This document shows positions 1-64,000 of a DNA stretch of 64,000 nt, piece by piece. The stretch comes from Halorubrum trapanicum (lineage in GTDB: Archaea; Halobacteriota; Halobacteria; Halobacteriales; Haloferacaceae), in the NCBI RefSeq assembly GCF_017873555.1, contig NZ_JAGGKE010000004.1, positions 62,001 to 126,000 of the forward strand. The letters are read 5' to 3'. The notes under the pieces were generated by a model. The model was given only the letters and a program-made list of their open reading frames with translations. It was not told the DNA's origin and made no database searches. Both the position numbers and the translations under genes were made by a program. Numbering within the stretch: position 1 is the stretch's first letter; every line of letters begins with the position of its first letter.

Positions 1-309
1 GACGCTCCGGGCGACGGCACCGACACCGGTCCGCGGTTCCGCGTCTTCGACCGAATTGCGAGCCGGACCGACCGCGACCGGGAGACCGTCGCCGCCGAGT
101 TCGCCTCGAAGCGGCGGTACGTGGAGTATCTCGTGCGCGACGGCGTCGACGACCCGGACGCGCTCTTCGAGTTCCTCGCCGACCTGCGCACCGACGAGGC
201 CGCGACCGTCGAGCGCGCCGCCCGGACGATGGACCGCGACGGCGACGGGAACGGGGGGCGGGACGCGCCGGACGAGGGGAGCGACTCCCCCGAACGGAGG
301 GGGCCGTGA
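1..309 (+). CDS. Type II/IV secretion ATPase, C-terminal fragment
   Basis: Partial gene entering from the left edge; about 102 codons are visible and the frame is open back to base 1. The tail contains FRVFDRIASRTDRDRE and FEFLADLRTDEAATVER, which resembles the C-terminal end of haloarchaeal PilB/TadA-type secretion ATPases, followed by a short disordered Asp/Gly/Glu-rich end. The catalytic domains lie outside the window. The stop codon TGA overlaps the GTG start of the next gene (GTGA), as expected for a co-translated ATPase/membrane-platform pair of a type IV pilus-like system. The identity rests on this tail plus the neighbour, so it is an inference. Confidence 0.7.
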   Translation, partial: DAPGDGTDTGPRFRVFDRIASRTDRDRETVAAEFASKRRYVEYLVRDGVDDPDALFEFLADLRTDEAATVERAARTMDRDGDGNGGRDAPDEGSDSPERRGP

Positions 310-2342
310 GCCGGCGCCGCGCGAGCGGAGCGGTCGAGGCGGGCACCGACGAGACGGCCGCGGACGAGACGGACGCGACCGGCGCGCTCGCGACGGGCGG
401 CCGGCTGGCGGTCGTCGACCGCGTCTGCTACGCGCTGTTCGCGCGGCACGCGAGCGACCGGCGGCACGACGCCGACCGGAAGCGGTACCGCGGGACCGCG
501 CTCGACACCGGCTTCGAGACGTACCTCGCGCGGGCGTACGGTCTCTCGTGGGTCGTCGCGGTCGCGGTCTTCTTCCCGGCGCTGGTCGTCGCGGCCGGCG
601 CGGCCCCCGCGGTCGCGGCCGCGGTCGAGGCCCGGTTCGGCGCGGCGCTGCTCTCGTCGGGACCGACGGCGACGCCCGCGCCGACGCCCGACTCCGTGGG
701 CCCGCTCCGGACGGACCGGGCCGCGCTGCTCGTCGCGATCGCGGTCGCGCTCCTCGCGAAGCGCGCGACCGTGGCGGCCGCCGGGCTTCACCTCCGGTGG
801 GTGGTCGCCACGCGGCGGACCGACATCGAGCGCACCCTCCCCGGGGCGGTGCGGTACCTCGAACTGCTCTCCTCGGGGAGCGACGAGCCGCGGGCGATGC
901 TCCGGAAGGCGGCCGACGGCGACGCGTACGGCGGCACCGCCACCTCGCTGCGGAAGGCGCTCAACGCCGCCAAACTCGCCGGGAGCCTCGACGAGGGGCT
1001 GCGGCGGGTCGCGCGCGACACGCCCTCGCGGGAGCTGCTCGCGCCGTTCCTCCTCAAGTTCCGGAAGCACGCCGCGACCGGCGACGAGGCGCTCTCGGCG
1101 TTCCTCGCGACCGAGCGCCGGATGCTCTCGCACCGGCAGGACCGCGCCCGGAAGCGCGCCCGGCGGTTCCTCGAACTGCTCACGGAGCTGTTCGTCGCCG
1201 TGCTGGTGTTGCCGGCGCTGCTCGTCATCGGCGCGACCGCGCTGTCGGTCGTGATCCCCGAGCTGCTCCCGCCCGTCTCCACCCCGGTCGGCGTGGTGCC
1301 GACCCGGGCGGTCGTCCTCTACGGGGCGGTCGCGTTCCTCGTCGCGTTCGGGCTGGCGGCCGCGGTCGCGGTCGGCACGCTCCGGCCGCCGAGCCAGCGG
1401 GCGAGCTACGAGGTCCCGACGAGTCCGCGGGCGGTCCTCGCGACCGCCGGGCGCAACCCCGCGAGCACGGGGGTCGTCGCCGCGGGACCGGCGGTCGCGC
1501 TCGCGGCCTGGCTCGCGGTCGCGGGCTACACGCTCGTCAACGTCGCCCTCCTCGGCTACGCCGCGTTCGCGGTGCCGGTCGGACTCGTCGCCGCGCGGCG
1601 CACCCGGATCGACGACGCGAAGGACCGGGAGCTGGCCGACTTCGTCCACGCCGTTTCGGGCCACGTCGCGCAGGGGCGCCCGCTCGCGGCGGCGGTCGAC
1701 GCCGTCGCGCGCGACGTCGACCTCGGCGTCCTCGACGACGACGTGACGGATCTCGCGTTCGCGCTGCGGTCGACGACCGCGACCGAGGGCGTGACCGGGG
1801 AGGTGTCGGATTCGGTCGGAGGGGCGGTTGCGGACGGGTCGACCGCGGTCGACGTCCGCGGCGCCGCCATCGAGCGGTTCGTCGACCGCGTGGGGACCCC
1901 CCTCGCCGCCGGGACGCTCGGACTCGTCACGGGGGCGCTGAACGCCGGCGGCGACGCCGACGCCGTCTTCGAGACGCTCCGCATCGAGGTCGGGCGGCTG
2001 TACAGCGAGCAGCGCGCGCTCCGCTCGGCGATGCAGCCGTACATCGCCGTCGGCTGGGCCGCGGCGGTCCTCGTCGCCGGCGTCGTCGCGGTCGTGAACA
2101 CGCAGGTGGTCGACGCCGCGCGGCTGGCCGAGATCGCGGCCGCGTCGGAGGCGGTGACGGAGCCGGAAGGGGTGTACCCCGAGCTGGAGCGCTTCCGGCT
2201 GTACGTCGTCACGCAGGCGACCGTGCTCGCGTCCGGCTGGTTCGCCGGCACCGCGGCGCGCGGGCGGTACGCCGCGCTGCTTCACTCGGGCGCGCTGGTG
2301 GCGTGCTGTTACGTGGTCTTTACCGTGGGCGGGCTGGTGTGA
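306..2342 (+). CDS. Type II secretion system F (PilC/TadC-like) membrane protein
   Basis: A 678-residue membrane protein with a GTG start overlapping the upstream ATPase stop by 4 bp. It has paired T2SSF-like regions: a cytoplasmic helical block with LLSSGSDEPRAMLRKAADG near residues 195-215, and a second one with ELADFVHAVSGHVAQGRPLAAAVDAVARDV near 440-470. Each is followed by hydrophobic segments (around 75-105, 135-155, 300-370, 385-430, 590-610 and 640-675). It is the expected inner-membrane platform of a haloarchaeal type IV pilus-like machine working with the ATPase upstream. No prepilin gene is visible downstream, so the pilus type cannot be named. Confidence 0.85.
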   Translation: MSRRRASGAVEAGTDETAADETDATGALATGGRLAVVDRVCYALFARHASDRRHDADRKRYRGTALDTGFETYLARAYGLSWVVAVAVFFPALVVAAGAAPAVAAAVEARFGAALLSSGPTATPAPTPDSVGPLRTDRAALLVAIAVALLAKRATVAAAGLHLRWVVATRRTDIERTLPGAVRYLELLSSGSDEPRAMLRKAADGDAYGGTATSLRKALNAAKLAGSLDEGLRRVARDTPSRELLAPFLLKFRKHAATGDEALSAFLATERRMLSHRQDRARKRARRFLELLTELFVAVLVLPALLVIGATALSVVIPELLPPVSTPVGVVPTRAVVLYGAVAFLVAFGLAAAVAVGTLRPPSQRASYEVPTSPRAVLATAGRNPASTGVVAAGPAVALAAWLAVAGYTLVNVALLGYAAFAVPVGLVAARRTRIDDAKDRELADFVHAVSGHVAQGRPLAAAVDAVARDVDLGVLDDDVTDLAFALRSTTATEGVTGEVSDSVGGAVADGSTAVDVRGAAIERFVDRVGTPLAAGTLGLVTGALNAGGDADAVFETLRIEVGRLYSEQRALRSAMQPYIAVGWAAAVLVAGVVAVVNTQVVDAARLAEIAAASEAVTEPEGVYPELERFRLYVVTQATVLASGWFAGTAARGRYAALLHSGALVACCYVVFTVGGLV

Positions 2343-2415
2343 AGGCGGATTGATGCCGGTGTGGACGCCGCGCCGACACGAGCCTTTTCCACCGCGACCG
2401 CTTATGTTGGCCCAT

Positions 2416-3120
2416 ATGGACGAGAAGACCGCCGACCTCCGCGACCTGTTCGTCGACGCCACCGGCGCCGAGACGGTCACCGAGCGCCAGGACGCGGCGC
2501 GGGGGACCCTCTCCGACCGCGACGAGGGGGCGACCGACGAGCGCCTCCGCGAACTCGTCGCCGCGATGCGCGAGCGGTACGGCTTCTCGACTCCGCTCGA
2601 CGACGACGCGTACGCGCTCGTCGCCCGCGGCCGGTTCGGCGGCGCGGACGACGCCGAAATCGCGGCGGCGGTTCGGGACGCGCTCGCGGAGCGGGAGGAC
2701 GGCGAGGGCGACGGCAGCGACGCCGAGGCCGACCCCGTCGACGCCGAGACGGTCCGCAAGGCGCGTCTCGACCTCCACCTCGTGCGGGAGTCGGACCGGG
2801 ACATCGAGGCGGACGGTGACGAGAGCGAGGGCGATACCGCCGATCCGCCCTTCGAATACGCCGCCCTGAAGCGGCTCACCGCCGCCGGGAACTCCATCGT
2901 CGAGTGCGCCGAGGAGTTGGACGCGGAGCCGGATGCGGTCGCTAAGTACGCCGCGGTCGCGCGCGCCGACCTCACCTCCACTCGGACGAACGACCGGTTC
3001 CGCGACACGTTCCGCGACCTCCTCACCGACGCCGACATCGAGGGGTCGCTCGCGAGCGACGCCCGCGAGGACGGCCTCCGCGAGGCGACAGAGGACATCG
3101 AGACGGACGTTTCTTTATAA
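2416..3120 (+). CDS. Conditioned medium-induced protein 4-like protein
   Basis: A 234-residue acidic protein beginning MDEKTADLRDLFVDATG. I placed the start at the ATG at 2416 because an AT-rich box (CTTATG) lies just before it and the family begins MDEKT/MNEKT. The N-terminal part has TVTERQ and a YGFSTPLDDDAY segment. The C-terminal part (about residues 150-230) resembles a helix-turn-helix-like region and ends in TDVSL. This pattern matches proteins called conditioned medium-induced protein 4 in haloarchaea; the name is from memory and no molecular function is established. It stands alone between the secretion genes and repeat element A. Confidence 0.6.
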   Translation: MDEKTADLRDLFVDATGAETVTERQDAARGTLSDRDEGATDERLRELVAAMRERYGFSTPLDDDAYALVARGRFGGADDAEIAAAVRDALAEREDGEGDGSDAEADPVDAETVRKARLDLHLVRESDRDIEADGDESEGDTADPPFEYAALKRLTAAGNSIVECAEELDAEPDAVAKYAAVARADLTSTRTNDRFRDTFRDLLTDADIEGSLASDAREDGLREATEDIETDVSL

Positions 3121-3140
3121 GTAGTTGGCTGTGGATCCTC

Positions 3141-3507
3141 GGTAACTCTTCTCCAAAGCCCCAGCCGCTCGGCTATAATCCGGTGACTGCGGATCGACGG
3201 TGAACACCTCCAAAGCCCCAGCCGCGAGGACTCGCGCACCTCGTTGCGCTCCTCGCTCGTTCGCTCCGCTCACTCGCTGTGGTGCTTACGTCGGTGTGCT
3301 TCGTCCTCGCGGCTGCCCCTTTGAGTCCCACCCGACCGCACAGCACCTCACGCCTCCCCAGCCTCGTCAGTCGCCCTCCGCGTTGCTCCGGGCGACTGAC
3401 TCCAGCGAGGGACCGAAGGTCCCTCTGGCAGCCGGCGCGTAGCGCCGGCGACCTCGCGCGTGCGGTTCGTGGCCCTCCGGGCCACTCATCGGCACGCGCC
3501 GTCGTAT
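3141..3507 (-). repeat. Structured repeat element, copy A (minus strand)
   Basis: Read on the minus strand, this intergenic stretch has the full architecture shared by copies B-E. Stem P1 is GCGCGTGC (3456-3463) against GCACGCGC (3492-3499), enclosing a hairpin with GTGGCCC/GGGCCAC arms. A two-hairpin module occupies 3403-3452. Stem P3 is an 11-bp pair at 3366-3376 and 3390-3400. The conserved core contains GAGGCTGGGGAGG and GGGACTCAAAGGGGCAG. Stem P4 is a perfect 13-bp pair at 3219-3231 and 3303-3315. The tail GGGGCTTTGGAGGTGTTC follows, and a second tail-like unit lies at 3141-3178. It accounts for nearly all of the 420-bp gap and has no credible coding. Confidence 0.85.
3403..3452 (-). repeat. 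Nested two-hairpin module in copy A
   Basis: On the minus strand this reads GTCGCCGGCG...CGCCGGCTGCC, then a second hairpin with GAGGGACC/GGTCCCTC arms, ending CGCTG. It sits between stems P1 and P3, in the same relative place and orientation as in copy E. Confidence 0.8.
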
Positions 3508-3516
3508 CTTTATCAC
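3505..3516. promoter_or_regulatory. TATA-like element shared by cas4-like gene and repeat A
   Basis: CTTTATCA lies about 25-32 bp before the GTG start at 3540, the right place for a leaderless haloarchaeal promoter. On the other strand it reads TGATAAAG and sits just upstream of the 5' end of repeat A, so it could serve both directions. Confidence 0.5.
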
Positions 3517-3539
3517 CGAGGCCGCGGCCAACCGGTCGC

Positions 3540-4226
3540 GTGACCCTCGTCCCGTTCAGCGACCTGGCCCGCGCGGCGTACTGCCCCCGACAGCTCTACT
3601 ACGTGCGGCGCGACGACGAGCGGAGCGTCCCGCCGAAGGCGCGCGAGCGCATCGACCTCGCGTTCCGGTACGACGAACTGGTCGACGCGCCGGACCGAGT
3701 GCTGCTACAGCTGCCGCTCCACCGGTCGCCGGCCGCCTACCGCCGAAACCTGACCCGGCTGCGGGAGCGGAGCGACTACGACTGCCTCGTCAACCCCGCG
3801 AGCGAGCGGGGGTTCCTCTCGGGCAAGGACTGTCACGGCACGGTTCACAAGGTGTTGGAGCCGGGCGACGCGAGCGGGAACGAGGAGCGGTCGCCGTCGC
3901 CCGTTCCGACCCTCGTCTCGTCGGGCGAACCGCCGGAGACCGGCGTGTGGGAGCCGCAGGCGGTCCGCGCGGTCGGGATCGCGAAGGCGCTGGCGTGGGA
4001 GCGCGAACGCGAGATCGATCGGGCCTTGGTCGAGTACCCCGCGGTGGGCGTCGTCCGCGAGGTCCGGCTCACGCTCCGGAAGAAGGCGGCGTACCGCGAG
4101 GCGCTCCGCGCGGCGCGGTCGATCGACGGCCCGCCGCCGCGCGTCGACGACGACCGCTGTGACGCCTGCGACTACGCCGCCGAGTGCGGCACCCGGCGAC
4201 GCTCGCTCAGATCCCTGCTGGGCTGA
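3540..4226 (+). CDS. Cas4-like PD-(D/E)XK nuclease-family protein (solo)
   Basis: A 228-residue protein with GTG start at 3540; the frame is open further upstream but that part is repeat element A, so I excluded it. The N-terminus has FSDLARAAYCPRQLYYVRR, the first cysteine motif of Cas4-type proteins. The C-terminus has CDACDYAAEC, giving the three-cysteine cluster that in Cas4 binds an iron-sulfur cluster. The middle contains EYPAVGVVREVRLTLRKKAAYREAL in the place of the nuclease core, where I cannot confirm every catalytic acid. No CRISPR array or other cas gene is in the window, so this is a stand-alone homologue, possibly in DNA end processing. Function is inferred from the family. Confidence 0.65.
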   Translation: MTLVPFSDLARAAYCPRQLYYVRRDDERSVPPKARERIDLAFRYDELVDAPDRVLLQLPLHRSPAAYRRNLTRLRERSDYDCLVNPASERGFLSGKDCHGTVHKVLEPGDASGNEERSPSPVPTLVSSGEPPETGVWEPQAVRAVGIAKALAWEREREIDRALVEYPAVGVVREVRLTLRKKAAYREALRAARSIDGPPPRVDDDRCDACDYAAECGTRRRSLRSLLG

Positions 4227-4268
4227 GCCGAATCGGCGCGGCGTGGTCGTCGCGACGCGTCCCCGTTC

Positions 4269-4757
4269 TCACGGCGAAAAGGCGGTGCCGCACTCGGTAC
4301 AGGTGAACCGGAACCGCTCCTCGTCGGTGAGTTCCGTGTCGTGGACTCGTTCTTCGCCGCACTCGCGGCACTCGACGACCGACTCGATCTGGTCCCAGTC
4401 GTGGTGCGCGCCGGGCGCGCCGACCGCCCACGCGACCACCTCCTCGTCGGCGTCCTCGGCCACGTATCCGGACTGGAACTCGCCGGGCGCGAAGCGGATC
4501 AGTTCCCCGGGACCGACCGCGACCCGCTCGCGCTCGCGGCCGACCTCGAACGTGGCGGTGCCCGAGAGGACGTAGAATATCTCCTCCTGGTCGCCGTGGG
4601 TGTGAAGCCCGCCGGAGAAGCCGTCGCCGGGCGCGAGCTCGAAGTAGTTCATCGCGACGTGGTCGGTGCCGAGCGCGCGCGACACCGGCTTCCGGAGGTC
4701 GTGGACGCCCATGGGGTTCGTGACGACGTCGACATCGTCGATCGCGACTCGCTCCAT
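4269..4757 (-). CDS. Cupin-domain protein with C-terminal zinc ribbon
   Basis: A 162-residue protein. Residues about 35-120 form a cupin barrel with motif 1 HTHGDQEEIFYVLSGTATFEV and motif 2 PGELIRFAPGEFQSG; the histidines and glutamate are typical metal ligands. The C-terminus adds CRECG...CTECG, a four-cysteine zinc-ribbon-like pair. The combination suggests a small metal-binding enzyme or sensor, but the substrate cannot be told. It is convergent with the Cas4-like gene, with only 42 bp between the stops. Confidence 0.75.
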   Translation of the reverse strand: MERVAIDDVDVVTNPMGVHDLRKPVSRALGTDHVAMNYFELAPGDGFSGGLHTHGDQEEIFYVLSGTATFEVGRERERVAVGPGELIRFAPGEFQSGYVAEDADEEVVAWAVGAPGAHHDWDQIESVVECRECGEERVHDTELTDEERFRFTCTECGTAFSP

Positions 4758-4895
4758 GCGGGTCGCTCGCAGGGGAGTCCCCTAACGCTGTCGCCGGTCG
4801 CGTCGAGGGACCGTCGCCGAAGCGGATCGAGAGATCCTCAGCGAACCCCGGGCCGCGGCGACGATCGCTCGGCCAAAGGTGACGCGACCCGGCAG

Positions 4896-4901
4896 TTTAT
4901 A
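4896..4901 (+). promoter_or_regulatory. TATA box of the synthase leader
   Basis: TTTATA in a GC-rich background. A transcript starting about 25 bp downstream would begin near 4924, almost directly at the ATG of the 26-codon leader ORF at 4930, and about 155 nt before the TTG of the synthase at 5081. Confidence 0.55.
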
Positions 4902-4929
4902 CGTGTGTGCGTCGTTCGCACGGGTACGA

Positions 4930-5010
4930 ATGACGCGAGACACTCGCGATCGTTCGGAGGATAGAGGAAGTCGCCTCGCGGCGGCTGGCCGCGAAATTCT
5001 CCGACGATAA
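4930..5010 (+). CDS. Putative 26-codon leader ORF upstream of the synthase
   Basis: An ATG six or so bases after the predicted transcription start opens a 26-codon frame, MTRDTRDRSEDRGSRLAAAG then REILRR, ending TAA at 5008-5010. It is arginine-rich (8 of 26) with two leucines. It fills part of a 323-bp gap (4758-5080) that holds no other gene. The stop is 70 bp before the synthase start. It could be a regulatory upstream ORF or simply an accidental frame; no homologue is known to me. Confidence 0.35.
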   Translation: MTRDTRDRSEDRGSRLAAAGREILRR

Positions 5011-5080
5011 CGACGACGGGGCACGACCGCCCCGCGGCGGCACCGACCCCGAGACCACCGCAGAGCCGACGGACTCCCTT

Positions 5081-6637
5081 TTGACCCGAACACCACTCAC
5101 CGACCTCGACGAGGTACAGCTACTCGACACCACCCTGCGCGACGGCGAACAGATGCCCGGCGTCTCCTTATCGCCCGACGAGAAGGTCGACGTCGCCCGC
5201 GAGCTGGACGCCGCCGGCGTCCACCTCGTCGAGGCCGGCTCGGCGTGCACCTCGGAAGGCGAGCGCGAGGCGATCCGCCGCGTGGCCGACGAGGGACTCG
5301 ACGCGACCGTGACGAGCTTCGCCCGCGGGATGAAGCGGGACGTCGACCACGCGCTCGACTGCGGCGTCGACGGCGTGAACCTCGTCGTGCCCGCCTCCGA
5401 CAAGCACGTCGAGACGAAGGTGGGGTCGACCCGCGACGAGGTCGTCGAGACGACCGTCGAACTCGTCGAGTACGCCAAAGAGCACGGCCTGTGGGTCGAG
5501 GTGCTCGGCGAGGACGGCTCCCGGGCCGACCTCGACTACCTCGAACGCCTGCTCGGCGCCGGGCTCGACGCCGGCGCGGACCGGATCTGCTACTGCGACA
5601 CGGTGGGCGCGGCCGACCCCGAGCGCACCGCCGCGGTCGTCTCGCGGCTGGCCGACCGCGGCCCGACGAGCCTCCACACCCACGACGACCTCGGGTTCGG
5701 GCTGGCGAACGTCCACGCGGGGCTGAAGGCCGGCGCCGACACCGTCCACGGCACCGTCCTCGGCGTCGGCGAGCGCGCCGGCAACGTCGCCCTCGAAGAG
5801 GTCGCGGTCGCGCTCGGCCGGTCGTACGACGTCGACACCGTCGAGCTCTCGCGGCTCTACCGGCTCTGCCGGACCGTCTCGGAGGCGACCGGCGTCGCCC
5901 TCCCGCCGAACAAGGCGGTCTGCGGCGCCAACGCCTTCGCCCACGAGTCCGGCATCCACACCGACGGCACGCTCAAGGACGGGACGATGTACGAGCCGTA
6001 CCCGCCGGAGACGGTCGGCCGAGAGCGCCGGCTCGTCCTCGGCAAGCACGCGGGCCGCGCGGGCGTGAAGGCCGCGCTCGCCGAGCACGACGTGGCGGTC
6101 GACGACGACGAGCTGCGCGAGGCCGTCGCCCGCGTCAAGGAGCTGGGCGAGCGCGGCAAGCGCGTCACCGACGCCGACCTGCTCGCGGTCGCCGACGACG
6201 TCCGCGGCCGCGAGCGCGAGCGCCACGTCGAGCTGGTCGACCTCTCCGCGACCTCCGGCGGGAACCTCCCGACCGCCTCGGTCCGGCTCCGCGTCGGCGA
6301 CGAGGAGCGCGTCGCCTCCGGCACCGGCGCCGGCCCGGTCGACGCCGGACTGGAGGCGGTCCGGACGGCGCTCGCGGGCGACGAGTATGAAAGCGAGAGC
6401 GACGGCGTCGCCTTCGAGCTCGACTCCTACCACGTCGACGCCATCACGGGCGGCACCGACGCGGTCGTCACCGTCGAGGTCGACCTCTCGCGGGGCGATC
6501 GCTCCGTGAGCGTCTCGGCGTCGGACGCGGACATCACGCGCGCGAGCGTCGTCGGGATGGTCGACGGGCTCGACCGCCTGCTGGCGGCGGAGGCGGACGC
6601 CGCGGACGCCGAGCCGAGCGCCGTGGCCGACGACTGA
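5081..6637 (+). CDS. cimA: (R)-citramalate / 2-isopropylmalate synthase family protein
   Basis: A 518-residue acyl-CoA condensing enzyme of the LeuA/CimA family. The N-terminal TIM barrel carries LLDTTLRDGEQMPGVS and the metal-binding HTHDD...HGTVLGVGERAGN region. The LeuA-type C-terminal allosteric domain covers about residues 385-500, with SGGNLPTASVRL and SYHVDAITGGTDA. Substrate choice (pyruvate versus 2-oxoisovalerate) cannot be read directly, so the citramalate assignment is a family-level call. The start must be TTG at 5081: no ATG or GTG lies between the in-frame stop at 4931 and the conserved DTTLRDGEQ motif. The long leader suggests regulated expression. Confidence 0.8.
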   Translation: MTRTPLTDLDEVQLLDTTLRDGEQMPGVSLSPDEKVDVARELDAAGVHLVEAGSACTSEGEREAIRRVADEGLDATVTSFARGMKRDVDHALDCGVDGVNLVVPASDKHVETKVGSTRDEVVETTVELVEYAKEHGLWVEVLGEDGSRADLDYLERLLGAGLDAGADRICYCDTVGAADPERTAAVVSRLADRGPTSLHTHDDLGFGLANVHAGLKAGADTVHGTVLGVGERAGNVALEEVAVALGRSYDVDTVELSRLYRLCRTVSEATGVALPPNKAVCGANAFAHESGIHTDGTLKDGTMYEPYPPETVGRERRLVLGKHAGRAGVKAALAEHDVAVDDDELREAVARVKELGERGKRVTDADLLAVADDVRGRERERHVELVDLSATSGGNLPTASVRLRVGDEERVASGTGAGPVDAGLEAVRTALAGDEYESESDGVAFELDSYHVDAITGGTDAVVTVEVDLSRGDRSVSVSASDADITRASVVGMVDGLDRLLAAEADAADAEPSAVADD

Positions 6638-6687
6638 CCGCGCCGCGTCTGACGAGGTTTTTAACTGACGGCGACCGATCGCGGGGT

Positions 6688-6999
6688 GTGAGCGTCGTCG
6701 TCGCGATCAAACCGTCGGCCCGCAAGCGGAACGCGAAGGTGGGGCGGCTCGTCTTCGAGGACGGGACCCGCCACGCCTTCGAGAGCCGCGCGGCCGCCGA
6801 GCGGTGGGCCGACGACCTCTCGGCCGGCGACGGCCACGTGTGGGTCGCGAGCGCGCACCCCCGCGACGACGGCGACGCGGACTGTTACCTCGTCTCGCGG
6901 GCGACGAACGCGAAACTGGAGGCCGCCTACGACAAGCGCCGGCGGCGGCTCAGGGGCGATACGGGCTCCGAACAGGAGTCGCTCGGCGGCGAGCCGTAG
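6688..6999 (+). CDS. Conserved haloarchaeal hypothetical protein
   Basis: A 103-residue basic/acidic mixed protein starting GTG, preceded by a T-rich box (GTTTTTAACTG) about 30 bp upstream. It has an alternating pattern with FEDGTRHAFESRAAAERWADDL and ends in a charged low-complexity tail. No catalytic motif is visible. It follows the synthase by 50 bp and converges on the MATE gene. Confidence 0.65.
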   Translation: MSVVVAIKPSARKRNAKVGRLVFEDGTRHAFESRAAAERWADDLSAGDGHVWVASAHPRDDGDADCYLVSRATNAKLEAAYDKRRRRLRGDTGSEQESLGGEP

Positions 7000-7081
7000 C
7001 CGAGAGGCCGCGATGCGGGAGCGGCGGTCGGCCGCGAGAGCCACTGTCGGCCGCGAGAACCGCTGTCGATCGCGGCGGCGC

Positions 7082-8527
7082 CTACGACGACTCCTCGTCG
7101 GGCACCGGATCCGGCGGCGACTCCGGTCCGGCGTCCGACTCGGCGCCCGGGCCGGAGCCGCGCGCGTCCATCATGTCTGCGGCGCGGGTCGCCCAGCCGG
7201 AGTAGCGGAACCCGGCGGCGACGACGAGCGCCATCCAGACGTAGGCGGCGGACACGCCGACGTACGCGCCGATCGGACCGAATCCGGCGGTGCGCCCGAG
7301 CAGCCACGAGAGTCCCAGAAACAGCCCGAACATCGCCGAGACGCGCGCGACGAGGGGGATCCGCGTCTCGCTGGCGCCCTGAAGCGACCCGGAGAGGGCG
7401 GAGAAGCAGGCGAGCGCGGCGCCCGCGACCCCGTACACCCGCGCGAAGTCGACCGCGTACCCGATCGTCGCCGCGTCGTCGGTGAAGATCGGGACCAGCC
7501 GGGGCGCGCCGACGACGAGTCCGATCCCGATCGTCCCGACCGTGAGCACGCCGAGGCTCGCGACCGCCCACCCGTTGAAGCGCGCGGCCTCCGGGTCGCC
7601 CTCGCCGAGCGCCTGGCCGACCAGCACCGACGCCGCGACGTTGTAGCCGCGCGAGAGCGGGCCGGTCACCTGCTGGTACACCCGGCGGCCGATCTGGAAG
7701 CCGGCGTTGACCGCCTCGCCGAAGCCGAGGAGGAGGGCGTTGAACGGGAACTCCGCGAGCTCCGAGCCGAACCCCTCCAACACGCGGGGCGCGCTCACGA
7801 CCAGCAGCTGTTTGGCGATCGTGAGGTCGCGCGGCCACGCGAAGTCGGCGTCAGTCCACGACCCCCAGATCGCGAAACAGAGCAGCCCGGCCGTGAGCAC
7901 GTTCGCGCCCGTGGTCGCGAGGCCGACGCCGAGGACCTCCAATCGCGGGAACCCGAAAAGTCCCAAGCCGAGGACGACGGAGCCGACGATGTTGACGGAG
8001 TTGGCGGCGACGTTGACGTACATCGGCGTGCGGGTGTCGCCGGTCCCCTGAAGCGCGCGGGCGCCGACCAGGGCGACGTGGCGCGCCGGGGCGGTCGCGA
8101 ACACGACGGCGAGGTACGTCGAACCGAGGTCGACGACCGCGGGCGAGGTCTCCTCGCCGACGATCCGGCCGAACACGTCGATCGCGAGTTCGCCGAAGAG
8201 GAAGCCGAAGAGGACGAACGGGATCCCGGCGAGCGCGCCGATCAGAATCGCCTGCGTCACCGCCTCGTCGCGGTTCTCCGCGGCGCCCGCGCCGGTGTCC
8301 TGCGAGGAGAGCGCGATGGCGCCGCCGCCCAGTCCCAGCCCGATCCGTAGCGGGAACCGGGCGTACAGGTCGGCGAGTCCGATCGCGACGACCGCGGCGG
8401 GCGAGAACAGCGCGGTGACGAGGATGTCGGTCGTCCGCATCGCGGTGCGGAACGTCTGCTCGGCCATGACGGGCCACGCGAGCGAGAACACGCGCTTCCA
8501 GACGCGCCGCAGCCGCGGGAAGTCCAT
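7082..8527 (-). CDS. MATE family efflux transporter
   Basis: A 481-residue membrane protein with about 12 hydrophobic segments in two related halves. The first half begins VFSLAWPVMAEQTFRTAMRTTDILV, typical of MATE helix 1-2; GGGAIALSSQDTGAG and the second-half LVGQALGEGDPEAA match the family. It would export cationic compounds using an ion gradient. I start at the ATG at 8527 (MDFPRLRRVW): an AT box (ATATATCAATACC, 8555-8567) lies about 30 bp before it, and the open frame further upstream has no family similarity. A Glu/Ser-rich tail ends the protein. Confidence 0.85.
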   Translation of the reverse strand: MDFPRLRRVWKRVFSLAWPVMAEQTFRTAMRTTDILVTALFSPAAVVAIGLADLYARFPLRIGLGLGGGAIALSSQDTGAGAAENRDEAVTQAILIGALAGIPFVLFGFLFGELAIDVFGRIVGEETSPAVVDLGSTYLAVVFATAPARHVALVGARALQGTGDTRTPMYVNVAANSVNIVGSVVLGLGLFGFPRLEVLGVGLATTGANVLTAGLLCFAIWGSWTDADFAWPRDLTIAKQLLVVSAPRVLEGFGSELAEFPFNALLLGFGEAVNAGFQIGRRVYQQVTGPLSRGYNVAASVLVGQALGEGDPEAARFNGWAVASLGVLTVGTIGIGLVVGAPRLVPIFTDDAATIGYAVDFARVYGVAGAALACFSALSGSLQGASETRIPLVARVSAMFGLFLGLSWLLGRTAGFGPIGAYVGVSAAYVWMALVVAAGFRYSGWATRAADMMDARGSGPGAESDAGPESPPDPVPDEESS

Positions 8528-8648
8528 GTGTCGCACCCGACGGTCGCCCGCGGTATTGATATATCGGACCCGGACGCTCCCGCCGGGAGTCGAGGGCGCG
8601 GGCCGCGACCGCCCGAACGTTGAAACCCGCGAGCGACCCACGCACCCC

Positions 8649-9056
8649 ATGGACGTCTTCGTGTACGGCACGCTGACCGAGCCGGAGCGGGTCGCCGAGG
8701 TGGTCGACTCGTTCGTCTTCGTCGGTTCCGCGACGCTCGACGGCCTCCGACTCGTGGAGGGCCGGTACCCGACGCTCGCGCCGGGCGGCGAGACGGCGGG
8801 CAGACTTCTCCGGACGGAGGAGATCGACGCGCTCGACGCGTACGAGGACGTCGACGGCGGGCTGTACGTCCGCGAGACCGTGCCGCTCGACGCGCCGGCC
8901 GACCACCCGGGGACCGCCGCGGTGTACGTCGGCGACCCCGACCGGCTCGACGCGGACGCGACGTGGCCGGGAAACGGTCCGTTCGCCGACCAGGTGCGAT
9001 CGGTCCTCGACGACCGCGACGTGCGGGTGCGGCTAACCCCCCGAGATCCCGTCTGA
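8649..9056 (+). CDS. Gamma-glutamylcyclotransferase-like (AIG2-like) protein
   Basis: A 135-residue protein opening MDVFVYGTLTEPERV, the signature YGTL substrate loop of the GGCT/AIG2 fold, and containing the acidic EEIDALDAYEDVDGGLYVRETV stretch where the catalytic glutamate lies. It is divergent from the MATE gene (about 120 bp between starts). Substrate unknown. Confidence 0.8.
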   Translation: MDVFVYGTLTEPERVAEVVDSFVFVGSATLDGLRLVEGRYPTLAPGGETAGRLLRTEEIDALDAYEDVDGGLYVRETVPLDAPADHPGTAAVYVGDPDRLDADATWPGNGPFADQVRSVLDDRDVRVRLTPRDPV

Positions 9057-9264
9057 CGGGCGGATGACAGCGCCGCAGTCGTGCGGTTACACTTTCACTC
9101 TGGTAGCCCCACCTTTTTGTATTCCCGTCGCCTCGCTTCACTCGCACGTCACACGCGTGCATTCCCCCCTTCACGAACCGCGAGCCGCTCGCTCGTCGAT
9201 ACGACGGGCGAGGCGACCGCGGTCGACCGGAACCGATTAGCGGTCGGCGCGGCGACGACGTGGC

Positions 9265-10476
9265 ATGCTCAGTCTTGCCGACATCCGCGAGGCGCGCGAG
9301 CGGGTCTCGGGCGTCGCCCGGCACACGCCGCTGGAGCGGTCGCGCTCCTTTTCGGAGATGAGCGGCGCCGACCTCCACCTGAAGCTGGAGAACTTCCAGC
9401 GGACCGGCGCGTTCAAGATCCGCGGCGCGATGAACCGGATCGAGACGCTCTCGGACGCGGAGCGCGAGGCCGGCGTCGTCACCGCGAGCGCCGGCAACCA
9501 CGCGCAGGGCGTGGCGCTGGCGGCCAGCCGCGCGGGCGTCGACGCCACCGTCGTGATGCCGAAGTTCGCGCCCGTCTCGAAGGTGAAGGCCACCCGCGGG
9601 TACGGCGCGAGCGTCCGGCTGGAGGGCGTCGATTACGACGAGGCGCAGGCGTACGCGCACCAGCTGGAGCGCGAGGAGGACCGGACCTACGTCCACGCGT
9701 TCGACGACCCCGTCGTGATGGCCGGGCAGGGGACGCTCGGCCTGGAGATCGTCGACGACTGTCCCGAACTCGACACCGTGGTCGTCCCGATCGGCGGCGG
9801 CGGGCTGATCTCGGGCGTCGCGGTCGCGATCAAAGAACAGCTCCCCGACGCCCGCGTCGTCGGCGTTCAGGCGGAGGGCGCGGCCTCCGCCGCGAAGTCG
9901 CTGGAGGCGGGCGAGCTCCGCGAGATCGACAGCGTCGACACGATCGCCGACGGGATCGCGACCCGATCCGTCGGCGAGCAGACGCTCGACGTGATGGCGG
10001 AGTACGTCGACGAGGTCGTCACCGTCGACGACCGCGAGATCGCCCTCGCGCTCACGCTGCTCTTAGAGCGCGCGAAGACGCTCGTCGAGGGTGCCGGCGC
10101 GGTCGCGCTCGCCGCCGTGCTCTCGGAGGCGTTCGAGTACGACGACGGCGAGACGGTCGTCGCCGCGCTCTGCGGCGGGAACATCGACCTCAACCGCCTC
10201 GGCACCGTGATCCGGCGCGGCCTGGTCCAGATGGGTCGGTACCTCAAGATCACCATCGACCTGAAGGACCGGCCCGGCGAACTGGAGCGCGTCTCCAGCA
10301 TCGTCGCGCGCACCGGCGCGAACGTGTACGCGGTCCACCACGACCGCACCTCGCGCGACGTGGCCGTCAACGCCGCCGAACTCGAACTGGAATTAGAGAC
10401 CGACGACGCCGAACACGCCGCCGACATCGTCGACGCGCTCGAAGCCGAGGGGTACGAGGTCGAAATTCTGTCGTAA
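9265..10476 (+). CDS. ilvA: Threonine ammonia-lyase (threonine deaminase)
   Basis: A 403-residue PLP enzyme that converts threonine to 2-oxobutyrate for isoleucine synthesis. The PLP lysine is K51 in GAFKIRGAMNR; SAGNHAQGVA binds substrate; PIGGGGLISGVAVAIK is the phosphate-binding glycine loop. A C-terminal ACT domain (about residues 330-403, LKDRPGELERVSSIVARTGA) suggests amino-acid feedback control and is of the short, catabolic/ACT-type arrangement. A TATA-like GATTAGCGG lies about 30 bp upstream. Repeat B directly follows. With the synthase at 5081 it gives two possible routes to 2-oxobutyrate. Confidence 0.92.
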   Translation: MLSLADIREARERVSGVARHTPLERSRSFSEMSGADLHLKLENFQRTGAFKIRGAMNRIETLSDAEREAGVVTASAGNHAQGVALAASRAGVDATVVMPKFAPVSKVKATRGYGASVRLEGVDYDEAQAYAHQLEREEDRTYVHAFDDPVVMAGQGTLGLEIVDDCPELDTVVVPIGGGGLISGVAVAIKEQLPDARVVGVQAEGAASAAKSLEAGELREIDSVDTIADGIATRSVGEQTLDVMAEYVDEVVTVDDREIALALTLLLERAKTLVEGAGAVALAAVLSEAFEYDDGETVVAALCGGNIDLNRLGTVIRRGLVQMGRYLKITIDLKDRPGELERVSSIVARTGANVYAVHHDRTSRDVAVNAAELELELETDDAEHAADIVDALEAEGYEVEILS

Positions 10477-10510
10477 GGTGGGCGATCACGACGGCCGTCT
10501 ATAAATGGAA

Positions 10511-10813
10511 CTGCGGTGGCGCGTGCCGACGAGCGCCCAGAGGGCGCGAGTCGCACGCGCGAGGGAGTCGGCCGACCGAAGGGAGGCCGACGAGGCTGGG
10601 GAGGCGTGAGGTGCTGTGCGGTCGCGGTCGGATGGGACTCAAAGGGGCAGTCGCCGGCGGCTCCGCCGCCGGCTGCCCGTGGCGCACAGCGCCACGCTGC
10701 CGCGAGGCCGGCGTAGGCGACGCAAGTACCGCAGGGAGGGAGCGGCAGCGACCGACCGAGGAACGCAGCGAGCGTACGCCGGCCTCGCGGCAGGGGCTTT
10801 GGAGGTGTTCACC
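10511..10813 (+). repeat. Structured repeat element, copy B
   Basis: Stem P1 pairs GCGCGTGC (10519-10526) with GCACGCGC (10553-10560) around a GCGCCC/GGGCGC hairpin. P3 pairs GTCGGCC (10567-10573) with GGCCGAC (10585-10591). The core from 10592 carries GAGGCTGGGGAGG and GGGACTCAAAGGGGCAG. P4 is a perfect 18-bp stem, 10697-10714 with 10776-10793. The tail GGGGCTTTGGAGGTGTTC ends the element. A TATA-like TATAAAT (10500-10506) precedes it. Unlike the others, its two-hairpin module lies between core and P4 (10650-10699). The rest of the gap to 10890 holds only a decayed second tail. It lies between the convergent ilvA and trxB. Confidence 0.85.
10650..10699 (+). repeat. Nested two-hairpin module in copy B (variant)
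   Basis: Same plan as the modules in A and E: GTCGCCGGCG...CGCCGGCTGCC, then a second hairpin, ending CGCTG. The second hairpin differs completely (GTGGCGC/GCGCCAC arms), so pairing is kept while sequence is not. It is inserted between the core and stem P4. Confidence 0.7.
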
Positions 10814-10890
10814 CAGACGGCAGTGACGAATCAGCGAGCGGGTGACTCGAAGCGGCCGAAAGGAACGTCCGAAACCGCAGATCCCGAGTA

Positions 10891-11961
10891 TTAGTCGTCT
10901 GCGGCCGCGGCGTCGACCTCACCTTCATAAAGCTCGCCGGCGCGCTCGCGCTCGGAGAGGTACTCGTCGGCGTCGAGCGCGGCCTTCACGCCCATGCCGC
11001 TCGCGGTCGCGGCCTGCTGGTAGTGGAAGTCGACCACGTCGCCCGCGCCGAAGAGGCCCTCGACGCCGGTGCGGGTCTGTCCGCCGCCGCGGCCGCCCTC
11101 GGTAATCAGGTAGCCGTCCTCGTCGGTCTCGATGCCGGTCCCTTCGAGGAAGTCCGTGTTCGGCGTGTGGCCGATGGCGTAGAAGACGGCGCCCACGTCG
11201 AACTCGTACTCGTCGACCTCGTCGGCGGTCGCCGGGTCGTCCAGCTTCTCCTTCGGGTGGCCGTCCGGGTGTTCGACGAGGGTCACGTGGTCGATCCCGT
11301 CCTCGGGCGAGCCGTGGATCTCGGTGAGTTCGGTGTTCAAGAGCAGCTCGATCTCGCCCTCCTCGACCGCGTCCATCGTGCGCTCGATCCACACGTCCTC
11401 GGCGCGGAACTCCTCGCGGCGGTGGGCGACGTAGACGGTGTCCGCGAACTTCGTCAGGAAGTTCGCCTCCTCCATCGCGGCGTCGCCGCCGCCGACGACG
11501 AGCATGTCCTCGTCGCGGAAGAACGCGCCGTCGCAGGTCGCACACGTCGAGAGCCCGTACCCCATCAGTTCGTCCTCGCCCGGGACCCCCAGCGTGCGGG
11601 CGCTGGCGCCCGACGCGGCGATGACGGCGTCGGCGGTGTAGACGTCGCCGTCGGAGAGCGCGACGCGGAAGTGGCCCGCCGGCTCCTTCGAGACGTCCTC
11701 GATGACGCCGTTGCGGGTCTCGGCGCCGAACTTCTGCGCCTGTTCTTTCATGTCGTTGATCAGGCCCGGCCCGGAGATCCCCTCGGGGAAGCCGGGGTAG
11801 TTCTCCACTTCGCTCGTCAGCGTGAGCTGGCCGCCCGGCTCGTCGCCCTCGATGAGCAGCGGGTCGTTGTTCGAGCGCGCGGCGTAGATGGCCGCCGAGA
11901 GGCCCGAGATGCCGGTGCCGGCGATGATCAGTCGACGGTGTTCGACGACGTCGTCGGTCAT
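10891..11961 (-). CDS. trxB: Thioredoxin-disulfide reductase (FAD/NAD(P)-dependent)
   Basis: A 356-residue flavoprotein. The FAD-binding loop GTGISGLSAA is near residues 15-24, the redox pair is C140-A-T-C143 (CATCDGAF), and the NAD(P) loop is GGGDAAMEEANF. The C-terminal FAD motif is GLFGAGDVVDF. It would pass electrons from NAD(P)H to thioredoxin, such as the one at 26088. The last 15 residues are an acidic/alanine extension. Convergent with repeat B/ilvA. Confidence 0.92.
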   Translation of the reverse strand: MTDDVVEHRRLIIAGTGISGLSAAIYAARSNNDPLLIEGDEPGGQLTLTSEVENYPGFPEGISGPGLINDMKEQAQKFGAETRNGVIEDVSKEPAGHFRVALSDGDVYTADAVIAASGASARTLGVPGEDELMGYGLSTCATCDGAFFRDEDMLVVGGGDAAMEEANFLTKFADTVYVAHRREEFRAEDVWIERTMDAVEEGEIELLLNTELTEIHGSPEDGIDHVTLVEHPDGHPKEKLDDPATADEVDEYEFDVGAVFYAIGHTPNTDFLEGTGIETDEDGYLITEGGRGGGQTRTGVEGLFGAGDVVDFHYQQAATASGMGVKAALDADEYLSERERAGELYEGEVDAAAADD

Positions 11962-12071
11962 GCGAAAGGGTTCGCCGGCGCGCCGTATGTACGTTGCGAC
12001 CGTTGGCGCGTCGGCCGCACGACCGGCGAGTGTGACACGGCCGACGACTGTTCAGATCGACGCGAACCCGG

Positions 12072-13598
12072 TCAGTCCGTCGGAAACTCCGGGGGAAGCC
12101 CGGTCGGCTGGGCGGGGGCGTCGTCGAGCGCCTCGAAGAACCGCCCGGCGACGAACGCCTCGACGACGTCCGACAGCGACTCCGACTCGGAGACCTCCGA
12201 GAGGATCCCGAGCGGGACCTGCGCGCCGGCCATCGCGGCGTGCCCCCCGGCCGAACCGACGGGGTCGAGCGCGTCGCGAAGCAGTTCGCCAGCGTCGAGG
12301 TCGGCGCCGCGGGCGCGAGCGGAGCCGTAGATCACCCCGTCCATGTAGCCGTAGACGAACGTCACCGTCACGTCCTCCAGATCGAGGAGGCGCTCGGCCG
12401 CCTGCGCGAGGGTGTCTCGGTCGGCGATCTCGCCGACGCAGGAGGCGGCCACCGACCCGCGGACGTCGCGGTTCTCGATCGCGGCCGCGAGCACGCGTAG
12501 CGTCTCGGGACTCACGCTCGGGCTCTCGACGCGTTCGAGCGTCGACTCGTCGGCGTGCGCGAGCAGCGCGGCGGCCGCCTCGAAGTCGTCGATGGCGGTC
12601 GCCCGCGTGAAGTCCTTCGTGTCGATCCGGATCCCGTACAGGAGCGCCGTGGCGAGGTCCCGGTCCGGCACGATCCCGAACCGCGAGAGGTACTCGGAGA
12701 TTAGCGTGCTCGTCGCGCCGACCGCGGGGCGGATGTCCACGAACGACCCCGCGACCGGTCCCCGCGGCGGGTGGTGGTCGATCACGACGTCGACCGGGTG
12801 GCCCTCGGGGAGGCTGTCGTTGATCCCGGCGCGGGAGTGGTCGACCAGGGCGACGCCGCCGTACGCGTCGAGGTCGATCTCGTCGAACGGCCGGAGACCG
12901 ATGTCGAGGAGGTTCACCATCGCGCGGTTCTCCTGGTGGGCGATCTCGCCGCCGTAACACGCGTCGGCGTCGACGCCGATCGACTCCGCGATCCGCGCCA
13001 GCCCGAGGGCGCTCGCGATGGCGTCCGGGTCGGGGTTGTCGTGCGCGACGACGAGGAGCGGTCCCGAGAGCGCCCGGAGGGCCGCGAGCAGCCGGGCGGG
13101 CTTCTCGTCGTCCGGCGTCTGCGAGCGGTCGCCGGCGAGACTCGGGGCGAGGTCGCCCGCATCGCCGGAGCCGCCCGCGCCGCCCGCGTCGTCCGCGCCG
13201 CCGTCGAGACCGATCGCCTCGCAGACGCGGTCGGTGACGGCCTCGACGGGGTCGACAACGCGGTCCGCGACCGCCTCGCTCGCCGCCCGCTGCTCGTCGG
13301 TCGGCGCCGTTCCGAGGTACGCGACGACCATCGCGTCCGGGTATCGCTCCCGGGCCGCGCGCGCGGCGGCGACGTTCCGCGCGGCGTCGTCGCTCGCGAC
13401 CAGCACGATCGCCGCCGAGTCGGGGTACGTCGCCGGGTCGGTCGGGTCGGCCTCGACCGTGGCGACGTTGCGGTCGCGCAGCGTCGACGCCCACCCCGTG
13501 TCGTCGGTGATCGCCACCAGATCGCCGCGTCCCTCGCGGGTGCGCTCGGCGAGGGCGTTCCCGACCGCGCTACAGCCGAGCAGCAGGCGCCGGGTCAT
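12072..13598 (-). CDS. TrkA-N/DHH-family phosphoesterase fusion
   Basis: A 508-residue protein. Residues 1-130 are a Rossmann-like TrkA-N domain (LLLGCSAVGNALAERT, then VATVEADPTDPATYPD). An acidic Gly/Asp linker follows. From about residue 175 there is a DHH/DHHA1 domain: VVAHDNPDPDAIASALGL, ALVDHSR and VVIDHHPP carry the metal-binding Asp/His residues, and GSAGGHAAMAGAQ is the DHHA1 glycine motif. DHH enzymes cleave cyclic dinucleotides or nanoRNA; the nucleotide-binding front may sense a ligand. The exact substrate is unknown. Confidence 0.85.
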   Translation of the reverse strand: MTRRLLLGCSAVGNALAERTREGRGDLVAITDDTGWASTLRDRNVATVEADPTDPATYPDSAAIVLVASDDAARNVAAARAARERYPDAMVVAYLGTAPTDEQRAASEAVADRVVDPVEAVTDRVCEAIGLDGGADDAGGAGGSGDAGDLAPSLAGDRSQTPDDEKPARLLAALRALSGPLLVVAHDNPDPDAIASALGLARIAESIGVDADACYGGEIAHQENRAMVNLLDIGLRPFDEIDLDAYGGVALVDHSRAGINDSLPEGHPVDVVIDHHPPRGPVAGSFVDIRPAVGATSTLISEYLSRFGIVPDRDLATALLYGIRIDTKDFTRATAIDDFEAAAALLAHADESTLERVESPSVSPETLRVLAAAIENRDVRGSVAASCVGEIADRDTLAQAAERLLDLEDVTVTFVYGYMDGVIYGSARARGADLDAGELLRDALDPVGSAGGHAAMAGAQVPLGILSEVSESESLSDVVEAFVAGRFFEALDDAPAQPTGLPPEFPTD

Positions 13599-13686
13599 AC
13601 GGACGCGACGAGGTCGCGAGGCAAAACGCTGCCGTCGGCGCGGCGGGGGTGACGCCCCGGACGCGGGGTCGGGGGGCGAACCGACA

Positions 13687-16299
13687 TTACGCCGCGTCCT
13701 CCGAATCGTCTCCCTCGCGGAGCGCCCCGCCGACCGCGGCGGCGACGTCGACCGCCGCGCGGTTCTCGGCGACGTCGTGGACCCGGACGATGTCGGCGCC
13801 GCGGTCGGCGGCGAGCGCGGTGCCCGCGACCGTCGCGTGCTCGCGGTCGTCCGCGTCGCGTCCCACCGCGCCGTACAGCGACTTGTGCGAGTGACCGATC
13901 AGAACCGGACAGCCGAGCGCCGCGAGCTCCCCGCAGCGCGCGAGCAGCTCGTAGTCCTCCGCGGGCGACTTGCCGAACCCGAGACCGGGGTCGACGATCA
14001 CGCGGTCGCGGTCGATGCCGGCCGTGTCCGCAAGCGCGAGCCGCTCGCGCAGCGCGTCGACGACCTCGCTCACCACGTCGTCGTACTCGGGGTCGGCGTC
14101 CGGGTCGACCGGCGCGTCGAGGCTGTGCATCACGATCACCGGGCAGTCCGCGTCGGCGACGACCGAGCGCATCTCCGGATCCTCCAACCCCGTCACGTCG
14201 TTGATGACGTCCGCGCCGGCGTCGAGCGCCGCCTCGGCGACGGCCGGCTTCCGCGTGTCGACCGAGACGAGCACGTCGCCCGCGTCGACCGCCGGCACCG
14301 ACTGGATCGCCTCGACCGTCGGCACGACCCGATCGATCTCCTCCTCGACCGGGACCGGCTCCGCGCCCGGCCGGGTCGACTCCCCGCCGACGTCGACGAT
14401 ATCGACGCCGGACTCGACCATCCGCTCGACGCCCGCGACCGCGTCGTCGAGGTCGGCGTGGCGCCCGCCGTCGTGGAAGGAGTCGGGCGTGACGTTGAGC
14501 ACGCCCATCACGGCGGTCCGGTCGGTCCACGGAAGGTCGGGGTCTTCGGGGTCGGCCGCTCCGTCGCTCGCGGCGACCCCGTCCGCTGTTCCGTCCACGC
14601 CGGAGTCGTCGATCCCGACCGCCCCGGCGAGGTCGGCCGCCACGCCACCGAGTCCGCCGGCGTCGGCCGCGTCGAGTCGGTCGACGAGCGCGCGGAGTTC
14701 GGCGACCGTCCCCGCGACGGTGACCGGGACCCGTTCGCCGCCGGCGCCGCGGTCCTCGCTCGCGCCGAGTCCGCCGAGCGCCGCGTCGCCGCCGACCGCC
14801 CGGACCTCGCTCGCGACGCGCTCGGCGCGGTCGCCGCGCAGCCGGAGGGTGAGGACGCGGTGGTCGACGCCGTCCCGGCGGGCCGCGACCCCCGCCGGCG
14901 GGACGCCGGCCGTGTCAAGCGCGTGGGCGGCGTCCGCTGGGCCGCGAACCGTTCGCTGGCGGACCGTCCGGTTTCGCGCCGCGCGGGCCTCGGCGACCGC
15001 GAACAGCGAGCCGACGAGCAGCACGCAGTCGTCTCCGTCGGCGCGGTCGACCGCGTCGGCGAGCGCGTCCGACACGTCGCCGCCCGCCATCACGCGGTCG
15101 ACGCCCGCCGAGCGGAGCGCGGCCGCGAGCACGTCGGGGGCCTCGGCGCGGTCGATCGCGGGGCGGCAGGTGACCGCCGTCGCCGCGTCGGGGAACGCCG
15201 CGGCCGTCTCCGCGTGGTCCTTGTCGTGCATCGCGGCGTACACGAGGTGGAGATCGTCGTAGTCGTACTCGTCGAGCGTCGCCGCGAGCGTGCGAGCCGC
15301 CGCGGGGTTGTGCGCGCCGTCGAGGACGGTCAGCGGCGCGGTGTCGACCACCTCGAACCGCCCCGGCCACGTCGCCCGCGCGAGGCCGTCGCGGATCGCC
15401 CGGTCCGCGAGGTCGGTCCCCAGCGCCGCCGCGGTTCGGTCCGCGATCGCGACGGCGATCGCCGCGTTCGTCGCCTGGTGAGCGCCGACGAGCGGGATCC
15501 GGTAGGTCCCCTCGCGCTCGCCGACGATCGAGACCTCGGCGTCGGTGGCGCTGACGCGGCCCTCGTAGGTCGCCGTGAACGCCGGCGGGTCGTCGGACTC
15601 GGACTCGGCGTCACCGCCCTCCTCGGTGCCCCTCTCGCCCGTCACGCGCGTCACCGGCGCGCCGGCCTCGTCCGCGACCTCGCGGACCACGTCGAGCGCC
15701 TCGCCCTCGCAAGCGGTGACGAAGGGGGCGTCGGAGCGGGCGATCCGGGCCTTCGTGCGGGCGATCTCGCCGATCGTGTCGCCGAGCACCGCGGTGTGTT
15801 CCAAGGAGACGTTCGTCACGGCGGTCGCGGCGGGGTCGACCGCGCTCGTCGCGTCGTACTCGCCGCCGAGACCGACCTCCAGCACGGCCACGTCGACCTC
15901 GCGCCGCGCGAACTCCCGGACTGCCATCGCCGTCACGACTTCGAAGAAGGTGAGCGGCTCGCCGGCGGCCGCCCGGTCGATCAGCCACGGGCGCACCTCC
16001 GCGACGAAGTCGGCGACCGCGGCCTCCGTCATCTCCCGGCCGCCGACGCGGACGCGCTCCGTGAGCGCGGAGAGGTGCGGCGAGGTGTACAGCCCCACCG
16101 ACAGCCCCGCCTCGCGGAGGACCGACTCCGTCATCCGCGCCGCGCTGCCCTTCCCGTTCGACCCCGCGATCTGAACGAACGGGACGTCCTCCTGCGGGTC
16201 GCCGAGGTGCGCCAGCAGCGCCTCCACCCGCTCCGTGCCGGGCTTGACCGAGAAGCGGCGGAGGTCGAAGAGGAACGCCGCCGCCTCGTGGTAGTGCAT
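13687..16299 (-). CDS. folP: Fused folylpolyglutamate synthase / dihydropteroate synthase
   Basis: An 870-residue fusion. The N-terminal half (about 1-430) is a Mur-ligase-type FolC with the ATP loop AGSNGKGSAARMTESV, EVGLGGEYDATSAVDP and TVLDGAHNPAAARTLAATL. A short variable linker leads to FolP (about 590-870), with VMGVLNVTPDSFHDGG, VDVGGESTRPGAEPV and VIVDPGLGFGKSP, the pterin- and pABA-binding motifs. Both steps of (tetrahydro)folate synthesis would be on one chain, a fusion known in haloarchaea. I take the ATG at 16299 (MHYHEAAAFL); the frame stays open upstream but without similarity. Confidence 0.9.
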   Translation of the reverse strand: MHYHEAAAFLFDLRRFSVKPGTERVEALLAHLGDPQEDVPFVQIAGSNGKGSAARMTESVLREAGLSVGLYTSPHLSALTERVRVGGREMTEAAVADFVAEVRPWLIDRAAAGEPLTFFEVVTAMAVREFARREVDVAVLEVGLGGEYDATSAVDPAATAVTNVSLEHTAVLGDTIGEIARTKARIARSDAPFVTACEGEALDVVREVADEAGAPVTRVTGERGTEEGGDAESESDDPPAFTATYEGRVSATDAEVSIVGEREGTYRIPLVGAHQATNAAIAVAIADRTAAALGTDLADRAIRDGLARATWPGRFEVVDTAPLTVLDGAHNPAAARTLAATLDEYDYDDLHLVYAAMHDKDHAETAAAFPDAATAVTCRPAIDRAEAPDVLAAALRSAGVDRVMAGGDVSDALADAVDRADGDDCVLLVGSLFAVAEARAARNRTVRQRTVRGPADAAHALDTAGVPPAGVAARRDGVDHRVLTLRLRGDRAERVASEVRAVGGDAALGGLGASEDRGAGGERVPVTVAGTVAELRALVDRLDAADAGGLGGVAADLAGAVGIDDSGVDGTADGVAASDGAADPEDPDLPWTDRTAVMGVLNVTPDSFHDGGRHADLDDAVAGVERMVESGVDIVDVGGESTRPGAEPVPVEEEIDRVVPTVEAIQSVPAVDAGDVLVSVDTRKPAVAEAALDAGADVINDVTGLEDPEMRSVVADADCPVIVMHSLDAPVDPDADPEYDDVVSEVVDALRERLALADTAGIDRDRVIVDPGLGFGKSPAEDYELLARCGELAALGCPVLIGHSHKSLYGAVGRDADDREHATVAGTALAADRGADIVRVHDVAENRAAVDVAAAVGGALREGDDSEDAA

Positions 16300-16474
16300 A
16301 CGCCGTGAGTCGGGAGCGCGTCGCTTAGGGGTAACGGACCGGGACGAGGGAGGGGGTCCGGCGAGCGCCACGGCGACGGACCCGGCGGGCGCCACGGCGG
16401 CGCTTCCGTCGACGGCGCCGCCCCGCGTCGACCGAAGAGCAACCCTTACGCGCGCGGCGGCCGGAGTCGGTCGC

Positions 16475-17521
16475 ATGAACGAGACAGCGATCGACGCCGC
16501 GGGAGACGCCCCCGCCGACGGGGCGAGTCCGGGCGGCCCCGCGGCCGATCCCGTCGTGAGCGGCGAGGGCGTCCGCAAGTCGTACGGCGACGTCGTCGCG
16601 CTCGACGGGGTCAGCCTCGACGTCGCGGCCGGCGAGGTGTTCGGGCTGATCGGTCCTAACGGCGCCGGGAAGACGACGCTGGTGCGCGCGCTCACCGGCA
16701 CCACCGAGGCCGACGGCGACCTGCGCGTCTTCGGCGAGCCGCCCCGAGACGTCGACCCGGCCCGCATCGGGCTGCTCCCGCAGTCGTTCGACCCGCCCGC
16801 GCGGCTCACGGCCCGCGAGCTGGTCGACTACTACGGCGGGCTGTACGACGCGGCCCGCGACACCGAGGCGGTCCTCGAGGACGTGGGGATGGCCGACGAC
16901 GCCGACGCCTGGTACGAGACGCTCTCGGGCGGCCAGAAGCGCCGGACCTGCGTCGCGACCGCGGTCGTCAACGACCCCGACCTGTTGTTCCTCGACGAGC
17001 CGACGACCGGGATCGACCCCGCCGGCCGGCGGGCGATACACCGGCTGATCGAGCGGCTCGCGGCCGGCGGCACGACCGTTTTCCTCACGAGCCACGCGAT
17101 GGACGAGGTCGAGCGGCTCACGGACCGGGTCGCGCTGCTGCGCGACGGTCGGGTCGTCGCGAGCGGCGCGCCGGACCGGCTGGTCGCCGAACACGGCGGC
17201 GCGCCGCGGCTCGACGCCGCGACTGCCGAGTCGGCGACCGAAGAGGTCGTCGAGTCGGTCGCGAGCGGGGTCCGGGAGCGCCTCGGGACCGAGCCGACCG
17301 TCGAGAGGACCGAGGCGGGACTCCGGGTGCGGGGCGTGCGCCCCGAAGCGATCGGCGACGCGGTCGACGCGCTCGACGGCGCCGGGGTCGCCTTCGACTC
17401 GCTCTCGTGGACCGAACCGTCGCTCGAGGACGTGTACCTGCGGCTCACCGGCGAGGAGTACGCGCGACGAGGGGACGCGGGAGAGAGCGTCGAGAGAGCT
17501 GACGAGGAGGGCGACCGATGA
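16475..17521 (+). CDS. ABC transporter ATP-binding protein
   Basis: A 348-residue ATPase with Walker A GPNGAGKTTLVRAL, signature LSGGQKRR, Walker B LLFLDEPTTGIDP and switch histidine in TSHAMDEVERL. The C-terminal 110 residues match the extra domain of drug/multidrug-type ATPases. A TATA-like CCCTTACG is about 30 bp upstream. Its stop overlaps the permease start (ATGA), so the two form one export unit. Confidence 0.9.
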   Translation: MNETAIDAAGDAPADGASPGGPAADPVVSGEGVRKSYGDVVALDGVSLDVAAGEVFGLIGPNGAGKTTLVRALTGTTEADGDLRVFGEPPRDVDPARIGLLPQSFDPPARLTARELVDYYGGLYDAARDTEAVLEDVGMADDADAWYETLSGGQKRRTCVATAVVNDPDLLFLDEPTTGIDPAGRRAIHRLIERLAAGGTTVFLTSHAMDEVERLTDRVALLRDGRVVASGAPDRLVAEHGGAPRLDAATAESATEEVVESVASGVRERLGTEPTVERTEAGLRVRGVRPEAIGDAVDALDGAGVAFDSLSWTEPSLEDVYLRLTGEEYARRGDAGESVERADEEGDR

Positions 17522-18273
17522 CCCGCCTCGGCCGGATCCGGACGGAGGCGGTCGCGGCGGCGCGCTCGTTCACCCGCCGCCGGACGGCGGTGTTCTTCAC
17601 CTTCTTCTTCCCCGTCATCCTCGTCGTCATCTTCGGCGCGCTGGTGCGGACCCAGCCGACCGGGGGCGGCCTCTTCGCCGAGCCGGCGGGCTACTACATC
17701 CCCGGCTACCTCGCGGTCGTCGTCCTGTTCACGCCGCTGTCGCGGGTCGGCTCCGAGATCGCGCGCCACCGCGACGGCGGGCGGTTCGAGAAGCTGGCGA
17801 CGACTCCCCTCTCGCGCGGCGAGTGGCTGCTCGCGCACACGCTCGTCAACGTCGGGATCATCGGCGCCGCGAGCCTGCTCATCCTCGGGCTGGTGCTCGC
17901 GGTGACGGACGCGACCCTGATCGTCTCGCCCGCGCTCGCCGTCCTCCCCGTCTTCGTCGCGGTCGCGGTCGCGCTGTTCTGCGGCCTCGGCGCGGTCCTC
18001 GGCGCGCTCGCCGACTCGCAGGACGGCGTGATCGCCGCGAGCAACACGGTGGCGCTCCCCCTGCTGTTCCTCTCCGAGACGTTCGTCACCCCGTCGCTGC
18101 TCCCGGAGTGGTTCCTGCCCGCGGTCGCCGCCTCGCCGCTGACGTACTTCGCGCGGGGGACCAGAGCGATAACGTTCGAAGGCGGCGCGTGGGCCGGCGA
18201 CCTGCTCGCGTTGACCGCGCTCGCGGCCGGCTTCCTCGCGGTCGGCGCGTACGCGGTGCCGCGGACCGAGTGA
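17518..18273 (+). CDS. ABC-2 type transporter permease
   Basis: A 251-residue membrane protein with about six hydrophobic segments and the ABC-2 motif TPLSRGEWLLAHTLVN, followed by LPLLFLSETFVTPSLLPEWF near the end of the fifth segment. Start ATG overlaps the ATPase stop by 4 bp. Together they resemble the two-gene daunorubicin/natamycin-type exporters; the substrate is unknown. Confidence 0.88.
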   Translation: MTRLGRIRTEAVAAARSFTRRRTAVFFTFFFPVILVVIFGALVRTQPTGGGLFAEPAGYYIPGYLAVVVLFTPLSRVGSEIARHRDGGRFEKLATTPLSRGEWLLAHTLVNVGIIGAASLLILGLVLAVTDATLIVSPALAVLPVFVAVAVALFCGLGAVLGALADSQDGVIAASNTVALPLLFLSETFVTPSLLPEWFLPAVAASPLTYFARGTRAITFEGGAWAGDLLALTALAAGFLAVGAYAVPRTE

Positions 18274-18387
18274 GCGGGCGGCCCGTCGCCCGCGGGACGG
18301 CGGCGTCGGAGCGGCCGCCGTCCGGGATCCCGTAACCGTCCATTTATGTTCACAGCCCGCGTCCGGAGGAACTGAGAGGTAACGCCG

Positions 18388-18531
18388 TTGAGCACCGTTC
18401 ACTTCACCTGTCCGGACTGCGCGCAGACCATCGAGGTCAACGATGAGATGCGCGAGACGATACTCGACGCCGGCTGCCCGGTGTGCACCGCGACCGCGGC
18501 GGAGGAAGACTTCGCCGTGGCGTGCGAGTGA
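18388..18531 (+). CDS. 47-residue zinc-ribbon protein (DUF7560-like)
   Basis: A TTG-started miniprotein, MSTVHFTCPDCAQTIEVN then DEMRETILDAGCPVCTATAA. The CPDC...CPVC pairs form a zinc ribbon. I recall a haloarchaeal family of this shape (DUF7560), but the number is from memory. An ATTTATG box lies at about 18341-18347. Too short for common length cut-offs, yet the motif spacing and stop position support a real gene. Confidence 0.7.
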   Translation: MSTVHFTCPDCAQTIEVNDEMRETILDAGCPVCTATAAEEDFAVACE

Positions 18532-18630
18532 GCGCCGCGGCCATCACCGACACCCTCGTGTCCGCCACGCGTTCGCACACCGCATCCGGTTGCTGTAGGT
18601 TTTTGCGTCGACCGCGACAACCGTTCGACG

Positions 18631-19644
18631 ATGACGCCAGAACTCGAGGAGATCGATCTGGGAACCGTGCCGCTCGGCCGAACCGGCCTGCGGACGAGCG
18701 AGCTCCAGTTCGGCACGTGGCGGTTCGGCCGCGTGACCGAGGCGGGGAACGTTGAGATCGACGAGGACCGCGCCCACGAGCTGCTCGACGCCTACGAGAC
18801 CGCCGGCGGGCGCTACATCGACACCGCCGACGTGTACGGCGGCGGCGACTGCGAGCGCTGGATCGGCGACTGGCTCTCCGAGCGCGACCGCGAGCGCTAC
18901 ACGGTCGCCTCGAAGGTGTACTGGCAGATCCGCGACGGCGACCCGAACAGTCGGGGCACGAACCGCAAGAACGTCCGCCACCGCGTCGACGCCCTGCTCG
19001 ACCGGCTCGACACCGATTACATCGACGTCCTCTACATCCACCGCTGGGACGACGAGACGCCCGCCCGCGAGCTGATGAAGACGCTCAACGGGCTGGTCGA
19101 GTCCGGCAAGGTCCACTACCTCGGCGCCTCCACGCTCCGGCCGAACGCCTGGAAGGTCGCCCGCGCCAACGAGATCGCCCGGAGCGAGGGGTGGGAGCCG
19201 TTCAAAGTGCTCCAGCCGCGCTACAACCTCGTCGACCGCGAGGTCGAGGGGGATTACCTGGAGTTCGCGCGCCAGCGGAACCTCGCCGTCTCCCCGTGGA
19301 GCCCGCTCGGACAGGGCTTCCTCACCGGGAAGTACGACCGCGACGCCGACCTGCCGGACGACTCGAAGGCCGCCGAGTCCAGCCGGTTCCAAGAGGCGTA
19401 CCTCACCGAGGAGAACTTCGACGTCCACGACGAGCTGGACGCGGTCGCCGACGCGGTCGACGCCTCGCCCGCGCAGACCGCGCTCGCGTGGCTCGCCCAC
19501 CGGGACGGCGTCACCGCGCCCATCGTCGGCGCCCGCACCGTCGACCAGCTCACGGAGAACCTCGCGGCCGCGACGATCGACCTCTCGGACGAGCAGGTCG
19601 ACCGCCTCACCGCGGCCAAGCCCGGCCCGTACGACGCGCTGTAG
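18631..19644 (+). CDS. Aldo/keto reductase
   Basis: A 337-residue (beta/alpha)8 oxidoreductase. The catalytic tetrad is visible: Asp and Tyr in DTADVYGGGD, Lys in VASKVYW and His in LYIHRWDD. The NADPH-binding end has SPWSPLGQGFLTGKY and GARTVDQLTENL. The substrate is not predictable. It converges on hisH with a 14-bp gap. Confidence 0.88.
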   Translation: MTPELEEIDLGTVPLGRTGLRTSELQFGTWRFGRVTEAGNVEIDEDRAHELLDAYETAGGRYIDTADVYGGGDCERWIGDWLSERDRERYTVASKVYWQIRDGDPNSRGTNRKNVRHRVDALLDRLDTDYIDVLYIHRWDDETPARELMKTLNGLVESGKVHYLGASTLRPNAWKVARANEIARSEGWEPFKVLQPRYNLVDREVEGDYLEFARQRNLAVSPWSPLGQGFLTGKYDRDADLPDDSKAAESSRFQEAYLTEENFDVHDELDAVADAVDASPAQTALAWLAHRDGVTAPIVGARTVDQLTENLAAATIDLSDEQVDRLTAAKPGPYDAL

Positions 19645-19658
19645 AAGGGAGTGCGGCG

Positions 19659-20318
19659 CTACCGATCGGCGCAGTACTCGACGAAGTTCCGTAAGATCCG
19701 CAGCCCCGTCTCGCCGCTCTTCTCGGGGTGGAACTGCGTGCCGAACACGTTGCCGGCCTCGTTGGCGACGACCGCCGGGAAGTCGACGCCGTAGTCCGCG
19801 GTGGCGACGACCGCGTCCGGGTCGTCCGGCTCCGCGTAGTAGGAGTGGACGAAGTAGGCGTACTGGCCCTCGACGCCCTCGACGATCGGGTGGTCGCGCG
19901 TCACCTCCAGCTCGTTCCAGCCCATGTGGGGCACCTTCCGGTCCACGTCGAACCGGACGTTGGTGCCGGGGACCAGATCGAGACCCGTCACCTCGCCTTC
20001 CCCCTCGTGGTCCGCCTCCTCGCTCGTGGTGAGGAGCATCTGCATCCCGAGACAGATCCCGAAGAGGGGACGGCCCGCCTCGGCGTGGTCGGTCAGCGCC
20101 TCACGCAGCGGGCCGGCGTTCTCCATCCCCTCGCGGAACGCGCCGACGCCCGGGAGGACGACGCCGTCGGCGGCCGCGAACGCCTCGGGGTCGTCGGTGA
20201 TCTCGACGGCCGCGCCCGCGCGCTCCAGCCCGCGGGTCGCGGACCGGAGGTTCCCGAGCCCGTAGTCGACGACGACGACGTCCGCCAGCGTCTCCGCGGG
20301 CGGTTCGAAGGTGCTCAT
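19659..20318 (-). CDS. hisH: Imidazole glycerol phosphate synthase subunit HisH
   Basis: A 219-residue class I glutamine amidotransferase that supplies ammonia to HisF in histidine synthesis. The nucleophile is C89 in GICLGMQ; the His-Glu pair is in TQFHPEKSGETG; VVDYGLGNL and LPGVGAF are family motifs. No other his gene is adjacent; hisE is 7 kb away at 27360. Confidence 0.93.
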   Translation of the reverse strand: MSTFEPPAETLADVVVVDYGLGNLRSATRGLERAGAAVEITDDPEAFAAADGVVLPGVGAFREGMENAGPLREALTDHAEAGRPLFGICLGMQMLLTTSEEADHEGEGEVTGLDLVPGTNVRFDVDRKVPHMGWNELEVTRDHPIVEGVEGQYAYFVHSYYAEPDDPDAVVATADYGVDFPAVVANEAGNVFGTQFHPEKSGETGLRILRNFVEYCADR

Positions 20319-20408
20319 ACCTCCTCTCGGAGGGGGACGGAAAAGTCGGTTTCCCTTGCGACAGTCGAATCGCGCGGGCGGAAAGGGAGTGGATCGAACG
20401 CGCTCAGC

Positions 20409-21377
20409 TCACTTCAGCGCCGCCTCGGCCATCCGCTGCGGGAAGCCCATGAGCAGCGCCACGATCCCCTGCGCCTCGTCGCCCTCGCGGAGCGCCGAGC
20501 GGATCCGCTGTGAGACGATCTCCACGGAGATGATCAACACGAGGATGACGAGGATCGTCGCCATCATGTTGGTGAACGCGAACAGCCCCTGCTGGACGGA
20601 GAGCACGTTTCCGAGCCCGCCGCCGCCGATGATGCCGAGCGAGACGGCGATCCGGACGTTGATCTCGAAGATGTACAGCGTCCACGCGATGAAGGGCGTC
20701 GTCACCTGCGAGAGCATCCCGAAGGTGATGAGCTGCGGCTTGTTCGCCCCGGTCGTCTCCATCGCCTCGATCGGCCCGTCCTCGATCTCTTCGAGCTCGT
20801 CCGTGAACAGGCGACCGAGGTTGCCGACGGTGTCGGTGGCGATCGCGAGCGTCGCGGTCACCGGGCCGATCCCGCCGAGCGGGATGTAGATGAGCCCCCA
20901 CACCAGCGCCGGGATGGCGCGGATGGAAGACATGAGACCGCGGAAGATGAAGTTAAAGGGGAACGGCGTCACGCGGCCGGAGCCGAGCACGCCGAAAAGC
21001 AGCGCGAGCGGGAACCCCATCACGGTGCCGGCGAATCCCATCGCGAGGGTGATCCCGGCCTCACCGAAGAGCGGCGTCTCGCCGCCGAAGCCGCCCCAGA
21101 TCAGGTTTCGCTCGTCGATGAACGCCCAGTAGTCGAGGAACCCGGCCGGCTCGATGAACGGGAACGCCGGCGTGAAGAACGGGAAGAAGTCGCGCAGCGC
21201 GTTGAGGAAGTTCGGGAGGTAGTTCGGAATGTTCGCCGCGAAGAAGCCGACGGAGATGAGCGCGTAGTAGAACAGGCCGGCGAGGGCCGCGAACCCGGCG
21301 AGAAACACCAGCGCGCGGACCCGGCGCGCGAGGACGATCTCCTCGTAGCGGTCGCGGACGCTGTCGCCGTAGCTCAT
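20409..21377 (-). CDS. phnE: Phosphonate ABC transporter permease PhnE
   Basis: A 322-residue membrane permease with about six helices and the BPD-type cytoplasmic loop DTVGNLGRLFTDELEEIEDGPIEAMETTGA, including the EAA-like region. Its ATG start overlaps the stop of phnC by 4 bp. Third gene of the phnDCE operon; it forms the membrane channel for phosphonate or phosphite-like anions. Confidence 0.88.
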   Translation of the reverse strand: MSYGDSVRDRYEEIVLARRVRALVFLAGFAALAGLFYYALISVGFFAANIPNYLPNFLNALRDFFPFFTPAFPFIEPAGFLDYWAFIDERNLIWGGFGGETPLFGEAGITLAMGFAGTVMGFPLALLFGVLGSGRVTPFPFNFIFRGLMSSIRAIPALVWGLIYIPLGGIGPVTATLAIATDTVGNLGRLFTDELEEIEDGPIEAMETTGANKPQLITFGMLSQVTTPFIAWTLYIFEINVRIAVSLGIIGGGGLGNVLSVQQGLFAFTNMMATILVILVLIISVEIVSQRIRSALREGDEAQGIVALLMGFPQRMAEAALK

Positions 21378-22207
21378 TGGCCCATCCCCCCGCTGGAGAC
21401 GCCGCGCTTCGAGGACGCGTCGTCGCCGGATTCGCTCGACGGGTCGGGACCGTCGTCGGCCTCGCCATCGGGCGCGAACATGCCCTCGGTGTCGATGTCA
21501 CCGTAGATCTCGTCTATCACGCCCATGTCGAACTCGTCGCGGTAGCCGTCGAACACCTTCTTCCCGTCGCGGAGCCCGATGAACCGCTCGCCGAACTTCC
21601 GTGCGAGGTTCACCTGATGGAGGCTGATGACGGCCGTCAGACCGCGGTCGGCGGCGGCCGTCCGGAGGTAGCCCATCACCTGCTGTGAGGAGCCGGGGTC
21701 GAGGCTCGCGACCGGCTCGTCGGCGAGGAGGATCGTCGGGTCCTGGACCAGCGCGCGGGCGATCCCGACGCGCTGCTGTTGCCCGCCGGACATCTGCTGG
21801 GCGTTCTGCTGGGCCTCGTCTAAGAGTCCGACCGTGTCGAGCGCGTCGAGCGCCTGAAGCTTGTCCTCCTCGCTCTGTCGCTGGAAGAGCGAGTCAAGGA
21901 AGGTGTTGCGGTTGAGCGAGCCGGTGAGCGCGTTCGAGTAGGCGTTCATCTGCTCGATGATGTTGTGCTGTTGGAAGATCATCGCGATGTCGGGGCGGGG
22001 CTCGTCCACCGGCGTATCGCCGATCCGGATCTCGCCTTCGGTGGGAGTTTCGAGCCCGTTCATACATCGGAGAAGGGTCGATTTTCCCGATCCGGAGACG
22101 CCGAGCACGATGACGAACTCCCCTTCCGGGACCTCGAAGGAGACGTCGTCGAGCGCGACGGTCTCGCCGAACCGTTTCGTTAGTCCCTCGACTGTGATGC
22201 TGCTCAT
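21374..22207 (-). CDS. phnC: Phosphonate ABC transporter ATP-binding protein PhnC
   Basis: A 277-residue ATPase with Walker A GVSGSGKSTLLRCMNGL, the PhnC-typical IFQQHNIIEQMNAYSNALTG, signature MSGGQQQRVGIARAL and Walker B ILLADEPVASLDP. A 45-residue acidic Ser/Asp tail follows. It lies 27 bp after phnD and overlaps phnE. Confidence 0.9.
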   Translation of the reverse strand: MSSITVEGLTKRFGETVALDDVSFEVPEGEFVIVLGVSGSGKSTLLRCMNGLETPTEGEIRIGDTPVDEPRPDIAMIFQQHNIIEQMNAYSNALTGSLNRNTFLDSLFQRQSEEDKLQALDALDTVGLLDEAQQNAQQMSGGQQQRVGIARALVQDPTILLADEPVASLDPGSSQQVMGYLRTAAADRGLTAVISLHQVNLARKFGERFIGLRDGKKVFDGYRDEFDMGVIDEIYGDIDTEGMFAPDGEADDGPDPSSESGDDASSKRGVSSGGMGQ

Positions 22208-22234
22208 TAGGGCAAAATGATGTTTCCGGGGGGT

Positions 22235-23272
22235 TTACGAAAGGTCTTCGAACTCGAGACCGAGTTCGTCGAGTACGGTCCGGATCATCTCGTAGTCGTC
22301 TATCGTCCCCTCCTGAACGCCGGTGAACCAGAGCGGCTCGCCGTCGTAGTCGTCGCCGTGGCTGAGGTCGTCCCCCTCGACGTTCAAGATCGCCTCTTCG
22401 ATCTCGCCCTTCACGGAGTTGTCCCAGTTAGACCGGGTCACGAGCGGCGCGCGCGGGATCGGGTCGGAGACCGCGAGGAGATCGAGCTGGGTGCCCGACG
22501 ACTCGATCTCGTCTCCGGCGCCGTCGTACTCCGCGGAAATGTCGACGAAGTCCTGCGACATCTCCTCGAACTGCTCTTGGGGCACGTACGGGGCGGAGGA
22601 GAACGCGCCGGTCGTCGCGGCCATCACGTCGTCGCGCTGGACCATCTGCTCGCGCGCGGTCGTGTGGTCCGAGTACTCCGCCTCGAAGTTGCCCGCGTCG
22701 CCGTCGGGGGCGTTTCCGATGTCCAGCCCGGCGTCCTGAAGCACCGTGAGCGGGACGAGCGTCCCGGACACCGAGAGGATGTCGCCCATGTAGATGAGCT
22801 CGCCCTCGAGGTCGGAGAGCGACTCGATGCCGCTGTCCGGCGTCGTCGTGATCGTCGAGAAGTACTGGGCCGCGCCGTACGCGATCCGGATGCCGACGAT
22901 GTCGAGGATGTCCTCGCCGGCGATGACCGCGGACGGGGAGATGTCGGCGATTTCGCCCTGATCGTTGCGGATGGCCTGAAGCGTCGCCGTGTAGCTCTCC
23001 GCGCGGCTCGCCTCGATTTCGACCTCGACCTCCGACTCGAGGTACTCGAACATCGGCTGGTACTGCTCCTCGATGGCGACGTCCGCCTCCGCCGGGTTCA
23101 ACACGAACTGCGCCGTCGGCACGTCGTCGGTGCTGCCGGAGGTGCCGCCGTTGGAGCTGTTGCCGTCGCCGCCGTCACCGCCGCCGGAACACCCGGCGAG
23201 CGCGACCACGCCGCCCGCGCCCGCTGTTTTGACAAACGTTCGCCGGTTCGCCGACCACCTGTTGTCGGACAT
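22235..23272 (-). CDS. phnD: Phosphate/phosphonate ABC transporter substrate-binding protein
   Basis: A 345-residue secreted lipoprotein. The N-terminus shows a Tat motif (NRRTFVKTAG), a hydrophobic stretch and the lipobox LAGCSGG, then a Gly/Ser/Asn linker, so it should be exported folded and anchored outside the cell. The mature part is a PhnD-like binding domain with ISPSAVIAGEDILDIVGIR and YAAQYFSTITTTPDSG. The substrate could be phosphonate, phosphite or phosphate. First gene of the operon, with an unusual promoter at 23305-23325. Confidence 0.87.
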   Translation of the reverse strand: MSDNRWSANRRTFVKTAGAGGVVALAGCSGGGDGGDGNSSNGGTSGSTDDVPTAQFVLNPAEADVAIEEQYQPMFEYLESEVEVEIEASRAESYTATLQAIRNDQGEIADISPSAVIAGEDILDIVGIRIAYGAAQYFSTITTTPDSGIESLSDLEGELIYMGDILSVSGTLVPLTVLQDAGLDIGNAPDGDAGNFEAEYSDHTTAREQMVQRDDVMAATTGAFSSAPYVPQEQFEEMSQDFVDISAEYDGAGDEIESSGTQLDLLAVSDPIPRAPLVTRSNWDNSVKGEIEEAILNVEGDDLSHGDDYDGEPLWFTGVQEGTIDDYEMIRTVLDELGLEFEDLS

Positions 23273-23304
23273 ACAGACGGTACTTTCGCTCGCACGACTA
23301 ATCG

Positions 23305-23325
23305 TTTTCTATGTTTTCTATATAG
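23305..23325 (-). promoter_or_regulatory. phnD promoter with direct repeats
   Basis: On the minus strand a palindromic TATA box CTATATAG (23318-23325) is followed by two copies of ATAGAAAA (23314-23321 and 23305-23312), one base apart. They overlap the TATA box and the region before the predicted start of transcription near 23296, an ideal operator position for phosphate-starvation control. Confidence 0.55.
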
Positions 23326-23368
23326 ATCATGAACGACCGTCGTGGCCAAGCGGCGGTCGACCGGCGGA

Positions 23369-24004
23369 TCAGAACTCGCCCAACCGCGACTGGCCGTCGC
23401 CGCCGTCCCCCGACCGTCCCCCGACGCCGCTCAGCTCGGCGGCCCGAGCGATCGTCTCGAAGAAGCCGTCGCGCTGGCTCCGGTCGTACAGCGTCGCCGC
23501 CGGGTGGACGGAGAGCAGGACGCGCCGCGATTCGCCGGCGAGCCTGGCGTCGACCACCTCGCCCGACTCCGAAGTGATCGCAACCGAGCGGTCGAGGAGG
23601 TGTTCGCTCGGCACCTTCCCGAGCGTCACCACCAGTTCGGGGTCCAGCCGGTCGATTTCGCTTTCGAGGTGGCCGCGGCAGTTCGCCAGCTCCGCCGTCG
23701 TCGGGTCCCGGTTGTCGGGCGGTCGGCACCGCACGCAGTTCGTGATCCGTACGTCCGCGCGGGCGAGTCCGGCGTCCTGCAGCGCGTCGTCGAGGACGTC
23801 GCCCGACCGCCCCACGAACGGCTCTCCCTCCTCGTCCTCGTTCGCGCCCGGTCCCTCGCCGACGAACAGCAGGTCCGCGTCCGTCGGCCCGACCCCGTCC
23901 ACGATCCGGCTCCGGGACTCGACCAGCGCCGGGCACCGCTCGCAGGCCGGCACCCGGAGGTCCTCGTCGAGCGGGGAATCGGCGTCGCCGCCGTGTTCGC
24001 TCAT
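23369..24004 (-). CDS. Uracil-DNA glycosylase, family 4/5 type
   Basis: A 211-residue base-excision repair enzyme. Conserved parts are CERCPAL, VGEGPGANEDEEGEPFVGRSG (motif 1), CVRCRPPDNRDPTTAELANC (iron-sulfur cysteines) and SVHPAATL (motif 2). The four cysteines agree with the Fe-S family. Start is the ATG at 24004; a GTG two codons earlier is also possible. A Gly/Asp-rich tail ends in QSRLGEF. It follows phnD's promoter region. Confidence 0.88.
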   Translation of the reverse strand: MSEHGGDADSPLDEDLRVPACERCPALVESRSRIVDGVGPTDADLLFVGEGPGANEDEEGEPFVGRSGDVLDDALQDAGLARADVRITNCVRCRPPDNRDPTTAELANCRGHLESEIDRLDPELVVTLGKVPSEHLLDRSVAITSESGEVVDARLAGESRRVLLSVHPAATLYDRSQRDGFFETIARAAELSGVGGRSGDGGDGQSRLGEF

Positions 24005-24054
24005 ACGCACGGCTCCGGGCGCGGGCGTCTAAGTCCCGTCGGTCGATCCGAAGC

Positions 24055-24642
24055 TCACTCGCCCGCCGCCGCCTCGCGGTGCGCGCTCGCGGCGAGCGAC
24101 GCGATCCGGAGCGGCTCGCAGCGCCGGAAGCCGTCGCGGGTGAGTCCCCTGACAGCCGCGGCGGCGCGCTCGGGGTCGATACCGACCGCGCGGACGAAGC
24201 GGGGGTCGTCGGTGTCCGGTGGGTCGTCGGCCACGTCCGAGGGGTCGACCGCGACTCGGGCCGGGAGCGACCGGTACGCCGCGAGACGGTCGGCGAGCGC
24301 GTCGCCGTCGAACGCCTCGCGGAGCGCCGGTTCGAGTCCGGGACTCTCCTCGTAGCTCACGGCGTACACCGGGCGGTCGAGCGTCTCGGAGAGGCGGTCG
24401 AGGTCGAGGAGGTTGAACCAGGCCGGCGCGACGCCCGCGCAGGCGACGTGGCGAACGTCCTCGCGCGCGAGCGCGCGCCAGCAGTCGAGGACCGCGTCGG
24501 TGGCGTCCGTCCCGCCGACGGTACACCGCGCGAACGCGAAGCCGTCCGGAGTCCCGTCGGCGCGGACGACGACGCCGGCCGCGTAGCTGGCGTCGCGGGC
24601 GTCAGAGAAGGCAATGCCGAGCGTCCGGCTCGGCGGGGTCAC
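24055..24642 (-). CDS. DUF99 family protein (endonuclease V-like fold)
   Basis: A 195-residue protein of the archaeal DUF99 family, which shares a fold with endonuclease V. It begins GIAFSDARDASYAAGVVVRADGT, with a conserved central Asp-rich pattern and RPVYAVSYEESPGLEPAL. A nuclease role is suggested only by fold similarity. GTG start directly after the stop of the DUF5786 gene, so the two are probably one transcript. Confidence 0.8.
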   Translation of the reverse strand: MTPPSRTLGIAFSDARDASYAAGVVVRADGTPDGFAFARCTVGGTDATDAVLDCWRALAREDVRHVACAGVAPAWFNLLDLDRLSETLDRPVYAVSYEESPGLEPALREAFDGDALADRLAAYRSLPARVAVDPSDVADDPPDTDDPRFVRAVGIDPERAAAAVRGLTRDGFRRCEPLRIASLAASAHREAAAGE

Positions 24643-24825
24643 TCACGCGTCCTCGGACTTGATCTCCTGGAGCCGGTCGAGAAGCTCGTCGTTCGAGGCG
24701 CCGGGCTCGTAGTCGACGGACCCCTGATGGGTTTCCTGGGCAGCCCGGACGCCGTCGTCGTCGTCGAAGTCCGCGTCCAGGTCCTGATTCTCCTGTTCGG
24801 ACTCGTCGTAGCTGCCGAAGCCCAT
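24643..24825 (-). CDS. DUF5786 family protein
   Basis: A 60-residue, very acidic protein (MGFGSYDESEQENQDL...DELLDRLQEIKSEDA), well conserved in Halobacteria and of unknown function. An ATTTATCAC box lies about 30 bp upstream (near 24853-24861), giving a leaderless promoter. It is followed without gap by the DUF99 gene. Confidence 0.85.
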   Translation of the reverse strand: MGFGSYDESEQENQDLDADFDDDDGVRAAQETHQGSVDYEPGASNDELLDRLQEIKSEDA

Positions 24826-24968
24826 ATGTGTGTGAGATTAGCAGGGGACGAGTGATAAATCCACGGGCGAGGGGGAGGGAATCCGAGCGTCGACCGCGCG
24901 GCGGCATCCGAACGCCGGCCGCGCGGCCGCGGCTGTAGCCTTTTGTCGCTCGGGGGGCGAGTACGGGT

Positions 24969-25610
24969 ATGGAGCCGATCACCGTCACCGCGGACGCGGA
25001 GGAGTTCACCTGCAACGCGTACCTCGTCGTCGGGGACGCGACGACGCTCGTCGACGCGGGAACGATGCCCGGCGTCGACGACGTAATCGCCGACGCGCTC
25101 GACGACGCCGGCGTCGGCGGACTCGACCGCCTCGTGATCACCCACCAGCACCACGACCACGTGGGCGAGCTCGACGCCGTGGTCGACCGGTTCGACCCGC
25201 GGGTGTTCGCGTACGCCGACCACCCGCACCGCGACGTCGCGCTCGAGGACGGCGACGAGATACTCGTCGGCGACGAGCCCTGCGAGGTCGTCTACACGCC
25301 GGGCCACGCCGACGACCACGTCTCGCTCGTCGGCGAGGAGCGGCTCTACTCCGGCGACGTCGTCGTCTACAACGACGGCGCCTTCGACGACGGCTCGTTC
25401 GGCCGCACCGACATGGCCGGCCAGTCGCGCGAGCGCCTGATCGAGAGCCTCCGCGGGATTCTCGACCGGCTCCCCGACACCACCGCGGCGATGTTCCCCG
25501 GCCACGGCGACGTCTACCGCGCCGTCGACGGACCGGACACCGTCCGCGAGGTGATCGAGCGCGCGACGGAACGCGCCGAGCGCCGCGAGCCGAAGTACCC
25601 GGACGAGTAA
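24969..25610 (+). CDS. MBL-fold metallo-hydrolase
   Basis: A 213-residue metallo-beta-lactamase-fold enzyme. THQHHDHVGELD supplies most zinc ligands; TPGHADDHVSLV and YSGDVVVYNDG supply the others, and FPGHGDVY is the C-terminal histidine. The compact glyoxalase II-like size suggests a thioester or lactone hydrolase; substrate unknown. Confidence 0.87.
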   Translation: MEPITVTADAEEFTCNAYLVVGDATTLVDAGTMPGVDDVIADALDDAGVGGLDRLVITHQHHDHVGELDAVVDRFDPRVFAYADHPHRDVALEDGDEILVGDEPCEVVYTPGHADDHVSLVGEERLYSGDVVVYNDGAFDDGSFGRTDMAGQSRERLIESLRGILDRLPDTTAAMFPGHGDVYRAVDGPDTVREVIERATERAERREPKYPDE

Positions 25611-25654
25611 GCGGGACCCGAATGTAAAGGCGGGAGACGAGAAGACCGACCGCC

Positions 25655-25785
25655 AACGTCGGCGCGCCCCCGAGCGGCCGCCACCGGCGGCCGCGAGGGG
25701 TCCGCGAGGGAGGCGGCGGTCCGGCGCGGCCCCGCCCGCGCCGGGCCGTCCGCCGAGGCTGGGGAGGAGCGAGGCACACGCGCGG
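25655..25785 (+). repeat. Structured repeat element, truncated copy F
   Basis: Resembles only the 5' half of copies A-E. A GCGGCCGCC/GGCGGCCGC hairpin (25674-25694) takes the P1-region place. A long P3-like stem pairs 25712-25728 with 25737-25754 (near-perfect). The conserved core start GAGGCTGGGGAGG is at 25755-25767, after which similarity decays. No P4 stem or tail is seen. It lies between the convergent MBL and L40e genes. Confidence 0.6.
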
Positions 25786-25853
25786 CTGGCCGTCGAAACG
25801 AGACGAGACGAGAGTCCGCGAGAAGGGCCGAAGCCGGCCCGGAACCGACCGGA

Positions 25854-26003
25854 TTAGGCCGCGCGGCGCTCGGTCGCCTTCGGGCGGAGGTTGGTGTAGC
25901 CGCACTTGCGGCAGCGCTCGGCCTCGGAGGCGTTGCGGGCGTTACAGCGCATACAGATCTGTCGGTCGAGCATGCGGCGTTCGGCGGCGTCGAATTTGGC
26001 CAT
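25854..26003 (-). CDS. rpl40e: 50S ribosomal protein L40e
   Basis: A 49-residue ribosomal protein, [20 protein letters not shown] then [20 protein letters not shown]. The CMRC...CRKC pairs form its zinc finger. Length and sequence match archaeal L40e. It is easy to overlook because of its size. Convergent with the MBL gene across repeat F. Confidence 0.92.
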
Positions 26004-26087
26004 ACGGCTACTGGACGTGCGGTGCTGTAAAAGGTTGCGAGACGCCGCGGCGACCGCGGGAGAACGCTTACTGGGGGAGAACCGGGG

Positions 26088-26357
26088 TCAAGCGCCCGCT
26101 TCGGAGAGGGCGGCCTCGATGTCCTCGCGCTGCGTGACGCCGACGAAGCGGTCGACGACGCCGTCGTCGTTCTCGACGATGAGCGTCGGGAGCGAGCGGA
26201 CCTGGTACTGGTTCGCGACGTCCTGCTCCTCGTCGACGTCGACCTTCTGGAGCTCGAACGCGTCGCCGAGGTCCTCCTGAATCTCCTCCAGGATGGGGTC
26301 TTGGGTCTTACACGGGCCGCACCACTCGGCGTGGAAATCCAGCAGTCGAACGGTCAT
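26088..26357 (-). CDS. trxA: Thioredoxin
   Basis: An 89-residue thioredoxin with active site WCGPCK and the cis-proline in RSLPTLIV. Start is the ATG at 26357 (MTVRLLDFHAEWCGPC); a TTG four codons upstream is less likely. A CTTATGCG box about 30 bp before supports a leaderless promoter. The likely reductase is TrxB at 10891. Confidence 0.9.
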   Translation of the reverse strand: MTVRLLDFHAEWCGPCKTQDPILEEIQEDLGDAFELQKVDVDEEQDVANQYQVRSLPTLIVENDDGVVDRFVGVTQREDIEAALSEAGA

Positions 26358-26510
26358 AGTCGGCGTCAACTATCGCCGGCCCGCGCATAAGGGTTTCCCA
26401 CTCGTGCGTGCGCGCGCCCCACGCGACCGGCCGACCGCGCGGCGACGGCGCTCACCGCGACCCGAGCAGCGAACGAAACGTTTAGAACGCGGCGACCCGC
26501 AGAAACGGGT

Positions 26511-26672
26511 ATGAGTGGTTCCAACTCCGGCGGGCTGATGTCCAGTGCGGGACTGGTCCGCTACTTCGAGAACGAGGACCGGAACGCCATCGCGATCGAC
26601 CCCAAGACGGTCCTCGCGTTCTCCGTCCTCTTCGGCGTGTTCGTCCAGATCCTCTCGCTAACCGTCGCGTAG
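26511..26672 (+). CDS. Preprotein translocase subunit Sec61beta
   Basis: A 53-residue tail-anchored protein: [19 protein letters not shown], then [14 protein letters not shown] and one membrane helix [16 protein letters not shown]. This is the archaeal Sec61beta/SecG pattern. A GTTTAGAAC box is about 30 bp upstream. The small size hides it from default gene calls. Confidence 0.9.
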
Positions 26673-26769
26673 AGTCCCCCCGCGGTTCCTCGTTTCCCCG
26701 CTGAACCGACCGTGAACCGACCGACCGCGTAGCGCGCCCTTTTTCCACGCGCCCGCCCCACCGATCCGT

Positions 26770-27363
26770 ATGAAAGCAGGCGTCATCGCCGTTCAGGGCG
26801 ACGTGGCCGAGCACGCCGCCGCCGTGCGCAACGCCGCGGCCGCCCACGACGAGTCCGCGGAGGTCGTCGAGATCCGGGAGGCGGGGATCGTCTCGGACTG
26901 CGACGTCCTCCTCGTGCCGGGCGGGGAGTCGACGACCATCTCGCGGCTGATCCACCGCGAGGGGATCGCCGCCGAGATCGGCGACCACGTCGCGAGCGGC
27001 AAGCCCGTGCTCGCCACCTGTGCCGGACTCATCGTCTGCTCGACCGACGCGAAAGACGACCGTGTCGACGCGCTCGGCTTGGTCGACGTCTCCGTCGACC
27101 GCAACGCCTTCGGCCGGCAGAAGGACTCCTTCGAGGCGAAGATCCCGGTGACCGGACTCGACGACCCCTTCCACGCCGTGTTCATCCGCGCGCCGCTCAT
27201 CGACGACGTGGGCGCGGGCGTCGAGACGCTCGCGACGGTCGACGGACGCCCGGTCGCGGTCCGGGACGGCCCCGTCGTCGCCACCGCGTTCCACCCGGAA
27301 CTCACCGACGACCCGCGGATCCACGACCTCGCCTTCTTCCCCGAGCGGGAGGTGGTCGCGTGA
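26770..27363 (+). CDS. pdxT: Pyridoxal 5'-phosphate synthase glutaminase subunit PdxT
   Basis: A 197-residue class I glutaminase that delivers ammonia to PdxS for vitamin B6 synthesis. It shows VIAVQGDVAEH, PGGESTTISRL, the nucleophile C84 in ATCAGLIV, RNAFGRQKDSFE, and TAFHPEL with the catalytic His-Glu. pdxS is not nearby. Its stop overlaps the GTG start of hisE (GTGA), so they are likely co-translated. Confidence 0.93.
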   Translation: MKAGVIAVQGDVAEHAAAVRNAAAAHDESAEVVEIREAGIVSDCDVLLVPGGESTTISRLIHREGIAAEIGDHVASGKPVLATCAGLIVCSTDAKDDRVDALGLVDVSVDRNAFGRQKDSFEAKIPVTGLDDPFHAVFIRAPLIDDVGAGVETLATVDGRPVAVRDGPVVATAFHPELTDDPRIHDLAFFPEREVVA

Positions 27364-27719
27364 GCGATCCGAGCGCGGACGACGGCGAGGCGGCGGGGGC
27401 CGACCCCGAGACCGACGAGGATCCGGAGGTCCCGCCAGAGGCAGTCCTCGACGAGCTGTTCGCCACCATCGAATCGCGGCGGGAGGAGCTTCCCGAAGGG
27501 TCGTACACCGCCTCCCTCTTCACCCACGAGAAGGGCGAAAACGCCGTCTTAGAGAAGATCGGCGAGGAGACGACGGAGGCGATCCTCGCGGCGAAAGACG
27601 ACGACCGCGAGGAGCTCACCTACGAGAGCGCCGACCTCGTCTACCACCTGCTCGTGCTGTTCGCGATGAAGGACCTCGACGTCGACGACCTCCGCGAGGA
27701 GCTGCGCGACCGTTTTTAA
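27360..27719 (+). CDS. hisE: Phosphoribosyl-ATP pyrophosphohydrolase
   Basis: A 119-residue enzyme of histidine synthesis that hydrolyses phosphoribosyl-ATP. The MazG-like helices carry SYTASLFTHEKGENAVLEKIGEE and SADLVYHLLVLF, with the metal-binding Glu and Asp residues. The first 30 residues are an acidic linker. GTG start overlapping pdxT; convergent with the SHOCT gene only 6 bp away. Confidence 0.92.
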   Translation: MSDPSADDGEAAGADPETDEDPEVPPEAVLDELFATIESRREELPEGSYTASLFTHEKGENAVLEKIGEETTEAILAAKDDDREELTYESADLVYHLLVLFAMKDLDVDDLREELRDRF

Positions 27720-27725
27720 ATCCCC

Positions 27726-28118
27726 TTAGCGCTCCCGTTCGAGTTCGCGGTCGATGTCGTCGATCTCCTCCGTCTCCAGTTCGTCGCCGATGCGGCGCTC
27801 GAACTCCGCCTCGCTGATCTGCCCCTCGACGTACTGCTTCCGGAGGCGGTCCTGGCGACTGCTTCCGGCGTCGACCGACGTCGACGACGACCCCGTACCG
27901 ATCGAATCGAGCGACGCGGAGTCGTCGTCGCCGAGGAGCCACGAGCCGGCCTTGTACGCGACGTAGCCGATCCCGACGAGAACGGCGAGCGTGACGATCC
28001 CGGATATCACCGCGGTGGCGAGCCCGATGATCGCAGAGATCACGGACAGTACGACGCTGATCCCGATCAGGATCACGAGCGCGACCGCGCCGTAGTAGAG
28101 GGCCTTCGTTCCGTCCAT
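27726..28118 (-). CDS. SHOCT-domain membrane protein
   Basis: A 130-residue protein with two long hydrophobic segments (about residues 8-60), a Ser/Asp linker and a C-terminal SHOCT helix pair, DRLRKQYVEGQISEAEFERR. SHOCT domains often act in oligomerisation. Start ATG at 28118; the longer open frame upstream is antisense to the next gene and was dropped. Confidence 0.75.
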   Translation of the reverse strand: MDGTKALYYGAVALVILIGISVVLSVISAIIGLATAVISGIVTLAVLVGIGYVAYKAGSWLLGDDDSASLDSIGTGSSSTSVDAGSSRQDRLRKQYVEGQISEAEFERRIGDELETEEIDDIDRELERER

Positions 28119-28157
28119 GCCTCGGGGTCGGGCTGCCGGGCGCAAATACCTTCTCCC

Positions 28158-28544
28158 GTGGACGAGGCGTCCGGTACCCGAGAGCCGGCGACCGAGGGCG
28201 ACGGCGGCGACGGCGATGACGACGACTCCGGCGGGGGGAGCGGGAGCGGCGGGTCCGGAGGAGGCGGCTCGGGCGGCGGCCCGTCGAACGCGGTCAACGG
28301 GCTGGAACGGGCCCTCGCGGCCGCGGTCGACCAAGCGAGGCGGGCCGAGGAGCGCGCCCGGGAGGGCGACGCCGAGGGCACGGAGCGACAGCTCGCGAAC
28401 GTGCTCGACCGGATCGCCCGGATCGAAGAGCGGCTCGCCGCCGCGCGAGAGGGGCTTCCGCCCGGACTCGCGAACGCGACCGGGAAGCGGGTCGAGCAGG
28501 CGACGAAGCGCGTCGAACAGGCGCGGAACGCCGACAAGCTGTAG
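28158..28544 (+). CDS. Conserved haloarchaeal coiled-coil protein
   Basis: A 128-residue protein. The first 45 residues are a Gly/Ser/Asp-rich disordered region; the rest is alpha-helical with heptad-like Leu/Ala spacing (VNGLERALAAAVDQARRAEE, LDRIARIEERLAAAREGL). GTG start; an AT-rich box (CAAATACC) is only about 10 bp before it, so the true start of transcription or translation is uncertain. Function unknown. Confidence 0.6.
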   Translation: MDEASGTREPATEGDGGDGDDDDSGGGSGSGGSGGGGSGGGPSNAVNGLERALAAAVDQARRAEERAREGDAEGTERQLANVLDRIARIEERLAAAREGLPPGLANATGKRVEQATKRVEQARNADKL

Positions 28545-28597
28545 TCCCGGCTCGGCTGTCGTCGCCGGCGTCACCCTCGCCGAGCGTGTGCCACCTA

Positions 28598-29995
28598 ATA
28601 CAGCGAGGGAGTCCCGCCGTTCACGGCGGGCGGGAATCGCGCCATGAGTAACACCCAACCGCAAAACACTATCCTAACCAACTCCCCAATTTGTATAAAT
28701 ACATAGCACCACATGTGATGTGTAGATGGAGGTTCAACGTACCGCTGTCGTGAAACTCTCCGTTCCCAACGGCCGCCGAGACGACCTGGAGGAAACAATG
28801 GATACCTTCAGGAACGCCGCCCAGCGGTTCGCTGATCGAGGATGGGAGGGCAACAACGACGGGTACGTGATTACCTCTCGCTCCCAGCTTCAACCATACC
28901 TCTACGACGACATCCGAGATGAAACCGGATTGCACTCTGACCTCTGTGTTGCTGCGGTCAACCATGCCGCCGATGCACTCCGTGGCGTCGTTGACCGCAT
29001 GAAAGAGGGTGAGAAAGTTTCCAAGCCGGTGTTCACGTCGAACACGACTGTTTACAATACCAGTGCAATCAGCTATTTTGATGGGTATTGTACGCTTGCC
29101 GCCTACGGCAGTGGTCGTATAAAAGCCGAATACGTCTATCCAGACGATTCCATTCAGACTGAGTACATGGAATCAGACGAATGGGATAAACAGGGGGCGA
29201 AGCTCCGATACGACCAGCAGACAGATACCTACTACCTCCACGTCTCAGTCAAGCAGGAACGTGACGACACGCAGGAAGAAGCCGAGGGCCGAACAGTCCT
29301 TGGCGTAGATCGCAACGTGGACGGGTATCTCGCTGTGACCAGCTCCGGTGCGTTCATCGGTAACGCAGACCTATTGAACCACAAACGCCGCGAATACGAA
29401 CGCCGACGCCGCAACCTACAACAGACCGGAACGCGATCAGCCCATCTCACAATCCAGTCGATTGGTGATCGCTTCGCCAATTGGAGCGAGAACTATCTAC
29501 ACCATGTGTCGAAAGAGGTAGTTACTGAGGCTGTCGCCAACGGGTGTGAAACGATTGTACTGGAAGACTTAGAGAATATCCGAGAGCGGATGTCAGATCT
29601 CTCAAAGTTCCAGCAGTGGGCGTTTCGAGAGCTATCGCGGAAGATAACCTACAAGGCGAAAGCTGAAGGAATCACTGTTGAAGTGGTGAATCCAGCCTAC
29701 ACAAGCCAGCAGTGTAGTCATTCCGAGTGTGGGTTCACACATGAGGATAACCGCGACGGCGATGAGTTTGTGTGTCAGAAGTGCGGCAAAGAGCTACACA
29801 GCGACTACAACGCGGCGCGAAACATAGCAGCGCGGTATCTCCGGAATCGGCGTAAGTCTGGTTCCGGAGGGGCAACCAATCACCTTGCCCTGAAGTCAGG
29901 AACAGTGAATGGGAGCGGCGATTTCACGCCCACCGTATCACGCGGGTAGACCGGGAGTTCACTGACAAACCCCGGTGTTTACGCCGGGTGTAGGT
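28598..29995 (+). mobile_element. Solo tnpB element (IS200/IS605, IS1341-type)
   Basis: An AT-richer island in very GC-rich DNA, holding a tnpB gene and no tnpA. Near its left end is a hairpin CCCGCCG-TTCA-CGGCGGG (28613-28630) and near its right end a similar one, CCCGGTG-TTTA-CGCCGGG (29971-29988); subterminal hairpins of this kind are what TnpA transposases of the family recognise. Borders are estimates from those hairpins. The right end lies directly before the leuS promoter. Confidence 0.7.
28726..29949 (+). CDS. tnpB: RNA-guided endonuclease TnpB
   Basis: A 407-residue TnpB with an intact RuvC triad: D195 in VLGVDRNVDGYLA, E280 in IVLEDLENIRERM and D360 in LHSDYNAARNIAARYL. A zinc finger (CSHSEC...CQKCG) lies before the last motif; its first pair is spaced CX4C. 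The spacing of triad residues is close to that of the characterised ISDra2 TnpB. A TATA box TATAAATA precedes the start. The guide RNA would be expected to overlap the 3' end of the gene and the right hairpin. No frameshift is seen, so it may be active, but transposition would need TnpA from elsewhere. Confidence 0.9.
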   Translation: MEVQRTAVVKLSVPNGRRDDLEETMDTFRNAAQRFADRGWEGNNDGYVITSRSQLQPYLYDDIRDETGLHSDLCVAAVNHAADALRGVVDRMKEGEKVSKPVFTSNTTVYNTSAISYFDGYCTLAAYGSGRIKAEYVYPDDSIQTEYMESDEWDKQGAKLRYDQQTDTYYLHVSVKQERDDTQEEAEGRTVLGVDRNVDGYLAVTSSGAFIGNADLLNHKRREYERRRRNLQQTGTRSAHLTIQSIGDRFANWSENYLHHVSKEVVTEAVANGCETIVLEDLENIRERMSDLSKFQQWAFRELSRKITYKAKAEGITVEVVNPAYTSQQCSHSECGFTHEDNRDGDEFVCQKCGKELHSDYNAARNIAARYLRNRRKSGSGGATNHLALKSGTVNGSGDFTPTVSRG

Positions 29996-30056
29996 GATCG
30001 CGCACCAACGGATGGAAAGCTATAGGGCGCCGAATCGACCACGCACCTATAAGCAG

Positions 30057-32741
30057 ATGTCTCAGGAGGGATACGACCACGCGACGGTCGAAGAACGCTG
30101 GCAGGAGGCGTGGGACGACGCCGACGTGTACCACGTCCCGGACGACGCCGAGGACCCGACGTACGTCCTCGGGATGTACCCGTACCCGTCCGGGAAGCTC
30201 CACATGGGCCACGTCCGCAACTACACGATCACGGACGCGTACGCCCGCTATCGGCGGATGCGCGGCGACGACGTGCTCCACCCGATGGGGTGGGACGCGT
30301 TCGGCCTGCCCGCCGAAAACGCCGCGAAGGAGCGCGACACCAACCCCCGCGACTGGACGTTCGACTGCATCGACACGATGCGAGGGCAGATGAAGTCGAT
30401 GGGGTTCGGCTACGACTGGGACCGCGAGGTCACCACCTGTACCCCCGAGTACTACCGGTGGAACCAGTGGCTGTTCCGCCGCTTCCACGAGGCCGGTCTC
30501 GTCGAGCGCCGCGACGCCGAGGTGAACTGGTGTCCCTCCTGTGAGACCGTCCTCGCCGACGAGCAGGTCGAGGGCGACGACGAGCTGTGCTGGCGCTGTG
30601 ACACCCCCGTCGAGACCCGCGAGCTGGACCAGTGGTTCCTGAAGATAACGGAGTACGCCGACGAGCTGCTGGAGGCGATAGACGGGCTGGAGGGGTGGCC
30701 CGACTCCGTCCGCCAGATGCAGCGCAACTGGATCGGCCGCCAACACGGCACGGAGCTGTCCTTCGACGTCGAGGGGTACGGCCCCGTCGAGGCGTTCACG
30801 ACCCGGATCGACACGATCTTCGGCGCGACGTTCTTCGCGATCGCGCCCGACCACCCGATCGCCGAGGAGCTGGCGGAGGACGACCCCGACGTCCGGCGGT
30901 TCGTCGAGGAGGAGGCCGACCCCGACGGTGACGAGCCGAACGGCGTCGCGACCGATCTGTCGGCCACGAATCCCGTCACGGGCGAGGAGATCCCCGTCTA
31001 CGTCGCGGACTTCGTCCTCTCCGACGTGGGGACGGGCGCGCTGATGGCGGTCCCGGCCCACGACGAACGCGACCACGCGTTCGCGACGAAGAAGGACGTC
31101 GAGATCCGCCCCGTGATCGCGCCGGAACCGGACGGCTGGGACGGCGAGACGGTCCCCGACGCCCCCGACGTCGAGGAGGCGGCGTTCACCGAGGACGGCG
31201 TCGTGATCGGCTCCGGCGAGTACACCGGTCTCGACAGCGAGACCGCGAGAGAGGCGATCACGGCCGACACCGACGGCGCGAGCGAGGCGACCCAGTACCG
31301 CCTGCGCGACTGGGGCATCTCCCGCCAGCGCTACTGGGGGACGCCGATCCCGATCGTGAACTGCGACGACTGCGGCGCGGTGCCGGTGCCCGACGAGGAC
31401 CTGCCCGTCGAGCTGCCGGAGTTCATCAACACGACGGGGAACCCGCTGGACGCCGCCGACGAGTGGCAGGCGACGACCTGTCCGGAGTGCGGCGGGCCGG
31501 CGACCCGCGAGACGGACACGATGGACACGTTCGTCGACTCCTCGTGGTACTTCCTGCGGTACGTCTCGCCGGACCTCGAGGACGCCCCCTTCGAACTCGA
31601 CCGCGCGAACGACTGGATGCCGGTCGACCAGTACGTGGGCGGCATCGAACACGCCGTGATGCACCTGCTGTACTCGCGCTTCTTCACGAAGGTGCTGGCC
31701 GACGAGGAGGGGTTACAGCACCGCGAGCCGTTCACGAACCTGCTGGCGCAGGGGATGGTCCAGCTGGAGGGCGAGAAGATGTCGAAATCGAAGGGGAACG
31801 TCGTCTCGCCCCAGCGGATCGTCGACGAGCACGGGGCCGACACCGCGCGGCTGTTCATGATGGAGGCCGCCCAGCCCGAGCGCGACTTCGACTGGTCCGA
31901 GGAGGGCGTCCGGTCCACCCACCGCTTTTTGACCCGCCTCAACGACCTCGTCGAGGCGTTCGCCGCGGGCGACGTGGCGCTCGCCGGGGACGGCGACGCG
32001 GAGACCGCCGACCGCGACACCATCGACGACTACGTCGCCGACGAGACCGACGCCGCGGTCGCCATCGCGGGCGCGGAGTACGACGATCTCACGTTCAACG
32101 TCGCGCTCCGCGAGGCGCAGGAGCTGGTCCGCACGCTCCGGAGCTACCGGGAGTACGCCGACCCGCATCCGGCCGTCTTCGAGCACGGGGTCGACGTCGC
32201 GGTCCGCCTGCTCGCGCCGGTCGCGCCCCACCTCGCCGAGGAGCTGTGGGAGACGCTCGGTCGGGACGGGTTCGTCGCCGAGGCCGAGTGGCCGACCGCG
32301 ACGGTGGACCGCGACACCGTCGAGCGTCGCCGCCGGCTGGTGACCAACACCCGCGAGGACGTGCGCGACATCATCGACGTCGCCGGCATCGACGACCCCG
32401 AGCGGATCGACGTGGTCGTCGCGCCCGACTGGAAGTACGACGCGCTGGCGATCGCGATCGACAGCGACGCCGACAACCTGATCTCCGAGCTGATGGCCGA
32501 GTCACACATCCGCGAGCAGGGGGACGCCGCCGCCTCGTACGGGCAGGACCTCCAGGCGAACCGCGAGGCGTTACGGGAGACGCTCGGCGGCGACGCCGAG
32601 TACGACGCCTTACGCGCGGCCGCGTGGCTGATCGAACGGGAATTCGACGCGCCGGTGCGCGTCGAGCGCGCCGCGGACGCCGACGAGGACGTGGTCAGCA
32701 AGGCCGAGCCGGGACGCCCCGCCATCGACATCGTCGAGTAG
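30057..32741 (+). CDS. leuS: Leucyl-tRNA synthetase
   Basis: An 894-residue class I synthetase. The HIGH motif appears as PSGKLHMGHVRNY and the KMSKS motif as GEKMSKSKGNVVSP. The editing domain is between them (ETREL... to TNPVTGEEIPVYVADFVL), and CPSCE/CWRC and CPECGGPATRET are zinc sites. The bacterial-like layout and length are usual for haloarchaeal LeuS. Start chosen at the ATG at 30057 (MSQEGYDHATVEERW); a GCTATAGG box at about 30019 suits it. The tnpB element ends about 60 bp upstream. Confidence 0.95.
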   Translation: MSQEGYDHATVEERWQEAWDDADVYHVPDDAEDPTYVLGMYPYPSGKLHMGHVRNYTITDAYARYRRMRGDDVLHPMGWDAFGLPAENAAKERDTNPRDWTFDCIDTMRGQMKSMGFGYDWDREVTTCTPEYYRWNQWLFRRFHEAGLVERRDAEVNWCPSCETVLADEQVEGDDELCWRCDTPVETRELDQWFLKITEYADELLEAIDGLEGWPDSVRQMQRNWIGRQHGTELSFDVEGYGPVEAFTTRIDTIFGATFFAIAPDHPIAEELAEDDPDVRRFVEEEADPDGDEPNGVATDLSATNPVTGEEIPVYVADFVLSDVGTGALMAVPAHDERDHAFATKKDVEIRPVIAPEPDGWDGETVPDAPDVEEAAFTEDGVVIGSGEYTGLDSETAREAITADTDGASEATQYRLRDWGISRQRYWGTPIPIVNCDDCGAVPVPDEDLPVELPEFINTTGNPLDAADEWQATTCPECGGPATRETDTMDTFVDSSWYFLRYVSPDLEDAPFELDRANDWMPVDQYVGGIEHAVMHLLYSRFFTKVLADEEGLQHREPFTNLLAQGMVQLEGEKMSKSKGNVVSPQRIVDEHGADTARLFMMEAAQPERDFDWSEEGVRSTHRFLTRLNDLVEAFAAGDVALAGDGDAETADRDTIDDYVADETDAAVAIAGAEYDDLTFNVALREAQELVRTLRSYREYADPHPAVFEHGVDVAVRLLAPVAPHLAEELWETLGRDGFVAEAEWPTATVDRDTVERRRRLVTNTREDVRDIIDVAGIDDPERIDVVVAPDWKYDALAIAIDSDADNLISELMAESHIREQGDAAASYGQDLQANREALRETLGGDAEYDALRAAAWLIEREFDAPVRVERAADADEDVVSKAEPGRPAIDIVE

Positions 32742-32812
32742 CGCTCGGTCGGACGTTTTAAATTACTGCCCGACCCCGGAAACGCTTAGTCGCCGGGGCG
32801 GCGCCCTCCGGT

Positions 32813-34222
32813 ATGGACGATCCGTACGCCCCCGCGCGGGACGCGCTCGCCGGTGACGACCTGACCGGCGGCGCGGCCGACGCCGACCCCGCCGTTCTCG
32901 CCGCTCGCCTCGACGAGAACGATCCGCTCTCCGGGTTCGCGGACCGGTACCGGATCCCGGACGGCGTGCTCTACATGGACGGTAACTCGCTCGGTCCCGC
33001 GAGCGACGCCGCCCTCGCGAGCCTCGACCGCGTGGTCGAGGAGTGGCGCGACCTGCTGATCTCGGGCTGGACCGACGCCGACCCGCCGTGGTTCGAGGTC
33101 GGCGAGCGGCTGGGCGACGCGCTCGCGCCGCTCGTGGGCGCGGAGCCGGACGAGGTGGTCGTCGGCAACTCGATCACGGTGAACATCCACACGCTGGTCG
33201 GCACCTTCCTCGACGAGCTGCTGGCCGGGAGCGGCCCGGAGCGTGAGGGGGTCGCGGCCGCGAACGGGGAGTGGGCGCCGGACGGGGACCCCGACGCCGA
33301 CCCCGCCGTCCTCGTCAACGAGCTCGACTTCCCCTCCGACCACTACGCGATCCGGGCGCAGCTCCGCGGGCGCGGGATCGACCCCGACGAGAAGCTCCGG
33401 GGCGTTCCGAGCCGCGACGGGCGGACGATCGACCCACGAGACGTCGAGGCCGCGCTGGCCGCACACGACGATATCGGGATCGTCTTCATGCCGACCGCGC
33501 TGTACCGGTCGGGTCAACTGTTCGACGTGGAACGGATCGCCGCGGCCGCCCACGAGGCGGGCGCGTACGCCGGCTTCGACGCGGCCCACTCCGCGGGGGC
33601 CGTGCCCCACGAGTTCGACGCGACTGGCGTCGACTTCGCGGTGTGGTGCACGTACAAGTACCTCAACGCGGGTCCCGGCTCGATCGGCGCGCTGTTCGTC
33701 GCGGAGCGCCACCACGGACTGACGCCCGCGCTGGCGGGGTGGTGGGGCCACGAGAAGGAAACGCAGTTCGAGATGAACATGGAATACACCCCGGCCGACT
33801 CGGCGGGCGCGTGGCAGATCGGGACGCCGCCGCTGCTCGCGGCCGCGCCGCTGGAAGGCTCCGCCGAACTCCTGCGCGAGGCCGGGATCCGGCGCCTCCG
33901 AGAGAAGTCGCTCGCGCTCACCGACTTCCTGATCGCGCTCGTCGACGACCGACTCCCCGAGGTGTCGGTCGGGACCCCCCGCGACCGCGACGCCCGCGGC
34001 GGCCACGTCGCGCTCGAACACCCGGACGCCGAGCGGCTGAGCGAGGCGCTCACCGACCGCGGCGTCGTCGTCGACTTCCGACAGCCGAACGTGGTGCGCG
34101 TCTGCCCCGCGGCGCCCTACACCTCCTTCGCCGACGTGCTGGCGGTCGTCGACGAGGTCGAGGCGATCCTCGATTCGGGCGCACACGAGGCGTACGCGAC
34201 GAGCGAGGGCGGCGTGACGTGA
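32813..34222 (+). CDS. kynU: Kynureninase
   Basis: A 469-residue fold-type I PLP enzyme that cleaves kynurenine to anthranilate and alanine. Family motifs are LYMDGNSLGPAS near residue 53, WCTYKYLNAGPGSIGALFV with the PLP lysine, and RGGHVALEHPDAERL. Other kynurenine-pathway genes are not in the window. Preceded by a GTTTTAAATTA box. Repeat C follows directly. Confidence 0.9.
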   Translation: MDDPYAPARDALAGDDLTGGAADADPAVLAARLDENDPLSGFADRYRIPDGVLYMDGNSLGPASDAALASLDRVVEEWRDLLISGWTDADPPWFEVGERLGDALAPLVGAEPDEVVVGNSITVNIHTLVGTFLDELLAGSGPEREGVAAANGEWAPDGDPDADPAVLVNELDFPSDHYAIRAQLRGRGIDPDEKLRGVPSRDGRTIDPRDVEAALAAHDDIGIVFMPTALYRSGQLFDVERIAAAAHEAGAYAGFDAAHSAGAVPHEFDATGVDFAVWCTYKYLNAGPGSIGALFVAERHHGLTPALAGWWGHEKETQFEMNMEYTPADSAGAWQIGTPPLLAAAPLEGSAELLREAGIRRLREKSLALTDFLIALVDDRLPEVSVGTPRDRDARGGHVALEHPDAERLSEALTDRGVVVDFRQPNVVRVCPAAPYTSFADVLAVVDEVEAILDSGAHEAYATSEGGVT

Positions 34223-34238
34223 TCGGTGCGAACGATTA

Positions 34239-34246
34239 TTTATAAA
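34239..34246 (+). promoter_or_regulatory. TATA-like box before repeat C
   Basis: TTTATAAA begins 13 bp before the conserved 5' boundary of repeat C. The same kind of box precedes B (10500) and D (40223). Confidence 0.45.
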
Positions 34247-34251
34247 CCGAA

Positions 34252-34623
34252 CTGCGGTGGCGCGCCCCGGTGAGCGGCCCGAAGGGCCGCGAACCGCGAG
34301 GGACCGAAGGTCCCTCTGGCAGCCGGCGCGTAGCGCCGGCGACGACGGTGCGAGGGAGTCAGTCGCCGGAGCGAAGCGACGGCGACTGACGAGGCTGGGG
34401 AGGCGTGAGGCGCGGTGCTGTGCGGGGCGGGACTCAAAGGGGCAGCCGGGAGGGCGCCGGAGGCGACGCAAGCACCGCAACGAAGGAGCGAGCAACGCGA
34501 GCGACTGAGTGAGGAGCACAGCGAGCGTCCGGCGCCCTCCCGGCTGGGGCTTTGGAGGTATTCACCGCAGAGAAGCCAGATACGTAGTACCGAACGGCTG
34601 GGGCTTTGGCGGTGTTCGTCGCC
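34252..34623 (+). repeat. Structured repeat element, copy C
   Basis: P1 region with a GCGGCCC/GGGCCGC hairpin; an inverted two-hairpin module (34296-34343); P3 10-bp stem 34358-34367 with 34381-34390; core from 34391 with GAGGCTGGGGAGG and GGGACTCAAAGGGGCAG; P4 a perfect 19-bp stem 34443-34461 with 34528-34546; tail GGGGCTTTGGAGGTATTC to 34566. A second tail unit, GGCTGGGGCTTTGGCGG, ends near 34623. In this copy P1's outer 8-bp arms are poorly conserved. It fills the gap between the convergent kynU and the membrane protein. Confidence 0.85.
34296..34343 (-). repeat. Nested module in copy C, inverted
   Basis: Almost exact reverse complement of the modules in A and E. It lies in the P1 region rather than after it. 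Confidence 0.75.
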
Positions 34624-34656
34624 GCGGACAGATCGAACAGGAGTCGGAATACGCTT

Positions 34657-35049
34657 CTACCGACCCTGATACTCGCTTATGAAGTCCGGAATCGCGTCCG
34701 TGGGCAGGACGCCCGACTCGTAGACGGGTTCCATGAGAAGCGCGATTCCGACGGCGACCGGGAACACGTACCGGTCGTACGCGGCCAGCCAGCCGCCGAA
34801 GATCCCGACAACCGCGATCGCGATGCCGACGGCGTACGCGGTGAACCCGACCCGCCAGAGCCGTCCGACGTTCAGGTCCGGGTCCCGCCAGAGGAGTCCG
34901 ACCGCGACGCAGAGCGCGAGGAGGGGACCGACCAGTATCTCGGCGGACCTCGAGAGCGACGACGCCGCACCGGCGGTTATCCTCGCGAGGGTGCCGACGG
35001 TCAACAGCAACGCGAACCACGTCTCGAACACGCGGAACGGGGAGGGCAC
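34657..35049 (-). CDS. Hypothetical four-helix membrane protein
   Basis: About 130 residues with four hydrophobic segments (FALLLTVGTLARI, LVGPLLALCVAVGLLW, VGFTAYAVGIAIAVVGIFGGW, YVFPVAVGIALLMEP). I place the start at GTG 35049, downstream of an AAAGATACT box near 35090; the frame is open further upstream, so an earlier start is possible. No family recognised. Confidence 0.55.
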   Translation of the reverse strand: MPSPFRVFETWFALLLTVGTLARITAGAASSLSRSAEILVGPLLALCVAVGLLWRDPDLNVGRLWRVGFTAYAVGIAIAVVGIFGGWLAAYDRYVFPVAVGIALLMEPVYESGVLPTDAIPDFISEYQGR

Positions 35050-35184
35050 ACGGGCAGTAGATCGGCCGTCGTTGAAACATTTTCCGCGCAGTATCTTTCC
35101 AAAACAACCGCGGAACATCCTACGGCCGACCTCGCACAACGACGGGCTTAATCGCCCGAACGCCCAAGCTCCGGCGATCACGTA

Positions 35185-38124
35185 ATGTCGGAACCGTCGG
35201 GGATGGACGCGTTCGCGCACCTCGGGAGCGAGCTCCGCGAGGCGCTCTCGGACCGAGGGTTCACCACGCCCACGGAACCCCAGCGCGAAGCGATCCCGCC
35301 GCTCGCCGACGGGAAAAACGCCCTCGTCTTAGCCCCGACCGGCACCGGGAAGACGGAGACCGCGATGCTCCCGGTCTTCGACGCGGTCGTCGACGCCCGG
35401 AACTCGCCCGGCGACCAGCCCCGCGAGGGCATCTCCGCGATCTACATCACCCCGCTCCGCGCGCTCAACCGCGACATGATGGACCGGCTGGAGTGGTGGG
35501 GCGATCGCCTCGGCGTCGAGGTCGCGGTGCGCCACGGCGACACCACCCAGTACGAGCGGTCGAAACAGGCCGACGACCCGCCGGACGTGCTGATCACGAC
35601 GCCGGAGAGCCTCCAGGCGATCCTCACCGGCTCGAAGATGCGCGCCGCGCTCGAAGACGTCGCGCACGTCGTGATCGACGAGGTCCACGAGCTCGCCTCG
35701 GCGAAGCGCGGCGTCCAGCTCACGGTCGGCATGGAGCGGCTCCGCCGCGTCGCCGGCCCGTTCCAGCGCGTCGGTCTCTCCGCGACGGTCGGCGACCCAG
35801 AGGAGGTCGGCCGGTTCCTCGTCGGGACGGGGAAGCGCGACCCCGACCGCCCCGGCGACCGCGCGTTCGAGACGGTCGAGGTCGCGGCCGGGACTCGGAC
35901 GGACGTGCGCGTCCTCGATCCGGAAATCACCGACCGCGACACGACCCTCGCCGGCGAGCTCGCGGTCGACGAGACGACGGCGAGCCACGTGCGGACGATC
36001 CGCGAGATCGTCGCCGAGAACGAGTCGACACTGATCTTCGTCAACACGCGACAGACTGCGGAGGCGCTCGGCTCGCGGTTCAAGACGCTCGCCGAGAAGG
36101 AACGGGAGGCGGCGAGCGGGGACCAGAACGGCGAGAACGACACCACCCCCACCGAGATCGAACTCCACCACGGCTCGCTCTCGAAGGAGGTCCGGATCGA
36201 CGTGGAGGACCGGTTCAAGTCGGGCGATCTGGACGGCCTGGTCTGCACCTCCTCGATGGAGCTTGGGATCGACGTGGGGCGCGTCGACCACGTGGTCCAG
36301 TACGGGAGTCCCCGCGAGGTCGCCCGCCTGCTCCAACGCGTCGGGCGCGCGGGCCACCGCCGCGACCTGGTCTCCGAGGGGACCGTCGTGGCGCAGGGGG
36401 GCGACGACACGCTCGAAGCGCTGGCCATCGCGCGCCGCGCGGGGGAGGAGCTGGTCGAGCCGGCGAACATCCACCACGGCAGCCTCGACACGGTCGCCAA
36501 CCAGGTCGTCGGGATCGTGATGGACGAGGGCGACGTTCACGCCCGCGAGGCGTACGAGACGGTCACGAACGCCTACCCGTTCAGGGACCTCTCGGAGCCG
36601 CGGTTCCAGGAGGTCGTCCGCGAACTCGACGGCAACCGCCTGCTGTGGCTCGACGAGGAGACGGACACCCTCGAGAAGTCGGGGGGCACGTGGCAGTACT
36701 TCTACGCGAACCTCTCGATGATCCCCGACGAGTCCACCTACGAGGTGTACGACATGTCCTCGCGGCGCGGTATCGGCACCCTCGACGAGCAGTTCGTCGT
36801 CAACTTCGCCGGGCCGGGCGAGACGTTCGTCCAGCGCGGCGAGATGTGGCGGATTACGGAGATCGACGAGGAGGAGGAGCGCGTGAACGTGACGCCGATC
36901 CCCGACCCCACCGGCGAGGTGCCCTCGTGGGTCGGGCAGGAGATTCCCGTCCCGAAGCCCGTCGCGGAGGAAGTGGGCCGAATACGCGGCGAGGCCGCGG
37001 CCGCCTTGGCGGCCGGCTCCACGCCGGATGCGGTCGCGGGCGACCTCGCAGAGCGGTACCCGACGGACCGGGAGACGGTCGCGGCCGCCCTGAAGCCCGT
37101 CGTCGACCACGTCGAGGCCGGCCACCCGGTCCCGACCGACGAGCGGGTCGTCATCGAGGGGAGCGCGCGCACCGTCGCGGTCAACGCCGCCTTCGGCCAC
37201 GAGGTCAACGAGACGCTCGCGCGGCTGCTCGCGGCGCTCGTCGGACAGCGCGCCGGCTCGTCGGTGGGGATGGACGTCGACCCGTACCGGATCGAGTTCG
37301 AGGTCCCGCACGGCGTCGACCCCGGAACGTTCCGGGAGGTGCTGGAGACGACCGACCCCGAGCGCATGGAGGCGTACCTCGAACTCGCCGTCAAGAAGTC
37401 GGACGCGCTGAAGTTCACGCTCGCGCAGGTCGCCGCGAAGTTCGGCGCAGTAAAGCGGTACAAGGAGGGGCGAGGCCGGTTCGGCGGCGACCGCCTGCTC
37501 GCGGCGCTGGAGGACACGCCCGTCTACGACGAGGCGCTCCGCGAGGTGTTCCACGCCGACCTCGCGGTGCCGGAGACCGCGGATCTGCTCGCGGCGGTCC
37601 AAGACGACTCCGTGGGGGTCGAGATCGCCCGCGAGCGCACCCCGCTCGGCACCGCGGGGCGCTCCGCCGGCACGGAGTTCCTCGTGCCCGACAACGCCGA
37701 CGCGGACGTGATCGAGACGGTCAGAGAGCGGATTCAGGAGGACCGCGTGATACTCTTCTGTCTCCACTGCGCGGACTGGAAACACACGACGAAAGTTCGT
37801 CGCGTCCGCGACCAGCCCGAGTGCCCCGAGTGCGGCTCGACCCGGATCGCGGCGCTCAACCCGTGGGACGACGAGACGGTCGCCGCGGTCCGCGCGACCG
37901 AGAAGGACGACGAGCAGGAGCGTCGCACCGAGCGCGCCCACCGCGCCGCGAGCCTCGTCCAGACCCACGGGAAGCGGGCGGTGATCGCCTTGGCCGCCCG
38001 CGGCGTCGGTCCCCACAACGCCGCGCGGATCATCAACAAGCTCCGCGAGGACGAAGAGGAGTTCTACCGCGACGTGCTCCGGCAGGAGCGCGAGTACGCG
38101 CGCACGCAGTCGTTCTGGGACTGA
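35185..38124 (+). CDS. lhr2: Lhr-family ATP-dependent helicase
   Basis: A 979-residue superfamily 2 helicase. Walker A is APTGTGKTE (K57), Walker B DEVHE near residues 165-169, motif III SATVG and motif VI RLLQRVGRAGHR. Lhr-specific winged-helix and C-terminal regions follow, ending in a zinc-binding module (CLHCADWKH...CPECGS). Archaeal Lhr proteins act in DNA repair and possibly RNA remodelling. A GGCTTAATC box lies about 35 bp upstream. Divergent from the small membrane gene. Confidence 0.88.
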   Translation: MSEPSGMDAFAHLGSELREALSDRGFTTPTEPQREAIPPLADGKNALVLAPTGTGKTETAMLPVFDAVVDARNSPGDQPREGISAIYITPLRALNRDMMDRLEWWGDRLGVEVAVRHGDTTQYERSKQADDPPDVLITTPESLQAILTGSKMRAALEDVAHVVIDEVHELASAKRGVQLTVGMERLRRVAGPFQRVGLSATVGDPEEVGRFLVGTGKRDPDRPGDRAFETVEVAAGTRTDVRVLDPEITDRDTTLAGELAVDETTASHVRTIREIVAENESTLIFVNTRQTAEALGSRFKTLAEKEREAASGDQNGENDTTPTEIELHHGSLSKEVRIDVEDRFKSGDLDGLVCTSSMELGIDVGRVDHVVQYGSPREVARLLQRVGRAGHRRDLVSEGTVVAQGGDDTLEALAIARRAGEELVEPANIHHGSLDTVANQVVGIVMDEGDVHAREAYETVTNAYPFRDLSEPRFQEVVRELDGNRLLWLDEETDTLEKSGGTWQYFYANLSMIPDESTYEVYDMSSRRGIGTLDEQFVVNFAGPGETFVQRGEMWRITEIDEEEERVNVTPIPDPTGEVPSWVGQEIPVPKPVAEEVGRIRGEAAAALAAGSTPDAVAGDLAERYPTDRETVAAALKPVVDHVEAGHPVPTDERVVIEGSARTVAVNAAFGHEVNETLARLLAALVGQRAGSSVGMDVDPYRIEFEVPHGVDPGTFREVLETTDPERMEAYLELAVKKSDALKFTLAQVAAKFGAVKRYKEGRGRFGGDRLLAALEDTPVYDEALREVFHADLAVPETADLLAAVQDDSVGVEIARERTPLGTAGRSAGTEFLVPDNADADVIETVRERIQEDRVILFCLHCADWKHTTKVRRVRDQPECPECGSTRIAALNPWDDETVAAVRATEKDDEQERRTERAHRAASLVQTHGKRAVIALAARGVGPHNAARIINKLREDEEEFYRDVLRQEREYARTQSFWD

Positions 38125-38215
38125 CTCGCGCCGCGGTCGAATCGGCTCGCGCCCGGGCCGAGACCGACTCGCAGAGACTCCCGTTTTTAAGTACCGGACG
38201 AACGAACCGGGCGGC

Positions 38216-39721
38216 ATGGACCTCTCCGCCGCCGTCACGGCCACGACAGCGACCCTCCGTCGACGCCCCGCCGACCTCCTCCCCTTTTACTTCCTCGGTA
38301 CCGCGGTACCGGTGATCTCCCGGCTCGGCGTGTTCGCCGCGCTCGCGGGAATCTACGTCCACCTCGAACTCACCGGGCGGCTCGCGGCCGCCCGCGACGC
38401 GCTGGGCGGGATCGAACCGCCGCCGGAGACGCAGGACCCGGAGGCGCTTCAGGCGTGGGCAGAGGGGTTGGCCCCCGCGTTCGAGCCGTTGCTGACGCAG
38501 ACCGTCGGGATCCTGTTCACCGCCGGCGTGCTCGTCACGGTTCTCCTCTCGATCCTCGTGTACGCCGTCGTCTCGGCCGGCCAGCTCTCGGCGGTGATCG
38601 CGAGCCTCCGCGACGAGCGCGGACTCGTCGGGGGGATCGCGGGCGCTCGGTCCCGCTGGCTCACGTTCCTCGGGCTGTACGTCGCCGAGCTGCTCCTCTG
38701 GATCGGCGTCGTCGCGCTCGGGTCGATCGCGGTCGGCGCGGCGTTCCTCGCGAACCCGTTCCTCGGGGCCGCGGTGGCGGTCGCCGCCCTGCTCGTCGGG
38801 TTCGTCGCCCTCGTGCTCGTTCGAATCCTCTTCGCGTTCGCGCCGGTGGCCGTCGTCGTCGACGACGCCGGCGTGGTCGGAGCCGTCGAGGGCGCGGGCG
38901 GCTTCGTGCGGTCGAACCCGGTCGACGCCGCCGCGTACCTCGTGGTCGCGATCGGCGCGCTGGTCGCCGTCGCGTCCGTCGCCTCCGGCGTCGCGTTCCT
39001 CGGCGGCGGCGCCGTCGTCGCGCTCGCGAGCGCGGTCGTCGTCGCGCCCGCGCTCGACCTGTTGAAGACCGTCCTCTACGGCGACTACCGCGGGACGGTC
39101 GACCCCGTCTCGCCGCCCGAGACCGGCGTCAGGACGCAGCTCGTCGGCGGTCTCCGGCGCGGGTGGCGAGAACTCGGCGGGTTCGTTCGGTCGACGCCGG
39201 GCCACCACGCGCTCGCGGTCGCGATCGCGATCGGGTTCGGCGCGGTCGGCTGGCTGGCCGCCGCGCCCTTCGCCGAGACGATCCCGGCCTCGATCGAGGG
39301 GCGGATCGCCGGACAGATCCCGCCCGTGGCGACGCTGACGTACTTCGGAAACAACTGGGGGGTCGCGATCGCGACCGCCTTCTCCGGGGTCGGTCTCGTC
39401 GTCCCCGCGCTCTCGTCGCTCGCGTTCAACGGTCTCGCGCTCGGCGCCACCGCCGCCTTGGAGCAGAACCTCCCGGTGCTCGTCGCGTTCGTGATCCCGC
39501 ACGGGATCTTCGAGATCCCCGCGCTCGTCGTCTCGGGCGCGCTCGGGATCCACCTCGGCGTCGTCTCGTGGCGGGCGTTCCGCGGCCGCGCGAGCCGCGA
39601 GCGCTTCGCCGACGCCGTCGAGACCGCCTTCTGGGTGACCGTCGGGCTCGGGATCCTGATCGGCGTCGCCGCCGTCATCGAGGGGTTCGTCAGCCCGTAC
39701 TACTGGCAGCTGTTCCTCTAG
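38216..39721 (+). CDS. SpoIIM-like (stage II sporulation protein M family) membrane protein
   Basis: A 501-residue membrane protein. The N-terminal half holds about six helices of a haloarchaeal DUF7847-like domain. The C-terminal half (about 300-500) matches SpoIIM, with the motif FGNNWGVAIATAFSGV, LAFNGLALGATAAL and IPHGIFEIPALVVSGALGI. In bacteria SpoIIM helps peptidoglycan remodelling, but archaeal homologues lack that context; role unknown. TATA-like GTTTTTAAG is about 30 bp upstream. Confidence 0.8.
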   Translation: MDLSAAVTATTATLRRRPADLLPFYFLGTAVPVISRLGVFAALAGIYVHLELTGRLAAARDALGGIEPPPETQDPEALQAWAEGLAPAFEPLLTQTVGILFTAGVLVTVLLSILVYAVVSAGQLSAVIASLRDERGLVGGIAGARSRWLTFLGLYVAELLLWIGVVALGSIAVGAAFLANPFLGAAVAVAALLVGFVALVLVRILFAFAPVAVVVDDAGVVGAVEGAGGFVRSNPVDAAAYLVVAIGALVAVASVASGVAFLGGGAVVALASAVVVAPALDLLKTVLYGDYRGTVDPVSPPETGVRTQLVGGLRRGWRELGGFVRSTPGHHALAVAIAIGFGAVGWLAAAPFAETIPASIEGRIAGQIPPVATLTYFGNNWGVAIATAFSGVGLVVPALSSLAFNGLALGATAALEQNLPVLVAFVIPHGIFEIPALVVSGALGIHLGVVSWRAFRGRASRERFADAVETAFWVTVGLGILIGVAAVIEGFVSPYYWQLFL

Positions 39722-39779
39722 GCCGCACCCGAGCGGTCGCCCGCCCGCAGCCTTATTACCACGTACCCGAAGCGACGGT

Positions 39780-40136
39780 ATGGAGCCGCTCGTCGCCGTC
39801 ATCCTCGTCGGCGTCCCGCTCGCGTGGCTCGTCGGCTTCGCCGCCTACGCGTACGTCGACGCGCCCAAGCACGGAATGAATCCGCGAAAGTGGGCGCTGA
39901 TCTCCTTTGCCGTCCCGCTGTTCGGCTTCCTCGCGTACGTCTTCGAGCGCGACGAACTCGACTACGACCCGGAGACCGATCCGTACGCCGGCGGCGACGA
40001 CGACCGGACCGGCGGCTTCGCCGTCCACGAGTCGCGGCAGGGGGAAAAACGGCTCGGCCCGGCGGGAACGGAGGCGGACGACGGCGATGAAGACGCGGAC
40101 GACGAGTGGGACGACCCGGACGGCGTCGACCGCTGA
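39780..40136 (+). CDS. Small conserved haloarchaeal membrane protein
   Basis: A 118-residue protein with two membrane helices (VAVILVGVPLAWLVGFAAYA and WALISFAVPLFGFLAYVF) separated by the conserved APKHGMNPRK loop, then a long acidic tail. Function unknown. It ends at repeat D. Confidence 0.7.
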   Translation: MEPLVAVILVGVPLAWLVGFAAYAYVDAPKHGMNPRKWALISFAVPLFGFLAYVFERDELDYDPETDPYAGGDDDRTGGFAVHESRQGEKRLGPAGTEADDGDEDADDEWDDPDGVDR

Positions 40137-40232
40137 CGGGACGACTGGACGGATTCCGGTCAGCACGGAGACGGCGGCGACCGATGCGATATTTAAATAC
40201 CCGAGAGCGGTGGCGTCAGTTATTTATAAATA

Positions 40233-40608
40233 GCGGTGGGTCGGCGCGTGCCTGCGAGGCCGCCTTGCGGCCGAGCCGCGAGGGACCTTCGGTCCCTCGG
40301 GAAGCCGGCGCGTAGCGCCGGCGACAGCACGCGCGAGGGAGTCGCTGGCTCCCGGAGCGAAGCGGAGGGTGCCAGCGACGAGGCTGGGGAGGTGTGAGGT
40401 GCCGTGCGGAGCGGGGCGGGACTCAAAGGGGCAGTCGCGAGGCCGGCGCACACTCGTTGCGCTCCTCGCTCGTTCGCTCCGCTCACTCGCTGCGGTGCTT
40501 ACGTCGTCTGCGCCGGCCTCGCGGCTGGGGCTTTGGCGGTGTCATTCGTCAATCTAGTAGCAGCCAATTATGAGCGAGCGGGTGGGGATTTGGCGATGTT
40601 CGCCGCCG
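40233..40608 (+). repeat. Structured repeat element, copy D
   Basis: P1 pairs GCGCGTGC (40244-40251) with GCACGCGC (40327-40334). Its loop holds a GGCCG/CGGCC hairpin and an inverted two-hairpin module. P3 is a 9-bp stem, 40341-40349 with 40371-40379. The core starts at 40380. P4 is a 19-bp stem, 40432-40450 with 40509-40527, with one G-T wobble. The tail has TTTGGCGGTG, and a second tail unit with TTATG ahead runs 40567-40608. TTTATAA boxes flank both sides (40223-40230 and 40624-40630). This explains the whole 545-bp gap between convergent genes. Confidence 0.85.
40278..40325 (-). repeat. Nested module in copy D, inverted
   Basis: Reverse complement of the A/E module, placed inside the loop of stem P1 as in copy C. 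Confidence 0.75.
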
Positions 40609-40681
40609 ATCCACGACCAGTCATTTATAAGTGACCACCGCCGGCGTCACCGTTCGACGAAAGCGATCGGTCCGAGAAGTC

Positions 40682-41071
40682 CTAAATCGCGTCGCGGAGC
40701 GCCGCTCGCCGGCGGCCCAAGTCGAACGCGGCGTCGGGCGCGTCGAGTCGCTCGAAGAAGGCGAACGCGTCCGCGCCCGCACCCTCCGCGTGGCGGACCA
40801 GCGCCTCGATCGACGCGCGGTTGAGCGCGAACGACTCCAGCTTGCCACAGCAGAGCGCCAGCGCGATCCCGGCCTCGCCGTTCGGGAACGCGGGATCGAC
40901 CGCGGACAGGTCGGGATCCTCGGACACCCCACCCACCACCCCCGCCTCGGCGGCCGCGACGACGCGCAGACACCGGGTACAGATCGCGGCCGCGTCGGCC
41001 GGGGCGTGCTCGCGGAGCGCGGGCGGCACGGCGAACGCGACCGTGTCGGCGTCGCAGTGAGGACAGGACAT
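40682..41071 (-). CDS. DUF6276-like zinc-binding protein
   Basis: A 129-residue protein beginning MSCPHCDADTVAFAVPPALR, with a second cysteine pair CTRC, giving a zinc ribbon. The middle motif GIALALCCGKLESFALNR and the C-terminal FFERLDAP fit the haloarchaeal DUF6276 family as I remember it. Function unknown. It follows the ATP synthase cluster in the same direction. Confidence 0.7.
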   Translation of the reverse strand: MSCPHCDADTVAFAVPPALREHAPADAAAICTRCLRVVAAAEAGVVGGVSEDPDLSAVDPAFPNGEAGIALALCCGKLESFALNRASIEALVRHAEGAGADAFAFFERLDAPDAAFDLGRRRAALRDAI

Positions 41072-41192
41072 GTGTGGAAGAGGCGCCGCTCGGAACTTAA
41101 AAACGACCGTCTTAGGTGGGTGAAAACACCGCGAGCGGGGACCGACGATCGAAGAGATCGCAGAGAGAGGACGGCCGACGCGCGGCGAGTCG

Positions 41193-41894
41193 TCAGTCGG
41201 CGGGCTCCGGTTCCTCGGTCTCCGCGGCCGCGACCTCCGCGGCCGCCTCGGCCTCCTCGGCGGCCTCCTCTTCCTCCTTCTTCGCTTTGATCTTCTTCAT
41301 GCGGAAGATCTCCTCGCGCTCCTGCTCTTCGAGCTTCTGCTCGATGTACTCCTGATTCTCGTAGAGGGTCGGGAGCAGCGTGAACTCCAGAGCGTTCACG
41401 CGGCGCTTCGTGGTCTCGATCTCCGTGAGCATCTTCTTCATCGCCGTCTCGACCTCGGCGGCGAGGATGATCGATTCGAGCAGCTGCTCGTAGGCGTCGG
41501 CCGCCTCGTCGATCCGCGCCGAGGAGCCGAGCAGCCCGTAGCCCCGCTCGTCGAGACTCTTCTGGACCTTCGAGGACTCGATCTGCGGGACCACGACGCC
41601 CATGATGTTCTTCGACTGCGTCGTGATCTCGGGGTGTTCCTTCAGCGCCGCGGCCGCGCCGCGGACGGCGACGTCGCCCTCCATCGCGCGGGCCATATCG
41701 ATCTTACGCTGGGCCGTGTCGTAGTTCTCGGAGACCTCGGACCGGACGTCCTGCGCCTGGTCGAGGATGTCCATGAACTCCATGATGAGTCCGTCGCGCT
41801 TCTGTTCGAGCGTGTCGTGACCGCGCTCGGAGAGCTCGATGCGGTCCTCGATCGCCATCAGGTTCTTGCGCGTCGGTTTGACGTCCTTGGCCAT
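41193..41894 (-). CDS. atpD: A-type ATP synthase subunit D
   Basis: A 233-residue central-stalk subunit. It starts [19 protein letters not shown], the typical helical hairpin, and continues [20 protein letters not shown]. The last 30 residues are an acidic Ala/Glu tail. It links the rotating ring to the A3B3 head. It has its own TATA box (AGATTTACC, 41922-41930), so it can be transcribed separately. Confidence 0.93.
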
Positions 41895-41921
41895 CTTGGG
41901 GGAAGGTTCCGCTCCGAGGCG

Positions 41922-41930
41922 GGTAAATCT
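41922..41930 (-). promoter_or_regulatory. atpD promoter
   Basis: AGATTTACC on the minus strand, 28-36 bp before the atpD ATG, suggests a separate leaderless promoter for the last gene of the cluster. Confidence 0.5.
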
Positions 41931-42033
41931 TTTCAGACGCGTCGGTTCGGCGGGCCTCGTCGACGAACTGATACCGGTGACGCCGCCGCTACCGGACGAG
42001 CGTGCGACGCGCGGCGAAAAGTGAACCGAGGCG

Positions 42034-43458
42034 TCAGTCGGCCGCTTCGACGACTTCGCGCTCGGCGTCGTCCTCGCGGTAGTGCTCCTCGATGAACTCC
42101 TCGTCGATCCGGTTGAGGGCGTCCTTCGGCAGCATCGAGAGGAGGTCCCAGCCGATCGACAGCGTCTCCTCGATGTCGCGGGTCGTCTCGAAGCCCTGGT
42201 CGATGAACTCCGACTCGAACGCGTCCGCGAAGTCGAGGTACTTGTTGTCCAGCTCGGAGAGCGCCTCCCGACCGACGATGTTCACGAGGTCGCGAAGGTC
42301 CTCGCCCTCCGCGTACGCCGCGAACATCTGGTCTTTCACGTCGGCGTGGTCCTCGCGGGTGAGCCCCTCGCCGATCCCGTCATCCATCAGCCGCGACAGG
42401 CTGGGGAGGACGTTGATCGGCGGCTGCAGGCCCTGACTGTTGAGGTCGGGGTCGACGTAGATCTGCCCCTCCGTGATGTACCCGGTCAGGTCCGGGATCG
42501 GGTGGGTGTCGTCGTCGCCCGGCATCGTGAGGATCGGGATCTGCGTGACGGAGCCGTCGCGGCCCTTGATCCGGCCCGCGCGCTCGTACAGCTGCGCGAG
42601 GTCGGTGTACATGTACCCGGGGTACCCGCGGCGGCCGGGCACTTCCTCGCGCGCCGCGCCGATCTCGCGGAGCGCCTCGCAGTAGTTGGTCATGTCCGTC
42701 AGGATGACGAGGACGTGGTAGTCCTTCTCGAAGGCGAGGTACTCGGCCGTGGTGAGCACCATCCGCGGCGTGACCGTCCGCTCGACGGCGGGGTCGTCCG
42801 CGAGGTTCATGAAGACGACCGAGCGCTCCAGCGCGCCGGTCCGCTCGAAGTCCTCCATGAACTCGTTGGCCTCCTCCTGCGTGATCCCCATCGCGCCGAA
42901 GATGACGGCGAACTCGGAGCCGTCCTCGTCGTCGTCACCCTCCTCCTCTTCGGGCACGCTGGCCTGCCGGGCGATCTGCATCGCCAGCTCGCTGTGCGGC
43001 TGACCGGAGCTGGAGAAGATCGGGAGCTTCTGGCCGCGGACGAGCGTGTTCATGCCGTCGATGGCGGAGACGCCCGTCTCGATGAACTCCTCGGGGTACT
43101 CCCGGGAGTACGGGTTGATCGCCGCGCCGACGATGTCCTGTCGCTCCTCGGGGACGATCTCCGGGCCGTCGTCGATCGGGCGGCCGGAGCCGTCGAGCAC
43201 CCGCCCGAGAAGGTCCTCGGTGACGGGCATCTTCATCGTCTCGCCCAGGAAGCGGACGGACGCGTCTCTGTCGATACCGGAGGTGCCCTCGAAGACCTGG
43301 ATCGCGACCACGTCCTCCGAGGATTCGAGCACCTGTCCGCGCAGCGTCTCCCCCTGTGCCGTCTCGATCTCGACGATCTCGTCGTAGCCGATCGCCTCGT
43401 CGACCTCGGCGTACACGAGGGGACCGCTGATCTCGGTGATGGTTTGATACTCTTTCAT
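42034..43458 (-). CDS. atpB: A-type ATP synthase subunit B
   Basis: A 474-residue non-catalytic nucleotide-binding subunit. It has the degenerate P-loop region [35 protein letters not shown] and the beta/alpha-core [13 protein letters not shown]. It alternates with subunit A in the head. Two bases after atpA stop; a 138-bp gap separates it from atpD. Confidence 0.95.
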
Positions 43459-43460
43459 GG

Positions 43461-45224
43461 TCAGTAGAGGCTCCGGAGCTCCTCGGTGATCTCCGCTTTG
43501 AGATCCTCGACGTACTCCTCGTAGTCCTCTTGCACGCCGATACGGTTAATCCGCGGGGCCGACTCGATGTCGACGATCTCCTCGACCGGGACGCCGGCGT
43601 CGAGCGCGTCGAACGCCTCGTCGTTGAACGTCTGGATCGTCGTCAGCATGAGGTACGTCTTCTCCGGCGGACAGAACGTGTCGACCGGGTGGAACGCGTT
43701 CTGCTGGAGGTACGCCTCGCGCAGGTAGCGCGCGACCTCCAGGGTGAGCTGCTGGTCGTCGGGCAGGGCGTCCTTCCCGACGAGCTGGACGATCTCCTGC
43801 AGCTCCGTCTCCTCGTCGAGCACGTCGACCGCCCACTGGCGCCGCTCGGCCCAGTCGTCGGCCACTTCGTCCTCGAACCACGGGTCGAGCTGGTCCTTGT
43901 ACAGCGAGTAGGACTCGTTCCAGTTGATCGACGGGAAGTGGCGGCGCTCCGCTAAGTCCGCGTCGAGCGCCCAGAACGTCTTCACGATACGCAGCGTGTT
44001 CTGGGTGACCGGCTCGGAGAAGTCGCCGCCGGGCGGCGACACCGCGCCGATCGCGGAGACCGACCCCTCGGTCCCGTTGATGTTCTCGAAGTAGCCGGCT
44101 CGCTCGTAGAACTGCGCCAGACGGGCGGCGAGGTACGCGGGGTACCCCTCCTCGCCGGGCATCTCCTCCAGCCGGGAGGAGATCTCGCGCATCGCCTCCG
44201 CCCACCGCGAGGTGGAGTCGGCCATCAGCGCGACGTCGTACCCCATGTCGCGGTAGTACTCGGCGATCGTGATCCCGGTGTAGATACAGGACTCGCGCGC
44301 CGCGACGGGCATGTTCGAGGTGTTCGCAATGAGCGAGGTGCGGGCCATCAGCGGGTTGCCGTTGGCCGGGTCCTCCAGCTCGGGGAAGTCCTCGATGACC
44401 TCGGTCATCTCGTTGCCGCGCTCGCCGCAGCCGACGTAGACGATGATGTCCGCGTCGGCGTACTTCGCGAGCTGGTGCTGGGTGACCGTCTTCCCGGAGC
44501 CGAACGGCCCGGGGATCGCAGCCGTCCCCCCCTTCGCGATGGGGAACAGGCCGTCGAGGATGCGCTGGCCGGACACCAGCGGCGTCCGGGGCGTCTTCTT
44601 GTCGTTGGCGGGGCGGGCCTCGCGCACCGGCCACTCCTGGTGCATCGAGACCTCCTCGCCGTTGTCGAGTTCGACGACCGTCTCCGTGACGGTGAAGCTG
44701 CCGGCCTCGGCGGCGACGACCTCGCCGCCCTCGTAGTCCGGCGGCACCATGACCTTGTGGTCGATGGTGACCGTCTCCTCGACGACGCCGACGACGTCGC
44801 CGGGCTCGACGACGTCGCCCGCCTCGACCGCCGGCTCGAACTCCCACTCCTCCTCGAGGTCGATACCGGGCGCGTCGACCCCGCGGTCGAGGTACGGACT
44901 GCCCATCTTGCCCTCCAGCACGTCCAGGGGACGCTGAACGCCGTCGTAGATGGCGTCCAGCACCCCCGGGCCGAGGTCGACCGACAGCGGCTCGCCCGTG
45001 TTCTCGACGGGTTCGCCGGGGCCGACACCGGAGGTCTCCTCGTACACCTGAACGGTCGTGAGGTCGCCCTCGATCTCGATCACTTCCCCCATGAGCCCTT
45101 CGTCGCCGACGTAGACGACGTCGTTCATGCGGGCGTTGAGATCGCGGGCGGTCACGACCGGACCGCTCACGCTCTGAATGACGCCGTTGTCTGTCTCGGC
45201 GTCGGTTGTGTCTGCTTTGCTCAT
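43461..45224 (-). CDS. atpA: A-type ATP synthase catalytic subunit A
   Basis: A 587-residue catalytic subunit. The P-loop is [15 protein letters not shown] around residues 235-250, preceded by the archaeal/vacuolar non-homologous bulge region (about 115-185). The catalytic Glu lies in [11 protein letters not shown], and [17 protein letters not shown] is a signature. No intein is present. It starts one base after atpF. Confidence 0.96.
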
Positions 45225-45225
45225 A

Positions 45226-45555
45226 TTAGTCGTCTTCCTCCATCAGATCGATACCGATGGCGCGTTTGATCTGGTCGCGCAGCCCGCCGCTGCCGGCACC
45301 GGAGCCGCCCAGCGTCACGAGGACCGGCTCGATGCTCCCCTCGACCGCCTCGCGGGTCCCCCGCGAGAGGTGGTCGAGGTCGTCGTCGTGCATCACGATG
45401 ATGCCGACGCCCTCGTCCTCGAGCGTCCGCTCGACGGCGTCGTCGAGCTTCTCGTCCTTCTCGTCGTCCGGGACGTTCTCGAACGCCCGGACGCCGGCGA
45501 GGCGGAATCCGGTCGTGAACTCCGGGCTGCCGACGACCGCTATCTCCTGGCTCAT
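45226..45555 (-). CDS. atpF: A-type ATP synthase subunit F
   Basis: A 109-residue stalk subunit with Rossmann-like start [19 protein letters not shown] and [13 protein letters not shown]. It overlaps atpC by 4 bp and lies between C and A as in other haloarchaea. Confidence 0.93.
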
Positions 45556-46598
45556 GTTATCACCAGCTCCGATTCGATCTCGTCGGGCGAGAGACCGGCC
45601 TCCTTCCCGCGGGCGATCGCCCGGATGTTCTCCGTCTCGCGCTCCTTCGCGAGGATATAGGAGATCACCGGAGTGACCGACACCGGGTGGATCGTGCCGA
45701 GCCGGTCGCCGTACGCCAACAGCGCGGCGTCGATCGCGTGCTCGAACGCGATGAGGCTGTCCGCCTCCTCGAGCTCGCGCAGCGCGGGACCGAGCTCGTC
45801 GCCGTACTGGCTGTCGCCGATGTACTCGACCAGCTCGTCGAGGTTCTGCGCCAGCCGCGCGAGCGACGAGCGGGTGAACAGGTCGCCGCCCTCGATGAAG
45901 TACGCCGCGGGGTCGATGTCCGCGCCCGAGCGGGCGAGCCGGAGCGCGTTCGTCGCGTTCCGGAAGTCGACCTCCGCCTTGAGGAACGCCTCGTACTGCC
46001 GGGTCGGCTCGTCGCCGCCCAGCCCCGAGAGGAGCCGCTCGTAGAACGCGCGGTCGACCGCGTTCTCCAAGGGCACCAGCACGTCCGTCTCCTCGAACTC
46101 GGCGTACGCCTCGCGCAGCGGCTCCCCGTAGATCGTGTCTTCGAGGACCTCGATCACGCCGTCGACCGAGTCCGCCTCCAGCAGCCGGCGGATCCGCCGG
46201 TCGTCGAACTCGCCGGCGCGGATCAGGTCGACCTCGACGGCCGACTGGTCCGCGTCGGTGTAGACGCCGCGGATGACCGTCTTCACGTTCCAGGCGTCGA
46301 ACTTCCGGAGGTACCGGGCGATCAGGTCGTACAGCGACCCCTCGCTCCAGTCGAGGATGGCGTCGAACTGCTCGGCGAGGTTCCGGTTCAACGCGTACTC
46401 GATCAGGTCCACGCCGCCGTGGCGGCTGCCGAGCGCGTTGATCTCCGCGCCGTAGCTCGACTCCTCCATGAACCGGGCGATCTCCGCCGGTCCCATCCGG
46501 GTCAGCTTCCGGTACTCCTCGTCCCCGAAGAGGCTGCCGCGGCGGGCACGAACCCGCGCGACGACGTACTCGGGGTTCGAGCTGCCGGCAGCACTCAT
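45552..46598 (-). CDS. atpC: A-type ATP synthase subunit C
   Basis: A 348-residue helical subunit joining the stalk to the membrane ring. YEYVVARVRARRGSLFG-like start (NPEYVVARVRARRGSLFGDE), and C-terminal LRLARSGADIDPAAYFIEGG and SYILAKERETENIRAIARGKEAG are diagnostic. It overlaps atpE and atpF by 4 bp each. Confidence 0.93.
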   Translation of the reverse strand: MSAAGSSNPEYVVARVRARRGSLFGDEEYRKLTRMGPAEIARFMEESSYGAEINALGSRHGGVDLIEYALNRNLAEQFDAILDWSEGSLYDLIARYLRKFDAWNVKTVIRGVYTDADQSAVEVDLIRAGEFDDRRIRRLLEADSVDGVIEVLEDTIYGEPLREAYAEFEETDVLVPLENAVDRAFYERLLSGLGGDEPTRQYEAFLKAEVDFRNATNALRLARSGADIDPAAYFIEGGDLFTRSSLARLAQNLDELVEYIGDSQYGDELGPALRELEEADSLIAFEHAIDAALLAYGDRLGTIHPVSVTPVISYILAKERETENIRAIARGKEAGLSPDEIESELVIT

Positions 46599-47170
46599 TG
46601 GTCGAACAGTCGCTCCGAGATGTTCTTCAACTCGTCGTCCCAGACGGACTCCAGGACCGAGTCGAACGTGTTGTTCACGCGAACGCGGGAGGTGTCGCTC
46701 TCGGCGACGACGCCGCCGAGGCAGTCGACTTCGCCGTCGACCTCGGCGTTGCGGTCCGCGACGAGGTCCTCGAGCAGCTCGACGTCCTCGGCGCGGGTGT
46801 AGACGGCGACGTCCTCGTCGTCGAACTCCGCGAGGCTCGCGTCGAGTAAGGCCTCGGTGAGCTCGCGGCGGTCGTCGCCGTCGAGACCGGCTATCGCCGC
46901 CTCGACGTCGTCGCGAACGTCCTCGAGGACGTCGCGGCGGGCGCCGAGCCGTTCCTGTTTGGCCTCGAGCTTCGCCGAGGAGAGCGTCTGTTCGCGCTCC
47001 TGGTCGATCTGGTCGTCGACCTCGGCGAGCCGCTCCTCGCGGATGCGCTCCGCGTCGGTCTCCGCCTCGGCGACGATCTCGTCGGCCTCGGCTTCGGCCT
47101 GTTCGCGGATCTCCTCCGCACGCGCGCGGGCCTCATCTTCAACGTCCTCAACGACGGTTTCCAAACTCAT
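46595..47170 (-). CDS. atpE: A-type ATP synthase subunit E
   Basis: A 191-residue peripheral-stalk subunit with a long N-terminal coiled coil (EIREQAEAEADEIVAEAETD) and a C-terminal globular part (VEDVEL... VNNTFDSVLESVWDDELKNI). It follows atpK by 18 bp. Confidence 0.93.
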   Translation of the reverse strand: MSLETVVEDVEDEARARAEEIREQAEAEADEIVAEAETDAERIREERLAEVDDQIDQEREQTLSSAKLEAKQERLGARRDVLEDVRDDVEAAIAGLDGDDRRELTEALLDASLAEFDDEDVAVYTRAEDVELLEDLVADRNAEVDGEVDCLGGVVAESDTSRVRVNNTFDSVLESVWDDELKNISERLFDQ

Positions 47171-47188
47171 TGTAAAATGAGGTCGTTG

Positions 47189-47443
47189 TTACAGGAACAG
47201 GAAGACGACGACCAGTGCGAGGATGACGATCGTCTCGGGAAGGACCGTCAGGATGAGCCCGTTGACGAAGAGGTCATCGTCCTCGGCCATCGCGCCGACG
47301 GCGGCCGACCCGATACCGCGCTCCGCGTAGCCCGCACCGAGCGCGGCCAGCCCGACCGCGAGGGCCGCGGCGGCGGCGGGGTTATTCAGCGTTCCACCGG
47401 TCGACAGTACGAGGTTCCCGAGTTCGTTGGTAGCTTCAAACAT
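47189..47443 (-). CDS. atpK: A-type ATP synthase proteolipid subunit K
   Basis: An 84-residue rotor-ring subunit with two membrane helices. The ion-carrying carboxylate is E70 in LTVLPETIVIL; the loop is GYAERGIGSAAVGAMAEDD. Only one hairpin is present, so this is the simple form of the ring subunit. It has its own promoter, separate from atpHI. Confidence 0.93.
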   Translation of the reverse strand: MFEATNELGNLVLSTGGTLNNPAAAAALAVGLAALGAGYAERGIGSAAVGAMAEDDDLFVNGLILTVLPETIVILALVVVFLFL

Positions 47444-47499
47444 TGGTAGTAGTTGCTGTTGCTCGTCTCCGAACGGTTGCTAATTGCCCCTACAGGAGT

Positions 47500-47507
47500 C
47501 ATAAAGC
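47500..47507 (-). promoter_or_regulatory. atpK promoter
   Basis: CTTTATG-type box on the minus strand about 60 bp before atpK, inside the 200-bp gap between atpI and atpK. It would let the ring and head genes be expressed more strongly than atpH-atpI. Confidence 0.45.
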
Positions 47508-47643
47508 TTCCCAAAACGACCGAACGAATCCGGGAGAACGGCGGGGAAAGCGGCGGCTACTGCGGTCAGATACCCGACGGAATTGCCGGGTTCGACCGGC
47601 ATGCGAAGCGGCGAGACCAACCGGCGGCCGACTACTCCGGTCG

Positions 47644-49890
47644 TCAGTCCTCGCGGGTGTACTTCCGGTCGCGACCGAACGGGAGGTACGCCCGCCCGCC
47701 GCCCTCGTAGAAGTTCCCGAAGAACTCCACGTACTCGAGGCGTACCGCCTGAATGCCGGCGGACGTGATACCGAGCAGGAGGACGACGAAGTGTCCGACG
47801 ACGGCCACGAGGATGCCGCCCACAAGGGCGAGGACGCCCACGGCGCTCGGGTCGAACGCGGTCGTCAGTCCCGAGAAGACCATCACGTACTCGCCGCCTT
47901 CGGCCACGGTGTGTCCCTGAACGTACGAGAGCTGTCCCGGCGTGAAGATGAAGTGGAAGCTCCCCTCGCCCTCACCGTCGATGTACGCGCCGAACGCGAG
48001 CAGGTTAACCGCGAGCGCCATCCCGCCCTTCGCGAGCAGGACGGCCATGAGCCGGGCGTACGAGATGGCGTTGACGAGCGGCGAGAGGAACTCGGCAAGC
48101 TCCGGCGGCTCACCGATCCCGAGTAAGACGAGCCCGAGACCGGCGGCCGCGCCGCCGGCGTAGCCGACGACGGCCGGAAGCCCGGCGAACGGGACCATCC
48201 CGAACGTGAGGAGGGGCACCGCCTCGAACAGGAAGTCAGGCTTGAAGCCGGCCAGGTGCTGGCTGAACACCCAGATCCACGCCCCGTTGAGGATCAGCAG
48301 CCACGAGCCGGCCTCGTACAGAGCGTGTTTGAAGTCGTGGTGCTGGTACGTGCTCACGAACGAGAGGACGTGCCCGGCGTTCAGGTGGACGATACCGAAC
48401 ACTACGCTGGCGACGAGGAAGGATAGCCCCCAGTTGAGGTCGGCTGGAGAGAGTCCCTTCCCGGCGACCGGCCAGTGGATACCCAGCAGCTGGTAGGCGT
48501 GGTAGCCGAACACGTCGATGCCGAAGTAGATCCCGAACAGTATCGTGAAGCCGCCGGCCCACATCGCGACCGAACCCAGCTCGCGGAACGCGCCCTCGTA
48601 GTTGGAGTACATGAAGTACCCGATAGCGGCGTAGAGGACGCCGTACCCGACGTCGCCGATCATGAAGCCGAACATCGCCGGGAACGTGAGGAACACGAGC
48701 AGCGTCGGGTCGAACTCGGAGTACTTCGGCCGTCCGAACGCCTGAACGAGCAGTTCGAACGGACCGGCCGCGCCCCCGTTGTCCTGGACGACCGGCGGGT
48801 CGTCGGAGCCGCGTGCCGCGTGGCCGCCGTCCGTGGCGGCCTCGCGCTCGGCGGTCGCGTCCGCCGCGTCGCCGGCGGCAGTGGGAGTGTCAGATTCCCC
48901 CGCGCCGCCGTCGTTCCCTTCGTCGACCGGCTTGGCGTGGTGGTCGCCGTCGGGCGTGAAGGAGGCGCGTTCGAGCTCCTCGACCTCGACGTGGTCGCCC
49001 ACCGCGTCGACGACCGCCGCCTCGAAGTCGGGGTAGGTCTCGGTCGGCACCCACCCCTCGGCGACGAAGGCGTTCTCGGTGGTCGCGAAGGAGAGCGGCG
49101 CCTCCTTCTTCTCGGCCTCGATGGTGAGCTGCTCTTCGGCGCGAAGCAGGAAGCCGGCCGCCTCCGCTTTCACCGACTCCAGCTCGGTTTCGACGCCGTC
49201 GAGCTCGTCGCGGAGGTCGGCCTGCTCGGCCTCCAGCTCCGCGACGTACTCCTCCGGGCTCGCATCCGCGTCCGGCACGTCGAGCAGCGCGATGTCGACG
49301 CCGACGAGCGCGTCCTGAACGACGCCCTCGGCGTCCGAGTCGGTCGGCTTGGCGACGATGGCGAGCACGCCGCCGCCGACGAACACGTCGAAAACGTCGA
49401 TCGAGTCGGCGTCTTCGAGCGCCGTCTCGACGGCGTCGGCCTTCGCCTCGCCGACGACGACCTCGACGGAGTCGTAGCCGCGCAGGTACTCCAGATCGAT
49501 ACCCAGCTCGGCGAACGGCTCCATCCGGTCGATCTCCTCCTGCCGGTCGCGGATCGCGTTCTGAAGCTCGTCGCGCCGGTCGTTGAGTTCGTTGACCCGC
49601 TCGCGGACGCGCTCCAGCTCGGCGACGAGCTCGTCGTCGTCCAGCGACCGGGCGACCTCGGCGTCCTCGGCGTCGACGTCGAGGATGCTTTCGAGCGACC
49701 GGACCGTCACGAGCCGCTCGTTGACCGTCTCGGCCCCCTCGAGAGAGGTCCCCGGCTCGAATCCCTCGTACCGCTCGTCGTAGTCGGTGACGTGCAGGGA
49801 GTGGTGGGCGTACGCCGCCTCGATGACGTCGTCGATGACGCGCTTCGAGCCCGTCACCGACACCCGGCTCATCCGCTCAGGCCTGAGCAT
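47644..49890 (-). CDS. atpI: A-type ATP synthase subunit I (a-subunit)
   Basis: A 748-residue stator/ion-channel subunit. The soluble N-terminal half (1-about 390) has coiled coils (LVAELERVRERVNELNDRRDELQ) and a Gly/Asp/Ala-rich acidic insert around 355-400. The C-terminal half has about seven membrane helices with GDVGYGVLYAAIGYFMYS and SYARLMAVLLAKGGMALAVN, which holds the essential arginine. Start at the ATG 49890 (MLRPERMSRVSV) matches the family; it overlaps the end of atpH by 14 bp. Confidence 0.93.
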   Translation of the reverse strand: MLRPERMSRVSVTGSKRVIDDVIEAAYAHHSLHVTDYDERYEGFEPGTSLEGAETVNERLVTVRSLESILDVDAEDAEVARSLDDDELVAELERVRERVNELNDRRDELQNAIRDRQEEIDRMEPFAELGIDLEYLRGYDSVEVVVGEAKADAVETALEDADSIDVFDVFVGGGVLAIVAKPTDSDAEGVVQDALVGVDIALLDVPDADASPEEYVAELEAEQADLRDELDGVETELESVKAEAAGFLLRAEEQLTIEAEKKEAPLSFATTENAFVAEGWVPTETYPDFEAAVVDAVGDHVEVEELERASFTPDGDHHAKPVDEGNDGGAGESDTPTAAGDAADATAEREAATDGGHAARGSDDPPVVQDNGGAAGPFELLVQAFGRPKYSEFDPTLLVFLTFPAMFGFMIGDVGYGVLYAAIGYFMYSNYEGAFRELGSVAMWAGGFTILFGIYFGIDVFGYHAYQLLGIHWPVAGKGLSPADLNWGLSFLVASVVFGIVHLNAGHVLSFVSTYQHHDFKHALYEAGSWLLILNGAWIWVFSQHLAGFKPDFLFEAVPLLTFGMVPFAGLPAVVGYAGGAAAGLGLVLLGIGEPPELAEFLSPLVNAISYARLMAVLLAKGGMALAVNLLAFGAYIDGEGEGSFHFIFTPGQLSYVQGHTVAEGGEYVMVFSGLTTAFDPSAVGVLALVGGILVAVVGHFVVLLLGITSAGIQAVRLEYVEFFGNFYEGGGRAYLPFGRDRKYTRED

Positions 49891-50233
49891 CCACCGCCTC
49901 CTCGGCCTGGTCGTGAACCGCCGCCTCGAACCGCTCGACGGCGTAGTCGACGGCCGATTCCACCCGGTCGCGGGCCTCGCGTTCGAGCTCGTCGCGGTCG
50001 GCACGCCCCGATTCGAGGATCTCCTCGCGCCGCTCCTCGATCTCCTCGCGGGCCGTTTCGAGCCGCTCTTGGGCCTCGGACTCCGCCTCCTCCTCGGCCT
50101 CGGCGCGGATCTCGTCCGCGCGCTCTCGAGCCTCGGCGAGGCGCTCCTCGGCGTCCGACTCCGCGTCCGCGATGATCTCGTCCGCCTCCCGTTCGGCCTC
50201 CTTGATCGAGTTGAGCACCTCTGGTCTCGCCAT
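49877..50233 (-). CDS. atpH: A-type ATP synthase subunit H
   Basis: A 118-residue acidic coiled-coil protein (EVLNSIKEAEREADEIIADA...) that pairs with subunit E in the peripheral stalk. First gene of the cluster H-I-K-E-C-F-A-B-D. Confidence 0.9.
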   Translation of the reverse strand: MARPEVLNSIKEAEREADEIIADAESDAEERLAEARERADEIRAEAEEEAESEAQERLETAREEIEERREEILESGRADRDELEREARDRVESAVDYAVERFEAAVHDQAEEAVDAQA

Positions 50234-50263
50234 GCTACTAATCGCCTGAAACTCTACAAGCGA

Positions 50264-50271
50264 CGTATAAG
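50264..50271 (-). promoter_or_regulatory. Main ATP synthase promoter
   Basis: CTTATACG-like TATA box on the minus strand, 31-38 bp before the atpH start, giving a predicted transcription start near 50243. Confidence 0.6.
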
Positions 50272-50409
50272 GTGTTTGCGAAAGCCCGCGGGGGTTCGGA
50301 GGAATTCGGCGGCGTTTCCGGGGAGATTCCGGGGGGACTTGCCCGGTGCGTCGGCCGACTCCGGGCGTCGCCGCCTACATTTAAGTACCAGTCGCCGGAC
50401 CCTCACCGT

Positions 50410-52098
50410 ATGGCAACGGTGTATGCGGTCGCGTCGGCGAAAGGTGGCGTCGGGAAGACCACCACGACCGCCGCGCTGGCGACGATTCTGGCGGACTCGG
50501 GCGCCGACGTCGTCGCGATCGACGCCGACCTCGGCATGGCGAACCTCGCGGGCGCCGTGGGCGTGACGCCCGGCGAGACCACCCTCCACGACGTCCTCGC
50601 CGGCGAGGCTGAGCCGGCGGCGGCGGTCCGCGAGGGACCGTCCGGACTCCGGGTCGTCCCGGGGGCGACCGACCTCGACGCGTACGCGGCGGCGGACCCG
50701 TCGGGACTTCGGCGAGTCGTCGAGGCGTTCGACGACGCCGATTACGTGTTCGTCGACGCGGGCGCGGGGCTGTCCCACGACTCGACGCTCCCGCTGGCGA
50801 TCGCCGACGAGACGCTGCTCGTCTCGACGCCGGAGCGGAGCGCGCTCGGCGACACGGAGAAGACGCGACAGCTGACCGAGCGCCTCGGCGGCACGGTCGC
50901 CGGCGCCGCGATCACCCGGGTCACCGACGACACCGACGAGGTCGTCACGGCCCTGCTCGACGTCCCGGTCCTCGGCCGGATCCCGGACGACGAGGCCGTG
51001 GCACGCGCCGCGGCGTCGAACCGTCCCCTGCTGGCCGTCGCGCCCGACGCGCCGGCGACGCGCGCGTACCGCGACCTGGTCCGAGCGCTGACCGGCGCCG
51101 ACGTCGACGGGGCGGGACTCGACGAACCCGCGGCCGACGCGGTGAGCGGAGGCGGGGACGGCGACGACGACGAACCGGAGGCGACGGCGGGAGATGAGGA
51201 CGACGACGAACCGGAGGCGACGGCGGGAGATGAGGACGACGACGAACCGGAGGCGACGGCGGGAGATGAGGACGACGACGCGGTGATCGTCGACGACGAG
51301 CCGGAGGCGGCGGGCGGTGAGGACGGCGACAGCGAGAAAACGGATGAGCGGGGCGACGCCGGCGACCGAGAAGCGGTGGAAGGAGCCGGCGAGGAGGGGT
51401 CCGAGTCGGGCGACGGCGAAACCGCCGATGACGATGACATCATCGTCGCCGACCCCGACGCGACCGGGGTCGCGGAGCCGGGCGACGGCGACGACATCAT
51501 CGTCGCGAGCGAGAGCGAAGCCGGCGGCGAGACCGCGGACGGAGACATCGACGCGGCCGATGCCGACGACGGCGCGGCCGATACCGACGACGGCGCGGCC
51601 GATACCGACGACGCGACAGATGACGACGCGCCCGAAACCGACGACGCCACCGATACCGAACGCGACGAGACGGCGAGCGAGTCGGTCGACGCCGATACCG
51701 ACGAGGGCGACGGCGGCGAGGGGAACGGAATCGACGCCGAAGACGAGACCGACGACCGCGCCGCCGGCGAGGGACCCGCCGAGGGCGACCGCGACGGCGG
51801 GACGGAAGGCGACGACTCCGGCGCGGACGCCGACGCGATTCCCGACGCGGACGAAACGGCTCGAACGACGGCGACCGAGCGGACCGGGTCCGGCGACGAC
51901 GTCGACGACGAACTGGCCGGCAGCATCCCGTTCCGCGACGACGACACCGGGACGATGAACACCGTGCTGTCGGAGGAAGACGCGGAAGACGGCGGGGACG
52001 CCGACGAGAGCGCGGACGACGAAGCCACCGAGGAGTCGTCCGCGGACGCAGACGACGAGGAGGACGGCGGGTTCTTCAGCCGGCTACTCGGTCGGTGA
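50410..52098 (+). CDS. minD4: MinD4-like P-loop ATPase with long acidic tail
   Basis: A 562-residue protein. Residues 1-240 form a MinD/ParA ATPase with deviant Walker A SAKGGVGKTTTTAAL, VAIDADLGMANL and VFVDAGAGLSHDS. About 310 acidic residues follow, including three exact 12-residue repeats DDDEPEATAGDE (DNA 51163-51270) and paired DDIIVA motifs, ending in DGGFFSRLLGR. A MinD with a long C-terminal extension next to the ATP synthase genes fits MinD4 of Haloferax, which positions the archaellum and chemotaxis machinery; the link is inferred from layout. Start ATG 50410. Confidence 0.8.
   Translation: MATVYAVASAKGGVGKTTTTAALATILADSGADVVAIDADLGMANLAGAVGVTPGETTLHDVLAGEAEPAAAVREGPSGLRVVPGATDLDAYAAADPSGLRRVVEAFDDADYVFVDAGAGLSHDSTLPLAIADETLLVSTPERSALGDTEKTRQLTERLGGTVAGAAITRVTDDTDEVVTALLDVPVLGRIPDDEAVARAAASNRPLLAVAPDAPATRAYRDLVRALTGADVDGAGLDEPAADAVSGGGDGDDDEPEATAGDEDDDEPEATAGDEDDDEPEATAGDEDDDAVIVDDEPEAAGGEDGDSEKTDERGDAGDREAVEGAGEEGSESGDGETADDDDIIVADPDATGVAEPGDGDDIIVASESEAGGETADGDIDAADADDGAADTDDGAADTDDATDDDAPETDDATDTERDETASESVDADTDEGDGGEGNGIDAEDETDDRAAGEGPAEGDRDGGTEGDDSGADADAIPDADETARTTATERTGSGDDVDDELAGSIPFRDDDTGTMNTVLSEEDAEDGGDADESADDEATEESSADADDEEDGGFFSRLLGR
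51163..51270 (+). repeat. 36-bp tandem repeat (3 copies) inside minD4-like gene
   Basis: Three consecutive identical 36-bp units, in frame, encoding DDDEPEATAGDE each. Likely grown by slippage and tolerated because the tail is disordered. Confidence 0.9.
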
Positions 52099-52104
52099 AC
52101 CCCG

Positions 52105-53076
52105 TCAGGCCTCCGAGGGAGCGCGGGCGCGGTCGCGGATCAGCTCGCGGATCTCCTCGGGGTCCGTGACCGCCGCGAGCTCCTCGCAGGAGACCAGGGC
52201 CGTGCCGTCGACCGACTCGCGCTTCTCGTCCTCCTCGGTGAAGTACACCGAGCGGGTCTGGGCCACCTCGCCGATGGAGGACATGATCCGGGCGCGCTTC
52301 TCGGCCGCGGCGGTGAACGCCGAGTGGCCGGTGAGCACGCGCGTCGCCGGGCTGTCCTCGTCCTCGGAGACGGCCTTGAACGGGGCGCGGGCGGTCGGGT
52401 GGACGGTGAAGCCGGCGCTCGTGAGCACGTGGAGGACGTGTTCGTCGTCCGGGTCCGCCTCGGGCGCCGACGGCGTCGGCTCCGAGTCGCGGACGTCGTC
52501 CGCGCCGTCGAGCACGTCGACCGGGCTGGAGAACGGCTGATCGAACAGCTCCTCCAGCTGGATCGCCACCTCGATGGAGGCGTTCATCCCGTCCTCGTAC
52601 TTCGAGACGGTGCGTCGAGAGACGCCGAGTTCGTTCGCGAGCCGGCCGAGCGACCAGCCGCGCTCCTCGCGCTCGTCGGCCAGCAGGTCGCCGTCGAGGC
52701 TGACGTACAGCCCGCCGGGGGCCGCGTAGATGAGCGGGGGCATCCCCTCGACGAACAGGTCATAGGCGGTGTCGGGGTTGATCACCGGCACGCCGTGTCT
52801 GAAGTAGACGACGCCGGGTTTCAGCTCCTCGTCGCGGGTGCGGATCCCGATCACCATCGGCGTTCCCCTGAGGTACTCGCCGAGCCGGCGCATCTCCGCG
52901 CCGGTCTCCGCGTCGAGCGCGTCGACGTTGCCGAGGATCTTCAAGAGGAGGAGGTCCTCGTCGCGGCGGGCCGCCACGTCGAAGCTCTTGGGCCGGACCG
53001 CACACCGGTCGCTGACGAGGAAGCCCGCGTCCTCCAGCATCGCGGTGACGTTCCCGATGAGCGCAGTCCGGGACAT
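52105..53076 (-). CDS. Putative HTH-type transcriptional regulator
   Basis: A 323-residue protein of an archaeal regulator family. Residues about 30-105 resemble a nuclease-like domain ([23 protein letters not shown]); an XRE-type HTH follows ([27 protein letters not shown]), then a C-terminal domain. The TATA box ATATATACG (near 53097-53105) is 21-30 bp before the ATG, so translation is leaderless. Target genes unknown. Confidence 0.85.
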
Positions 53077-53252
53077 ACCCGAAACAAGCGGCTCGCCGTA
53101 TATATGCGTTGTGTCGTCCGTCTCCCGACGAAACGGCCGCCCGCCTGCGATTTTCCGTGTTCGGGGCGGGAAACGGTTAAATACTCGACTGACCCGGCGG
53201 TGAGTCAGCTGCCCTCGAAAGGGGCTTGACCCGCCGCCGCGAACGCCGTCAC

Positions 53253-54662
53253 ATGCCGATCGTCGCCGTCGACGACACCGACTCCCGCGAGCGCGGGATG
53301 TGCACGACGTACGTGGCGACGCGGATCGCGGAGCGGCTCGCGGACGCCGGCGCCCGAGTCCGGCGGCGGCTCCTCGTCCGCCTGAACCCGGCCGTGAAAC
53401 ACAAGACGCGGGGGAACGCCGCGGTCGCGCTCCACGTCTCCGGCGTCGACGCCGAGCGGGCCGCGAGCGTCGCCGTCGAGACGGTCGAGGCGTTCGCCGC
53501 CGCCGCCGACCCGCGGACCTCGCCCGGCGTCGTCGTCGCCGACCGCGACGTCGACGGCGACCCGTTCGACCCGACCGGGTCACCGATTCCCGAGGCGGTC
53601 GCCGCGTTCGCCCGGCGCGCGCTCCGCGAACGACTCAGCGTGTCGGAAGCGGTCGAGCTGGCCGACGAACACGGGTTCCAACACGCCGCGGTCGGCTCGG
53701 CCGGCGGTGCCGACGGGGCGGACGAGGCCGAGGCGGTCGCGGGACGCGGGCGGATCGGCGCGCTCGCGGCGGTCGGCGCGCCGGCCGCGTTCGCCGACTG
53801 GACGTTCGAGCGCATCTCCTACCGCGAGCTCGACCGCTGCGGGACGCCCCGCGAGGTCGACGCCGAGAGCGTCTTCGCCGCCGCCGACGAGGGGTACCCG
53901 ACGGTCTGGGACACCGTCGACCGCGAGACCGGCGCCGCTGTCTGCGTGCCCAACGCACCCGGCCCGATCCTCTACGGGATCCGCGGCGACGACGCGAGCG
54001 CGTGCCGGGCGGTCGCGGCCGCGATCGACGGCGAGCGGGTCGACCGCGCCGCGACGTTCCTGACGAATCAGGGCACCGACGCCCACCTCGCGCCCGGGCG
54101 GATCGGAGCCCTCCGCGACGGCGCGGGCTACCGCGTCGCGGGCGTGGTAGTGAGCGCGCCGGAGACGAAACGGGGGGGCCACGTCCACGTCGAGGTCGCG
54201 GGCGACGGCGAGGCGGCCGGCGACGACGGCTCGAACGGCGAACCCGACGCCCGAGACCCGCTCCGCGCCGTCGCGTTCGCTCCCACCGGCCGGTTCCGGG
54301 ACCGGATCCGGGCGCTCCGCCCCGGTGACCGAGTCACGCTCTGCGGCGAACACGAGATCCGAGACGGCGCGGACGGACCCGAAAGCACCCTGAAACTGGA
54401 GAAGTTCGCCGTCCGCGACCTCGTCCGGACCGCGCCCGCGGTGCCGACCTGCCCGGACTGCGGGCGCTCGATGTCGTCCGCCGGGAGAGATCAGGGATAC
54501 CGGTGTCGCGACTGCGGGACGAGCGCGCCGGGGAAGGTCGAGGAGCCGATCGAGCGCGACCTCGAAACGGGGTGGTACGAGGTGCCGCCGAGCGCGCGTC
54601 GCCACGTCGCGAAACCCCTCGTCCGCGGCGGGTTCGACGCGCCGATCCACCCGGAGCGGTGA
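53253..54662 (+). CDS. tiaS: tRNA(Ile2) 2-agmatinylcytidine synthetase TiaS
   Basis: A 469-residue archaeal enzyme that attaches agmatine to the wobble cytidine of tRNA-Ile (CAU), allowing AUA decoding. Motifs: [41 protein letters not shown], and an OB-fold plus zinc ribbon (CPDCGRSM...CRDCG) at the end. Start ATG 53253; a TTG nine codons upstream is less likely. The TATA-like TTAAATAC is about 75 bp upstream, giving a short untranslated leader. Confidence 0.93.
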
Positions 54663-54688
54663 AGTGTTCCGGGCGAGAGCGGACGGAC

Positions 54689-55042
54689 GTGACCGGAATC
54701 GTCTTCCACGCGACGGAGCGGCGCGACGCCGTCGTCGAGTTCTACCGCGACCGGCTGAACGCGACGGTGCGGATCGAACAGCCCGACTGTACGATCCTGG
54801 AGTTCGACGGCTTCCTGTTCGGGTTCTGCGAGCGCGAGGCGGCCGACGACTGCGGTATCCTCACCTTCGTCTACCCGGACCGTGAGGGGGTCGACGCCGC
54901 CGCCGATCGGCTCGGGGACGCGGTCGTGAAGGGACCGCGAGAGAACGAGACGTACGACATTTACCAGTGTTTCGCCGAGGACCCGGAGGGCCGGACCGTG
55001 GAGTGTCAGGTCTTCCTCGACGACGGCGTCGACATCAAGTAG
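54689..55042 (+). CDS. VOC-fold (glyoxalase/bleomycin-resistance-like) protein
   Basis: A 117-residue protein of two beta-alpha-beta-beta-beta modules: VVEFYRDRLNATVRIEQPDC and VYPDREGVDAAADRLGDAV, ending DPEGRTVECQVFLDDG. GTG start 27 bp after tiaS, so likely in the same transcript. Substrate unknown. Confidence 0.8.
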   Translation: MTGIVFHATERRDAVVEFYRDRLNATVRIEQPDCTILEFDGFLFGFCEREAADDCGILTFVYPDREGVDAAADRLGDAVVKGPRENETYDIYQCFAEDPEGRTVECQVFLDDGVDIK

Positions 55043-55051
55043 CCGGACGCG

Positions 55052-55282
55052 CTACTCGTCGAGGTCGCGTTCGTCGCGCCACGCGGCCGCGCGCTCCGCC
55101 GCGGCCTCGCGCTCGTCGAACCGCACCCGCTCGTAGGCCGACTCGTCGCCCGCCTGCTCCATCACGTCGAGGCGGACGACGAAACCGCCGCTCGCGCGCT
55201 TCCGGAGCCTGACGGTCGCGTACCCGTCCGACCGCTCCCACTCGGTGACCGTGCCGTCGTCGCGCTCCAGCGACCAGCTCAT
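55052..55282 (-). CDS. DUF7543-like small protein
   Basis: A 76-residue charged protein, MSWSLERDDGTVTEWERSDG then YATVRLRKRASGGFVVRLDV, conserved in Halobacteria as I recall it. Function unknown. Convergent with the VOC gene. Confidence 0.65.
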   Translation of the reverse strand: MSWSLERDDGTVTEWERSDGYATVRLRKRASGGFVVRLDVMEQAGDESAYERVRFDEREAAAERAAAWRDERDLDE

Positions 55283-55349
55283 ACCCCGGCGGACGCGCCC
55301 CGCGGCTAAAGCGATGGGGTTCCGCGATCGAGCTACGCGTCCGATCGGG

Positions 55350-55526
55350 TTAATCGCCCGCACCCGACGAACGGTCCGCGCCCGACGACCGCTCGGCGTC
55401 CGGCGTGGCGGCGTAGCCGCACACCGGACAGACCACGTAGCCGAGCGAGTCGTATGGGACCGACGTCGAGGGGGCGGTCACGTCGCACTCGGGGCAGTCG
55501 AACGTCGCGGCGTTCTCGGTCGACAT
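55350..55526 (-). CDS. Small zinc-ribbon protein
   Basis: A 58-residue protein with CPECD...CPVCG zinc-binding pairs (TFDCPECDVTAPS, YVVCPVCGYAA) and a Ser/Gly/Asp tail containing a short repeat. Start ATG 55526 (MSTENAATF). Probably a nucleic acid- or protein-binding ribbon; role unknown. Confidence 0.65.
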   Translation of the reverse strand: MSTENAATFDCPECDVTAPSTSVPYDSLGYVVCPVCGYAATPDAERSSGADRSSGAGD

Positions 55527-55619
55527 GCTACCGCGTAACACCCGATCACCCGTAGTTATGCGTCGCTTGCGGTCCCGTCAACGCCACCCTACTTATATAC
55601 CGAGACCGAACTCCGGCGC

Positions 55620-56780
55620 GTGACCGACGACGCACACGCGGGCGGGTCGGCGGAGAGAGCGTCGACCAAACCGCACGAGCGACGACGCGAGCGAACCGCG
55701 CGGCGGCTCGACGCGGTCGACGCGGCGGGGCTGGTCGCGTTCCCGAGCCGCAACCTCGAATACCTCACCGGCTTCGCCGAGGAGCCGGGCGAGCGGCACT
55801 TCTTCCTCGTGCTCCCGGCCGCGAGCGCGAGCGACCCGGAGCCGGCGCTGCTCGTCCCCGCGCTGTACGAGACGCAGGTCCGAGAGGCGACGAACGTCGC
55901 GGAGATCCGGGCGTGGAGCGACGGCGACGACCCGGTCGCGGCGGCGCGCGAACTGCTCGCCGACCGGGGACTCGACGGGGGACGGCTCCTCGTCGACGAC
56001 ACCATGTGGGCGCGGTTCACGCAGGACCTCCGCGCGGCGGCCCCGGACGCGACGTGGGGGCTGGCGAGCGAGGCGCTCGCGGACCTCCGGGTGCGGAAGG
56101 ACGAGGCCGAACTGGCCGCGTTACGCGAGGCGGCCGCGGTCGCGGACGCCGTCGTCGGCGACCTCCGCGAACTGGGGGCGGACGCGGTCGGCATGACGGA
56201 GGCCGCCCTCGCCGACTGGATCGCGGACCGACTGGCCGAGCGCGGCGGGCGCGGCGTCAGCTTCGAGACGGTCGTCGCGGCGGGCGAGAACGGCGCGAAG
56301 CCCCACCACGGCCACGGCGACCGCGAGATTCGGGCGGGCGAGCCGGTCGTCCTCGACTTCGGGACGCGCGTCGACGGCTACCCCTCCGACCAGACGCGGA
56401 CGCTCGTGTTCGACGGGGAGCCGAGCGAGGCGTACGCCGAGGTCCACGAGGTCGTGCGAGAGGCGCAGGCCGCCGGCGTGGAGGCGGTCGAACCCGGCGT
56501 CCCCGCGTCGGCCGTCGACCGCGCCGCGCGAGAGGTCATCGAGGCGGCGGGGTACGGCGACGCGTTCGTTCACCGGACCGGCCACGGCGTGGGGCTGGAC
56601 GTCCACGAGGAGCCGTACCTCGTCGCCGGGAACGACCGCCCCCTGGAGCCGGGAATGGTGTGCTCCGTCGAACCGGGGATCTACCTCGACGGGCGGTTCG
56701 GCTGTCGGATCGAGGACCTCGTCGTCGTCACCGAGGACGGCTGCGAGCGCCTGAACCGGACCGACCGCGGCTGGGAGTGA
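55620..56780 (+). CDS. M24 family Xaa-Pro peptidase
   Basis: A 386-residue aminopeptidase P/prolidase-like enzyme. The creatinase N-terminal domain (about 25-150) precedes the pita-bread fold. Metal ligands are visible: VLDFG and SDQTRT (Asp), HRTGHGVGLDVHEEP (His), CSVEPGIY and RIEDLVVV (Glu). GTG start, with the TATA box CTTATATAC 25 bp upstream, so leaderless. Confidence 0.88.
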   Translation: MTDDAHAGGSAERASTKPHERRRERTARRLDAVDAAGLVAFPSRNLEYLTGFAEEPGERHFFLVLPAASASDPEPALLVPALYETQVREATNVAEIRAWSDGDDPVAAARELLADRGLDGGRLLVDDTMWARFTQDLRAAAPDATWGLASEALADLRVRKDEAELAALREAAAVADAVVGDLRELGADAVGMTEAALADWIADRLAERGGRGVSFETVVAAGENGAKPHHGHGDREIRAGEPVVLDFGTRVDGYPSDQTRTLVFDGEPSEAYAEVHEVVREAQAAGVEAVEPGVPASAVDRAAREVIEAAGYGDAFVHRTGHGVGLDVHEEPYLVAGNDRPLEPGMVCSVEPGIYLDGRFGCRIEDLVVVTEDGCERLNRTDRGWE

Positions 56781-56911
56781 TGGGCGCGAGACCGACGGGT
56801 CGGCGTCGAGTGGACGGCGGAGAACGCGACGCAAAAGCGCGGAGACCGGCGTGCCGAGCGTCGACACGCGAATACGGGAGTCGTGTGCCTGCGCCCCCAA
56901 CCGGAGATTAC

Positions 56912-56953
56912 GGCCGGATAATATAACAGTATTACCGAATTATTTTGGGTGTG
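56912..56953. promoter_or_regulatory. AT-rich island with inverted repeat
   Basis: A sharp AT-rich stretch in a 306-bp gap (56781-57086) without a gene. It contains TAATATAACAGTATTA, whose outer 5 bp form an inverted repeat, and then GAATTATTTTGGG. It could be a regulator-binding site or strong promoter for an unseen short RNA to the right; the next gene has its own box near 57056. Confidence 0.4.
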
Positions 56954-57086
56954 TTCGCACAGTCGGACCGAGGCTTCGGGGCATCCTCGCGGGGACGTGG
57001 GACCGTCAGTCGCGGGGGCGCGGTGGTTCGGCCGGGACGCGGGCGGCATCGAAACCATTAGTGTCGCCCGAGCGGAACCGCGACGC

Positions 57087-57389
57087 ATGAGCGACACCGA
57101 TGCGGACGAGGGGGACGAGGAGGCCGAATCCGAGCCGGCCGTCGAGCTGGGTGAGGGACCGGACGTGGCCGGGGAGCCGGTCGCCCGCGTCGCGTCGCGG
57201 CTCACCTGGCCCGCGACGCGCAGCGACGTCCGCGAACAGGAGGGCGACGCCGAGCTCCGGACGCCCGACGGTCCCCGCGCGCTCGACGACGTGCTCGCGG
57301 AGAGCGAGGTCCCGCTGTTCGAGAGCCGGAGCGAGTTCGTTCAGGAAGTCGAAGAGGTCGTCGGCCGCGGTCCCGTCGCGACCGAGTAG
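57087..57389 (+). CDS. DUF5789 family protein
   Basis: A 100-residue acidic protein. The conserved part is SRLTWPATRSDVREQEGDAE followed by LRTPDGPRALDDVLAE and FESRSEFVQEVEEVV, a pattern typical of haloarchaeal DUF5789. Function unknown. Confidence 0.8.
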   Translation: MSDTDADEGDEEAESEPAVELGEGPDVAGEPVARVASRLTWPATRSDVREQEGDAELRTPDGPRALDDVLAESEVPLFESRSEFVQEVEEVVGRGPVATE

Positions 57390-57451
57390 CGGGACGCCGC
57401 CTCGACCGCGCTCGGCGCGGACTTTTTACTCGGTCGGCGCGGAGTTCGACC

Positions 57452-57898
57452 ATGGCGATTCCGTTCGACCCGCACGAGCTGGACCCCGAGGAGTACGGCG
57501 AGACGCGAGCGACGCTCTCGACCGACCACGAGTCGGCGATCGAGCGCGTCCGCGAGGCGTGCCTCGACGAGGGGTTCGGAATCCCCGTCGAGTTCTCCCC
57601 CTCGGAGCTGCTCAACGAGAAGGTGGACGCCGACCGCGACCCGTACTACGTCCTCGGCGCCTGTAACCCGCGGATGGCGAACCGCGCGCTCGACGCGACC
57701 GACGGCCGGATCGGCGGACTGTTCCCCTGTAACATGATCGTCCGCGAGGTCGAACCCGGCACGCAGGAGGTGTACCACGTCTCGATCATGAAGATCGCTC
57801 GGCTGCTCGGTCTCCCGGTCGACGACGAGGAGATGGACGCGATCATCGACGACACCGGCGAGATGGTCGACGCCGTCTTCGCCGAACTGGAAGAATAG
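57452..57898 (+). CDS. DUF302 domain protein
   Basis: A 148-residue protein with the DUF302 pattern: ESAIERVREACLDEGFGIPVEF, YYVLGACNPRMANRALDA and GLFPCNMIVREVEPGTQEVYHV. DUF302 proteins are small soluble proteins sometimes linked to metal or redox stress. Repeat E follows. Confidence 0.85.
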   Translation: MAIPFDPHELDPEEYGETRATLSTDHESAIERVREACLDEGFGIPVEFSPSELLNEKVDADRDPYYVLGACNPRMANRALDATDGRIGGLFPCNMIVREVEPGTQEVYHVSIMKIARLLGLPVDDEEMDAIIDDTGEMVDAVFAELEE

Positions 57899-57954
57899 AC
57901 GGCTGTCGGCGGCGTCCCTTCTACATGAGCACTGCGACGCCAAGAGTGATATCG

Positions 57955-58310
57955 GCGGTGGCGCGTGCCGACGAGCGCCCGAAGGGTGCGAGTCGCACGC
58001 GCGAGGTCGCCGGCGCTACGCGCCGGCTGCCAGAGGGACCTTCGGTCCCTCGCTGGAGTCGGCCGACCGAAGGGAGGCCGACGAGGCTGGGGAGGCGTGA
58101 GGTGCTGTGCGGAGCGGTGCGGGGCGGGACTCAAAGGGGCAGTCACGAGGACGAAGCACGGCGACGCAAGCACTGGAAGGAGCGAGCGCAGCGAGCGACT
58201 GAAGCGCACAGCGAGCCGCGCGAGTCCTCGTGACTGGGGCTTTGGAGGTGTTCACCGTCGATTCACGCTCAGAAATTTATAAGCGAGCGGCCGGGGGTTC
58301 GAGAGCAGCC
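57955..58310 (+). repeat. Structured repeat element, copy E
   Basis: P1 pairs 57961-57968 with 57995-58002 around a GCGCCC/GGGTGC hairpin (G-T wobble where B has G-C). Module 58006-58055. P3 7-bp stem 58058-58064 with 58076-58082. Core from 58083 with GAGGCTGGGGAGG and GGGACTCAAAGGGGCAG. P4 perfect 13-bp stem 58140-58152 with 58224-58236. Tail GGGGCTTTGGAGGTGTTC to 58256, then a second tail-like unit preceded by TTTATAAGCGAGCGG (58275-58310). The gap to 58381 otherwise holds a small GTTCA/TGAAC inverted repeat near 58326-58343. Between convergent genes. Confidence 0.85.
58006..58055 (+). repeat. Nested two-hairpin module in copy E
   Basis: GTCGCCGGCG...CGCCGGCTGCC and GAGGGACC/GGTCCCTC hairpins between P1 and P3. 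Nearly identical to that in A; copy B lacks a module at this junction, where it reads GCGCGAGGGAGTC without interruption. Confidence 0.8.
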
Positions 58311-58381
58311 ACCGCCATTCTGTAATCGTTCACTTACAAATGAACATCGAGGGCCTCAAAGCCGCTCACCACTCCGAAACC

Positions 58382-59617
58382 CTACCCCCCCTCCCCGACC
58401 TCATCCGACGCGTCGCGCTCCAGCCACGAAGTCGCGATCGACTCGAACGGCGCGGAGTACCCCATCAGCGTCGTTCCCAGCACCGCCATCACGAGCACGT
58501 AGCCGACCGCGAACGCGTTGATCGTCCCCGCCAAGACCGGGTCGAACGTCCCCGCATTCGCGCCGGTGACCGCGACCGTCGCGATGATCAGCGAGAACTC
58601 GCCGCGGGTGGTCATCCCGAGTCCGACCCGGGTCGACCGGCGGGCGTCGAGGTCGAACGCTCGTCCGGCGAGGTAGCCGGTGACGACCTTCGTCGGCGTG
58701 GTCACGACGACCGCGAGCGCGACGAGGGCCGCGACGTCGGCGAACAGCGCGGGATTCGTGACGAGTCCGATCCAGAAGAAGAACACCGCGGCGAACACGT
58801 CCCGAACCGGCTCCAGAATCGTCTCGATCGTGTGCGCCTGCTCGGTCGCGGAGAACGCCATGCCGACGAAGAACGCCGCGACCGCCTCGCTGACGCCGAG
58901 CGCGAGCGCCGCGCCGGCGACGAACACGACCGTCGCCACGGCGCGCAGCACCACGAACTCCCGGTTGTCGGTCGCGACCAGCCTGTCGAAAAGCGGGGTG
59001 CCGAACTGGACGACCGCGAGCAGCCCGACGATGAACCCGAGCGCGATGCCCACGTCGGTCGCGGCCGCGGCGACGTCGCCGCCGCCGAGCACCAAGGCGG
59101 ACGCGACCGAGAGGTAGACGGCGATGAACAGGTCCTCGTACACCAGGGTTCCGAGCATCGGCTCCGCCTCGTCGTTGGCGATCCAGCCGAGGTCGATGAG
59201 CGACTTCGTGATCACCGCCGACGAGGAGATGTAGACGATCCCCGCGACCAGGAACGCCGGGAGGAACGCGCCGAAGACGAGCCAGCCGAGGACGAGTCCG
59301 GCCCCGAAGTTCGCCAGGTCGATCGTTCCCGCGGTCCCGATCGGGCGCCATCGGGCGAACAGCCGGTCGAGGTTGAACTCCAGCCCCAGGAAGAAGAGGA
59401 GGAAGACGATCCCCAGCTCCGCGCCGAGCGAGATGAACTCCGTCTCGGGGACGTAGACGGTCCCGACGGCGGGAAGAGCGACCCGACCGAGGACGAACTC
59501 CCCGAGCAGCATCCCGACGAGGATGTACGCGGGTATCACGGACTGCCCGAGGCGGTTCGCGACCGCGCCGGCGACCGCGACCGCGACGAACATGACGCCG
59601 ACGTCGAGCAGCGCCAC
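58382..59617 (-). CDS. Cation:proton antiporter, CPA2 (KefB-like) family
   Basis: A 411-residue membrane protein with about 12 helices. Conserved parts are QSVIPAYILVGMLLGEFVLG, GLEFNLDRLF, YISSSAVITKSLIDLGW (the ion-binding TXX..D-like region) and GMTTRGEFSLIIATVAV. It lacks a cytoplasmic TrkA-N domain; the regulatory part is the separate gene upstream. GTG start. Probably exports K+ or Na+ in exchange for H+. Confidence 0.88.
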   Translation of the reverse strand: MALLDVGVMFVAVAVAGAVANRLGQSVIPAYILVGMLLGEFVLGRVALPAVGTVYVPETEFISLGAELGIVFLLFFLGLEFNLDRLFARWRPIGTAGTIDLANFGAGLVLGWLVFGAFLPAFLVAGIVYISSSAVITKSLIDLGWIANDEAEPMLGTLVYEDLFIAVYLSVASALVLGGGDVAAAATDVGIALGFIVGLLAVVQFGTPLFDRLVATDNREFVVLRAVATVVFVAGAALALGVSEAVAAFFVGMAFSATEQAHTIETILEPVRDVFAAVFFFWIGLVTNPALFADVAALVALAVVVTTPTKVVTGYLAGRAFDLDARRSTRVGLGMTTRGEFSLIIATVAVTGANAGTFDPVLAGTINAFAVGYVLVMAVLGTTLMGYSAPFESIATSWLERDASDEVGEGG

Positions 59618-59665
59618 TACCGATCACCCCCGACGCGGTCGGTCGCGTCGGTCGAGGCGACCGTG

Positions 59666-59755
59666 GTGACCGGGACGACCGGGGCGGGCGAGTCGGACGG
59701 TGCGGGCGAGGTGACCGGGACGACCGGTGCGGGCGAGTCAGACGGTGCGGGTGAG
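59666..59755. repeat. 45-bp tandem repeat (2 copies) between antiporter genes
   Basis: Two adjacent 45-bp units (59666-59710 and 59711-59755) beginning GTGACCGGGACGACCGG, differing at three positions. They occupy the 160-bp space between the antiporter and its regulatory subunit. Confidence 0.85.
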
Positions 59756-59777
59756 TCGGCTCCGAGGGAGCCGCCGC

Positions 59778-60260
59778 TCATTCGGTGAGGATCTCCTCGA
59801 ACGCCGCGCAGTTCTCGCGGGTACCGACCCCGATGAGGGTGTCGCCCTCGCAGAGGGTGGTCCCGGCGCCCGGGCTGTCGAGCACCTCCTCTCCGCGCTG
59901 GATGGCGACGATCGCGAGGCCGGTCCGGTTACCGATGTCGGCGCTCTCCAGCGTCTCGCCGACGAGCGGGGACCCCGGGGGTAGCTCGTACCACTCCAAG
60001 AGGATTCCACCGGGGAGCGTCGTCTCTTGGGTGTCCGGCTCGAACGGCTGGAAGTGCGCCCCCTCGATGATCGACCCGATCGTCCGCGCGAGGTCGTCGG
60101 AGAACTCGAACGCCTTCTCGGAGTCGGCGTCCGGGCCACTCCGCCGGAACACCTCTCGCTTTCCGGTGTTGTGGATGACGACGATCATCTCCTCGCCGCC
60201 GCCCAGTTCGATCTCGAACTTCTTCCCGACCCCCGGGAGGTCGGACTCGGTGATCGTCAT
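59778..60260 (-). CDS. Antiporter regulatory subunit with TrkA-C domain
   Basis: A 160-residue protein like KhtT. N-terminal part TITESDLPGVGKKFEIELGG is followed by an RCK-C (TrkA-C) domain near residues 85-155 with GSPLVGETLESADIGNRTGL and EGDTLIGVGTRENCAAFEEIL. It would gate the antiporter just downstream in response to a ligand. Start ATG 60260. Confidence 0.87.
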   Translation of the reverse strand: MTITESDLPGVGKKFEIELGGGEEMIVVIHNTGKREVFRRSGPDADSEKAFEFSDDLARTIGSIIEGAHFQPFEPDTQETTLPGGILLEWYELPPGSPLVGETLESADIGNRTGLAIVAIQRGEEVLDSPGAGTTLCEGDTLIGVGTRENCAAFEEILTE

Positions 60261-60427
60261 ACGGACACGTGCGACCCCACGGTAATATGTCTGTACGTCG
60301 GGCGGGAGTCGCACCCGGATCAGTCCGAGGCCTCGATCAGTCCGAAGCCCCCACCAGTCCGAAACTGCGTCCGACGGGCGTCGGCCGCGCACCAAACGCT
60401 AAGTGGGGTGGGTTCGAGGGAAGCGGT

Positions 60428-60811
60428 ATGTGGCGCTCCCGAGGGAGCCGGGACCGGCGGACGGTGGTCTGTATCGCGTGCGGAGACTCGGTGCTGCGGG
60501 AGGACGCGCGCGAGTACGACAAGGAGGGCGACCGCTGGAACCGACGCGACAAGGAGTTCGAGTACCTCTGTGCCGACTGCGACGACGAGATCTCTCACCA
60601 GCCCCGCGACGGACTCGAATCGCTGATCTGCTCGATCGAGTCGGACGACCAGTCCACCGGGGAGTTCCTCGACCGCTACGTCGACGCCGTGGCGAGCGAC
60701 GCCGCCGATCGAACCGGGACGGATGGCGCGGGGGAACGACCGGACCGCGACCGCTTCGGCCGCGACTGTTCCGACCGCTCCGACCGCGACCGCTTCGACC
60801 GCGACCGATAA
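60428..60811 (+). CDS. Conserved haloarchaeal zinc-finger protein
   Basis: A 127-residue protein with CIACG...CADC pairs (VVCIACGDSVLREDAREYDK, FEYLCADCDDEISHQPRDGL), a zinc-ribbon-like unit of unknown role. The last 25 residues are a repetitive Asp/Arg tail (DRDRFGRD, DRDRFDRD). ATG start. Confidence 0.7.
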   Translation: MWRSRGSRDRRTVVCIACGDSVLREDAREYDKEGDRWNRRDKEFEYLCADCDDEISHQPRDGLESLICSIESDDQSTGEFLDRYVDAVASDAADRTGTDGAGERPDRDRFGRDCSDRSDRDRFDRDR

Positions 60812-60847
60812 TTCTACCTGTCGGGGCTCGGTATCCCGACCGTACGT

Positions 60848-61681
60848 ATGGACGCCCTCCACGAAGTAGCCGCGGCTTCCCTTCCCGTTTCGAGCGCGGT
60901 CGGCGCCGCCGACCCCGTTCCGACCGTAATCGGTACCGCCGCGCTGGTCCTCGGACTCGTGTTCCTCGCGTACGGCGCGAACGGGGCCCTCGACGCGGTC
61001 CGGGTCCTCCGAACGACCGCGACCGGTCCGGCCGGACTCGACGGCGCGGAGCGGCGGATCCGGGTCACTGGCCGGGCGGCGACGGTCGACGAGGAAACGC
61101 TTCCGTCGCCGTTCGGGGGCGACGCGTGTCTCTGCGTCGACTACGACGTCTCCGAGTTCCGCAGTCAGGGGAAGGGGCAGTCGTGGGTCACGATCGACGG
61201 CGGCGAGGCCGGGGTCCCCTTCCGTGTCGACGACGGCGGGACCGGGGTCCGCGTCGACCCCGCGGCGGCGACGTTCTCGTTCAAGGTCGACGAGAAGATC
61301 AAGCTCGACGCCGGCGAGGAGTCGCCGGAGCGCGTCCGGGGGTTCATCGACGCGGTCGACGAGGTCGACGCCACCGAGACCGGGTACGAGGTCGGCCCGC
61401 TCACGATCGGCGACGACCCGCGGCGCCGGTACGTCCAGCGGACGCTCCGCCCGGGCGACGAGGTGACGGTCGTCGGCGACAGCGAGGCGTTCCCGGACGC
61501 GCCCGTCGGCGAGGTGAAATCGCGGATCGCGGGCGGGGACCCGTTCGTCGTCTCGGACGCGAGCGCGCGGCGGACCGCGCTCCGACTGGTCGGTGGGTCG
61601 GCGGTTCCGGTCGTCCTCGGCGCGGTCGCGCTCGCGGTAGCGGGGCTGGCGCTGTCGCCCGTGGCGGCCGCGCTCGTCTGA
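60848..61681 (+). CDS. Membrane protein with GIDE-like domain
   Basis: A 277-residue protein with N-terminal helices (about 30-55), a soluble middle domain and two C-terminal helices (240-277). The middle part (RIRVTGRAATVDEETLPSPF, DACLCVDYDVSEF, FRVDDGGTGVRVDP, YVQRTLRPGDEVTVVGDSE) follows the layout of the GIDE/MULAN domain found beside eukaryotic E3 ligases and in some prokaryotes. This match is from memory and moderate. No RING domain is present. Confidence 0.6.
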   Translation: MDALHEVAAASLPVSSAVGAADPVPTVIGTAALVLGLVFLAYGANGALDAVRVLRTTATGPAGLDGAERRIRVTGRAATVDEETLPSPFGGDACLCVDYDVSEFRSQGKGQSWVTIDGGEAGVPFRVDDGGTGVRVDPAAATFSFKVDEKIKLDAGEESPERVRGFIDAVDEVDATETGYEVGPLTIGDDPRRRYVQRTLRPGDEVTVVGDSEAFPDAPVGEVKSRIAGGDPFVVSDASARRTALRLVGGSAVPVVLGAVALAVAGLALSPVAAALV

Positions 61682-61724
61682 GATTCGGTGTTCGGCGCGC
61701 CCCGCACTCGGCTGTGCGCCGATC

Positions 61725-61787
61725 GCTCGTCTCCCCGCCCGACAGGCTCGTCTCCCCGCCCGACAGGCTCGTCTCCCCGCCCGACAG
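61725..61787. repeat. 21-bp tandem repeat (3 copies)
   Basis: Three exact units of GCTCGTCTCCCCGCCCGACAG, at 61725-61745, 61746-61766 and 61767-61787, directly before the box TTTCTAAC of the RNB gene. Confidence 0.9.
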
Positions 61788-61818
61788 GCCTTTCTAACGG
61801 ACCCGCGTTGGTGGAGGT

Positions 61819-63120
61819 ATGTCAGACGACGAGCCGAAGCCCGGGTCCGCCGAGGACCAGGGCCCCGTGACGATCACGCCGGCGCTCGCGGACCGACTCG
61901 CCGAGAAGCGCGAGGAGCTGTTCGAGGAGTTCGAGATCCGCGACGAGTTCCCGAGCGAGGTCCTCCGCGAGGCGGAGGCGCGGACCGAGGGCGTCTACGA
62001 GGAGATCGAAGCCGAGATCGACGAGCGCGAGGACCTCCGCGACCTCACGACGTGGACCACCGACCCGATCGACGCGCAGGACTTCGACGACGCCATCTCG
62101 ATCGAACGCGAGGAGGGCGCCTACCGGCTGTGGGTCCACATCGCCGACGTGACCCACTACGTCACCCCGGACACCGCGATGTGGGAAGAGGCGGTCGAGC
62201 GCGCCAACACCGTCTACCTGCCCGACTACACGATCCACATGCTCCCGCCGGTGCTCGCCGAGACCGTCTGCTCGCTCGTCCCCGACGAGGACCGGCTGGC
62301 GCACACCGTCGAGATGGAGATCGACGACGAGACGCTCTCGTTCGAGGACATCGACATCTACAAGTCCGTCATCAACTCCGACGAGCGGCTCACCTACTCG
62401 GAGTGTGAGAACCGCCTCGAAGACCCCTCGCTCCCGCTGGGCGAGGAGAACACCCTCGCGTTCGAGCTCGCGGACCGCATGCACGAGCAGCGCAAGGCGG
62501 ACGGCTCGCTCGTCTTAAACCCGCGCCGCGACCGCGCGCACACCATCATCGAGGAGTCGATGCTGAAGGCGAACAAGGCGGTGACGCACACGCTGATGTG
62601 GGACCGCGGCGTCGAGGCGATGTACCGCGTCCACCCGCAGCCGACCCCCGACCAGTGGAACGAGGCGCTCAAGGAGATCCAGGAGCTGGACGGCGTCTCG
62701 ATTCCCGGCGACGCGTGGGGAGACGACCCGCGGAAGGCGGTCAACGCCGCCCTCGAAGAGTCGCCCGAGCGCCAGCTCAACAAGATCCAGCGCGCCGTAC
62801 TGAAGGTGATGCCACGAGCGAAGTACATGAACGACCCGTTCGGCGGGCACCACGCGCTCAACTTCGACATCTACGGTCACTTCACCTCGCCGATCCGACG
62901 GCTCTCCGACACGATCAACCACTGGATCGTCCACGAGAACGACGTGCCCGAGAACCTCCTCGAGCTCTGCGACCACGCCAGCGACAAGCAGAAGGACGGC
63001 GAGACCGCAGAGCGGCTCTACAAGCAGTTCCTTCAGGAGGAGGGCCTCGACCCGCACGCGGTCAACAACCGCGGCGTCGAAGTCGTCGAGAGCCCCGAGG
63101 AAGCGAAGCATACGGCCTGA
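61819..63120 (+). CDS. RNB-domain ribonuclease (RNase II/R family)
   Basis: A 433-residue 3'-5' exoribonuclease core. The catalytic acidic motif is TTDPIDAQDFDDAISIER; LPDYTIHMLPPVLAETVCSL, NPRRDRAHTIIEESML and HFTSPIRRLSDTINHW are diagnostic. The usual cold-shock and S1 domains are absent, so it is a minimal RNB protein, as in other haloarchaea. Archaea generally use the exosome, making this an added RNA-decay enzyme. TATA-like TTTCTAACG is about 27 bp upstream. Confidence 0.88.
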   Translation: MSDDEPKPGSAEDQGPVTITPALADRLAEKREELFEEFEIRDEFPSEVLREAEARTEGVYEEIEAEIDEREDLRDLTTWTTDPIDAQDFDDAISIEREEGAYRLWVHIADVTHYVTPDTAMWEEAVERANTVYLPDYTIHMLPPVLAETVCSLVPDEDRLAHTVEMEIDDETLSFEDIDIYKSVINSDERLTYSECENRLEDPSLPLGEENTLAFELADRMHEQRKADGSLVLNPRRDRAHTIIEESMLKANKAVTHTLMWDRGVEAMYRVHPQPTPDQWNEALKEIQELDGVSIPGDAWGDDPRKAVNAALEESPERQLNKIQRAVLKVMPRAKYMNDPFGGHHALNFDIYGHFTSPIRRLSDTINHWIVHENDVPENLLELCDHASDKQKDGETAERLYKQFLQEEGLDPHAVNNRGVEVVESPEEAKHTA

Positions 63121-63186
63121 AGCGTCGGGAAAGGGTCGTGAAGGGGGTCCGACGGCTGCCGCGGAGCGACCAGATTACTGCGGTCC

Positions 63187-64000
63187 TCAGTCCCGTCGCG
63201 TCGCGAAGCGCGTGACCGCGGTCGCCGACAGCGCGCCGAGCGCCGCGATGAGGGCCAAGACGACGAACAGCTCTCGGGGACCGGCCCGAGTGAGGACTGT
63301 CCCGGCCAGCGTCGAGCCGAGCGCGCCGATCCCGAAGATCCCGACGTACGTGTAGCCGAAGGAGAGACCGCGCGCCTCGCTCGGCGAGTACGCCGCGACC
63401 GTCGCCTGCGAGAGCGGCTGGACCGTGAACAGCGCGACGCCGAGCGCGAGCGACACCGCGACGAAGGTGCCGACGCTCCCGGTCGCGGGGATGAAAAGCA
63501 GCGCGAGCACCGACAGCGTCCCCATCAGCGCCATCAGCCCCCACTCCGGCGGGACGCGGTCGGCTATCCGCCCGCCGAGGTACTGGCCGAACACGCCGAC
63601 CGTGAGGACCGCGACGTACAGGTACCGGCCCACGTCGAACTGATCGGCGTACGGGCTGTCGGGGTCGACGAACTGGAAGTCGACGAGACCGCCGAGCACG
63701 TCGCCGAGGAGGTCGGGCAGGAACGTGAGGAACGTCCGGTAGTAGAGCCCGCTGAACGTGACGAACGCGAACACGATCAGGAAGCCGCCGGCGAGGAGCA
63801 CGCGCGTGTCCGCCGCGATCGACGACAGCGAGACCTCGCCGTTCGTGTCCGCGGACGAGTCGGCGTCCGGATCCGGTTCGCCAGCCGAATCCCTCTCGCC
63901 AGCCGAATCCCTCTCGTCAGCCGAACCACCCCCGTCGGCGGTCTCGGGCGAGAGCGCCGCGTCGACGTCGACGGTGACGCCGTACGCGGCGACGACGACC
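63187..64000 (-). CDS. MFS transporter, C-terminal part (runs off the window)
   Basis: The frame is open from the stop at 63187 to the right edge (about 271 codons); the N-terminal half lies outside. A loop of about 60 acidic residues containing twice RDSAGE leads into helices beginning TRVLLAGGFLIVFAFVTFSGLY. Five to six helices follow with GQYLGGRIADRVPPEWG (the MFS loop A-like motif) and LFTVQPLSQATVAAYSPSEARG. Substrate unknown. Confidence 0.8.
   Translation of the reverse strand, partial: VVVAAYGVTVDVDAALSPETADGGGSADERDSAGERDSAGEPDPDADSSADTNGEVSLSSIAADTRVLLAGGFLIVFAFVTFSGLYYRTFLTFLPDLLGDVLGGLVDFQFVDPDSPYADQFDVGRYLYVAVLTVGVFGQYLGGRIADRVPPEWGLMALMGTLSVLALLFIPATGSVGTFVAVSLALGVALFTVQPLSQATVAAYSPSEARGLSFGYTYVGIFGIGALGSTLAGTVLTRAGPRELFVVLALIAALGALSATAVTRFATRRD

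Follow-up and report, generated by a model that had tools for sequence, protein, structure and literature searches.

Copy D, one of five copies (A to E) of a repeat element found in the 64,000-nt stretch of Halorubrum trapanicum DNA that we analysed (“the window”, C4:62001-126000 of a 3.08 Mb draft genome in 30 contigs), raises a simple question: has the segment between the arms of its P4 hairpin been turned around, and, if so, how did this happen and does the orientation matter? The elements are dispersed, non-coding and rich in hairpins, with about 100 of them in this genome; each spans ≈ 260 nt or more and is composed of several helices with conserved boxes in between. Copy D has convergent genes on both sides, and its parts are listed below together with the P4 regions of the other copies in the window.

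Table 1. Positions in the window of copy D, its surroundings, and the P4 regions of copies A, B, C, and E.
Feature	Position	Strand	Remarks
Copy D, whole element	40233..40543	+	conserved GCGGTGG start to GGGGCTTTGGCGGTG tail
TATA-like motif TTTATAA	40222..40230	+	5′ of the conserved start of copy D
Second motif, TATTTAAATA	40190-40199		upstream of copy D
Copy D anchor box, GGGACTCAAAGGGGC	40418..40432	+	
Copy D P4 5′ arm, CAGTCGCGAGGCCGGCGCA	40432..40450	+	19 nt
Copy D P4 core	40451..40508	-	58 nt, inverted relative to the family; ladder-forming G/A-rich strand is minus
Copy D P4 3′ arm, TGCGCCGGCCTCGCGGCTG	40509..40527	+	19 nt
Copy D tail box, CTGGGGCTTTGG	40525..40536	+	
Degenerate “solo” tail unit, TTATGAGCGAGCGGGTGGGGATTTGGCGATGTTCGCCGCCG	40566..40609	+	3′ of copy D
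Copy B P4 core	10716..10774	+	forward; arms 10697-10715 and 10775-10793
Copy C P4 core	34462..34527	+	forward; arms 34443-34461 and 34528-34546
Copy A anchor and P4	3220..3329	-	forward on its own strand; low end approximate
Copy E anchor and P4	58126..58236	+	forward; end approximate

The reversal in copy D is exactly where the original prediction had placed it: positions 40491-40505 read TGCGGTGCTTACGTC, which reverse-complements to GACGTAAGCACCGCA, and the forward motif is found as GACGCAAGTACCGCA in copy B (10719-10733) and as GACGCAAGCACCGCA in copy C (34465-34479). The flip in place, bounded by the arms, stands as well, with its extent corrected from the motif alone to all 58 nt of the core. 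The arms, taken to be intact over 19 bp, are both present at 19 nt, but are formed by 18 Watson–Crick pairs plus one G–T, with a longest perfect run of 15; the retained G–T pair is uninformative on non-reciprocal copying. When turned back, the core of copy D reaches a local alignment score of 55 out of a possible 61 against the closest forward copies of its own genome, in comparison with 7–9 unturned, which is far beyond chance. It is a reverse complement lying between the two stem halves with its length kept, as in template-switch inversions. We consider it quite probable that a mutation at the palindrome turned this core around in situ, on the branch leading to this genome, and that the same has recurred independently at many copies.

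Orthologous sites give the direction of the change. In nine related species (G010, G022, G043, G050, G029, G048, G019, G027, and G037), the element has a forward core and is flanked by the same pair of convergent genes, while in other relatives the block is absent or a remnant; several lack the whole intergenic block (spacers of 34–81 nt), and the element ends could not be fixed. Turned back, the core of copy D is 59/61 identical to that of G043 and to that of G048, and matches G029 at 48/48 positions over the part not split by an insert, whereas paralogues from its own genome align lower. The same picture is found at six other inverted copies, where 14 of 14 orthologues with a scoreable core are forward (G010, G022, G043, and G050), and where L028 and L033, turned back, are each one or two bases away from one orthologue. 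Since the orthologues are forward at D and at these six loci, the inversions are, as far as their sequences tell, derived, lineage-specific, and mostly independent. In two orthologous pairs both members are inverted, with different cores: G007/G011, and L049 of this genome with L193 (G027). A chance coincidence is plausible for these pairs; with L193 inverted at the L049 site, independent origin is not established for all loci.

The orthologues also bear on a different origin, in which copy D would have received its core by ectopic gene conversion or insertion from an already inverted copy. The D-type core occurs exactly in three named Halorubrum species and also at non-orthologous sites in other species, so inter-copy conversion happens or has happened, and copying from a donor is possible; moreover, the arms vary among orthologues. 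Yet no other inverted copy in this genome has the D core, the best of them, L043, scoring 47 against the 59/61 of the orthologues, and we regard such a transfer as improbable.

How often the family has been rearranged can be seen from the other copies. The anchor GGGACTCAAAGGGGC is present exactly in ≈ 95 places of the genome, and with up to 2 mismatches it has 129 matches in comparison with 6 for a control; in the single-contig relative G022 it occurs 145 times, divided 71 to 74 between the strands. Among 100 copies of this genome read for P4 orientation, 88 are forward (87 plus L065, which was scored “both” but reads forward), 8 are inverted (L011, L028, L033, L043, L047, which is copy D, L049, L080, and L085), and 2 have no core (L037 and L051, both unscored); the two remaining unscored copies, L060 and L108, are forward but split by inserts and were left out of the totals. 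The recurrent rearrangement that had been suggested is thus borne out by 8 of the 96 scoreable copies in this genome, together with 20 more inverted loci elsewhere in the genus. A scan of 52 genomes of the genus with two comparable patterns found 1,311 forward and 26 inverted copies, the latter in 17 genomes. The inverted cores fall into different sequence subtypes, and therefore do not represent one expanded inverted lineage. A single inversion of P2, in L024, indicates that P4 is not the only part of the element affected. The large excess of forward copies can be explained by selection or by rare flipping together with copy turnover, and is no proof of selection.

With the same patterns, the inverted share is higher here than in the other genomes (5/71 vs. 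21/1,266; Fisher p = 0.010), and such an excess in a 30-contig draft (G000) would also be expected if a short-read assembler or gap closer had joined the core of D backwards across the hairpin. Several contigs of this genome start or stop at or close to elements, and poly-G junk lies upstream of the inverted core of L043 (C4:55180-56400, outside the window; the long poly-G is within the element and looks like sequencing or assembly junk). Because of this excess and the junk near L043, some of the inversions in this genome, D included, could be assembly errors. Inverted copies are nevertheless also present in the independently assembled 2–3-contig genomes G036 and G048, the arms (15–19 bp) are below usual read lengths, and the flips are internally consistent in Class II copies. 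An artefact of assembly or library is, on balance, unlikely for D, although it is the less unlikely of this and the transfer from a donor copy.

The breakpoints of the inversions vary. In L184, L188, L191, and L196, an asymmetric inner arm was flipped with the core, leaving a perfect outer arm of just 11–14 bp, and the flipped segment of L190 and L201 includes a hairpin module that had been inserted in the core. Among inverted copies, the shortest perfect outer arms are below 10 bp and the longest are 19 bp, and perfect arm runs are longer in inverted than in forward copies (median 19 vs. 16; one-sided p = 0.034). This bears directly on the suggestion that the segment acts as a switch, that is, a programmed invertible element (phase variation) with the arms as recombination sites. 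Inverted repeats do flank a segment that is found in both orientations within the family, but arms and breakpoints are specific to each copy, with neither common sites nor fixed breakpoints, forward cores make up 98% of the copies scored by pattern in the genus, relatives surveyed at the orthologous sites have forward cores, and P2, too, flips once. These observations do not support the suggestion, and a switch is very improbable.

That breakpoints vary, that arms are peculiar to each copy, and that homologies are short speaks against inversion by a site-specific recombinase; the sequences favour template switching, or else inversion through short homologies, at hairpins. In the mutation at the palindrome that we prefer for D, a replicating strand would stall at the P4 hairpin and switch template within the complementary arms; the core would then be copied backwards, and a return to the original template would leave a reverse-complemented core between intact arms. 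We infer a replicative template-switch step of this kind, rather than recombination or the repair of a break. In L085, the core is inverted and the 3′ arm has become fully complementary to the 5′ arm, while the arms of its relatives are imperfect, which points to a non-reciprocal product. Reciprocal recombination would give the same end product in most copies, and only L085 and the short arms favour template switching over it.

The other unusual feature is the fold of the core itself. The G/A-rich strand is predicted to form a hairpin in which steps of two Watson–Crick base pairs alternate with tandem GA/GA mismatches, ending in a short closing loop. The mean ungapped length of this ladder in 80 copies is 10.9 steps on the G/A strand, in comparison with 2.9 on the complementary strand. 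In the 21 gap-free copies of alignment A1, 99% of the cells pair, and both partners have changed in 11 of the 15 pairs; covariation scores 0.50, as against 0.19 ± 0.02 when shuffled and ≤0.10 when slid, the slid control leaning in favour of the structure as this was derived from one of the 21 aligned copies. RNA nearest-neighbour parameters agree weakly, giving the G/A strand the lower energy in 68 of 79 copies. The mismatch columns are GA/GA in nearly every copy. Template switching would place GA opposite TC, so the retention of GA/GA suggests that the folding of one strand is under selection. In terms of sequence this is direct evidence that one particular strand of the elements must fold, and it points to selection acting on that strand as RNA or single-stranded DNA.

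Since inversion shifts the ladder-forming strand to the opposite side, orientation is expected to matter, and it probably does so for the role of the element. That orientation may not matter, as had been proposed, is rejected in view of the strand-specific, covarying ladder, and sits badly with the forward excess in the genus. Predicted energies for copy D are −57.2 kcal/mol in its present orientation and −61.7 kcal/mol after turning the core back. The ladders are still intact in the scored inverted cores of this genome; for this reason the flips look recent or tolerated. Inversion probably impairs the affected copy rather than toggling it. More tentatively, the P4 core could be an abundant, undescribed structured RNA or single-stranded DNA ladder of the Haloferacaceae, with inverted copies as strand-swap or loss-of-function alleles, a reading that we hold to be possible rather than probable. 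TATA-like motifs upstream of copy D form a possible promoter, and motifs of this kind also lie 5′ of many other copies, a hint that the element may be transcribed.

The inversion of D is real, derived, and recurrent, and is of a known kind of mutation. In RNA genes, template switching makes loop inversions, mostly on recent branches and alongside compensatory stem changes (Monttinen and Loytynoja 2022, PMC8794818); as here, the loop is reverse-complemented between intact stem halves. Those loops are typically 4 nt, and at most 7–8 nt, whereas the core here is 58 nt and may reach ≈ 110 nt; further differences are that the inversion recurs in a family of roughly 100 copies and that the core is itself a base-paired ladder. 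The chloroplast inversions associated with small hairpins, as summarised in PMC12928735, comprise 5–50 bp between inverted repeats of 11–24 bp, and are similar in that short inverted repeats recurrently flip the intervening segment; the present case differs in belonging to another domain of life, to a defined repeat family, and to a strand-specific folded core. The ladder, in what is apparently an undescribed repeat family, is the more novel part of these findings in comparison with the inversion.

Taken as they are, the ≈ 28 inversions, apparently mostly independent and with ancestral orientation and arm lengths known, amount to a natural replicate experiment, and with more genomes the rate of hairpin template switching in archaea, and its dependence on arm length, would become estimable. 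The GA/GA mismatches beside covarying pairs make it possible to separate selection on a fold from mutational repair of a palindrome. The inversions show palindromic DNA scrambling itself, with no sign of a genetic switch.

As for the identity of the family, scans with the Rfam 15 covariance models (gathering and E-value) matched the repeat to no family, copy C giving just a sub-threshold match to a CRISPR repeat, and we found no description of the repeat in the open-access literature. A searched phage collection held no match; plasmids of Halobaculum and other haloarchaea have weak partial ones. BLASTN and motif searches against the 13 TnpB loci of the genome returned matches at chance level only, without right-end similarity. 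Like the PATEs and IS605-type ends of haloarchaea (PMC3119063), the elements are non-coding, hairpin-rich, and of high copy number, with smaller modules within palindromes; unlike PATEs, the repeat has tandem tail units, no identified transposon ends, and no similarity to TnpB ends. Like REP/BIME (PMC12306157, PMC2817692), it consists of intergenic palindromes scattered through the genome in about 100 copies, but it is longer (≈ 260 nt or more), with several helices and conserved boxes between them. A scan across the Haloferacaceae, made for the anchor box, found it with at most one mismatch in 121 of 170 genomes, outside the genus largely as the variant GGGACTGAAAGGGGC. This variant is present in many other genera of the Haloferacaceae, sometimes as opposite-strand pairs ≈ 180–330 bp apart. 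An order-wide two-box pattern had too narrow a gap, mostly caught copies in which a hairpin module replaces P4, and was not used for the distribution. Elsewhere in the window, a TnpB-type domain (PF07282; 29623-29826, plus strand), one of the 13 in the genome, is unlike the repeat, and the sole match of the window scan with Rfam, above the gathering score, is a leuA-Halobacteria RNA (RF03001) at 4950-5002.

Several further features of the element were observed. By a simple GC3 frame call, the flanking genes are convergent at 41 and divergent at 7 of the 76 copies of this genome with both flanks called. In nearly all copies, the anchor and tail boxes, CAAAG-GGG-CAG and CTG-GGG-CTTTG, would pair around an internal GGG/GGG loop; more speculatively, these and other conserved G runs could form a G-quadruplex. 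Tandem “solo” tail units of ≈ 55 bp (TTTATAA..GAGCGGCTGGGGCTTTGGAGGTGTTCGCCG..GATC) lie 3′ of most copies and decay with distance, with four in a row in G022 and further tandem sites at L110, L111, and L113. Two-hairpin modules of ≈ 50–60 nt, which recall small palindrome-targeting mobile repeats, sit at a few fixed points of P4 in copy B (about 10647-10697), L014, L022, L023, L050, L082, L107, and L108; their hairpin sequences vary while the pairing is kept. The linker before the anchor box has a longer GA-rich module, of roughly 85–115 nt, in L009, L031, L049, and L110 (G010). In L037 and L051, the whole core is deleted, and P4 is reduced to a short stem, CAG..CGCGAGTCCTCGCG..CTG.
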